Shown: piece by piece, positions 1 to 32,256 of the stretch
How the letters are laid out: each line of letters starts with the position of its first letter
How positions within the stretch are numbered: the stretch's first letter is position 1
Source of the DNA: an uncultured Rhodospirillales bacterium
GTDB lineage: Bacteria; Pseudomonadota; Alphaproteobacteria; Acetobacterales; Acetobacteraceae
Direction: 5' to 3'
DNA length: 32,256 bases
Assembly: GCA_903881515.1 (NCBI GenBank)
Contig: CAIRTN010000341.1
Coordinates: 1 to 32,256, forward strand
Translations under genes and position numbers: made by a program
The notes under the pieces: generated by a model
What the model saw: only the letters and a program-made list of their open reading frames with translations
The model's database searches: none
Told to the model about the DNA's origin: nothing

Positions 1-462
1 GGCGAGGGTTGCGGCGTGGGTGAGTTCGACGCCTTTGGCGCGGCCGGTGGTGCCGCCGGTGTATTGCAGCGAGGCGAGCTCGGCTTCGACCGGTTCGAGG
101 GTGAGACCGGTCCAGCGGCGGCCGGAGACGCGGGCGGTGGGGGTGGCCCAGGCGGTGGGGCCGTCAGCGATGATGAGGTCGGGCGCGGCGTCGTCCAGGA
201 TCGGGCCGAGTTCGGCTTGGGTGTAGAGCGGGTTCAGGGGGACGACCTGGGCGCCGGCGGCCCAGGCGGCCCAGAGTGCGATGGCCATGTCGGCGGAGTT
301 GTGCATCAGCACCGCGATCCGCGCGGCGCCGTGCAGTTCGGCGGCGAAGCCGGCGGCGGAGGCGGCGTAGTCGGCGTAATTCAGCCGTTCGGCACCTGAG
401 ATCAGCGCCTCGGCGGCGGGGCGGCGATAGGCGGCGGCGGCGAGCAGGTCAGCGACGTTCAT
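1..462 (-). CDS. AMP-dependent acyl-CoA synthetase/ligase, N-terminal part (runs off the left edge)
   Basis: The leftward frame is open from the ATG at 462-460 to base 1 (154 codons, no stop), so only the N-terminal third of an ANL-superfamily enzyme is visible. The diagnostic A3/P-loop motif YTGGTTGRAKG lies at residues 134-144. It is preceded by the usual substrate-pocket stretch (LMHNSADMAIALWAAWAAGA, about residues 52-71) and the PLNPLYT segment. Such enzymes activate a carboxylate with ATP to an acyl-adenylate and then form the CoA thioester in the cytoplasm. The start codon overlaps the stop of the upstream thiolase gene as ATGA (462-459), so the two are probably translationally coupled. 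The substrate cannot be read from this part. Confidence 0.88.
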   Translation of the reverse strand, partial: MNVADLLAAAAYRRPAAEALISGAERLNYADYAASAAGFAAELHGAARIAVLMHNSADMAIALWAAWAAGAQVVPLNPLYTQAELGPILDDAAPDLIIADGPTAWATPTARVSGRRWTGLTLEPVEAELASLQYTGGTTGRAKGVELTHAATLA

Positions 463-1625
463 CCGACCTTCACCACCACGGCCATGGCGCTGTCGCCGGC
501 GGCGCAGCCGGTGAACAGGCCCCAGCCGCCGCCGAGAATGGCCAGTTCCTCGATCAGTTCGATGACGCAGCGCAGCCCGGTCGGCCCCTGCGGATGGCCC
601 CAAACCAGCGAGCAGCCGTAATTGTTCATGATCGCGGGGTTGGCGCCGGTTTCGCGCAGGAAGTGGATGTCGTTGATGATGAAGGGGTTGTGCGTCTTGA
701 TCGCCGCCAGGTCGGCGATGGAGATGCCGGCCTGTTCGAGGGCGCGGCGGGCGGCGGGGACAGGGGCGGTGGGCATCATGGCTTTTTCCACCCGGGCCTG
801 GCCGATGCCGTGGATAGCGATCGGGATGGGCGCGCGTTGCAGGCTCTGCGCGGTGGCGGCGTCGGTGACGATCATGCCGGCATTGCCGTCGGCAGGATGG
901 GTCTGCCCGGCATACGTAATGGTGCCGCCGGGGAGCACCGGCTTGAGGCGGGCGATCGCTTCGGCGGTGGTGTTGTGCACGCCTTCGTCGCCGGCAAGGG
1001 TGATCGGCTTGCGCTGATTCGGCACGTCGAACGGCAGGCGCATGAAGCGGCTGAGAAAGCTGGCGTCGCCGTATTGGGCGTAGCGTTGCAGCACGAGGTC
1101 GTGCTGTTCGGCCATCGAGATGCCGTAGCGGGCGGCGACGTTTTCGCCGGTTTGCAGCATCGAGGTGCCGCCGTGCGGGTCCCGATTGAAGTTATCCAGC
1201 ACCCAGTGCTCGTGCTTGCCGGCGCCGCCGGGGGCACCGGGGTCGGGGTAGATCAGATGCGGGCCGTTGGAGGTGCGGTCGGCGGTGATCACCAGCACCG
1301 AGGCGGCGCCACCTTGCACCTCGGCGCGGGCCTCGGCGAGGCAGCGGGCGGAGGTGGCGCAGGCCTGGGAAATCGTCGGGCCGGCGAGGTGGCCGGCGCC
1401 GAGACGGCCGGCCAACCAGGGAAATCCGTAGAAACTCTGGTATTGTGGCACGCTTATTCCGAGCACGCCGGCTTCGAGCGAGGCTGGGTCGATGCCGCGT
1501 TCGGCCAGGGCCGCGGCGGCGACATCGGCAGCAAATTCAAGGGCATGCAGCCGCGCGAAGCTGCCCTGCCAGCGGGCGAACGGGGTGCTCCAGTATGCGC
1601 CGTAGGGGATGTGAGCCAGGGACAT
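459..1625 (-). CDS. Thiolase-family protein (acetyl-CoA acetyltransferase/SCP2-like)
   Basis: The protein has 388 residues, the usual length for thiolases. The nucleophile motif SQACATSA places the reactive cysteine at C89, WGHPQGPTG supplies the base H344, and FTGCAAGD gives C374. The canonical NEAF loop is replaced by HNPF (312-315), which recalls the HDCF of SCP2-type thiolases. The CAAGD motif lacks the second glycine of the usual CxGGG. I chose the ATG at 1625 because AAGGA precedes it by about 8 bases; a TTG five codons upstream lacks this. The gene is coupled by ATGA to the acyl-CoA synthetase and is divergent (69 bp) from an LLM oxidoreductase, which suggests side-chain degradation by CoA activation and thiolysis. 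A non-cleaving condensing role is possible, given the altered motifs. Confidence 0.9.
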   Translation of the reverse strand: MSLAHIPYGAYWSTPFARWQGSFARLHALEFAADVAAAALAERGIDPASLEAGVLGISVPQYQSFYGFPWLAGRLGAGHLAGPTISQACATSARCLAEARAEVQGGAASVLVITADRTSNGPHLIYPDPGAPGGAGKHEHWVLDNFNRDPHGGTSMLQTGENVAARYGISMAEQHDLVLQRYAQYGDASFLSRFMRLPFDVPNQRKPITLAGDEGVHNTTAEAIARLKPVLPGGTITYAGQTHPADGNAGMIVTDAATAQSLQRAPIPIAIHGIGQARVEKAMMPTAPVPAARRALEQAGISIADLAAIKTHNPFIINDIHFLRETGANPAIMNNYGCSLVWGHPQGPTGLRCVIELIEELAILGGGWGLFTGCAAGDSAMAVVVKVG

Positions 1626-1694
1626 CGGTCGATCCTTCAAGCTTGAAATAGTTTGGCGCGGGTGGTCACATCGAGCCAGACAAGGGAGAGCCGC

Positions 1695-2783
1695 ATGTCA
1701 CCACATCCGATGCACGGACCCAACCGCTTCAAGCTGGGCGTGTTCTCCGCCAATTCCGATGGCGGATTGACTTTGACCAAGGTTCCCGAGCGCTGGACGG
1801 CGCAGTGGAAGGACGTGGTGGCGGTGGCGCAGATGGCGGACAAGGCGGGGATCGAGTTTTTCCTGCCGATCGCGCGCTGGAAGGGGTTCGGGGGGGAGAT
1901 GAATTCCCGCGAATGGTCGTATGAGACCTTCACCTTTGCCGCGGCGCTGTCGGGCGTGACGGAGCGGATCGCGCTGTTTTCGACCGTGCATGTGCCGATG
2001 GTGCATCCGGTGTATGCGGCCAAGGCGCTGGCGACGGTGGACCAGGCGTCGGGCGGACGGGCGGGGTTGAACATCGTCTGCGGCTGGAGCCCGGAGGAGT
2101 TCGGCATGTTCGGGCTGGAGCTGATCGAGGACCGCTATGGGCAGGGCATGGAGTGGTTCGACATCCTCAAGCGCATTCACGCCGATACCAGGCCGTTCGA
2201 TTATGACGGCAAATACTACAAGCTGAAGAACGTCTCGGGGCGGCCGGGGCCGGTGCAGACGCCGCGGCCGGTGACGCTGAATGCGGCGTTCTCGCCGCCG
2301 GGGCGGGATTTCGCGGCCAAGGCGGTGGATTGCCTGTTCACCACGTTCTCCACCATCGAGAAGGGCAAGGACACCATCACCGATATGAAAACCCGCGCCG
2401 CGGCCGAGGGACGCGATGTGGGCGTCTACACCACCTGCCACGTGGTCTGCCGGGAAAGCCAGTCGGAGGCGGAGGATTATTACGAGCATTACGCGGTGGA
2501 GATGGAAGACACCGTCTCGGTCGATCACTACATGGGTGCCAAGGAAAAGAATTCCGGCAGCCATGCCGCCGAGGATTACAAGCTGCACCGCAAGCGCTTC
2601 GCCGGCGGGGCGGGGACGTATCCGCTGATCGGCACGCCGGCGCGGATTGCCGATGAGATGGTGGCGATGTGCGAGGCGGGGTTTGCGGGGACGACGGTCA
2701 GTTTCGTCAACTACCTCAAGGAGTTGCCGTATTTCCTGGAACACGTGCTGCCGCGGTTGAAGGCGGCTGGGGTGCGGCTGTGA
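1695..2783 (+). CDS. LLM-class flavin-dependent oxidoreductase (luciferase-like monooxygenase)
   Basis: This 362-residue protein has the bacterial luciferase/RutA/SsuD-type TIM barrel. Visible family signatures are MADKAGIEFFLP near residue 50, FSTVHVPMVHP in the first third, and the phosphate-binding loop GGRAGLNIVCGWSPEEFGMF. These enzymes use FMNH2 from a separate reductase and O2 to hydroxylate or cleave substrates such as sulfonates, sulfones or pyrimidine rings. The start is the ATG at 1695, preceded by AAGGGAGA at 1682-1689; longer versions of the frame begin with non-ATG codons without a site. Its TGA shares one base with the ATG of the next gene (TGATG), so they form an operon. No flavin reductase is adjacent. 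The substrate is unknown. Confidence 0.9.
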   Translation: MSPHPMHGPNRFKLGVFSANSDGGLTLTKVPERWTAQWKDVVAVAQMADKAGIEFFLPIARWKGFGGEMNSREWSYETFTFAAALSGVTERIALFSTVHVPMVHPVYAAKALATVDQASGGRAGLNIVCGWSPEEFGMFGLELIEDRYGQGMEWFDILKRIHADTRPFDYDGKYYKLKNVSGRPGPVQTPRPVTLNAAFSPPGRDFAAKAVDCLFTTFSTIEKGKDTITDMKTRAAAEGRDVGVYTTCHVVCRESQSEAEDYYEHYAVEMEDTVSVDHYMGAKEKNSGSHAAEDYKLHRKRFAGGAGTYPLIGTPARIADEMVAMCEAGFAGTTVSFVNYLKELPYFLEHVLPRLKAAGVRL

Positions 2784-3751
2784 TGTTGCCGGGCAAGGAC
2801 GACCTCACGGTTTGCTTCGCGCATGTTGCCTATCAGTTCGAGCCGGCGTTTGCCGCGCGGGGCACGGGAGTGCGGGCGTTTCAGGTGTGGACGCGCGAGG
2901 ATCTGGCGGCGCGAATCGGGGAAGCGGATGCGCTGGTGATCTCCGGCTATTGGGACAATGCGCTGATCCCGAAAGCGAAGAAGCTGAAATTCATCCAGTC
3001 GGTGAGCGCCGGCACCGACCAGTATGACCGCGCGGCATTGGCGGCGGCGGGGGTGCGGCTGGCCTCGGCGGCGGGGGTGAATGCACGGGCGGTGTCGGAG
3101 CACGCCATCGCGCTGATCCTGGCGCTGGCGCGGCGGCTGCCGGAGGCGCGGGACAATCAGCATCGCAAGTTCTGGCGCGGCATGATCGGCGACCCGGCGG
3201 GGCGCGAGGACGAGCTGGGCGGCAAGACGATGGCGATCGTCGGGCCCGGGCGGATCGGCGGGCGGCTGGCGCAGATCGGCCGGGCGTTCGACATGAAGGT
3301 GATCGCGGTGAAGCGCGATACTTCGGTGCCAGTGGATGGCGCGGACGAGGTGCGTTCGATCAGCGAACTGCACAGCGTGCTGGCGCGGGCGGATTACGTG
3401 GTGCTGACCTGCCCGCTGACGCCGGAGACCACCGGGCTGATCGATGCCGCCGCCTTCGCGGCGATGAAGCCGGGGGCGCAGTTGATCAATTGCGCGCGGG
3501 GCAAGGTGGTGGACGAGGCGGCTTTGGTGGACGCCCTGCGGTCGGGCAAGCTGAGTGCGGCGGGGATCGACGTGACGGTGGAGGAGCCGCTGTCGGCGGA
3601 CTCGCCGCTGTGGACGATGGAGAACGTGCTGCTGACGCCGCATACGGCGGGCGAGACGCGGAAGTATGAGGATAACGTGCTGGATCTGCTGGTGGAGAAT
3701 ATGCAGCGGTTGTGGCGCGGCGAGACGGCACTGGTTAATCAGGTGGTGTGA
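2783..3751 (+). CDS. D-isomer-specific 2-hydroxyacid dehydrogenase
   Basis: The protein has 322 residues, typical for the family that interconverts 2-oxoacids and D-2-hydroxyacids with NAD(P)H. The dinucleotide-binding motif is GPGRIG at 154-159. The catalytic set is complete: arginine R239 in NCARG, glutamate in VEEP (267/268) and histidine H287 in TPHTAG. The substrate domain wraps from both ends, with NARAVSEHAIALILAL (100-115) at the first hinge. The ATG at 2783 overlaps the stop of the LLM gene by one base; longer starts would lie deep inside that gene. The enzyme may reduce or oxidise a product of the upstream monooxygenase, but that link is inference from the operon only. Confidence 0.9.
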   Translation: MLPGKDDLTVCFAHVAYQFEPAFAARGTGVRAFQVWTREDLAARIGEADALVISGYWDNALIPKAKKLKFIQSVSAGTDQYDRAALAAAGVRLASAAGVNARAVSEHAIALILALARRLPEARDNQHRKFWRGMIGDPAGREDELGGKTMAIVGPGRIGGRLAQIGRAFDMKVIAVKRDTSVPVDGADEVRSISELHSVLARADYVVLTCPLTPETTGLIDAAAFAAMKPGAQLINCARGKVVDEAALVDALRSGKLSAAGIDVTVEEPLSADSPLWTMENVLLTPHTAGETRKYEDNVLDLLVENMQRLWRGETALVNQVV

Positions 3752-4842
3752 GCGGACGCGGCGGCCAGGATGGACTGATCCGGGCGCGCAGCGGCGGCTG
3801 CGACCCGGCGCTGCTGGCGGAGTGGGTGGCCGGATGCGGTTTCGATGCCGCATCCTATCTGGACTGCAATGAGGACCTGCGGGCGGCCGGCTATGACGTG
3901 CCGGGCGCGTTGGCGCATTTCCTGACGCATGGCTACGACGAGGCGCGGCAGTTCACCGCCGGGCTGGTCGGCGACGGGCTGGCGGCGGTGACACCGCCGG
4001 ACGCCGCGTATCGGCGGCGGCTGGTGCGCAGCCTGTATCTGGGCCAGTTGCGCCATCCCGGCTCGCCGGCGCGGCTCTGGGCGGGGATCGACCCCGGGCT
4101 GCCGGATTTGCTGCGGCGGCAGGGCGGTCTGCCCTATGTGGTGATCGGCGATAGCCACACCAATCACTACATCCAGCATGCGATCGAGGGCGAAACCTGG
4201 CTGGCGGCGCTGCCGCTGCTGTGCCGGGGCGCGTCGGCGCGGGCGCTGGGCTGGGCGGGGTCGCGCGAGCCGTTCGGGTTGCGGATCATGCGCTGGGCGG
4301 CCTCGGCGCGGGGGCTGGATGTGCCGGTGTTCCTGAAATTCGGCGGCATCGATGCGGAGTTCCTGTGGATCCGGGCGCGATTGCGCGCGGGGGCGACGGA
4401 TTTTCCGCAGGACGCATACCGCGACTACGCGGCGGAGGCGGTGCGGCGCTATGGGCAGTTCATCGACGCGCTGGGCGGGACGATCGGGTTCGGCAGGCTG
4501 ATGGTGTGCGCGGTGTTTCCCACCGTGCTGACCGATGACGCCTGGGCGGGGGCATTCGGCGAGGCGTTCGGGCCGGAGATGGCGGCACTGGCGGCGGGCG
4601 TGGCGGTGCCGAATATGCGGGCGCGCACCCTGATGCGGGCCGCGTTCAACACGGCGCTGCGGGCGATGTGCGCGGCGCGCGGGCTGCGGTTCGTGGATGA
4701 TTTCACGCCGCTGCTGGACGAGGCGGGGGTGCTGGATGTGCGGTTCCGGCAGGGCACCGGCGCGGCGGCCCGGCACGTGGACCATGCGGCGTCGGCTTCG
4801 GTGATGTCGGCGGTGATCTGGGGGGCTTTGGGCGGGAGCTAA
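3748..4842 (+). CDS. SGNH/GDSL-hydrolase-like protein with an N-terminal glycan-biosynthesis-type repeat
   Basis: The start is the GTG at 3748, overlapping the dehydrogenase stop by GTGA. The 364-residue protein has two parts. Residues 37-68 (from YLDCNEDLRAAGYD to FLTHGYDEAR) match the short module seen beside glycosyltransferases and other polysaccharide enzymes. From residue 130 a GDSH block (VVIGDSHTNHY, Ser136) begins an SGNH-type fold, with a block-III-like KFGGIDAEF at 197-205 and a possible block-V Asp/His region (HVDH, 343-346). Such proteins are O-acyl esterases or acyltransferases. No signal peptide or membrane segment is evident. The function is inferred from motifs; pairing with an LLM oxidoreductase and a dehydrogenase is unusual. 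AT-rich hairpins follow directly. Confidence 0.7.
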   Translation: MSGRGGQDGLIRARSGGCDPALLAEWVAGCGFDAASYLDCNEDLRAAGYDVPGALAHFLTHGYDEARQFTAGLVGDGLAAVTPPDAAYRRRLVRSLYLGQLRHPGSPARLWAGIDPGLPDLLRRQGGLPYVVIGDSHTNHYIQHAIEGETWLAALPLLCRGASARALGWAGSREPFGLRIMRWAASARGLDVPVFLKFGGIDAEFLWIRARLRAGATDFPQDAYRDYAAEAVRRYGQFIDALGGTIGFGRLMVCAVFPTVLTDDAWAGAFGEAFGPEMAALAAGVAVPNMRARTLMRAAFNTALRAMCAARGLRFVDDFTPLLDEAGVLDVRFRQGTGAAARHVDHAASASVMSAVIWGALGGS

Positions 4843-4854
4843 GGGAAGGAAGTT

Positions 4855-4878
4855 GTTCTTTTTGTGAACAAAAAGAAC
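4855..4878 (+). terminator. AT-rich perfect hairpin just after the SGNH gene
   Basis: Two perfect 11 bp arms (GTTCTTTTTGT and ACAAAAAGAAC) flank a 2-base loop, 12 bases after the stop codon. The run that follows is A-rich then T-rich (CAAAAAAACTTTTT). It probably ends the rightward LLM operon, though a pure T tract does not follow at once. A similar hairpin recurs at 5226-5247. Confidence 0.6.
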
Positions 4879-4967
4879 CAAAAAAACTTTTTCCTTTTTG
4901 GCCTTTGGCTAGCTTTTCTGCTCGGTGTTTGTGCCGGGTGTCATCGGATGAGTAAGTAAGGAATTTG

Positions 4968-5085
4968 ACCACAGAGACACAGAGGACACGGAGAAAGGAA
5001 GGCGAGGAAGAGGAGGAGGGTTAGGGAGGGATTATGGAATTCCTCGCCGTGTCTTTCTTCTCTGTGTCCTCTGTGTCTCTGTGGT
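4968..5085. repeat. Long imperfect inverted repeat (118 bp cruciform/foldback unit)
   Basis: Bases 4968-4989 are the exact reverse complement of 5064-5085 (22 of 22). Complementarity continues inward with mismatches to about 5009 and 5040, for example GGCGAGGAA against TTCCTCGCC, leaving a purine-rich loop of about 30 bases. The outer arms are a string of ACAGAG-type units read from either strand. Similar ACAGAG-rich palindromes recur in many unrelated bacterial genomes (from general knowledge, not checked). It contains no gene and lies between two convergent genes. T-rich DNA follows on the right (GGTTTTTCCCTTTTT), so it may also stop transcription. Confidence 0.8.
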
Positions 5086-5225
5086 TTTTCCCTTTTTATC
5101 TTTCTCGCTGCTTCGCGCTTGCGAGGGCCTGTCAGTGTCTGACTCGATACGCGTTCGCAGGCTGCTGAAAAAGGGCGAACCGGTCAGCCCAGTAGAGCTC
5201 GGCCCAAACGAATAGAAGTTTTTTG

Positions 5226-5247
5226 GTTCTTTTTTTCAAAAAAGAAC
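5226..5247 (-). terminator. AT-rich hairpin, second copy of the GTTCTTTTT type
   Basis: The arms GTTCTTTTTT (5226-5235) and AAAAAAGAAC (5238-5247) pair perfectly over 10 bp around a TC loop. It lies inside the MITE-like unit and downstream of the leftward kinase gene, so it may terminate that transcript. Confidence 0.5.
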
Positions 5248-5258
5248 AAGGAAAGGGT

Positions 5259-5280
5259 CTTCTTTTTTATAAAAAAGAAG
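5259..5280 (-). terminator. Perfect 22 bp AT-rich palindrome downstream of the kinase gene
   Basis: Bases 5259-5280 read the same on both strands, with CTTCTTTTTTA as the half-site. It sits 58 bases past the stop of the leftward PfkB gene and is T-rich on either strand. It is a plausible bidirectional intrinsic terminator, or the internal hairpin of the surrounding repeat unit. Confidence 0.5.
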
Positions 5281-5338
5281 CAAGGAATTTTCTTCCTTTG
5301 CCTGCTTCTATCGCTCGCTCCGGTTTTTCAGCAGCCTG

Positions 5339-6202
5339 CTAGGACAGTTCCTCGGCACGCGGCAGCGCGGCGAAGCAGCCGGGGCGGGAGACGGCGAGGG
5401 CGGCGGCGTTTTGAGCGTGGGTGATGGCGGTGGGCAGGTCGGTTCCGGCGGCGCAGTGGGCGGCGAGGACGCCGCAGAAGGTGTCGCCGGCGCCGGTGCT
5501 GTCGATGGCGGTGATGCGGGCGGCGGGGAAGTGTTGGGTTTGGCCGTTGTGGTGCAGCAGGCAGCCTTCGGCGCCGAGGGTGACGATGCTGGTTTGGCCG
5601 CCGAGGGGCGTTGTGGGATCTGGGGAGGCGGTGATTTGGCTGGCTTCGACCTGGTTGGCGATGACGATGGTGGCGGCGTGCAGGATGCGCGGTGAGATCC
5701 AGCGGATTGGGGCGGTGTTGAAGATGATGTTGGGGGCGCGGGAGACGGCGGCCCAGGTAGTGGGTTCGGAGAGGTTGCCTTGGACGAGCAGCCAGTCCTG
5801 CGGGCGCATGGGGCGGACGAAATCGGCGGCGAGTTCGGGGGTGAGAGCGTCGGCGCAATCGCCGGTGCTGATGATGAGGTTTTCGCCGCCGGCGGCGACC
5901 ACCAGGGTGGAGAGGTCGGTGGGCAGGGCGGCTGCGATCAGGCGCAGGCTGGCGAAGGATTCGCGGGCCAGGGCCGCGTGCAGCATCGCGGTTTCCGGTT
6001 CGGTGCCGATGGGGGCGCAGAAATGTACCTGCGCGCCGGTGCGGGCGGCGACGACGGCCTGGTTGAGGCCTTTGCCGCCGGGCGCGCGCACGATGCCGCT
6101 GGCCATCAGTGTTTCGCCGGCCAGGGGCAGGCGGGCGACGTTCAGGGTGACGTCGATGGAGGCGTTGCCGAGCACGTAAAGCTCGGCAACGCTAGAGCGC
6201 AT
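5339..6202 (-). CDS. PfkB-family carbohydrate kinase, ribokinase-like
   Basis: The 287-residue protein carries the PfkB N-terminal signature GGKGLNQAVVAARTGA (42-57). The C-terminal signature DSTGAGDTF (234-242) has the catalytic base D240 and anion hole GAGD. LGNASIDV at the N terminus and IANQVEAS at 181-188 are further ribokinase-type landmarks. It phosphorylates a sugar or nucleoside with ATP in the cytoplasm; ribose is the first guess, but the specificity is not readable. The start ATG (6202-6200) overlaps the upstream binding-protein stop by one base (TGATG). The C terminus stops a few residues short of typical ribokinases, exactly where the MITE-like terminal repeat begins, so the insertion may have trimmed the gene end. 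Confidence 0.88.
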   Translation of the reverse strand: MRSSVAELYVLGNASIDVTLNVARLPLAGETLMASGIVRAPGGKGLNQAVVAARTGAQVHFCAPIGTEPETAMLHAALARESFASLRLIAAALPTDLSTLVVAAGGENLIISTGDCADALTPELAADFVRPMRPQDWLLVQGNLSEPTTWAAVSRAPNIIFNTAPIRWISPRILHAATIVIANQVEASQITASPDPTTPLGGQTSIVTLGAEGCLLHHNGQTQHFPAARITAIDSTGAGDTFCGVLAAHCAAGTDLPTAITHAQNAAALAVSRPGCFAALPRAEELS

Positions 6203-7722
6203 CAGGGGGCGATCGCCATGCCTTCCGGGCGCCACAGACCGTCGGGCCGGCCCTGGAAGCCCGCGAGTTTGGCCGAGGTGCCCCACAGCATCGACCAGTG
6301 GTACAGCACCACATCGGCCTGATCGGCGAAGAAGATCTCGGAGGCCTGCTTGTAGAGCGGCAGGCGTTCGGAGGGGGATTGGAGCGCGGTGGCCTGCAGG
6401 ATCAGATCGTCGTATTTCTGGTTGCAGTAATGGCCCCAGTTGACGAAGCCCTTGCAGCTCAGCCAGACCGGGGCGTTGCCATCGGGGTCGGCGCGGCCGG
6501 ACCACAGCAGCAGGCTGGCCTCGAAATCGCCGGACTGGGTGGCGGAGACCTGGGCGGCGGCGTCCATGGCGACGATTTTCATGTCGAAGCCGGCGTCCTT
6601 GACCATCGACTGGATGATCTGAGCGACCTGACCGTCCAGCGGGTCGGTGCCGGTGCGGAGCGTGAAGGCGACGCGGCTGACGCCGGCGGCGGCGAGGAGT
6701 TTCTTCGCGGCTTCGACGTCGCGTTCGGGCACCGGGTGGTTGGTGTCGAAATAATAGCTGCCGGGGGCTTCCATCTGGTTGGAGGGGACGTATTGGCCGT
6801 CGAAGGCGACCTGGTTCAGGGCGGCGCGGTCGATGGCCAGGGAGAAGGCCTGACGCACGCGGGGGTCGCGACCGAGCGGGGTGTCGGCGGCCTTGCCGTT
6901 GGCGACGTTGAATTCGATCGGCACGAAGCCGAGCGAGGGGCTTTTGGCGACGCGCAGCTTGGGGTTGGCGGCGACGGAGGCGACATCGGTCGGCGACAGG
7001 CGCTGAGCGATGTCGAGCGCGCCGGCGGCGAGGTCGACCTTGCGGATGTTGGAGTCGGTGATGGTGCGGAAGATCACGCCGGGCAGCTTGATCGCGGCGG
7101 CGTTCCAGTAGCCAGGGAAGCGCTCGAGGGTGATGTGATCCTGTGCCACCCGTTCCTTGTAGGCGAAGGGACCGGCGCAGACCGGGTGGGCGAAGATCTG
7201 TTCGCGGGGGAGGTCGAGCAGCTTCGGCGAATAGGGGGTGCCCGGGCGGTTGGCGAGCAGGGCGATCAGGGGCGCGTAAGGGCGGGTGAGCGTGATGCGC
7301 AGGGTTTGCGGATCGACGATCTCGGCTCCGGAGATCGCGGCCATTTCGGCTTTGCGGATGGAGTAGGCGGCGGTTTTGTAGCGCTGGATGTTGGCGGCCA
7401 TGGCGGCGGCGTCGAACGGGGTGCCGTCCTGGAAGACCACGCCCTGGCGCAGATGCAGCGTCAGCGACATGCGGTCGGCGGCCCATTCCCAGCTTGTGGC
7501 CAGTTCGGGGACGAATTTCAGGTCCGGTGTGACGTCGATCAGGCTGTCGCACATTATCGTGGTGACGACGCGGTTGGTGTAGCTGCCGTCTGTGGCAGGA
7601 TCGAGCGGGGCGGGGTCGAACTCGAGCGCGACGCGCAGGGGTTGGTCGGCGGCGTGCGCCGGGGCGGGTAAGGCGGGGAGTGCGGCAACGGCCCCGAGCA
7701 GCAGCCAACGGGAAAGCTTCAT
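6202..7722 (-). CDS. ABC transporter substrate-binding protein, family 5 (peptide/nickel/oligosaccharide type)
   Basis: This 506-residue protein has the length of DppA/OppA-type periplasmic receptors. A Sec signal peptide covers about residues 1-24, with cleavage after AHA. The mature protein shows the family landmarks: LIDVTPDLKFVPELATSWEW, the LRQGVVFQDGTPFDAAAM loop, and FSLAIDRAALNQVAF in the second half. The start at 7722 follows GGAGG by six bases; the longer frame would cost the signal peptide. It is an orphan: no permease or ATPase gene adjoins it, only the coupled PfkB kinase gene. That pairing suggests a sugar- or nucleoside-like ligand, but this is inference. It is divergent from a secreted GlcG-like gene (148 bp gap). 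Confidence 0.92.
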   Translation of the reverse strand: MKLSRWLLLGAVAALPALPAPAHAADQPLRVALEFDPAPLDPATDGSYTNRVVTTIMCDSLIDVTPDLKFVPELATSWEWAADRMSLTLHLRQGVVFQDGTPFDAAAMAANIQRYKTAAYSIRKAEMAAISGAEIVDPQTLRITLTRPYAPLIALLANRPGTPYSPKLLDLPREQIFAHPVCAGPFAYKERVAQDHITLERFPGYWNAAAIKLPGVIFRTITDSNIRKVDLAAGALDIAQRLSPTDVASVAANPKLRVAKSPSLGFVPIEFNVANGKAADTPLGRDPRVRQAFSLAIDRAALNQVAFDGQYVPSNQMEAPGSYYFDTNHPVPERDVEAAKKLLAAAGVSRVAFTLRTGTDPLDGQVAQIIQSMVKDAGFDMKIVAMDAAAQVSATQSGDFEASLLLWSGRADPDGNAPVWLSCKGFVNWGHYCNQKYDDLILQATALQSPSERLPLYKQASEIFFADQADVVLYHWSMLWGTSAKLAGFQGRPDGLWRPEGMAIAP

Positions 7723-7819
7723 CGGAGACCTCCAAGAATGTCGAACGGCCAATCGTTCGTGCGAGGCGGCAAGAATGCCAAGCTTCTGGCGGCGAGCGCA
7801 ATCCGCAGATGTTGCCGGA

Positions 7820-7851
7820 TTGTCGTTTCTATGAGTGAAATCGCGCGACAA
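7820..7851. promoter_or_regulatory. Interrupted inverted repeat in the SBP/HbpS divergent region
   Basis: TTGTCG (7820-7825) and CGACAA (7846-7851) face each other, with TTTC/GAAA also complementary inside. The repeat lies 19 bases before the HbpS-like start and upstream of the solute-binding-protein gene. It could be an operator, but it is short and may be chance. Confidence 0.3.
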
Positions 7852-7870
7852 ACATAAGGGGAACCTGAAT

Positions 7871-8353
7871 ATGAAGCTGCATCTATGCCGGATCGCCGCC
7901 TTCGTCCTGCTGGCTGGCGGCGCACGCGCCGACATGCTGGTGCATCATGATCTGCCGTATGCGGTGGCAGTGACGATGGCGCAGGCGGCGGTGGAGAGTT
8001 GCAAGGCCAAGGGGTATGCGGAATCGGCGGTGGTGGTGGACCGCAGCGGGGCGACGATTGTGGCGATCCGCGGTGATGACGCGCAGCCCTACACGATGGA
8101 GAACGCGCGGCGGAAAGCGTACACGGCGATGAATTTCCGCATTCCGAGCGCGGAATACGCCAAGCGCTTTGCCGACAACAATCCGGTGGTGCGCCAGCAG
8201 GTCAGCTTGCCGAACATCATCGCCATTGGCGGCGGGTTGCCGATCAAGATCGGCAATGAGGTGGTGGGCGGGATTGGCGCGTCGGGCTCGCCGGGGGTGG
8301 ACGAGCCGTGTTCGCAGGCGGGGATCGACAAGGTGGCGGATCAGCTCAAGTAG
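7871..8353 (+). CDS. Secreted GlcG/HbpS-family heme-binding-like protein
   Basis: The 160-residue protein has a signal peptide of about 20 residues ending GGARA. A GlcG/HbpS domain follows: DLPYAVAVTMAQAAVESCKA, a VVVDRSGATIVAIRGDDA strand-turn, AYTAMNF, and the glycine-rich end GGLPIKIGNEVVGGIGASG. Family members bind heme or small ligands, and many are periplasmic with no known catalytic role. The ATG at 7871 is favoured by AAGGGGA about nine bases upstream; the earlier GTG would bury the signal peptide. The gene's last 8 bases overlap the end of the convergent hyuB-like gene. Its role next to a transport receptor is unknown. Confidence 0.85.
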   Translation: MKLHLCRIAAFVLLAGGARADMLVHHDLPYAVAVTMAQAAVESCKAKGYAESAVVVDRSGATIVAIRGDDAQPYTMENARRKAYTAMNFRIPSAEYAKRFADNNPVVRQQVSLPNIIAIGGGLPIKIGNEVVGGIGASGSPGVDEPCSQAGIDKVADQLK

Positions 8354-10301
8354 CGTTGAGCTGGGGAAAGCGCTGGCAGATTTCGGCGTAGAGGGGGCGG
8401 ATCTGCTGGCCAGGCGCGTCGCGCAGGGCCGCAAAGATCATGCCTTTCAGCCAGTGCCGCCAGGGGATCGGGGTCTGGGCCAGGATCTCGGTCAGCGCGT
8501 CGTAGCGTTCGACGGTCCAGAGCCGTTCGAAGGCGTCGCGGCCGGGGCCGTAGTCGAACAGGGCGGGGGCCGGGCGGGGGGTGGCGCGGCGTTGGGCGGT
8601 GGCCTGGGTGTCGGGGAGGCCGTTGACCAGCACGACGCCGTAATCGCGTTCGGCGGCTTCGGTGCTGAGCAGGCCACTGGCGACATCGGCGGCGACGGTC
8701 TCTGGCGGGCGTTCGAAGGGGTCGCCCCAGCCGCCGGCGCCGGAGCCGGCGATGCGGATGACGTCGCCGGGGTTGCAGTGCACGATGTCGCGGTTGTCGA
8801 GGATCTCCTGATCGGGGCGGCCGGGGTTGCGCACGAAGCTGGAGGTGGCGCCCGCCTTGCCGCCGTTGAGGCCCCAGGCGCCGAAATGCGAGCGGTCGCG
8901 GTTGCGGGCGGTGACCATGGTTTGGGGGGCGAAGACCTCGAACTCCATCAGCGTGCCGCTGCCGCCGCGCCAGCGGCCGGGGCCGGCGGAATTGGGCACC
9001 AGGCCGTAGGCGTTGAAGCGGATCGGCACCTCGGCTTCGTTGATCTCGACGGGGGTGTTTTTCAGGAATGAGTAGTTCGCGCCTGAGCCGTCCGAGCCGT
9101 CGGCGCCGCTACAGCCGCCCGCGCCGCCGCCGACCGGGCCGACGGAGGCCATGACGAGGCGCCCGGTGCGGTCGATGGTCTTGACGTTCATGATGGTCAG
9201 GCCGCCAGCCGGGGAGGCCGGCATGCGCTGGGGGATTGCGGCGGCGAAGACGCCGAAGGTGGCGGATTGGGTGATCGAGCAGGTCAGGCTCCGCATGCCG
9301 ACGGCGGCGGGTTCGACGGCATGCACCACGGTGCCGCGCGGCAGGATGGCGCGGGCGGGGCGCAACACGCCGGCATTGAGCAGCAGGTTATTGTCGAGCG
9401 AGTAGAGCACGTAGCCGAGGCCGACCATGGCCAGCACATGACGTTCCCGTCCACCGGTCGGCATGTTCAGCGAGGCGTTCAACTGCGGGTCGCTGCCGGT
9501 GTAGTCCAGTTCCAGCTCGTCGCCGGCGATGCGCAACGTGATGGCGATGCGGCAGGGGTTGCCGCCTTCGGAATCCTCGTCGGCGTATTCGGCGTGGAAG
9601 TAAGTGCCATCGGGGATGCCGCGGATGATGCGCCGCGCCTGGGCCTCGGCATAGTCGAGCAGGTCGCCGATGCCTTGGCGGAAGGTGGCGAGGCCGAAGC
9701 GGGCGACGATCTCGCGCACCCGGCTCTCGCCCACCGCGACCGAGGCGAGCTGGGCATTCAGGTCGCCCCAGTTCTGCGCCGGGACGCGGACGTTGCGGGT
9801 CATCAGTTCGATCAGCTCGGTGTTCATCACGCCGGCCTTGACCAGCTTCACCGGCGGGATGCGGATGCCTTCCTGCTGGATCTCGGTCAGCGTGCGCGAC
9901 AGGGTGGCCGGGACCGCGCCGCCCATGTCGGTGTTGTGGATATGGCCGGCGACGAAGCAGACCAGTTCGCCGTCGATGAATACCGGCTTCCAGATATGGA
10001 TATCCGGCGTGTGGGTGGCGACCGCGCCGGCATAGGGGTCGTTGGTGATGCAGATGTCGCCGTCCGCGTAGTCGAACATCCGAACCACGGGGCCGTAATC
10101 GAGGCCGATATACCAGGTGGCGCCGATCGCCTTGGGCGAGGCGAAGGTGACGCCGTCGGGGGTCAGCAGGCCGCAGGAGAAATCCTCGGTCTCTTTGACG
10201 AAGGTGGAATGCGCGGTGCGCATCAGGGTGTAGGCCATCGCCTCGGCCGCGGCGGCGCAGCGGTCGGCGAGGATCTGCAGGGACATGCGATCGATGCTCA
10301 T
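8346..10301 (-). CDS. hyuB: Hydantoinase B/oxoprolinase family protein (HyuB-like) with C-terminal extension
   Basis: The 651-residue protein matches the HyuB/acetophenone-carboxylase-beta family. NDPYAGAVATHTPD (87-100) and GHIHNTDMGGAVP (119-131) carry the clustered His/Asp residues typical of the metal site, and GPGRWRGGSG lies at 440-449. With HyuA it forms an ATP-dependent hydantoinase, 5-oxoprolinase or carboxylase. The start (10301-10299) overlaps the hyuA stop as ATGA. The family core ends near GGWGDPFERP (523-532). About 90 further residues follow, including YGPGRDAFERLW and WRHWLKGMIF, and are longer than in simple N-methylhydantoinase B proteins. The substrate is not predictable. 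Confidence 0.9.
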   Translation of the reverse strand: MSIDRMSLQILADRCAAAAEAMAYTLMRTAHSTFVKETEDFSCGLLTPDGVTFASPKAIGATWYIGLDYGPVVRMFDYADGDICITNDPYAGAVATHTPDIHIWKPVFIDGELVCFVAGHIHNTDMGGAVPATLSRTLTEIQQEGIRIPPVKLVKAGVMNTELIELMTRNVRVPAQNWGDLNAQLASVAVGESRVREIVARFGLATFRQGIGDLLDYAEAQARRIIRGIPDGTYFHAEYADEDSEGGNPCRIAITLRIAGDELELDYTGSDPQLNASLNMPTGGRERHVLAMVGLGYVLYSLDNNLLLNAGVLRPARAILPRGTVVHAVEPAAVGMRSLTCSITQSATFGVFAAAIPQRMPASPAGGLTIMNVKTIDRTGRLVMASVGPVGGGAGGCSGADGSDGSGANYSFLKNTPVEINEAEVPIRFNAYGLVPNSAGPGRWRGGSGTLMEFEVFAPQTMVTARNRDRSHFGAWGLNGGKAGATSSFVRNPGRPDQEILDNRDIVHCNPGDVIRIAGSGAGGWGDPFERPPETVAADVASGLLSTEAAERDYGVVLVNGLPDTQATAQRRATPRPAPALFDYGPGRDAFERLWTVERYDALTEILAQTPIPWRHWLKGMIFAALRDAPGQQIRPLYAEICQRFPQLNAT

Positions 10302-12349
10302 GGGGCTGCTCCCGCGATGGCGATGCGCAGATTGCCCAGACGGTCCAGCTCGGCGGTGCAGCCGGGGGGGACCACGGTGGTGCAGTCGTCCTGCGCCACC
10401 ACGGCCGGGCCGCTGAAGCGGTGTCCGGCCAGCAGGTCGGCGCGGCGGTAGAACGGGATTTCGCGCGCGGCGCCGTCGATCCAGGCGGTGCCGGTGCGCA
10501 CGATCGGCGGCGGGCCGGCGGCGGGGGCGATTTCGGCCATCACCGGTTGCGGGGTGGGGCCGCCGATCACCAGGCGCAGGTTGATCACCTGCACTGCGGC
10601 GTGGCGATCGCAATGGCCGAAGAGCTGCTCGTGGCGGCGGTGGAAGGCTTCGGCGAGGGCGGCGAGATCGCCGGTGGCGACGGCTTGCGGGTCGAGCGGG
10701 GTTTCGACTTCGAAGGACTGGCCGGCGTAGCGCATGTCGGCGGAGTGGCTGAGCGTGGACGTGCCGTTGTAACCCTGGTCGACGAACAGCCAGTGCCGGG
10801 CGCGGGCTTCAAGGTCGGCGTAGCCTTCGCGCAAGCGATCCTGCACGCCGTCGGTGAGGCCGGCGTAGATCGTGCGGATGAAATCGTTCTTGATGTCGGC
10901 GACCAGCCCGCCCAGCGCGCTCAGCACGCCGGGGGTAGGTGGCACCAGCACCTCACCGATGCCCAGTTCGCGCGCCAGGAACGGCGCCAGCATCGGGCCG
11001 GCGCCGCCGAAGGCGATCAGGGTGAATTCGCGCGGATCGATGCCGAAGCGGGAGACCAGGCCGCTGACCCCGCCATACATACCGGAGACGCAGAGATCCT
11101 TGATCGCCTCCGCGGTGGCTTCGACGCCGGCGCCCAGACGGCCGGCCAGCGGGGCGATCGCGGCGCGGGCGGCGTCGCGATCGACCTTGACCGCGTCGTA
11201 GCCCAGCCCGGCGCCGCCGATCAGGCCGCAGACCGCGAAGCTGTCGGTGACCGTAGGGCGGGTGCCGCCGCGGCCGTAGCAGACCGGGCCGGGGTTGGAG
11301 CCGGCACTTTTCGGCCCGACTTTCAGCACGCCGAGATCGTCGACCCAGGCGATGGAGCCGCCGCCCTCGCCGATCGAGCTGACGGAGACCGAGGGGATGT
11401 AAATCTGAAACTCGCCGATGGTCTCGCCGACGCCGTATTGCGGCTGCCCGTCGAGGATCAGCGCCAGGTCGGCGCTGGTGCCGCCGATGTCGATGCTCAT
11501 CGCCCGCGCCACGCCGGCGGCGCGGGCGACGAAGGCGGCACCGATCACGCCCGAGGCGGTGCCGGACAGGATCATCTGGATGCAGTCGGACTTTCCCTGC
11601 TCGGCGCTCATCACCCCGCCGTTGGATTTGGTGATGCGTGGCTCCGGCGTGACGCCGACATCGCGCAGCGCCTGTTGCAGCGAGTTCAGGTAATGCGCCA
11701 CGCGCGGCTGCACGTAGCCGCTGACAACCGCAGTTATTGTCCGTTCGTACTCGCGGATGATCGGCCAGACCTCGGAGGACAGGAAGATAGGCAGGCCAGG
11801 GACAAGCTCGGCGGCGATGGCCTTGATCGCCTGTTCATGCGCGGTGTTGCGGTAGCTGTGCAGCAGCGCCACCACCACGCCTTCGCAGCCCGCGGCAACA
11901 GCGGCATGGAGCGCGGCGGCGACGCATTCGTGATCGAGTGGCGTGGTTTCACGGCCATCGGCATCGATACGTCCGTGCACGCCATAGGCACGCGCGCGGG
12001 GGATCAGCGGCGTCGGGCGGCGGGAGAACAGGTCGTACATGTTGGGGATCTTCAGCCGCGCCAGTTCCAGCACGTCGATGAAGCCCTCGGTGGCGACAAG
12101 CGCGAGTTTCAGCCCCTTGCGCTGGATCACCGTGTTCACGCCGACGGTGGTGCCGTGGGTGAAGTAGCTGACCTCGCCGGGGGCGATGGCGTAGCGCTGC
12201 TGCAACTGGTGCATGCCCTCGAGAACTTCGGCACCAGGTTGGTCCTGCCGGGAGAAGACTTTCAGCGCCCGCAGGCTGCCATCCCGCTCGTCCAGCACGG
12301 CGAAGTCGGTGAACGACCCGCCAATATCGACACCGATCCGGTAGCCCAT
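10298..12349 (-). CDS. hyuA: Hydantoinase A/oxoprolinase family protein (HyuA-like)
   Basis: The 683-residue protein is the ATP-binding partner of the HyuB-type protein. The first phosphate-binding element is VDIGGSFTD (7-15), followed by YFTHGTTVGVNTVIQRKG. The central SIDIGGTSADLALI and the SSIGEGGGSIAW stretch are the other hallmarks of the ASKHA-fold hydantoinase A domain. FGGAGPM and PPTPGVLSALGG occur in the C-terminal half. AAGG upstream of the ATG at 12349 supports the start. The gene is first in a two-gene operon with hyuB. Candidate reactions are opening of a hydantoin, 5-oxoproline or related imide ring, or ketone carboxylation; the sequence does not decide between them. Confidence 0.92.
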   Translation of the reverse strand: MGYRIGVDIGGSFTDFAVLDERDGSLRALKVFSRQDQPGAEVLEGMHQLQQRYAIAPGEVSYFTHGTTVGVNTVIQRKGLKLALVATEGFIDVLELARLKIPNMYDLFSRRPTPLIPRARAYGVHGRIDADGRETTPLDHECVAAALHAAVAAGCEGVVVALLHSYRNTAHEQAIKAIAAELVPGLPIFLSSEVWPIIREYERTITAVVSGYVQPRVAHYLNSLQQALRDVGVTPEPRITKSNGGVMSAEQGKSDCIQMILSGTASGVIGAAFVARAAGVARAMSIDIGGTSADLALILDGQPQYGVGETIGEFQIYIPSVSVSSIGEGGGSIAWVDDLGVLKVGPKSAGSNPGPVCYGRGGTRPTVTDSFAVCGLIGGAGLGYDAVKVDRDAARAAIAPLAGRLGAGVEATAEAIKDLCVSGMYGGVSGLVSRFGIDPREFTLIAFGGAGPMLAPFLARELGIGEVLVPPTPGVLSALGGLVADIKNDFIRTIYAGLTDGVQDRLREGYADLEARARHWLFVDQGYNGTSTLSHSADMRYAGQSFEVETPLDPQAVATGDLAALAEAFHRRHEQLFGHCDRHAAVQVINLRLVIGGPTPQPVMAEIAPAAGPPPIVRTGTAWIDGAAREIPFYRRADLLAGHRFSGPAVVAQDDCTTVVPPGCTAELDRLGNLRIAIAGAAP

Positions 12350-12414
12350 GCGCCCGCCTTCATGCGTGATCCCGTGGGAAGGTAGTCACCCCGGTGGCCC
12401 GCGCCAAGCCGCGA

Positions 12415-12888
12415 TCACGGACCGCGCGAGGCGTCCAGCGCGGCTTGCAGCATGTAGGCTGCGGCCATCTGGTCGACCACGGCGGCGCGCTTCTTGCGAG
12501 TCATGTCCGCCTCGTCGATCAGGAAGCGGTTCACCGCGCTGGAAGACAGGCGTTCATCGAACATCGCGAATGGCATTCCGGTGGCCATGGACATGGCGTG
12601 CGCCCAGTCCCGCGCCGCCTGGGCCGCCGGGCCGGCGGTGCCGTCCATCGACAGCGGCAGGCCGACCACCAGGCCGCGGGCGCCGTGCTTGCGGGCGATG
12701 GTGGCCACTTCGTCGGCGTTCTTGCCCAGTTTGCCGCGCTGGATAGCGCCATAAGGGCTGGCCAGCATCAGCGACACGTCGCTGAGCGCCACGCCGATCA
12801 CGCGGCTGCCAGGGTCCAGCCCGATCAGGCGTTCGCCGGGGGCGAGAGAGGCGCGCAAATCCGTCATGTTGAACAGGGCCATGCGCAT
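12415..12888 (-). CDS. ruvX: YqgF/RuvX-family putative pre-16S rRNA nuclease
   Basis: The protein is about 157 residues and has the RNase H-like YqgF fold. The three acidic residues expected at the site are present: D25 in IGLDPGSRVIGVALSD, E112 in FDERLSS, and D139 in AVVDQMAAAYML. The family is implicated in 5' processing of 16S rRNA; the older name refers to a proposed Holliday junction resolvase. The start is uncertain. In-frame ATGs lie at 12888, 12882 and 12867 and none has a strong ribosome site; I used the longest. It is divergent from gatC with 39 bp between, a common neighbourhood in alphaproteobacteria. Confidence 0.88.
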   Translation of the reverse strand: MRMALFNMTDLRASLAPGERLIGLDPGSRVIGVALSDVSLMLASPYGAIQRGKLGKNADEVATIARKHGARGLVVGLPLSMDGTAGPAAQAARDWAHAMSMATGMPFAMFDERLSSSAVNRFLIDEADMTRKKRAAVVDQMAAAYMLQAALDASRGP

Positions 12889-12927
12889 GTTTATGGTCTG
12901 CCCACGCCCCATCGCCAAGGAAAACCC

Positions 12928-13215
12928 ATGTCGCTCGATCCCGCGACCGTTCGCCGTATTGCCAAACTCGCCCGCATCCGCGTCAGCGACGCCGATGTGG
13001 ATGCGTTGGGGGCGGATTTGAATGCCATCCTGGGCTGGATCGAACAGCTTGACGAGGTCGATGTCAGCGGTGTCGCGCCGCTGACCGGCGGCAGTCAGAT
13101 GGCGATGCGCATGCGCCCCGACGTGGTGACCGATGGCGATCTGCAGGACGATGTCCTGTCGAACGCGCCCGACCGTGCCGGCGTGTTCTACGCCGTGCCG
13201 AAAGTCGTGGAATAA
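12928..13215 (+). CDS. gatC: Asp/Glu-tRNA amidotransferase subunit C
   Basis: The protein has 95 residues, standard for GatC. The family pattern is clear: TVRRIAKLARIRVSDADVDA at the N terminus, the LNAILGWIEQLDEVDVSGVAP helix-turn, and the C-terminal LRPD-like MRPDVVTDGD with VLSNAPDRAGVFYAVPKVVE. GatC tethers GatA to GatB in the heterotrimer that converts Glu-tRNA(Gln) and Asp-tRNA(Asn) to the amide forms. The ATG at 12928 follows CAAGGAAAACCC, a good ribosome site. It is the first gene of gatCAB. Confidence 0.95.
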   Translation: MSLDPATVRRIAKLARIRVSDADVDALGADLNAILGWIEQLDEVDVSGVAPLTGGSQMAMRMRPDVVTDGDLQDDVLSNAPDRAGVFYAVPKVVE

Positions 13216-13249
13216 CAACGGGGCGGCGCCCTGGATCTAGGATGTTTCG

Positions 13250-14728
13250 ATGATTTTGACCGATCTGACCCTCGCCCAGGCCCGTGCCGGCCTGCGCGAC
13301 CGGCAATTCTCCGCAGTGGAACTGACCGACGCGTTTCTGGCGGCGATCGCCGAAGTGAACCCGCGGCTGAACGCGTTTATCACCGTCACCGGCGAGGCGG
13401 CCCGAGCGCAGGCGGCGGCGGCGGATGCCGCGCTGGCGGCCGGCGATACCAGGGCGCTGACCGGCATTCCGTTGGCGATCAAGGATTTGTTCTGCACCAA
13501 GGGGGTGCGGACGACGGCGGGCAGCAAGATCCTGGCACCATTCGTGCCGCCCTATGAGAGCACGGTGACGGCGAACCTGCTGCGCGATGGCGCGGTGTTC
13601 CTGGGCAAGGTGAACATGGACGAGTTCGCCATGGGCTCGTCGAACATGACCTCGGCGTTCGGCCCGGTGACCAACCCGTGGACGCGCGCGGGCGACAACC
13701 GGGCGCTGGTGCCGGGCGGCTCCTCCGGCGGGTCGGCGGCGGCGGTGGCGGCGCGGCTGGCGCTGGGGGCGACGGCGACGGATACCGGCGGCTCGATCCG
13801 CCAGCCAGCAAGCTTCTGCGGTATTGCCGGGATCAAGCCGACCTATGGGCGGTGCAGCCGTTGGGGCGTGGTGGCGTTTGCGTCCTCGCTGGATCATCCC
13901 GGCCCGCTCGCCCGCACGGTGGAGGATTGTGCCATACTGCTTGGATCGATGTCGGGCTTCGATCCGAAGGATTCGACCAGCGCCAACCTGAAGGTGCCCG
14001 ATTTCGCGGCGGCCTGCCGCCGGGGCGTGAAGGGGCTGCGGATCGGCGTGCCGCGGGAATACCGGATGGACGGCATGGCGCCGGAGATCGAGGCGATCTG
14101 GCAGCAGGGGCTGGCCTGGCTGCGTGCCGAGGGCGCCGAGATCGTCGATGTGTCGCTGCCGCATACCAAGTATGGCCTGGCGACCTATTACATCGTCGCC
14201 CCGGCCGAGGCGTCATCGAACCTGGCGCGCTATGACGGGGTGCGGTTCGGAGCGCGGACCAATGGCGCCGACCTGATCGAGCTCTATGAAAACACCCGCG
14301 CCGAGGGGTTTGGCGCCGAGGTGAAGCGGCGCATCCTGATCGGCACCTATGTGCTGTCGGCCGGGTATTACGACGCGTACTACCTGAAGGCGCAGAAGGT
14401 GCGGGCGTTGATCCTGAAGGATTTCAACGACGTATTTCAGCAGGTGGATGCGCTGTTGACGCCGACCGCGCCGTCGGCGGCGTTCGCGCAGGGCGAGAAG
14501 ATGGACGATCCGGTGACGATGTACCTCAACGACGTGTTCACCGTGCCGGCCAATATGGCGGGCGTGCCGGGGCTGTCGGTACCGGCGGGGCTGGATTCGC
14601 AGGGGTTGCCGCTGGGCTTGCAGGTGCTGGGCCGGTCGTTCGACGAGGAAACCGTGTTCGCCGTGGGTGCGGCGATCGAGCGGGCGGCGGGGTTCACCGC
14701 GCTGCCTGGCATCCGGGCGGGGGGCTGA
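13250..14728 (+). CDS. gatA: Asp/Glu-tRNA amidotransferase subunit A
   Basis: The 492-residue protein is an amidase-signature enzyme that releases ammonia from glutamine for the GatB transamidation site. The catalytic triad is in place: K78 in AIKDLF, S158 in PGGSSGGS and S182 in [14 protein letters not shown]. These sit at +4 or -1 from the known K79/S154/S178 of the staphylococcal enzyme, as expected for a small length shift. A GGAT/AGGA element precedes the ATG at 13250. It lies 34 bp after gatC and 3 bp before gatB. Confidence 0.97.
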
Positions 14729-14731
14729 GCC

Positions 14732-16186
14732 ATGGCATACAGCATCGAGGGCCGGACCGGGGCTTGGGAGGTCGTGATCGGCCTGGAAGTGCATGCCCAG
14801 GTGATCAGCAAGGCCAAGCTGTTCAGCGGTGCGGCCGCTACTTTCGGCGCGGAAGCGAATGCGCAGGTCAGCTTCGTGGATGCGGCGTTTCCCGGCATGC
14901 TGCCGGTGCTCAACGAGGAATGCGTGGCGCAGGCGGTGCGCACGGGGCTGGGGCTGAACGCGCAGATCAACCTGGTCAGCCGGTTCGACCGGAAGAACTA
15001 TTTCTACGCCGACTTGCCGCAGGGCTATCAGATCAGCCAGTACGAGCACCCGATTGTCGGCAAGGGCGTGGTGGAAATCGAACTGGCGGACGGTTCGACC
15101 CGGCAGATCGGGGTCACCCGGCTGCATCTGGAGCAGGATGCCGGCAAGAGCCTACATGACCAGCATCCGACCAAGTCGTTCATCGACCTCAACCGCTCCG
15201 GCGTTGGGTTGATGGAGATCGTCAGCGAGCCCGATCTGCGCAGCCCTGAGGAGACCGGGGCCTATCTGCGCAAGCTGCGGGCGATCCTGCGCTATCTCGG
15301 CACCTGCGACGGCAACATGGAGGAGGGCTCGATGCGCGCGGACGTCAACGTCTCCGTGCGCAAGGCGGGCGAGGCGTATCGGACGCGCTGCGAGGTTAAG
15401 AACGTCAACTCCGTGCGCTTCGTGATGCAGGCGGTGGAGGCGGAGGCGGCACGGCAGGTGGAGGTTTGGGAATCCGGCGGCGAGGTGGTGCAGGAAACCC
15501 GGCTGTTCGACCCGGCGCGCGGCGAGACGCGGCCGATGCGCTCGAAGGAAGACGCGCATGATTACCGGTATTTCCCGGACCCCGATTTGTTGCCGTTGGT
15601 GCTGGACGCCGATTGGGTGGAGCAGTTGCGTGCCGCGCTGCCGGAGTTGCCGGACGAGAAGCGGGCGCGGTTCATGCGCGATTTTGGCCTGTCGGGCTAT
15701 GACGCCTCGGTGCTGGTCGCCGAGCGGGCGACGGCCGATTTCTTCGAGGCGGTGGCCGCAGGGCAAGATGCGAAGCTGGCGGCGAACTGGGTGACGGTGG
15801 AGTTGTTCGCGGTGCTGAACAAGCGCGGTCTGAGCATCGAGAATAGCCCGGTGAGCGCTGTCGCGCTGGGGCAGATGCTGGACCTGATGGCGAACGGGAC
15901 GATCAACGGGCGTATTGCCAAGGATGTGTTCGAGGCGATGGTGGATAGCGGCGACCTGCCGGCGGTGATTGTCGAGCGCAAGGGGTTGCGGCAGGTCACC
16001 GATACCGGGGCGATCGACGCGGCCTGTGCCGCGGTGCTGTCGGCCAATCCGGACAAGGTCGCCGAATACCGTTCGGGCAAGGACAAGATGTTCGGCTTCT
16101 TTGTCGGGCAGGTGATGAAGGCGATGGCCGGGAAGGGCAATCCGGCACTGGTGAATGAGGCGCTGAAGAAACTTCTCTCCGCCTGA
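14732..16186 (+). CDS. gatB: Asp/Glu-tRNA amidotransferase subunit B
   Basis: The 484-residue protein carries the GatB cradle motifs: [19 protein letters not shown] at the N terminus, [62 protein letters not shown] and [13 protein letters not shown]-terminal helical/YqeY-like tail ([13 protein letters not shown] to [25 protein letters not shown]) binds the tRNA. It phosphorylates the mischarged aminoacyl group and transfers ammonia to it. It is the last gene of gatCAB and is followed 15 bp later by a GST gene. Confidence 0.97.
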
Positions 16187-16201
16187 AACAAGGAAACGTC
16201 G

Positions 16202-16828
16202 ATGAGCATCGAACTCTGGACCTGGAACACCCCCAACGGGCGCAAGATCAGCGCGGCGCTGGAGGAAATGGGGCTGCCCTACAGCGTCCATCCGGTGAAT
16301 ATCGGCAAGGGCGAGCAGTTCAATCCGGAGTTCCTGGCGTTCAGCCCGAACAACCGCATCCCGGCGATCCGCGATCCGCAGGCGCCGGATGGCAAGCCGA
16401 TCACCGTGTTCGAGTCGGGCGCGATCCTGATCTATCTGGGACAGAAGACCGGCAAATTCTGGCCGGCAGACCTGCGGGCGCAGGTCCCGGTGCTGGAATG
16501 GCTGATGTGGCAGATGGGCGGGTTCGGGCCGATGCCGGGGCAGGTGCATCATTTCCTGCAGGTTGAGAACGAAGCCGACCGGCGTTACGGGCTGGAGCGG
16601 TATTCCAAGGAAACGCGCCGGTTGTATGGCGTGGCGGACCGACGGCTGGCGCAGGTTGAGTTCTTTGCCGGCGATATCTCGATTGCCGATTTCGCCATTC
16701 TGGGCTGGGCCTGGCGGCATGAGCGCCATCAGGTTGATCTTGCGGAGTTTCCCAACGTCAAGCGCTGGTACGAAACGATGATGGCGCGCCCAGCGACACA
16801 GCGCGGCTTCGCGGTGGCGCTGAGCTAA
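16202..16828 (+). CDS. Glutathione S-transferase family protein (YfcG/Nu-like)
   Basis: The 208-residue protein has the two-domain GST layout. The N-terminal thioredoxin-like part begins IELWTWNTPNGRKISAALEE, the start typical of YfcG/YghU-type enzymes. NNRIPAIRD holds the cis-proline, and FESGAILIYL (about 75-84) is the glutathione-binding ESxAI motif. The helical C-terminal half ends FPNVKRWYETMMARPATQ. YfcG-type enzymes are disulfide-bond reductases rather than classic conjugases. AAGGAAACGTCG precedes the ATG. The 15 bp gap suggests co-transcription with gatCAB; a 12 bp-stem hairpin follows. Confidence 0.92.
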   Translation: MSIELWTWNTPNGRKISAALEEMGLPYSVHPVNIGKGEQFNPEFLAFSPNNRIPAIRDPQAPDGKPITVFESGAILIYLGQKTGKFWPADLRAQVPVLEWLMWQMGGFGPMPGQVHHFLQVENEADRRYGLERYSKETRRLYGVADRRLAQVEFFAGDISIADFAILGWAWRHERHQVDLAEFPNVKRWYETMMARPATQRGFAVALS

Positions 16829-16847
16829 ATGGGCGTTTGACGGACCG

Positions 16848-16878
16848 GTTTGCAGCCCCTAGAACCGGGGCTGCAAAC
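16848..16878 (+). terminator. Strong GC-rich hairpin after the GST gene
   Basis: GTTTGCAGCCCC (16848-16859) and GGGGCTGCAAAC (16867-16878) form a perfect 12 bp stem with a 7-base loop, 19 bases after the GST stop. No T-tract follows, so termination may be weak or need a partner factor. It separates the gat-GST operon from tRNA-Ser. Confidence 0.6.
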
Positions 16879-16902
16879 GTCGTGTGACCTGATTCCCCCG
16901 GC

Positions 16903-16995
16903 GGAGGGGTGGCCGAGCGGCTGAAGGCGACGGTTTGCTAAACCGTTTACGGGAGTAAATCCCGTACGTGGGTTCGAATCCCATCCCCTCCGCCA
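16903..16995 (+). tRNA. tRNA-Ser (anticodon GCU)
   Basis: A full class II tRNA cloverleaf can be drawn. Acceptor arms GGAGGGG (16903-16909) and CCCCTCC (16985-16991) pair fully. TG at positions 8-9 is followed by the D-arm GCCGAGCGGCTGAAGGC. The anticodon loop is TTTGCTAAA within stems GACGG/CCGTT. A long variable arm (ACGGGAGTAAATCCCGT) and TTCGAAT in the T-loop follow. The discriminator G is followed by an encoded CCA at 16993-16995. The GCU anticodon reads AGC/AGU serine codons. A short T-rich run follows. Confidence 0.97.
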
Positions 16996-17007
16996 ATTTC
17001 TCCCTTT

Positions 17008-17865
17008 TTAGCGATACAGGTCCGGAGCAGGCTTTGGTTTGCGGGCTTTGGACTTCGGTTTCGGCGCTGCGGCGAGCAGATCCGTCATCGTGGCGCCACG
17101 GGTGCGCCAATAGGAGCTGAGGATGCCGACGTCCCAGCCGACGCAGAAATGCTTGACGCCCATTTCCAGATAGGGTGCGGCCTGGTCGGGTTCCTGGATT
17201 TCGATGCGCGGCTGGATGCCTTTTTTCAGCGCGGTCTCGATGGTCTTGAGTTCGGCTTTGCGGACGTCGGGATGCGCGCGGTTACCGGTCTGGCCGATCG
17301 ACATCGAGTAGTCGGAGCCGCCGAACTGGACCATGTCGATGCCGGGGACAGAGAGAATGGCGTCGAGGTCCTCGACCGCTTCGCGCTTCTCGATCATCAG
17401 CACGACAACCGCGTCGTCCAAGGCCTGGACGTAGGCCGGAGAGCCGCCTTCGCGGTTGGTGCCGACGTCGCGGCGCATGCCGACGCCGGTGAGGCCGAAA
17501 CCGCGGCGGTTGCCGGGGGTTTCCGCGCGAACGGCGGCGACGCAGGCCTTGGCATCGGCGACGGTGCGGACGTCAGCGAACAGCACTGACTGGAAGCCGG
17601 AGCCGATCGCCCGCATGGCCTGATGGGTGTATTCGCCCTGCTCGACCTTGATCATGCCGCCGATGCCGGCAAGCTCCAAGGCGCGGCCGAGGTTGTCGAG
17701 ATCGTGCAGGCTGAACGGGGCGTATTCCGCGGTGAACTCGACATAGTCGTAATGGCCACCGGCGGCGCCGATCAGTTCGACCAGGGTCGGCCAGGTGGAC
17801 AGGATATGGGTGCCGAGGCTGGGCAGGCCGGCATCGAGCTTCTGGCGCAGGCGGTTGGGGCGCAT
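17008..17865 (-). CDS. HpcH/HpaI aldolase/citrate lyase family protein with variant active site
   Basis: The 285-residue protein has the (beta/alpha)8 pyruvate-aldolase layout. SLGTHILSTWPTLVELIGAA opens the barrel, MIEKREAVEDLDAI holds the metal ligand E159, and GSDYSMSIG (183-191) the metal ligand D185. CVGWDVGIL closes it. The EH.P loop that normally carries the catalytic histidine of HpaI-type aldolases reads AEYAP (46-50), so the histidine is replaced by Tyr48. That suggests altered chemistry or substrate. The C-terminal 20 residues are a basic KPKSKARKPKP tail. The ATG at 17865 gives a family-like N terminus. The gene is divergent from the FAD oxidoreductase by 98 bp and ends 12 bp from tRNA-Ser. 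Confidence 0.85.
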   Translation of the reverse strand: MRPNRLRQKLDAGLPSLGTHILSTWPTLVELIGAAGGHYDYVEFTAEYAPFSLHDLDNLGRALELAGIGGMIKVEQGEYTHQAMRAIGSGFQSVLFADVRTVADAKACVAAVRAETPGNRRGFGLTGVGMRRDVGTNREGGSPAYVQALDDAVVVLMIEKREAVEDLDAILSVPGIDMVQFGGSDYSMSIGQTGNRAHPDVRKAELKTIETALKKGIQPRIEIQEPDQAAPYLEMGVKHFCVGWDVGILSSYWRTRGATMTDLLAAAPKPKSKARKPKPAPDLYR

Positions 17866-17878
17866 TTGTCGGGTTTCC

Positions 17879-17949
17879 CGTGACGTTTCTCGGCGGAGTG
17901 TTGTCCCGCGCGACGGTGGGGGCAAGGCTTTCGCGCCACGGCGTGACGT
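17879..17949. promoter_or_regulatory. Direct repeat CGTGACGT in the HpcH/FAD-oxidoreductase divergent region
   Basis: CGTGACGT occurs at 17879-17886 and again at 17942-17949, 63 bp apart start to start, which is close to six helical turns. Both lie in the 98 bp between two divergent genes. A regulator bound at both sites could loop the DNA, but no protein is identified and the 8-mer is short. Confidence 0.3.
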
Positions 17950-17963
17950 GGTTACAGTTGTGC

Positions 17964-19280
17964 ATGTCACACAGCGATCTGTTTCACCCTGACTTCAAGC
18001 CCGAACCTTACTGGTGGGAGGCCTATCGGCCGATCAGCGGTGCCCTGGTGGATTTGCCGCCAAGGGTCCGGGTGGCGATCGTGGGCGCGGGATATGCCGG
18101 GCTATCGACGGCGCTTGAATTGCACAAGCAGGGCGTCGAGGCGGTTGTGCTGGAAGCCAAGGAGCTTGGGCACGGCGCCAGCACGCGCAGCGGGGGCGCG
18201 GTGTCGGGCGGGGTGAACATCGGCAAGAGCTTCACCGGCAAAACGCTCGATGCGAACTCGCCGAAAGCCCACGGACTGCTGGCCGATGCAGCGGATGCGT
18301 TCAGCAATATCGAACGGCTGATCGGCGAGGAGGGGATCGACTGCGGCTGGGAGAAGAATGGGCGGTTCGTCGGCGCCTGGACCGCCAAGCACTATGCCAG
18401 CCAGACCGCGCGCGTGGCGAAGCTAAACGACGTGGCGCATTCGGGCGCCTACATGGTGCCGCGTGAGCGGCAGCGTGAGGAGATTGCCAGCGACTATTAT
18501 TGCGGAGGCATGGTGGTGGAGCGGGCCGCAAGCTTGCACCCGGCGCTTTACTACAAGGGTTTGCTGGATGCTGTGCGGCGGCGTGGCATTGCGGTCTGCG
18601 CCGAGGCGCCGGTGCTCGGCATTCGCGAGGAGAATGATGGCTGGCGGGTGCGTACGGCGCGGGGTGAGGTGTTGGCCGACGAGGTGGTGATCGCCACCAA
18701 TGGCTATACCGGAGACGTTACGCCGCAGTTGAAGCGACGGTTGATCCCGGTGGCGAGCCACATCATCGCCACCGAGGAATTGCCGGCCGATCTGGCCGCG
18801 ACGCTGATCCCGAAGACGCGCACGCTGTCAGATACGCGCCGTGTGTTGACCTATTACCGCATGTCACCCGACCACAAGCGGGTGATCTTCGGGGGGCGCG
18901 CACGGTTCACCCAGATTTCGCCGATCATCAGCGCGCCGATCCTGCATCAGTTCATGACCGAGCGCTTCCCGCAGCTCAAAGATGTCCGGATCACCCATGC
19001 CTGGACCGGCAACGTGGCGTTTACGCTCGATGCCGTGCCGCATATGGGGCAACAGGATCGGATGCATTACCTGCTAGGCTGCAACGGCAGCGGGGTAGCG
19101 ATGATGTCCTATCTGGGTGTGCAAACGGCACGCAAGATCGCCGGTGTGGCGAACTACACATGCCATTTCGACGCCGAAGAATTCCCGGATCATCCGCTGT
19201 ACAACGGCAATCCCTGGTTCCTGCCGGCGATCGGCTCCTGGTACCGGTTCCGCGACCGGCTTGACCGCGCGCTGGGTTAG
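17964..19280 (+). CDS. FAD-dependent oxidoreductase (DAO/OrdL-type)
   Basis: The 438-residue protein starts with the leader SHSDLFHPDFKPEPYWWEAY seen in gamma-glutamylputrescine-oxidase (PuuB/OrdL)-type enzymes. The FAD Rossmann motif VAIVGAGYAGLSTALEL (38-54) and the ribose-binding E64 (VVLEA) follow. GHGASTRSGGAVSGG (69-83) is the typical OrdL flavin segment, and TNGYTG and GCNGSGVAMMSYLG complete the DAO fold. Such enzymes oxidise amines or amino acids to imines with O2 or an electron carrier. The ATG at 17964 is chosen for this conserved N terminus; no strong ribosome site is seen. Its stop overlaps that of the convergent nitroreductase gene by 4 bp (TTAG). Confidence 0.9.
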   Translation: MSHSDLFHPDFKPEPYWWEAYRPISGALVDLPPRVRVAIVGAGYAGLSTALELHKQGVEAVVLEAKELGHGASTRSGGAVSGGVNIGKSFTGKTLDANSPKAHGLLADAADAFSNIERLIGEEGIDCGWEKNGRFVGAWTAKHYASQTARVAKLNDVAHSGAYMVPRERQREEIASDYYCGGMVVERAASLHPALYYKGLLDAVRRRGIAVCAEAPVLGIREENDGWRVRTARGEVLADEVVIATNGYTGDVTPQLKRRLIPVASHIIATEELPADLAATLIPKTRTLSDTRRVLTYYRMSPDHKRVIFGGRARFTQISPIISAPILHQFMTERFPQLKDVRITHAWTGNVAFTLDAVPHMGQQDRMHYLLGCNGSGVAMMSYLGVQTARKIAGVANYTCHFDAEEFPDHPLYNGNPWFLPAIGSWYRFRDRLDRALG

Positions 19281-20110
19281 CGCAGCGGGAAGCCGAGGCG
19301 TTCCAGGGTTGAGCGCAAGGTGTGGCGGCCGTTCATCGCCTTGATCTTACCCATGCGACGGATGACCCGGCGTGTCCAATCGTCAGCGGAAACCTCGTTG
19401 CGGCGGGAGAACGCGCCCATGCGCAGATCGTAGGCGTGACGCTCGGCGGTTTCGCCCGTGGTTGCGTAGGTCTCGTGATGCAGAACGATGGATTGCGGCA
19501 GGCGTGGTTTGACCTCGTTGGAGGTTGCTTCAGCGGCGTAGCCGATGCACAGACCGAATAGGCAGACCACGCCGTCGGGCAGGCCGAGCAGGCGGGAAAC
19601 GGTTTCCGGTTCGTTGCGCAGTGCGCCGATATAGACTGTGGACAGGCCCAGGGACTCGGCGGCGACCACGGCGTTCTGGGCCGCGAGGGCCGCGTCGATG
19701 GCGGCGACAAGAAATGCTTCAAGGTAGGGCGCCGCTTCCAGCGTCTCGCCTTCCTCGGCGGCAACACGCTGATTACGTGCGACGTCGGCGAGCCAGACCA
19801 GGAAGAGCGGGCACTGCTGGATATGCTTCTGGTCGTTGGCGATGCGTGCGAGTTCTGCTCGGGCGGCAGGGTTGTTGACGGAAAGCACCGACCAGGTCTG
19901 CATGTTCGACGAGGTGGCCGCGGACTGTGCAGTGGCCACCAAGGTTTCCAGGGTGCCCTCCGGCGGCGCGTCAGGGCGGTAGCCGCGCACCGAGCGGTGT
20001 GACAACAGCAGGGCGATGTGGTCGTTCCATGGGCCAGCGGCAGGAACTGCATCTGCGCCGTAGCGCAGCGCGAGTGCTTCCGTCTTTTGTTGGTTCGCAA
20101 CGTGATCCAT
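19277..20110 (-). CDS. NfsA/Frp-type nitroreductase or NADPH-flavin oxidoreductase
   Basis: The 277-residue protein belongs to the FMN-binding nitroreductase superfamily, in the NfsA/Frp branch. HRSVRGYRPD (38-47) and ATSSNMQTWSV (65-75) bind FMN. GLSTVYIGALRNEPETVSRL (154-173) and LFGLCIGY (184-191), followed by KPRLPQSIVLHHETY, correspond closely to the NfsA/Frp pattern. It is longer than E. coli NfsA (about 240). Frp-type enzymes supply FMNH2 to luciferases, so in this operon it may feed the NtaA-type monooxygenase two genes upstream. GGAG eight bases before the ATG at 20110 supports the start. It is the last gene of the three-gene operon. Confidence 0.9.
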   Translation of the reverse strand: MDHVANQQKTEALALRYGADAVPAAGPWNDHIALLLSHRSVRGYRPDAPPEGTLETLVATAQSAATSSNMQTWSVLSVNNPAARAELARIANDQKHIQQCPLFLVWLADVARNQRVAAEEGETLEAAPYLEAFLVAAIDAALAAQNAVVAAESLGLSTVYIGALRNEPETVSRLLGLPDGVVCLFGLCIGYAAEATSNEVKPRLPQSIVLHHETYATTGETAERHAYDLRMGAFSRRNEVSADDWTRRVIRRMGKIKAMNGRHTLRSTLERLGFPLR

Positions 20111-20124
20111 GGGTCGTCTCCGGT

Positions 20125-21606
20125 TCAGGCGTTGATCAGCCAGCGGGGCTTCCAACCGCCGCCGCCGTAGAGTCGGGTCTGCATATCCCCGTGATCGACC
20201 AGGCTCAGCCTGTCAATCCGCAGTTCGACGGCGCCCATGACGATGTCATGCAGTTTGGCCGCGTCGAGGCCGGGGTGGTCCTGCACGTAGGCGTTCACCC
20301 TGTGTCGGCCATCGGCGCCGGCGAGGATCTCGATCTGGTATGTGTCGCGGGCAATCAGGGTCTCGATGGCGGCACGCAGTTCGGTCAGATCGACGCGGGC
20401 GCCGCGGACCTTGATGAAGTCGGACTCCAGGCGGCGGAACGGGCCGAATAAGCGTGGGACCGTTAGGCCGCAGCCCGTGCACTCGTCCCATTTTGTTCCG
20501 CCCTCGATCAAGTCGCCGGACCAGTAGCGCAGGATCACTGTACCGTGCCAGTCGATATGGCTCCAGACCAGCACGCCGGGCGTTCCCGGCGCGGCGGGCA
20601 GGCGGGTTTCGGGGTCGATGACTTCGATGAAGAAGTGCTGCGGATCGACATGCAAGCCGGTGTTCTCGTCGCATTCGCGAAAGCCGCCGGATTTCAGTTC
20701 GGTGGAGCTCATGCCCTGCACGACACGCGCGCCGGGCGCACCGAGTTCAGCAAGGTTGCGGCGGATGGCCGATTCGTAGCCCTCGCTGAGGGCCTCGGCC
20801 GAGGCGGAGACCATCTCGATATGCGGCAGGCCATCGATGCGGCCGTCATGCAGCATCTTGCAGGCGGTATCGAGCCAGGCGACCAGATAGGAAGAGGTGC
20901 CGAAGAGGGCCTGCGTTTTCTCGCGATGCGCCACCAGCACCTGATTCTCCGTGCTGGTTACACGGCCGCCGAACATCGGACGCAGCGGTTGGCCGTTCAA
21001 CAGCGGCACGAGGAAATTGCCGTAGAAGCCGAGATGTTCACCTGCGGGCAGCAGGGACATGTAGCGCTGCGTCGGACTCCATGTGGAGAAATTGTGGTGA
21101 AACAGGCCGGCCCGGCGCAACGGGCCGTGGATATCCGATAGGGAGTAAGCCGATTGCGCGGCATTGCCGGTCGTGCCACCGGTACGCGTGGTGAGGATGG
21201 GCTGCCAGTCATTGAGGAACTCGCGCCAGACATAGTCGCCGGCGCGATCGGTTGGCTCGATATCGCCAGCGATCTCCGCTGCGGCTTGGGCGCTGGCCTT
21301 GTAGCGGGCGAGGTAGCTGGTGGAGATCTCCTCGACGTCGGGGTTCGCTGGCTTCCCTGGATAATTTGGGCTGAGGACGAAATCGGCGAAGTGCGACCGC
21401 AATTCCTCCTTCGAGGTAAAGGGGACATGGGCGGCAAAGTCCGCCTCGGATGCGATGGCGTCCAGGTCGACCTGCAAGGCAGCGAACTTGCGGCGGTAGA
21501 ACGGGGAATAGCGCGCGACATCATCAATGAGGAAACGGCGGAGGCGGGCGAAGGATTCGTCACGTTGTACCTGGGACTCTATACCGCGGCAGCGTAACGC
21601 GCTCAT
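20125..21606 (-). CDS. PaaK-like phenylacetate-CoA ligase family protein (adenylate-forming)
   Basis: The 493-residue protein resembles the short, C-terminal-domain-compact PaaK branch of adenylate-forming enzymes. RRFLIDDVARYSPFYRRKF (about 23-41) is the classic PaaK opening, VPFTSKEELR (61-70) follows, and the P-loop is RTGGTTGNAAQS (141-152). VQGMSSTE is the adenine-binding region, RYWSGDLIEGG the ribose-binding Asp motif, and RRLESDFIKVRGARV the hinge. It should form an acyl-AMP or acyl-CoA from an aromatic or other carboxylate. The start overlaps the monooxygenase stop by ATGA. It sits between monooxygenase and flavin-reductase genes, which is unusual. The substrate is unknown. Confidence 0.85.
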   Translation of the reverse strand: MSALRCRGIESQVQRDESFARLRRFLIDDVARYSPFYRRKFAALQVDLDAIASEADFAAHVPFTSKEELRSHFADFVLSPNYPGKPANPDVEEISTSYLARYKASAQAAAEIAGDIEPTDRAGDYVWREFLNDWQPILTTRTGGTTGNAAQSAYSLSDIHGPLRRAGLFHHNFSTWSPTQRYMSLLPAGEHLGFYGNFLVPLLNGQPLRPMFGGRVTSTENQVLVAHREKTQALFGTSSYLVAWLDTACKMLHDGRIDGLPHIEMVSASAEALSEGYESAIRRNLAELGAPGARVVQGMSSTELKSGGFRECDENTGLHVDPQHFFIEVIDPETRLPAAPGTPGVLVWSHIDWHGTVILRYWSGDLIEGGTKWDECTGCGLTVPRLFGPFRRLESDFIKVRGARVDLTELRAAIETLIARDTYQIEILAGADGRHRVNAYVQDHPGLDAAKLHDIVMGAVELRIDRLSLVDHGDMQTRLYGGGGWKPRWLINA

Positions 21607-22946
21607 CGGGCGTACCGGCTGGCAGGGCGGTTAAGGCCCATGTGTCCGCGCAAGGTTGTGGCGCTGTAGGCGCTGCGCATAAGACCACGGCGCTGCAATT
21701 CGGGCACCACCATGGTGGCAAAATCATCGAAGCCGCCGGGCAGATACGAGGCCTGGATGATGAAGCCGTCGGAGGCCTCGGTCGCCACCCATTCCTCCAT
21801 GACATCGGCGATATCCGTCGGCGTGCCGACAACAGAGTAGGAGCCGCGGGTGCCCGCATAGCGTTCATAGAGTTGTTTCAACGTCAGGTTTTCCCGCCGA
21901 GCCATTTCGGCCATCGCCTTCAGGCGGCTTCGGCTGACATTGGTGGTTACCGGCACGCGATCCTCCGGCAGGATCTCGTTGATATCCAGCCCGGACAGAT
22001 CGGCGCCCCCCAGTTCCACACTTAGCAGTTCGCGCCCCACATCGGGATGAACCAGGGACTGCATCTGTTCGAACTTGTCTTGGGCCTCCGCGCGCGTGCG
22101 GCCGACGGTGGGATTTAGACCAGCCATCATTTTGATGTCATCAGGCGTGCGGCCGAACTTTCCGGTCCGGCACTTCACATTGGCATAGAAGGCGCGTGCG
22201 CCCTCAATGCGCGACTGAGAGAAGAAGATCACCTCGCCTGTCTCTGCGCCAAGGTCCATGCCATCTTCCGAGGCTCCGGCCTGCGCGATCACCGGGTAGC
22301 CCTGCGGCGGACGCGCGAGATTGATCGGGCCACGCACAGTGTAGAATTGGCCCTTATGGTCGAGGCGATGCACCGCGTCGGGGTGAAAATAGCGCCCGCT
22401 GACACGGTCACGCAGGAAGGCGTCATCGTCCCAACTGTCCCATAATCCCTTCACCACGGCAACGAACTCGCGCGCGCGGGCGTAGCGCTCCTCGACATCG
22501 TAATGCGCCTCTCGGCCGAAGTTGAAACTTGCGGACGGGTTGGCCGTGGTCACGACGTTCCAGCCGGCGCGACCGCCGCTGATGTGATCAAGCGAGCCGA
22601 ACAGGCGAGCGACGTTGAATGGCTCATAGTAACTGGTGGATGCGGTACAGACCAAGCCAATGTGGCGTGTGACCGCCGCAGTCGCTGACATCAGGGTGAT
22701 CGGCTCGAAATGCGCCATGTATTGCGGCCAGCGGCTCAGCGCATCCATGTTGCCGTCGCGCGTCGCCACCGCGTCAGCCATGAACACGAAATCGAAACAG
22801 GCGCGCTCGGCGCTCTGCGCCAGTTTCATGAAATATGAGACGTTCTGGCCGGCGTCGATTTGCGCGTCAGGATGCAGCCAGGCGGCGACGTGCTGGCCCA
22901 TCGATGGAAAATGCGCGCCAAGATGGATCTGCTTTACGTCTCGCAT
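21603..22946 (-). CDS. NtaA/SnaA/DszA-type FMN-dependent monooxygenase
   Basis: The 447-residue protein has the length and signatures of the NtaA group within the LLM class. QNVSYFMKLAQSAERACFDF opens the barrel, and GGRAGWNVVTTANPSASFNFG (124-144) is the group hallmark. DHKGQFYTVRGPINLARPPQ and VIAQAGASEDGMDLGAETGE lie in the middle, and SVVGTPTDIADVMEEW near the end. Known members oxidise nitrilotriacetate, EDTA or dibenzothiophene sulfone, using FMNH2 from a partner reductase. GGGGGAGGG six to eight bases before the ATG at 22946 is a strong ribosome site. It is the first gene of an operon with PaaK-like and Frp-like genes, behind a predicted IclR-type operator and promoter. Confidence 0.92.
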   Translation of the reverse strand: MRDVKQIHLGAHFPSMGQHVAAWLHPDAQIDAGQNVSYFMKLAQSAERACFDFVFMADAVATRDGNMDALSRWPQYMAHFEPITLMSATAAVTRHIGLVCTASTSYYEPFNVARLFGSLDHISGGRAGWNVVTTANPSASFNFGREAHYDVEERYARAREFVAVVKGLWDSWDDDAFLRDRVSGRYFHPDAVHRLDHKGQFYTVRGPINLARPPQGYPVIAQAGASEDGMDLGAETGEVIFFSQSRIEGARAFYANVKCRTGKFGRTPDDIKMMAGLNPTVGRTRAEAQDKFEQMQSLVHPDVGRELLSVELGGADLSGLDINEILPEDRVPVTTNVSRSRLKAMAEMARRENLTLKQLYERYAGTRGSYSVVGTPTDIADVMEEWVATEASDGFIIQASYLPGGFDDFATMVVPELQRRGLMRSAYSATTLRGHMGLNRPASRYAR

Positions 22947-22987
22947 GAATGCCCTCCCCCATGCCGCCTGATGGGCGGTCTACGGCG

Positions 22988-23017
22988 AAACTAGAAACCG
23001 GAGATGGGAACTGTCGA
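22988..23017 (-). promoter_or_regulatory. Predicted promoter of the monooxygenase operon
   Basis: On the leftward strand TCGACA (23017-23012) matches the -35 consensus at five of six positions. Eighteen bases later TAGTTT (22993-22988) serves as a weak -10. The promoter lies 41 bases before the monooxygenase ATG and 8 bp downstream of the predicted operator at 23026-23040. The same layout occurs before tctC. Confidence 0.5.
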
Positions 23018-23025
23018 GGGCGGGC

Positions 23026-23040
23026 GTCCATAATGTGGAT
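23026..23040. promoter_or_regulatory. Predicted IclR-type operator upstream of the monooxygenase operon
   Basis: GTCCATAATGTGGAT is an interrupted palindrome (GTCCA-N5-TGGAT, four of five arm positions symmetric) with an AT-rich core. It matches the arms of the site at 23918-23932 in the iclR-tctC intergenic region and sits 8 bp from the predicted -35 box, as that one does. An overlapping ATAATGTG direct repeat extends it to 23046. Confidence 0.55.
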
Positions 23041-23102
23041 AATGTGATTTAGGTAGGGCCGGGAGCGTTGGATGCCAGCGGCATAGCCTTCCAGATCCTG
23101 CG

Positions 23103-23882
23103 CTAGGCCAAAGACTCCAGCAGTCGCGGCTCAATGGTTGCGAGCTCTGTCTGCAGGATGGACAGCACTTCCGCCTGATGCTGGGGGGTCATGCGGGGTG
23201 TTGGCGCGGTGACGCTGAGGGCACCGATGGGGGCACCAGCGAGGTCACGCAATGGAATGGCGAGTCCACAAAGGCCAGGTTGGCCGTAGCCACGGCTGAT
23301 TGCGTATCCGCGTGCACGAAATTTCTGCAGGCTGGGCAACAATCTGTCCGCCCGAACATTGTGTTCCCGCAGGCGGCGGATGTTCTCGCTGAGGAAGGTT
23401 TGGATCCTGTCGCAGCTCATCTCCATGAGAATAGCGAGGCCGCCCGCGCCGACGCCGAGGGGACGGCGCATCCCGGGGCGCAGAGGTGTGGCGCGGGCAG
23501 GGGATTGCGCATCGCGGGCATCGAGAACCAAGCCGTCATCGCCATCCAGCGTGATCAGAAAGACAGCATCGTTGCTGCGGGCGGCAATCCTGTTCAGCGC
23601 AGGTGCACAGATTTCACGCAGTTCGAAACGTGGAGCGGCGGATTGACCGAGGCTGTAGAGGATCCTGCCAAGGAAGAAGCGCTTTGTGCGTGCATCGCGG
23701 CCGACAAGGCCTTCGACCTGCAGGCAGGCCAGGATCCGATGCAATGTCGGGCGTTCAATCGGCAGCGCGCGCGCGAGTTCGGCGATCGTGACGCCACGAG
23801 TCGCGGCACGGCCGATTTCGTGCAGGATATTGGCGGCGCGCCGGATTGCCTGGGTGCCAGCGGGGGGCGCGGTTTGGCTCAT
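23103..23882 (-). CDS. IclR-family transcriptional regulator
   Basis: The 259-residue protein has the IclR two-domain plan. An N-terminal winged helix-turn-helix (about 12-72) contains AANILHEIGRA, VTIAELARALPIERPTLHRILACLQVEGLV and a basic wing. A helical linker follows, then the effector-binding domain with LRPGMRRPLGVGAGGLAIL, ISRGYGQPGLCGLAIPLRD and APIGALSVTAPTPRM. IclR proteins bind small carboxylates or aromatic acids and act as activator or repressor. It lies between two operons that carry the same predicted operator and shares its upstream region with tctC, so it probably senses the transported substrate. No clear ribosome site precedes the ATG at 23882, so the messenger may be poorly translated or leaderless. 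Confidence 0.92.
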   Translation of the reverse strand: MSQTAPPAGTQAIRRAANILHEIGRAATRGVTIAELARALPIERPTLHRILACLQVEGLVGRDARTKRFFLGRILYSLGQSAAPRFELREICAPALNRIAARSNDAVFLITLDGDDGLVLDARDAQSPARATPLRPGMRRPLGVGAGGLAILMEMSCDRIQTFLSENIRRLREHNVRADRLLPSLQKFRARGYAISRGYGQPGLCGLAIPLRDLAGAPIGALSVTAPTPRMTPQHQAEVLSILQTELATIEPRLLESLA

Positions 23883-23917
23883 GGGCCATGATGTAGGGGT
23901 GTTGGCGGCGGCATCAA

Positions 23918-23932
23918 GTCCAATATATGGAC
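23918..23932. promoter_or_regulatory. Predicted IclR-type operator in the iclR-tctC intergenic region
   Basis: GTCCAATATATGGAC has perfect 5 bp inverted arms around an AT core. It lies 35 bp before the iclR start and 8 bp upstream of a predicted -35 box for tctC. On the leftward strand its core reads TATATT, which could double as the iclR -10 box, so binding could repress iclR while activating tctC. Both effects are inference. Confidence 0.6.
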
Positions 23933-23940
23933 AGTGCGCG

Positions 23941-23970
23941 TTGACGGTGACGGCCGCGCGCCCCTAGATT
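23941..23970 (+). promoter_or_regulatory. Predicted promoter of the tctC operon
   Basis: TTGACG (23941-23946) matches the -35 consensus at five of six positions, and TAGATT (23965-23970) serves as -10 after an 18-base spacer. A leader of about 100 bases would follow, containing a small CCCG-AAA-CGGG hairpin at 24003-24013. Confidence 0.5.
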
Positions 23971-24076
23971 TCCCAGGCGCAATCTGCCAGGTGGACGATA
24001 ATCCCGAAACGGGAGGCCGGTTGGCGGATGCACAAAATTCCGGCGGTTGACCGAAGGACGATTGGGGGGATTACCG

Positions 24077-25069
24077 ATGAAATTCTGGTCTCGGCGGACC
24101 GGCCTGTTAGGCGCGGCATGCGCGGCGGTCCTGACCATTGCTGGCGGGGTTCATGCGCAGCCAACGTACCCCTCGCAACCCATTCGTATCATTGTTGGCT
24201 ATGCCCCTGGCGGGAATACCGACATCCCCGCGCGATTGTTCTCCACCGTGATGGCAAAAAATCTCGGCGTTTCCATCGTGGTGGAGAACCGACCCGGTGC
24301 GAGCGGGGTGCCGGCGGCAGAGTTCGTGAAACGGGCGAAGCCCGATGGCTATACCCTGCTGTGGGCGACATCTGCGAGCCATAGCGTTTCAGTCGTTGCG
24401 ATGGCGCCGCTGCCGTACGATCCGGTGAAGGATTTCGCGCCGATCACCCTGATCAGTCAGGACCCGAACGTTTTGGTTTCCGGCCCGGACATCAAGGCGG
24501 AGGGGGTACAACAGATATTGGAGTATCTTAAGGCGCATCCCCGTTCGCCGGTCGGCAATTCCGGACCGGCGACATCGGGGCGGTTCGCGATGGAGCTGAT
24601 GAAGCCGAAGCTGGGGGTGGAAACGGTTCCGGTCCCTTACAAATCCACCGGGCCGCTGCTGACCGATCTGGCGGGCAATCAGATTCCGTTCGGGATCATG
24701 GGGGCATCGACCGCAGTGCCGTTCCTCAAAGATAAGCGGATCAAGGCATATTTCGTCACCAGCCTGACACGCTCGCGGATCTTACCGGATGTGCCGACGT
24801 TGAACGAGACGGTTTCGCCAGGGTTCGACGCAGTGGCGTGGAGTGCGCTTTATGCGCCGCCAGGGACGCCCGCTCCAGTGGTGGCGAAGATCAACGCGGC
24901 GATGCGCGAGGCGGCGCAAGCGCCGGAAGTTAAGCAGTGGCTGGAACAGTCAGGGCTGGAAGTGCCGTTGGGCACGCCGGAGCAATTGGTTGCATTCATG
25001 CAGACCGACATTGCGCGTTGGGTGTCTGTGGCGAAGGACAACAATCTCAAGTTCAATGCCGGCGAGTGA
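24077..25069 (+). CDS. tctC: Tripartite tricarboxylate transporter substrate-binding protein (Bug/TctC family)
   Basis: The 330-residue protein has a signal peptide of about 27 residues (VHA then QP). The Bug-family N terminus YPSQPIRIIVGYAPGGNTD (31-49) follows. VVENRPGASG, GYTLLWATSASHSV and the C-terminal VAWSALYAPPGTPAPVVAKI are further family marks. Such receptors bind a dicarboxylate or aromatic carboxylate in the periplasm and pass it to TctA-TctB. GGGGGGA before the ATG at 24077 supports the start over longer forms. It is the first gene of tctC-racemase-tctB-tctA and is preceded by a predicted IclR site. The ligand is unknown. Confidence 0.93.
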   Translation: MKFWSRRTGLLGAACAAVLTIAGGVHAQPTYPSQPIRIIVGYAPGGNTDIPARLFSTVMAKNLGVSIVVENRPGASGVPAAEFVKRAKPDGYTLLWATSASHSVSVVAMAPLPYDPVKDFAPITLISQDPNVLVSGPDIKAEGVQQILEYLKAHPRSPVGNSGPATSGRFAMELMKPKLGVETVPVPYKSTGPLLTDLAGNQIPFGIMGASTAVPFLKDKRIKAYFVTSLTRSRILPDVPTLNETVSPGFDAVAWSALYAPPGTPAPVVAKINAAMREAAQAPEVKQWLEQSGLEVPLGTPEQLVAFMQTDIARWVSVAKDNNLKFNAGE

Positions 25070-25919
25070 ACGACAGGCCGCCGGCCACTTGAGGATCTGG
25101 CACCAGAGTTTCACCACGCTGGCTGATGTGCCGGCCTACCGCGATGCGCTGCATGCGCGCATCGCGAAGGTCGTGCGACCGGGTACCGAGGTCGTTCTGC
25201 ATGGGCAGATTCCGGGAACGTATTCGACGAATTATCCCGGTGGAGACCTTGGGTTCAGCGCATTGTTTGCGCTGCACGGGTTGCAGTGGATCGCTGCGGC
25301 GCGGGAGGCGGAACGACAGGGTTTCGACGCGATGATCTGCGCGACGATGTCGAACCCGCTGATCGAGGAACTGCGCACGCTGGTGGATATCCCGGTGATT
25401 GGCTACGGCGAGACGGTGCTGACGCTGTCCCGGCTGTATGGGCGCCGGTTCGGCATGCTGTGCTTCATTGCCGGGCGTGCGGGGTTCTGGCCCGAGAAGC
25501 TGCGGGAATGGGGATTTGCTGACCGGTTCGTGGGTGTACGCGGCCTGGGTATAGGCTTTGATGCGGTCATCGGGGGACTGCAGGACGAGGCGGCACGCAC
25601 CGGTGTGGTTGCGGCGGTGCGCGAAGCAGGCGAGGCGCTGGTGCGCGAGACGGGGGCAGATGTGATTGTGCCGTCGGAAATGCCACTGAACCTGCTGCTG
25701 GCTTTGGCCGGGGTGCACGAGATCGGTGGCGCCACTGTGATGGATGGGCTGGCGAGCGTGCTGAAGATGGCCGAGATGCAGGCCGACCTGCGGCTTCTGT
25801 CGGGAATGCAGCCCAGCTGCAACGGGTTCTTCCATGCGCGGCCGCAGCGGGCACGCGTGGATGAGGTAATGCGATTCTACGGATTGGACGGCCTCGGTGG
25901 CCGGATCCAGGCGGATTGA
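25056..25919 (+). CDS. Asp/Glu/hydantoin racemase superfamily protein with a single active-site cysteine
   Basis: The 287-residue protein follows the hydantoin-racemase-like pattern. GFDAMICATMSNPLIEELRT (89-108) supplies the first catalytic cysteine, C95. DIPVIGYGETVLTLSRLYGRRFGML is the typical middle. The second site, normally a C-containing GADVIVLGC-type strand, reads GADVIVPSEMP (200-210), so the second cysteine is missing. One-cysteine relatives include arylmalonate decarboxylase, although there the other cysteine is the one kept. The enzyme may be an isomerase, decarboxylase or non-racemising relative. The ATG at 25056 overlaps the end of tctC by 14 bp. Its place between tctC and tctB suggests it acts on the imported acid. 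Confidence 0.8.
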   Translation: MPASERQAAGHLRIWHQSFTTLADVPAYRDALHARIAKVVRPGTEVVLHGQIPGTYSTNYPGGDLGFSALFALHGLQWIAAAREAERQGFDAMICATMSNPLIEELRTLVDIPVIGYGETVLTLSRLYGRRFGMLCFIAGRAGFWPEKLREWGFADRFVGVRGLGIGFDAVIGGLQDEAARTGVVAAVREAGEALVRETGADVIVPSEMPLNLLLALAGVHEIGGATVMDGLASVLKMAEMQADLRLLSGMQPSCNGFFHARPQRARVDEVMRFYGLDGLGGRIQAD

Positions 25920-25920
25920 A

Positions 25921-26370
25921 ATGCGGCAAGATCTGATTTCCGGGCTTGTGCTGTCGGCGATCGGTGCCGGGGCGGTGCTGGAGGGCCGGCGACATCATAT
26001 CGGCACGCTGCGCGAGATGCAGGCGGGGTATTTCCCGGTCGCACTCGGCACGTTGATGGTGATGATCGGGCTGCTGATGGCGGGCCTGGCGGTGCTGGGG
26101 CGCGACAGTGGCGAGGCGCATGTGGCGCATAAGCCGGATTGGCACGGAACTAGTGCCATCGTTGCGGGTGTAGTGTGCTTCATCGCGCTGGGGGCCTGGT
26201 TCGGCCTGGCGCCGGCGACGTTTTCCTGCGTGCTGATTTCGGCGCTGGGCGACCGGGCTGCGACCTGGCGTGGTGCGCTGGGGCTGGCGGTGGTGCTGAC
26301 GGTCGCCGCGGTTTTGGTGTTCGCCTATCTTCTGCAAGTGCCGTTTCCGATCTGGCAGTGGCCCGCATGA
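25921..26370 (+). CDS. tctB: Tripartite tricarboxylate transporter small permease subunit TctB
   Basis: The 149-residue protein has about four hydrophobic segments (near 8-26, 42-64, 84-104 and 120-142). The short GYFPVALGTLMVMIGLLM segment after the first helix is typical of TctB. It pairs with TctA in the inner membrane as the small subunit of the sodium- or proton-driven carboxylate importer. The ATG at 25921 is one base after the racemase TGA. Its stop overlaps the tctA start by ATGA. Confidence 0.88.
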   Translation: MRQDLISGLVLSAIGAGAVLEGRRHHIGTLREMQAGYFPVALGTLMVMIGLLMAGLAVLGRDSGEAHVAHKPDWHGTSAIVAGVVCFIALGAWFGLAPATFSCVLISALGDRAATWRGALGLAVVLTVAAVLVFAYLLQVPFPIWQWPA

Positions 26371-27881
26371 TCGGCACCGCGCTGACCGATCTTGGCCTGG
26401 GATTCGAGGTCGCATTTCAGCAGAACAATTTGCTGTTCTGTTTCCTGGGCGTGCTGTTCGGCAACATCGTTGGTGTGCTGCCAGGCATGGGGGTGATGGC
26501 GGCGATTTCGGTGCTGCTGCCGTTGACGTTTGCAATGAAGCCGGTTGCCGCGATCCTGATGCTGGCGGGGATTTATTACGGGGCGCAGTACGGTGGCGCG
26601 ATCTGTTCGATCCTGCTCAACCTTCCCTGTCACCCTCCGCACGCAGTGACCTGCCTGGACGGCTATCCGCTTACGCTGCAGGGCCGTGGCGCGAGCGCGC
26701 TGGGGATAACGATGCTGTCTTCGTTCGTGGGGGCATCGTTCGGCATTACCGAGATGATCTTTTTCGCGCCTGTGCTGGTGGAGGTGGCGTTCAAATTCGG
26801 GCCTGCGGATATCTGTTCGCTGATGCTGCTGGGATTGCTCGCGGGATCGACGTTGGCGAAAAGCGCGCCATTGAAGGGCGTGGGGATGACGGTGCTGGGC
26901 CTGCTGCTGGGGCTGGCGGGAACAGATGTGAATACCGGGGAAACGCGCTTCACCTTCGGTTTCGTCGAACTCACTGACGGGGTGGAGATTGTTGCTCTTG
27001 CGCTCGGGCTGTTCGGCATCGCCGAGTTCCTGAAGAGCGTGAACAATGTGCTGCCAATCTCCGCGACGGGAACGGTGGTACGCCTGCGCGACATGGTGCC
27101 GCGGCGCGATGAACTGCGCCGCGCGTTCCCGGCGATGATCCGTGGCACGTTGATTGGCAGCATGTGCGCGCTGATCCCCGGCACGGGGCCAACTATTGCA
27201 TCCTTCGTGGCCTATGCTGCGGAAAAGAAGATTTCACGTAATCCGGAGAAGTTCGGGCACGGTGCGATCGAGGGGGTGGCAGCACCGGAGGCCTCGACGC
27301 ACTCATCGGTGCAGGGCGATTTCATCCCGACGATGAGCCTGGGAATACCGGGCGATTCGGTGATGGCGCTGATCCTGGGGGCGCTGGTGATTCAGGGCAT
27401 CCAGCCGGGGCCGCAGTTGATCCGCGAGCATCCGGATCTGTTTTGGGGGCTGATCGCGAGCTTCTGGATCGGCAATGTGCTGCTGCTGATCCTCAATGTT
27501 CCGCTCATAGGGATCTGGGTGAAGCTGCTGAAAATTCCGTATCGGTTCCTGTACCCGAGCGCGCTGTTCTTCATCTGCATCGGCGTCTACAGCACAACCA
27601 ATGACCTCTTTACGGTCGGGGAGGCTCTGGCAATCGGGATCGGCGGGTATGGGTTACTGCAGCTCGGGTTTCACCCGGCACCAATTCTGCTGGGCTTCGT
27701 GTTGGGACCCCGGTTGGAAGAGAATTTTCGCCGCGCGATGCTGATATCGGGCGGCAAGCTTTCGGTGTTTGTCGAGCGTCCGATCAGCGCGACGTTCCTG
27801 GGTTTGGCCGCACTGCTGCTGATTGTCCAGGTGGTGCTGCGGATCAGGTTGGGGCGCACCGCCGGGCTGCAGGACGACTAG
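26367..27881 (+). CDS. tctA: Tripartite tricarboxylate transporter large permease subunit TctA
   Basis: The 504-residue polytopic protein has about twelve membrane segments. GNIVGVLPGMGVMAAISVLLPLTF begins at residue 32, and the second-half repeat GTLIGSMCALIPGTGPTIASFVAYAAEKK shows the duplicated TctA fold. MSLGIPGDSVMALILGAL is the conserved re-entrant region. The first-half counterpart normally reads N-x-PG near an aDGYP motif; here it is NLPCHPPHAVTCLDGYP (85-101), with Cys in place of Gly. That may tune substrate choice. The stop overlaps the convergent dppB-like stop by 4 bp (CTAG). Confidence 0.93.
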   Translation: MIGTALTDLGLGFEVAFQQNNLLFCFLGVLFGNIVGVLPGMGVMAAISVLLPLTFAMKPVAAILMLAGIYYGAQYGGAICSILLNLPCHPPHAVTCLDGYPLTLQGRGASALGITMLSSFVGASFGITEMIFFAPVLVEVAFKFGPADICSLMLLGLLAGSTLAKSAPLKGVGMTVLGLLLGLAGTDVNTGETRFTFGFVELTDGVEIVALALGLFGIAEFLKSVNNVLPISATGTVVRLRDMVPRRDELRRAFPAMIRGTLIGSMCALIPGTGPTIASFVAYAAEKKISRNPEKFGHGAIEGVAAPEASTHSSVQGDFIPTMSLGIPGDSVMALILGALVIQGIQPGPQLIREHPDLFWGLIASFWIGNVLLLILNVPLIGIWVKLLKIPYRFLYPSALFFICIGVYSTTNDLFTVGEALAIGIGGYGLLQLGFHPAPILLGFVLGPRLEENFRRAMLISGGKLSVFVERPISATFLGLAALLLIVQVVLRIRLGRTAGLQDD

Positions 27882-28825
27882 CCGTAGTCGATCCGGGGAT
27901 CGATATAGGCGTAGAGCACGTCGACCATCACATTCATCAGCACGTAGATCACCAGGATGAACATGATGCAGCCCTGGATCAGCGGGTAGTCACGGGCGTC
28001 GATCGCCTGGATCAGCAGGCGGCCGATGCCAGGGTAGGTGAACACTGCCTCGGTGACGACGGTGCCGCCGATGAAGCTCGCCGTCATCAGTCCGACGACG
28101 GTGACGAAGGGTAGTAGCGCATTGCGCATCACATGGCGGCCGATGACGTCGCGTTCCCGCAGGCCTTTGGAACGCGCGGTGCGGACATAATCGGCCTTGA
28201 GTTCACCGAGCAGAGCGGCACGCAGGAAACGTGCAAAGATGCCGGAGACGTAGATACCAAGAGTGAGCGCCGGCAACAGCGTGTTCACCACGGCGCCCCA
28301 GGGATCGAGCCAGACCGGTACGAACGCGGAGACCGAGGGCAGCCAGTTCAGCGTGACCGCGAACAGCAGGATCAGCAGGATGCCGAGCCAGAAGGTCGGC
28401 ACACCCAGGGCCAGCGCGCTCCAGCCTGACAACGCGCGGTCAAGCCAGCCGCGCGGCGAGAGCGCGCTGATGATGGCGACGGGGATGCCGAAAACCAGCC
28501 CCACAATGGTTGAACTCAGACCCAGTTGGATGGTGGCAGGAATGCGCTCGGCGATCAGCATGGCGACGGGTTCGCGGCTCTGGATCGACAGTCCTAGATC
28601 GCCGTGCAGGGCGGAGAGCAGCCAGAACCAGTATTGCTCGAGCACCGGTCGGTCGAGGCCGAGCCGGGCCACGGTCTCCCTAATCTGCTCGGGCGTGGCG
28701 TTCTCGCCGACCAAGGCACCGACCGGGCTGCCGGGAACGGCGAAAACCATCGCCCAGACGCCAAGCGAGGCGAGCAGCAGCACAGGTAGGAGTTGCAACA
28801 GGCGGCGCAGCACATAGCCGGTCAT
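27878..28825 (-). CDS. Peptide-type ABC transporter permease, DppB/OppB family
   Basis: The 315-residue inner-membrane protein starts with the DppB opening TGYVLRRLLQLLPVLLLASL. It has the periplasmic LGLDRPVLEQYWFWLLSALHGDLGLS loop. The EAA coupling loop is DYVRTARSKGLRERDVIGRH, followed by NALLPFVTVVGLM and FTYPGIGRLLIQAIDARDYPLIQG. About six membrane segments are visible. It forms the channel with the DppC-like protein. The start overlaps that gene's stop by ATGA. It is the last gene of the leftward transporter operon. Confidence 0.93.
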   Translation of the reverse strand: MTGYVLRRLLQLLPVLLLASLGVWAMVFAVPGSPVGALVGENATPEQIRETVARLGLDRPVLEQYWFWLLSALHGDLGLSIQSREPVAMLIAERIPATIQLGLSSTIVGLVFGIPVAIISALSPRGWLDRALSGWSALALGVPTFWLGILLILLFAVTLNWLPSVSAFVPVWLDPWGAVVNTLLPALTLGIYVSGIFARFLRAALLGELKADYVRTARSKGLRERDVIGRHVMRNALLPFVTVVGLMTASFIGGTVVTEAVFTYPGIGRLLIQAIDARDYPLIQGCIMFILVIYVLMNVMVDVLYAYIDPRIDYG

Positions 28826-29652
28826 GCGGCATCTCCGGCATGGTCGGCTCGGTCTTCAAGGATGCGGGCCAGCGTACGGCCGAGCGTGTCAAGCGAGAGG
28901 ATGGTCAGTGTCAGCACGAGACCGGGCAGCACCGCGTAAGTGGGGGCCTCGTAGAGGTAGGATTTGCCGGTGCGCAGCATTTCGCCCCAGCTTGGCGCAG
29001 GCGGGGGAATGCCGACGCCGAGGAAGGCCAGCGCCGCTTCGAGCAGGATGGCGACCGAGGAGAGGATGACAACCTGCACCAGGATCGGGCTCCAGGCATT
29101 GGGCAGCACGGTGCGAAACATGGCATAGCCCGCTGATCCGCCCATCGCCTCAACAGCGACGACGAAATCACGGCTGCGCAACGAGAGCACCTGGGCGCGG
29201 GTGATGCGGGCAAAGCTGGGGATGCCGGTGATGCCGACAGCGACCAGGGCCGCGCCCTGGCTACGGCCGAGCACGGCGATCAACGCCATGGCGAACAGGA
29301 TGTTGGGCAGGGCCAGCAGCACGTCGACAATGCGCATCAGCACGGCATCCCGCCATCCGCCGAAGAACCCGGCGACCAGGCCGATCGGCACGCCGATGGC
29401 GCCGGCGATCAGTACTGCGCCGCCGGCGGTGACCAGCGAGGTGCGGGCGCCGGCGATGACACGCGCCAGGATGTCGCGACCGAGTTCGTCCGCACCGAAC
29501 CAATGCTCGGCGTTGGGTGGGTCGAGAGCGGCGGCGAGGTCCTGCGCCAGAGGGTCGAGATCGAACAGCACCGGCGCGACGAACGACGCAAGCAGCAGCA
29601 CGGCAAGGAAGGTCACCCCGAGAAAGGCGCCTGGATAGCGCAGGGCGATCAT
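28822..29652 (-). CDS. Peptide-type ABC transporter permease, DppC/OppC family
   Basis: The 276-residue protein carries the DppC signature HWFGADELGRDILARVIAGARTSL (about 50-73), a central DVLLALPNILFAMALIAVLG and an EAA loop from DFVVAVEAMGGSAGYAMFR. PNAWSPILVQ and FLGVGIPPPAPSWGEML are also typical. About six membrane segments are visible. It heterodimerises with the DppB-like permease. Both ends overlap neighbours by ATGA, so all three genes are coupled. Confidence 0.93.
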   Translation of the reverse strand: MIALRYPGAFLGVTFLAVLLLASFVAPVLFDLDPLAQDLAAALDPPNAEHWFGADELGRDILARVIAGARTSLVTAGGAVLIAGAIGVPIGLVAGFFGGWRDAVLMRIVDVLLALPNILFAMALIAVLGRSQGAALVAVGITGIPSFARITRAQVLSLRSRDFVVAVEAMGGSAGYAMFRTVLPNAWSPILVQVVILSSVAILLEAALAFLGVGIPPPAPSWGEMLRTGKSYLYEAPTYAVLPGLVLTLTILSLDTLGRTLARILEDRADHAGDAA

Positions 29653-31670
29653 TCGGCGGCTCCGGGAAAGTGGCAGGCAACGCTTGAGGGCAGTCCCGGG
29701 TAGGACGCGAAGACAGGTGCCTCGGCGGCGCAGCGAGCGGTGGCGCGGAAGCAGCGGGGGTGGAAGGTGCAGCCGGTAGGCGGCCTTGCCGGGCTGGGTA
29801 TCTCGCCGCGCAGCACGATCCGGCGGCGAGCATTACGCAAGGCGGGGTCTGGCAGCGGGACGGCAGAGAGCAGTGACTGGGTGTAGGGATGGACTGGCGT
29901 CGCATAGAGCGCATCGCGCGTGCTCTCCTCCACGATGCGGCCAAGATACATGACCGCGACACGATCGCAGATGTGCCGCACCACCGAGAGGTCGTGCGCG
30001 ACGAATAGATAGGCGAGACCCAACTCGCGTTGCAGATCCTGCAGTAGATTGACGATCTGGGCCTGGATCGAGACATCCAGCGCCGCGACGGGTTCGTCGA
30101 GAATCAGCAGGCGGGGCTGCAAGGCGAGGGCGCGGGCGATGCCGATGCGCTGTTTCTGGCCGCCGGAGAACTGCCGAGGCAGGCGCCCCATCATCGCTGC
30201 TGATAGCCCCACTTTCTCGAACAAACCGCCAATATAGATGTCGCCGCCCATCTGGTCGTAGAGCCCGTGGATCCTCAGCGGCTCGGCGACGATCTCGCCG
30301 GCAGTGCGGATCGGGTTAAGCGAGGCGAACGGGTCTTGAAAGACGTATTGCATCTGCCGGCGAATGCGGCGGAGTTCGCTGCGCGGCAACCCGGTGATGT
30401 CCTCGCCATCGAAGCGGATGCGCCCGCCGCTTGCCGGCAGTAGGCCCATGATGGCGCGTCCGGTGGTGGTCTTGCCGCAGCCTGATTCGCCCACCAGACC
30501 GACGGTCTCGCCCGCGTGCACGGTAAGATTCACCCCATCCACCGCGCGGACCCATCCAATGCGCCGGCGCAGCAGGCGGCTGCGGATCGGAAAATGGACG
30601 CGGAGGTCCTCGATTTCCAGCAGCGGCGCCCCTCGCGCGCCACGAGCCTCGGAGGCAATGCGGGCGGGTAACGTCGCGGCTTCGGATTGCGGGAAGTGGC
30701 AGGCGACGGAGGCGCCCGGCGCGATGTCGCGCAGCACAGGTTCAGTCTGGCATTCAGGCCGTTCTCGGCCAATGGCGCAGCGGGGATGAAAGGCACAGCC
30801 GGAGGGCAGGCGGGAAGCGATGGGGGGCTGGCCGTCAATCGGCTGCAAACGCTCGGCGACGGTGTCGAGGCGCGGCAGGCTGCGCAGCAGGCCTGATGTG
30901 TAGGGGTGGCGCGGGGTGCGGAAGATCGCGTCGACCGTCCCAGTTTCGACGATCCGTCCGGCATACATTACCGCGACCCTGTCGGCGACTTCGGCGACGA
31001 CGCCGAGGTCATGCGTGATCAGGATCACCGCTGCCCCGGTCTCCGCCCGGCGCCGGGCAAGCACGGCAAGCACCTGGGCTTGGACGGTGACGTCAAGCGC
31101 GGTGGTGGGTTCGTCAGCGATGATCAGCTTTTTGTGTCCGGCCATCGCCATGGCGATCACCGCGCGTTGGCGCATGCCGCCGGAGAACTGGTGTGGGAAT
31201 TGGCCGATGCGGGCGGCTGGGTCGGGGATATCGACCTCGCGCAGCAGTGCTTCTGCCTGAGCGTCGGCGGCCTCGGCGCTGATCAGGCGGTGGGCGACCT
31301 GGCCCTCGGTCACTTGGCGGCCGATGGTCAGAACGGGATTAAGCGTCGTCGTCGGGTCCTGGAATATCATGCCAACATCGACGCCGCGCATGTGGCGCAG
31401 GTCCTCGGGATTGGCGGTGGTGATTTCCAGTCCCGCGAAGCGCACGCTGCCGCTTACGTTGGCCGAGGCATCGAGCAAGCCACTGATGGCAAGTGCGGTG
31501 ACGCTCTTGCCGGAGCCGGACTCGCCAACAATGCCCAGTACCTCGCCGGGAAATACGTCAAAATCGATACCGCGGACGACGCGCCCGGCGCCGAAGCTGA
31601 CGGCAAGGTCCCGCACCGACAAAACCGGTGCGTCCGGCGGCGCGGCGCCGCCGGACGATGTCGGACTCAT
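29649..31670 (-). CDS. Fused dual ABC ATPase (DppD-DppF type) of the peptide transporter
   Basis: The 673-residue protein contains two complete nucleotide-binding domains, like GsiA. Domain 1 has Walker A GESGSGKS (49-56), signature FSGGMRQR (162-169) and Walker B LIIADEP. Domain 2 has Walker A GESGCGKTT (394-402), signature FSGGQKQR (501-508) and Walker B LLILDEP. Each domain ends with the oligopeptide-transporter tail holding four cysteines (C292, C298, C307, C324, and C634, C640, C647, C666), a pattern linked to iron-sulfur clusters in some DppD/OppD proteins. The ATG at 31670 lies 4 bases after the stop of the truncated binding-protein gene; the longer frame would run back into it. Confidence 0.93.
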   Translation of the reverse strand: MSPTSSGGAAPPDAPVLSVRDLAVSFGAGRVVRGIDFDVFPGEVLGIVGESGSGKSVTALAISGLLDASANVSGSVRFAGLEITTANPEDLRHMRGVDVGMIFQDPTTTLNPVLTIGRQVTEGQVAHRLISAEAADAQAEALLREVDIPDPAARIGQFPHQFSGGMRQRAVIAMAMAGHKKLIIADEPTTALDVTVQAQVLAVLARRRAETGAAVILITHDLGVVAEVADRVAVMYAGRIVETGTVDAIFRTPRHPYTSGLLRSLPRLDTVAERLQPIDGQPPIASRLPSGCAFHPRCAIGRERPECQTEPVLRDIAPGASVACHFPQSEAATLPARIASEARGARGAPLLEIEDLRVHFPIRSRLLRRRIGWVRAVDGVNLTVHAGETVGLVGESGCGKTTTGRAIMGLLPASGGRIRFDGEDITGLPRSELRRIRRQMQYVFQDPFASLNPIRTAGEIVAEPLRIHGLYDQMGGDIYIGGLFEKVGLSAAMMGRLPRQFSGGQKQRIGIARALALQPRLLILDEPVAALDVSIQAQIVNLLQDLQRELGLAYLFVAHDLSVVRHICDRVAVMYLGRIVEESTRDALYATPVHPYTQSLLSAVPLPDPALRNARRRIVLRGEIPSPARPPTGCTFHPRCFRATARCAAEAPVFASYPGLPSSVACHFPGAAE

Positions 31671-31674
31671 CGGA

Positions 31675-32117
31675 TCAGGGCTTGAAGCCCACTGTCCGCA
31701 GCACCAGCAGATTGTCGATATCTGGCGTGAAGCCGGCGACATTCTTTGCTGCCACGATCAGGAACACATCGTAAGTATTGGTCGGAATTCCAAAAGAAGC
31801 TTCCACCAGCGCCTTGTTCAGCCCGTCATAAGCGGCCTTCACCGGAGCGCCAGACCCCAGCGTGGTGTTGACCTTCTCAATCGCGGCGACATAGCCCGGA
31901 TGCGGGTGCGGATCGCCCAGCACCGGGTTCTTTACGGTGCGATAGATGCTGTTGGTCGCCACACGGCTCGGGAATTTCTGCACATTGCCGACACCGCCGA
32001 ACACCGCAGCGAACTTGCCGCCCAGCAGGGCATCGACGAATTCGGTGCCGCCCTTCAGGTCCAGGTCGATCTTGATACCAACCTTGGTCAGCGTGCTCTG
32101 TACCACTTGGCTGATGC
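31675..32117 (-). pseudogene. Substrate-binding protein gene of the peptide ABC operon, cut by an IS66-type insertion
   Basis: Only the C-terminal 146 or so codons of a family-5 binding protein remain, from ISQVVQSTLTKVGIKIDL to the stop at 31677-31675. Reading upstream, the frame passes the junction at 32117/32118 and meets TAA in the incoming DNA. A signal peptide and the first two thirds are therefore missing from this side. KFPSRVATNSIYRT and GFTPDIDNLL resemble the end regions of DppA-like receptors. The remainder sits 4 bp before the fused ATPase, so it was the first gene of the transporter operon. The N-terminal part may survive beyond the element, outside the window. Confidence 0.8.
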
Positions 32118-32136
32118 GTAATTACCCACCCCCTTG

Positions 32137-32164
32137 CCATGGACTCCAATCTCTGAATCCATGG
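32137..32164 (+). repeat. Short inverted repeat just before the transposase start
   Basis: CCATGGA (32137-32143) and TCCATGG (32158-32164) are exact inverse arms around a 14-base loop, ending 3 bases before the transposase ATG. Such hairpins near element ends can block translation from outside transcripts, as in IS10; whether this one does is unknown. Confidence 0.4.
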
Positions 32165-32167
32165 GGC

Positions 32168-32256
32168 ATGGATCGCATTGATTTGCAGCGCCTGAGCCGG
32201 GAAGAACTGATCGAGCTTGTGCTCGCGCTTCAGGGTCCCGCTAAAACGTCGCGCAC
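32168..32256 (+). CDS. IS66-family transposase, N-terminal fragment
   Basis: The frame starts at the ATG 32168 and is open to the window end (29 codons). It reads MDRIDLQRLSREELIELVLA, then LQGPAKTSR. The LSREELIELVLALQ helix is the usual N terminus of IS66-type transposases, normally followed by an SSKPPS stretch that would lie just outside. The short length limits certainty. Confidence 0.65.
   Translation, partial: MDRIDLQRLSREELIELVLALQGPAKTSR

Follow-up and report, generated by a model that had tools for sequence, protein, structure and literature searches.

A conserved monooxygenase and PaaK-fold ligase gene pair with a possible role in carboxylate catabolism

The gene for an NtaA-group monooxygenase and the gene for a PaaK-fold ligase overlap in seven genomes of at least two genera, and together they are a conserved but rare unit. 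The pair was analysed in a window of 32,256 nucleotides that represents one whole contig (C341) from the draft genome of an uncultured Rhodospirillales bacterium (4.94 Mb, 477 contigs, about 90% complete). A first-pass annotation of the window had described three minus-strand ORFs encoding a monooxygenase, a PaaK-like ligase and a nitroreductase. The ORFs and the family names were confirmed by TIGR03860, by the PaaK fold and by PF00881, respectively. It had also pointed out an ATGA overlap joining the monooxygenase and ligase genes. This 4-nt overlap lies at positions 21603-21606 and is present in all six relatives that we found, giving seven loci in total.

The monooxygenase-ligase pair and its surroundings

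The ligase served as query against genome samples at the levels of family (n = 200), genus (one other genome only) and class, and against the GTDB contig collection. Besides the window's own genome, three of the 200 family genomes had ligase relatives (67-68%), all of them belonging to one other genus, and the one other genome of the genus sample was without the ligase. The GTDB contig scan added three more bins with ligase relatives; it was keyed on short exact peptides, so distant or divergent relatives of the pair would be missed. Close ligase relatives (67-68%) were thus found only in six metagenome bins, labelled Acetobacteraceae or Rhodospirillales; in the genome set, three of these bins are placed in the same family as the window. 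All six bins carry the overlapping monooxygenase gene (orthologs at 68-71%) and a divergent TctC ortholog. In one of these sister genomes (G399, L026 13903-17664), a benzoate-CoA-ligase-family gene, an enoyl-CoA hydratase gene and an SDR gene are located near the pair and perhaps constitute an aromatic-acid cluster.

Table 1 Features of the operon and of the neighbouring genes, in coordinates of the window
Feature	Coordinates	Strand	Evidence and remarks
NfsA/NfrA/Frp-group nitroreductase, 277 aa	19277..20110	-	PF00881; nearest PDB NfrA1, NfsA, Frp
PaaK-fold adenylate-forming acyl-CoA ligase, 493 aa	20125..21606	-	profile match and predicted fold
NtaA/DmoA-family FMN-dependent monooxygenase (LLM superfamily), 447 aa	21603..22946	-	TIGR03860, PF00296
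IclR-family regulator	23103..23882	-	IclR_C, HTH_IclR
TctC-type solute receptor, divergent	24047..25069	+	PF03401; ortholog beside the pair in sister loci (66-73%)
Asp/Glu-racemase-superfamily protein	25062..25919	+	PF01177
Small protein in TctB position	25897..26370	+	between receptor and TctA; no NCBIfam match
TctA membrane subunit, tripartite transporter	26370..27881	+	PF01970, 475 bits

The first gene of the operon is predicted to encode an FMNH2-dependent monooxygenase of the NtaA/DmoA family. Its product matched TIGR03860 over residues 10-435 with 540.4 bits (cut-off 279.7), that is, over its full length, and its relatives in the PDB include 7e36, 3sdo, YtnJ/MoxC and DszA. None of the closest homologs examined beyond the sister group (52-60%) was accompanied by the ligase or the nitroreductase, and several of them adjoin ABC transporter genes. 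Likewise, no ligase was found in the regions read around the monooxygenase's closest homologs on plasmids and in the family. The window contains a further LLM-superfamily gene (PF00296) at 1653-2783, some 17 kb away from the operon's nearer end.

The ligase scored 29.7 against the AMP-binding Pfam family, just under the cut-off of 29.9. A profile built from its homologs, on the other hand, found PaaK structures with an E value of 4e-24 (4r1l). A structure predicted from a deeper alignment (pLDDT 78), which replaced a poorer first model (pLDDT 53), showed the PaaK fold along most of the chain, with Z scores of 30.2 to PaaK1 (2y27, 406 residues aligned) and 29.6 to 2-hydroxyisobutyryl-CoA ligase. 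The C-terminal lysine K486 is invariant in an alignment of 21 rows and, by analogy with the family, may function in adenylation. The score against the PaaK equivalog TIGR02155 was 57.2 bits for a cut-off of 646.3, far short of what identifies a phenylacetate-CoA ligase PaaK proper. Among the matches listed, the plasmid homologs of the ligase were below 30% identity. Relatives at 34% in betaproteobacteria adjoin genes that we named by eye as a branched-chain-type solute-binding protein, a quinone-oxidoreductase-like protein and a BKACE-like protein, and similarity search revealed no monooxygenase in these loci.

Upstream of the operon, the IclR-family gene is likely its regulator, judging from its position. 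In the Asp/Glu-racemase-superfamily protein, a threonine was aligned to what is presumably the first catalytic cysteine of hydantoin racemases, and the residues VPSEMP were found where we expected the second cysteine. By eye, a paralog encoded on another contig of the same genome (C45) and a relative from the sister genus look alike at both places. Such residues at the expected cysteine places suggest that the protein is probably not a racemase. Third-position G+C is 0.70-0.80 across 17008-27881, compared with 0.82-0.88 in the genes to the left, so this stretch may have been acquired horizontally.

The aldolase-like gene and its OB-fold partner

In all six sister loci, a thiolase-like gene is located directly behind the ligase gene. 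The copies are 93-95% to the reference copy, one of them (L032) ending at a contig edge, and the ligase and thiolase-like genes again share an ATGA overlap in the five loci checked. A small DUF35/OB-fold gene comes next in the sister loci that were read for it. In the window, the gene behind the ligase is a different one, the nitroreductase gene. The window genome has its orthologs of the two genes, thiolase-like (73%) and OB (60%), on contig C45, apart from the pair, and there the thiolase-like gene directly follows the gene for the paralog (52%) of the window's racemase-like protein.

The thiolase-like proteins have a YDCF motif and a glycine at the position of the nucleophilic cysteine of thiolases, which is the YDC[YF]/Gly signature of Sal-type aldolases. 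The bile-acid side-chain aldolase CtSal has YDCY and a glycine at the cysteine position, and a Trypanosoma homolog has YDCF (PMC12329534). The OB partner is a DUF35/ChsH2-type protein, with both the OB domain (PF01796) and the zinc ribbon (PF12172) of ChsH2 in the sister genome and PF01796 only in the window genome (L068 9560-9955). In three plasmids of other bacteria, aldolase homologs (41-43%) are encoded with MaoC-type, enoyl-CoA hydratase, acyl-CoA dehydrogenase and CoA-activating genes, as expected of an aldolase acting on CoA esters; beside the monooxygenase-ligase pair, no MaoC-type hydratase was noticed. An Alphaproteobacterium of another family (L141 4000-13400) has an aldolase/OB pair (56%/46%) accompanied by an LLM protein of the F420 type and by a CoA ligase of an ordinary kind. 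Since the latter two belong to other subfamilies, this locus lends weak support to the module.

These neighbours also bear on the function of the ligase. The ligase model also has structural neighbours among the PaaK-family AMP-ligases, for example NatL2 and ClxA (Z about 27), and the enzyme could accordingly be pictured as an acyl-AMP ligase that serves biosynthesis instead of a catabolic CoA ligase. However, PaaK1, BT_0428 and 2-hydroxyisobutyryl-CoA ligase outscore the AMP-ligases (Z about 30), the linked aldolase-like and OB genes and the TctC receptors point to catabolism, and no biosynthetic genes were recognised near the ligase. We therefore give a biosynthetic role very little credence and retain the reading as a CoA ligase.

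The nitroreductase and the supply of reduced flavin

The most likely start of the nitroreductase is the ATG at 20110 rather than the TTG at 20155; a GGAG precedes this ATG, and 14 bases separate it from the stop of the ligase gene. The protein scored 186.2 bits against the NfsA equivalog PRK10765, below the cut-off of 223. Its PF00881 domain and an arginine equivalent to R203, kept in nearly all the aligned orthologs, place it in the wider NfsA/Frp group. R203 of NfsA is tied to NADPH binding (PMC8286842). FMN is not a substrate of Escherichia coli NfsA, although the single change E99G makes it one (PMC8286842); membership in the NfsA group thus does not imply FMN reduction. The window protein has a glutamate at residue 131, a position that we read as aligned with E99 of NfsA. 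As FRP is also named with a glutamate at position 99 (PMC8286842), the sequence does not decide whether this nitroreductase reduces FMN.

The nitroreductase gene was found in 112 of the 200 family genomes, in varied contexts. It is next to the pair at none of the six sister loci, three of these genomes carrying a copy on other contigs. A common gene of the family that occurs in varied places and is absent from the sister loci looks like a lineage-specific addition behind the ligase. The first-pass annotation had suggested looking for conserved co-occurrence of the three gene families in other genomes, and the family, genus and class samples and the GTDB contigs gave only the pair. Within these collections the trio is restricted to one strain, an outcome that the annotation itself had named as refuting its proposal. 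Of the 31 loci with nitroreductase orthologs, five have a monooxygenase gene at a distance of up to about 5 kb, and in one it is the immediate neighbour. We did not take this as a signal of general linkage because monooxygenases are many in the family; in many of the genomes concerned, 10 to 50 candidates loosely match the monooxygenase. A TctC-type receptor gene is directly upstream of the nitroreductase ortholog in nine of the 31 loci (L088, L090, L093, L095, L096 and L098-L101).

NtaA-group monooxygenases depend on a reductase of some kind for reduced FMN. In the scan of the genes around the operon, no linked NtaB-type (PF01613) flavin reductase was recognised, and the locus does not have the two-component NtaA/NtaB arrangement. 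The earlier statement that such a reductase is missing holds for the locus but not for the genome, whose sole PF01613 match is on contig C354. Two PF03358 proteins and a second NfsA-type enzyme are further candidates for flavin reduction elsewhere in the draft genome. With these candidates available, a dedicated FMNH2 donor need not exist.

How the nitroreductase relates to the pair can be read in several ways. The proposal of a self-contained oxygenase cassette, in which the nitroreductase is the dedicated FMN reductase of the monooxygenase, draws on the position of the gene closely behind the ligase on the same strand, on the conserved Frp-group motifs and R203-aligned arginine of its product, and on genome G484 (L079), where the genes for TctC, for another NtaA-like monooxygenase (31%) and for a nitroreductase ortholog stand in a row on one strand. 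This proposal was not borne out by the comparison. The gene is missing at this place in every sister locus, it is widespread with a monooxygenase only occasionally nearby, the genome has other candidate reductases, and NfsA itself does not use FMN as a substrate; we consider a dedicated reductase unlikely. It is less probable still that the enzyme acts on or detoxifies a pathway intermediate with a quinone, nitro or unsaturated group. The Rut pathway offers a precedent, in that the nitroreductase-superfamily enzyme RutE is encoded next to the LLM enzyme RutA in one operon. The window protein, however, has only a very weak match to the RutE family (22 bits, cut-off 152), and the sister loci lack the nitroreductase, which argues against such a function even though NfsA-type enzymes reduce quinones and nitro groups (PMC8286842).

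The gene might finally be a chance neighbour that is not expressed with the pair, as its own ribosome-binding site, the lack of overlap with the ligase gene and its occurrence in many contexts would allow. The 14 bp between the two genes, which are on the same strand, leave no room for a promoter, and we regard this explanation as highly improbable. The nitroreductase may rather be an optional flavin or electron donor.

Proposed pathway and comparison with known systems

Taken together, the genes lean, at slightly better than an even chance, toward a module of carboxylate catabolism that combines TctABC uptake, an FMN monooxygenase, a PaaK-fold CoA ligase and retro-aldol cleavage, and of which the nitroreductase is not a fixed part. 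We infer the order of the steps, the nature of the substrate and the coupling of a reductase as follows. The TctABC system would import a carboxylate substrate. The NtaA-type monooxygenase, with reduced FMN and O2, would oxidise the free acid by hydroxylation or by cleavage of a C-N or C-S bond, and the PaaK-fold ligase would then convert the acid to a CoA thioester. The first-pass annotation had considered activation before oxidation as well as the reverse, and the order given here is tentative. A thiolase-like aldolase of the Sal type, together with its DUF35/OB partner, would split the CoA ester by retro-aldol chemistry; the genes for this step adjoin the pair in the sister genomes, and the window genome carries them on a different contig. 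The nitroreductase, added behind the ligase in the window lineage, may supply FMNH2. The separation of the aldolase-like gene from the pair in the window genome counts against the module, and so does the finding that no MaoC-type hydratase was noticed near the pair.

A more specific version, to which we assign only a slim chance, is a route in which the monooxygenase installs a hydroxyl group, CoA ligation follows and Sal-type retro-aldol cleavage completes the sequence, oxygenation thereby standing in for the dehydrogenase and the hydratase of beta-oxidation. If the module is real, metagenome-assembled Acetobacteraceae possess a small catabolic unit of monooxygenase, CoA ligase, aldolase and OB partner, and testable roles can be predicted for one enzyme of the NtaA group and for a Sal-like aldolase that is not part of steroid degradation. 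The case also illustrates that gene order in a single genome can suggest a partner, here the nitroreductase, for which comparison gives no support.

In a limited search of the open-access literature, we found no described pathway with the monooxygenase-ligase pair; the first-pass annotation knew of no characterised pathway with the trio. Each component nevertheless resembles a known system. The monooxygenase is a full-length member of the family of NtaA, EmoA, DmoA, DszA and CmoJ/MoxC (TIGR03860), but its overlapping partner is a PaaK-fold ligase, whereas NtaA systems have an NtaB-type flavin reductase. The ligase is folded like PaaK phenylacetate-CoA ligases and 2-hydroxyisobutyryl-CoA ligase (HCL) over most of its chain, although it is only about 20% identical to them in structural alignments. 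The nitroreductase shares the conserved motifs and the R203-equivalent arginine of NfsA/NfrA/Frp reductases; unlike NfsA, it lacks the R208/R209 pair, and 28 residues precede its aligned domain. The linked thiolase-like protein shares YDCF, the absence of the nucleophilic cysteine and an adjacent OB/DUF35 gene with the Sal/Ltp2 retro-aldolases and their DUF35 partners of steroid side-chain degradation. Here, in contrast, the OB partner is encoded by a small gene of its own, without a zinc-ribbon match in the window-genome copy, and in the sister loci these genes adjoin a monooxygenase-ligase pair. The kinds of enzyme are known, and their arrangement is new.

What the first reader, a model, noticed from the sequence alone, without database searches (positions are those of the whole stretch)
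31675..32256. IS66-type insertion splits the receptor gene of an otherwise intact peptide transporter operon
The receptor frame runs cleanly to ISQVVQ and then breaks at 32117/32118, where the sequence switches to GTAATTACCC, fitting an IS66 end. A transposase start follows 50 bases later on the other strand. The fused ATPase and both permeases are intact and coupled by ATGA overlaps. The insertion should remove the receptor and separate the genes from their native promoter, suggesting recent inactivation or rewiring.
Basis: partly seen in the sequence, partly recalled or inferred. Interest (0 to 1): 0.55.

Follow-up and report, generated by a model that had tools for sequence, protein, structure and literature searches.

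The report
Mobile element cutting a transporter gene
A common type of jumping DNA element, present in many copies in this bacterium, has cut the first gene of a nutrient-import operon, an ordinary gene-breaking event seen at the edge of an incomplete genome assembly.

Summary
Window 31675-32117 (minus strand) encodes the last ~146 of ~510 residues of a family-5 solute-binding receptor. At 32118 it switches to the left end of an IS66-family element. That end sits beside 25 different flanks in this genome, and the matching right end beside 33. Eight of the 25 left junctions have a right junction with a shared 8-9 bp repeat (7 of 8 bp, 1 of 9; control 0 of 1656), so this element makes the expected target duplication here. 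In 11 of 11 related loci the receptor aligns near full length and the ATPase follows it.

The window is a whole contig of a 477-contig draft. It ends inside the repeat because assembly stopped there. The far side is not in the assembly: no right junction with GCTGATGC and no receptor N terminus. Since 17 of 25 left junctions lack a partner, this absence cannot separate a simple insertion from insertion plus adjacent deletion. Near-identical copies and an undecayed fragment favour a recent event. Rewiring has no positive support. The substrate (peptide or other) is unresolved. Ordinary IS disruption; low interest.

The parts
31675..32117 (-). C-terminal fragment (about 146 residues plus stop) of a family-5 ABC solute-binding receptor
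   Evidence: 67-74% identity to receptors of 510-534 aa in 3 relatives; those receptors are SBP_bac_5, PF00496. The fragment itself matches no Pfam or NCBIfam model.
32110..32117 (.). GCTGATGC, candidate 8-bp target duplication (left copy only)
   Evidence: Adjoins the element; 7 other insertions in this genome show exact 8-bp and 1 a 9-bp duplication. The right copy was not found.
32118..32256 (+). Left 139 bases of a high-copy IS66-family element; the contig ends inside it
   Evidence: Same sequence at 25 left junctions with different flanks
32118..32133 (+). 16-bp terminal inverted repeat GTAATTACCCACCCCC
   Evidence: Shared by left and right ends; occurs once in the window
32168..32256 (+). 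Start of the single-ORF IS66-family transposase, cut by the contig end
   Evidence: ATG position; 78-79% DNA identity over the same stretch to complete relatives whose product is an IS66 transposase
29649..31670 (-). Fused (two-domain) ABC importer ATPase, intact
   Evidence: Two ABC_tran and two oligo_HPY stretches; 64-70% identity to the 3 relatives over most of its length
28822..29652 (-). Permease 1, intact; ATGA overlap with the ATPase
   Evidence: BPD_transp_1; 82-86% identity to the relatives over residues ~47-270
27878..28825 (-). Permease 2, intact; ATGA overlap with permease 1
   Evidence: BPD_transp_1 and BPD_transp_1_N; 74-78% identity to the relatives

Best explanation
A copy of a multicopy, single-ORF (ISBst12-like) IS66-family insertion sequence has transposed into the receptor gene, the first gene of a receptor-ATPase-permease-permease ABC importer operon, after the codon region for about residue 363 of ~510. 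Shown: the junction, the element's identity by its ends and its relatives, its many copies, its 8-9 bp duplications elsewhere in this genome, and the full-length receptor in related operons. Inferred: that the missing half lay (or still lies) beyond the far end of the element, that the importer is not functional without a receptor of its own, and that transcription from in front of the operon is interrupted. The contig stops inside the element because a short-read-type assembly could not pass the repeat.
For: Exact shared left end at 25 junctions and right end at 33; 8 of 25 left junctions pair by an 8-9 bp direct repeat, wrong-orientation control 0 of 1656; complete relative of 1384 bp with the same 16-bp ends, one 425-aa transposase and a 9-bp duplication in Acidiphilium multivorum plasmid NZ_CP041717.1 (PF03050 and NF033517); receptor near full length in 11 of 11 related loci with the ATPase next to it; the whole window is one contig and 15 of 25 left junctions stop 138-140 bases into the element; receptor fragment is stop-free with changes mostly at third codon positions, like its neighbours.
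Against: No right junction with GCTGATGC: the only place within 2 mismatches, on C310, belongs to the insertion on C25. No receptor N terminus in the draft: with a 510-aa relative only the C341 match exceeds 37% identity among 104 matches; with the N-terminal part of another relative the best of 79 matches is 35%. The element's interior is not in the draft: PF03050 finds only a different IS66 element on C289. One chromosomal relative of the element has no clear duplication and an imperfect right end.
Confidence: 0.78

Rival explanations
1. IS-mediated deletion or recombination between two IS copies: the element now borders unrelated DNA at its right end and the receptor's 5' part has been lost from the genome.
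For: No N-terminal half in a 90.43%-complete draft; no matching right duplication; 17 of 25 left junctions have no partner, and the many near-identical copies offer substrates for recombination.
Against: The unpaired state is the rule here, as expected if flanks between close repeats were not assembled or binned; a ~1.1-kb missing piece lies well within the missing tenth of the genome; simple insertions with duplications are demonstrated at 8 sites.
Confidence: 0.18
2. Assembly artefact: the contig end was joined wrongly to the repeat and the receptor is intact in the cell.
For: The junction is within 139 bases of a contig end in a draft with 477 contigs, and the rest of the receptor is not seen.
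Against: The switch falls exactly on the first base of the element, as at the other 24 left junctions; 8 such junctions are validated by duplications; no other copy of this receptor locus, interrupted or not, is in the draft.
Confidence: 0.03
3. Adaptive rewiring: the element supplies a promoter for the ATPase and permeases, which now work with another receptor of the genome.
For: Matches to family-5 receptors lie on very many contigs of this genome, so a partner is conceivable; ATPase and permeases have intact frames.
Against: No sigma-70-like promoter in 31650-32256 on either strand (consensus scan, mean 0.2 expected by chance, so weak); the transposase points away from the operon; no receptor with more than 37% identity to the ortholog is elsewhere in the draft.
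Confidence: 0.04

Closest known systems
ISBst12 group of the IS66 family (e.g. ISDge4 of Deinococcus geothermalis, PMC12898284, passages seen)
   Same: GTAA-type terminal repeats, one transposase ORF, 8-bp direct repeat, gene disruption by insertion
   Different: Different terminal sequence beyond GTAA/GTGA and a perfect 16-bp repeat here; whole element not assembled in this genome
IS66-family element on Acidiphilium multivorum plasmid NZ_CP041717.1 (147308-148691)
   Same: Same 16-bp ends, 78.7% identity over the 139 bases held, single 425-aa transposase
   Different: 9-bp rather than predicted 8-bp duplication; different site
Dpp/Opp/Nik/Gsi-type ABC importer operons with a family-5 binding protein
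   Same: Receptor, fused ATPase, two permeases
   Different: Receptor truncated by the element; substrate class not resolved

Membership tests
IS66 family, ISBst12-like (single ORF) | IS66-type DDE transposase | tested here: inconclusive
   Only the first 29 residues are in the window; complete relatives with the same ends match PF03050, zf-IS66, and the Acidiphilium one NF033517 above its cut-off. The interior of this genome's element is not assembled.
IS66 family, ISBst12-like (single ORF) | Terminal inverted repeats beginning GTAA | tested here: met
   16-bp repeat at both ends
IS66 family, ISBst12-like (single ORF) | 8-bp target duplication | tested here: met
   Met for the element at 7 sites (8 bp) and 1 site (9 bp) of 25 left junctions; not met or not visible at this site
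IS66 family, ISBst12-like (single ORF) | One transposase ORF, no tnpA/tnpB | tested here: inconclusive
   Transposase ATG 50 bases inside the left end leaves no room for tnpA/tnpB before it; relatives of 1384 bp have one ORF; own full element not held
ABC importer with family-5 solute-binding protein | Receptor, two permeases, ATPase encoded together | tested here: met
   Gene order as in 3 relatives and 8 named loci (L109, L106 and L111 end before the last permease is complete)
ABC importer with family-5 solute-binding protein | Full-length receptor with signal peptide | tested here: not met
   Only about the last 146 of ~510 residues; no N terminus in the draft
Peptide transporter (Dpp/Opp) proper | Curated equivalog match | tested here: inconclusive
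   ATPase passes OppF and dipeptide cut-offs but also nickel NikD/NikE and opine CntD/CntF; permeases and the related receptor pass none

The most novel reading that the evidence does not exclude
The element uncouples the receptor from the importer and the ATPase and permeases are kept and re-used with another of the genome's many family-5 receptors, under a promoter brought by the element.
Probability: 0.04. Interest if true: 0.4.

Novelty: new member of a known kind. Interest (0 to 1): 0.1.

Why it matters
Mostly as annotation: the contig end is a repeat break, the receptor is a pseudogene fragment, and the operon should not be counted as a working importer without further evidence. The genome has at least 33 right ends of one almost uniform element, so it is a case of recent IS expansion, and many of its other contig ends are explained by the same repeat.

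Tried and rejected
Pairing the window junction with a right junction: no partner within 2 mismatches other than C310, which pairs with C25. Looking for the receptor N terminus in the draft with two different relatives and on 72 loci, which include duplicates of the same junctions (two weak hits of 27-31% on L004): only distant paralogues. Looking for the element's interior with PF03050: one hit, a different three-gene IS66-type element on C289. Outward promoter at the element end: none found, weak test. Same-genus genome G001: no receptor match and no match to the element's end (2 of 11 candidates scored). Papers: two searches with four and five terms gave 0 papers; one gave 2, of which I saw passages of PMC12898284; a search on contig breaks gave listings only and nothing is cited from it.

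I then held the text against the calls; I worded the related receptors as 'near full length' alignments (the 8 named loci were measured by tblastn, not by open frames), and added the missing negative results.

Full report
What the window end is. The window is a complete contig (G000:C341, 32256 bases) of a draft with 477 contigs, 4,940,675 bases, 90.43% complete. The right edge is therefore not a cut made by the scan but the place where assembly stopped.

Operon. On the minus strand lie a receptor fragment (31675-32117), a fused ATPase (29649-31670), and two permeases (28822-29652, 27878-28825). ATPase/permease and permease/permease overlap by ATGA; receptor stop and ATPase start are 4 bases apart. 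Pfam finds two ABC_tran and two oligo_HPY stretches in the ATPase and BPD_transp_1 in both permeases; the receptor fragment alone matches no Pfam or NCBIfam family. It was identified through relatives: 3 of the 59 other genomes searched have a match, at 74, 71 and 67% identity, in receptors of 510, 534 and 515 residues, each followed by the same ATPase and permeases and each matching SBP_bac_5. Eight further named loci from genome contigs (Rhodospirillales, Rhodoferax, Comamonadaceae and others, several of them metagenome bins) have the receptor aligned to between 490 and 511 residues' length of the 510-residue relative and the ATPase next to it; loci L109, L111 and L106 end before the last permease is complete. 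The window keeps about the last 146 residues, so about 363 are missing. Substrate: the ATPase passes NCBIfam cut-offs for oligopeptide and dipeptide but also nickel and opine systems; the permeases and the related receptor pass none. 'Peptide transporter' is thus a family-level guess.

Element. The switch at 32118 is the first base of GTAATTACCCACCCCC. A pattern search with one mismatch allowed lists 58 such ends in the genome, 57 exact. Reading the bases behind the repeat sorts them into 25 left ends (TTGCC...) and 33 right ends (ATTTTG...), each with its own flank. The right end was first recognised in contig C27, where one copy is nested in another, and encodes a C terminus like that of a relative (81.7% over 60 bases). 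Apart from the nested copy, 1 of 25 left ends and 4 of 33 right ends differ from the reference, by one base each over the lengths held. 15 of 25 left junctions stop after 138-140 bases of the element, which is what assembly stopping at a repeat gives (inference). The element's interior is not in the draft: PF03050 finds only a different element on C289. A complete relative on Acidiphilium multivorum plasmid NZ_CP041717.1 is 1384 bp long (L123:2501-3884), has the same 16-bp ends, a single 425-residue transposase (PF03050, zf-IS66, NF033517) and a 9-bp duplication. This is the layout of the ISBst12 group of the IS66 family, as described for ISDge4 (one ORF, GTAA/GTGA-type ends, 8-bp direct repeat) in PMC12898284, of which I saw passages. 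A second relative, in G176, has one transposase but an imperfect right end and no clear duplication.

Duplications. Among 825 left-right combinations, 8 share a direct repeat of 6 bp or more at the element's ends: seven of exactly 8 bp and one of 9 bp. In 1656 left-left and right-right combinations, where none is expected, there are 0.

The far side. It is not in the draft. The pattern of GCTGATGC next to a right end, with up to two mismatches, occurs only on C310, which pairs exactly with C25. A 510-residue relative's receptor finds 104 matches in the genome; the window's fragment has 73% identity and no other match exceeds 37%. The N-terminal part of a second relative finds 79 matches, at most 35%. 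Orthologous receptors are about 64-84% identical to the same relative, so a true N-terminal half should have stood out. I do not follow it that far: 17 of 25 left junctions have no partner, so missing far sides are the rule in this draft. Simple insertion remains more likely by parsimony and by the 8 demonstrated simple insertions, but is not shown here.

Age and effect. The fragment has no stop codons, is as similar to orthologues as the neighbouring permeases (78% against L105; ATPase 72%, permeases 78%) and differs mainly at third codon positions (0.48 against 0.15 and 0.11 at positions 1 and 2). Together with the near-uniform copies this favours a recent event. A different genus of the same family, G179, has the element's left end at 100% over 139 bases, which suggests recent spread between genera, or contamination of a draft. 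Effect: the receptor lacks its signal peptide and its N-terminal three-quarters or so (363 of ~510 residues, about 71%), so it should not work; importers of this class need a binding protein (established knowledge). Whether the ATPase and permeases are still transcribed is unknown; a sigma-70-type scan of 31650-32256 found none on either strand, with 0.2 expected by chance, and only 139 bases of the element were there to scan.

Verdict. A true and well-read junction; an ordinary IS66-family disruption at an assembly break. The insertion is accepted, the 'split with the other half beyond' is likely but unproven, the rewiring is unsupported.

Noticed in passing
L016 (G000:C27:4905-6648), junctions at C27:6408 and C27:6524: One copy of the element is inserted in another copy, 116 bases from its left end and in opposite orientation.
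   Followed up: partly
L015 (G000:C39) and L051 (G000:C287): The left flank on C39 and the right flank on C287 share 32 bases (GATTTTTTTTGAGAGGTATTTGTTTCTGTAAG) next to the element, far longer than its usual 8-9 bp duplication; two nearby insertions or an unusual event.
   Followed up: no
L026 (G000:C289:1-3353): A different IS66-type element with what look like three genes (tnpA/tnpB/545-aa tnpC) lies beside a frame that looks like ribosomal protein L17 (name recalled, not searched).
   Followed up: no
L104 / G179:C99 and C87: The element's left end is 100% identical over 139 bases in a genome of another genus of the family.
   Followed up: no
G000, many contigs, also window 6517-7698: The genome has very many family-5 binding-protein matches (104 match stretches with one query), a marked expansion.
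   Followed up: no
window 24047-27881: A tripartite tricarboxylate transporter set (TctC and TctA by Pfam) lies next to the ABC operon, with an IclR-type regulator and a luciferase-like monooxygenase further left.
   Followed up: no
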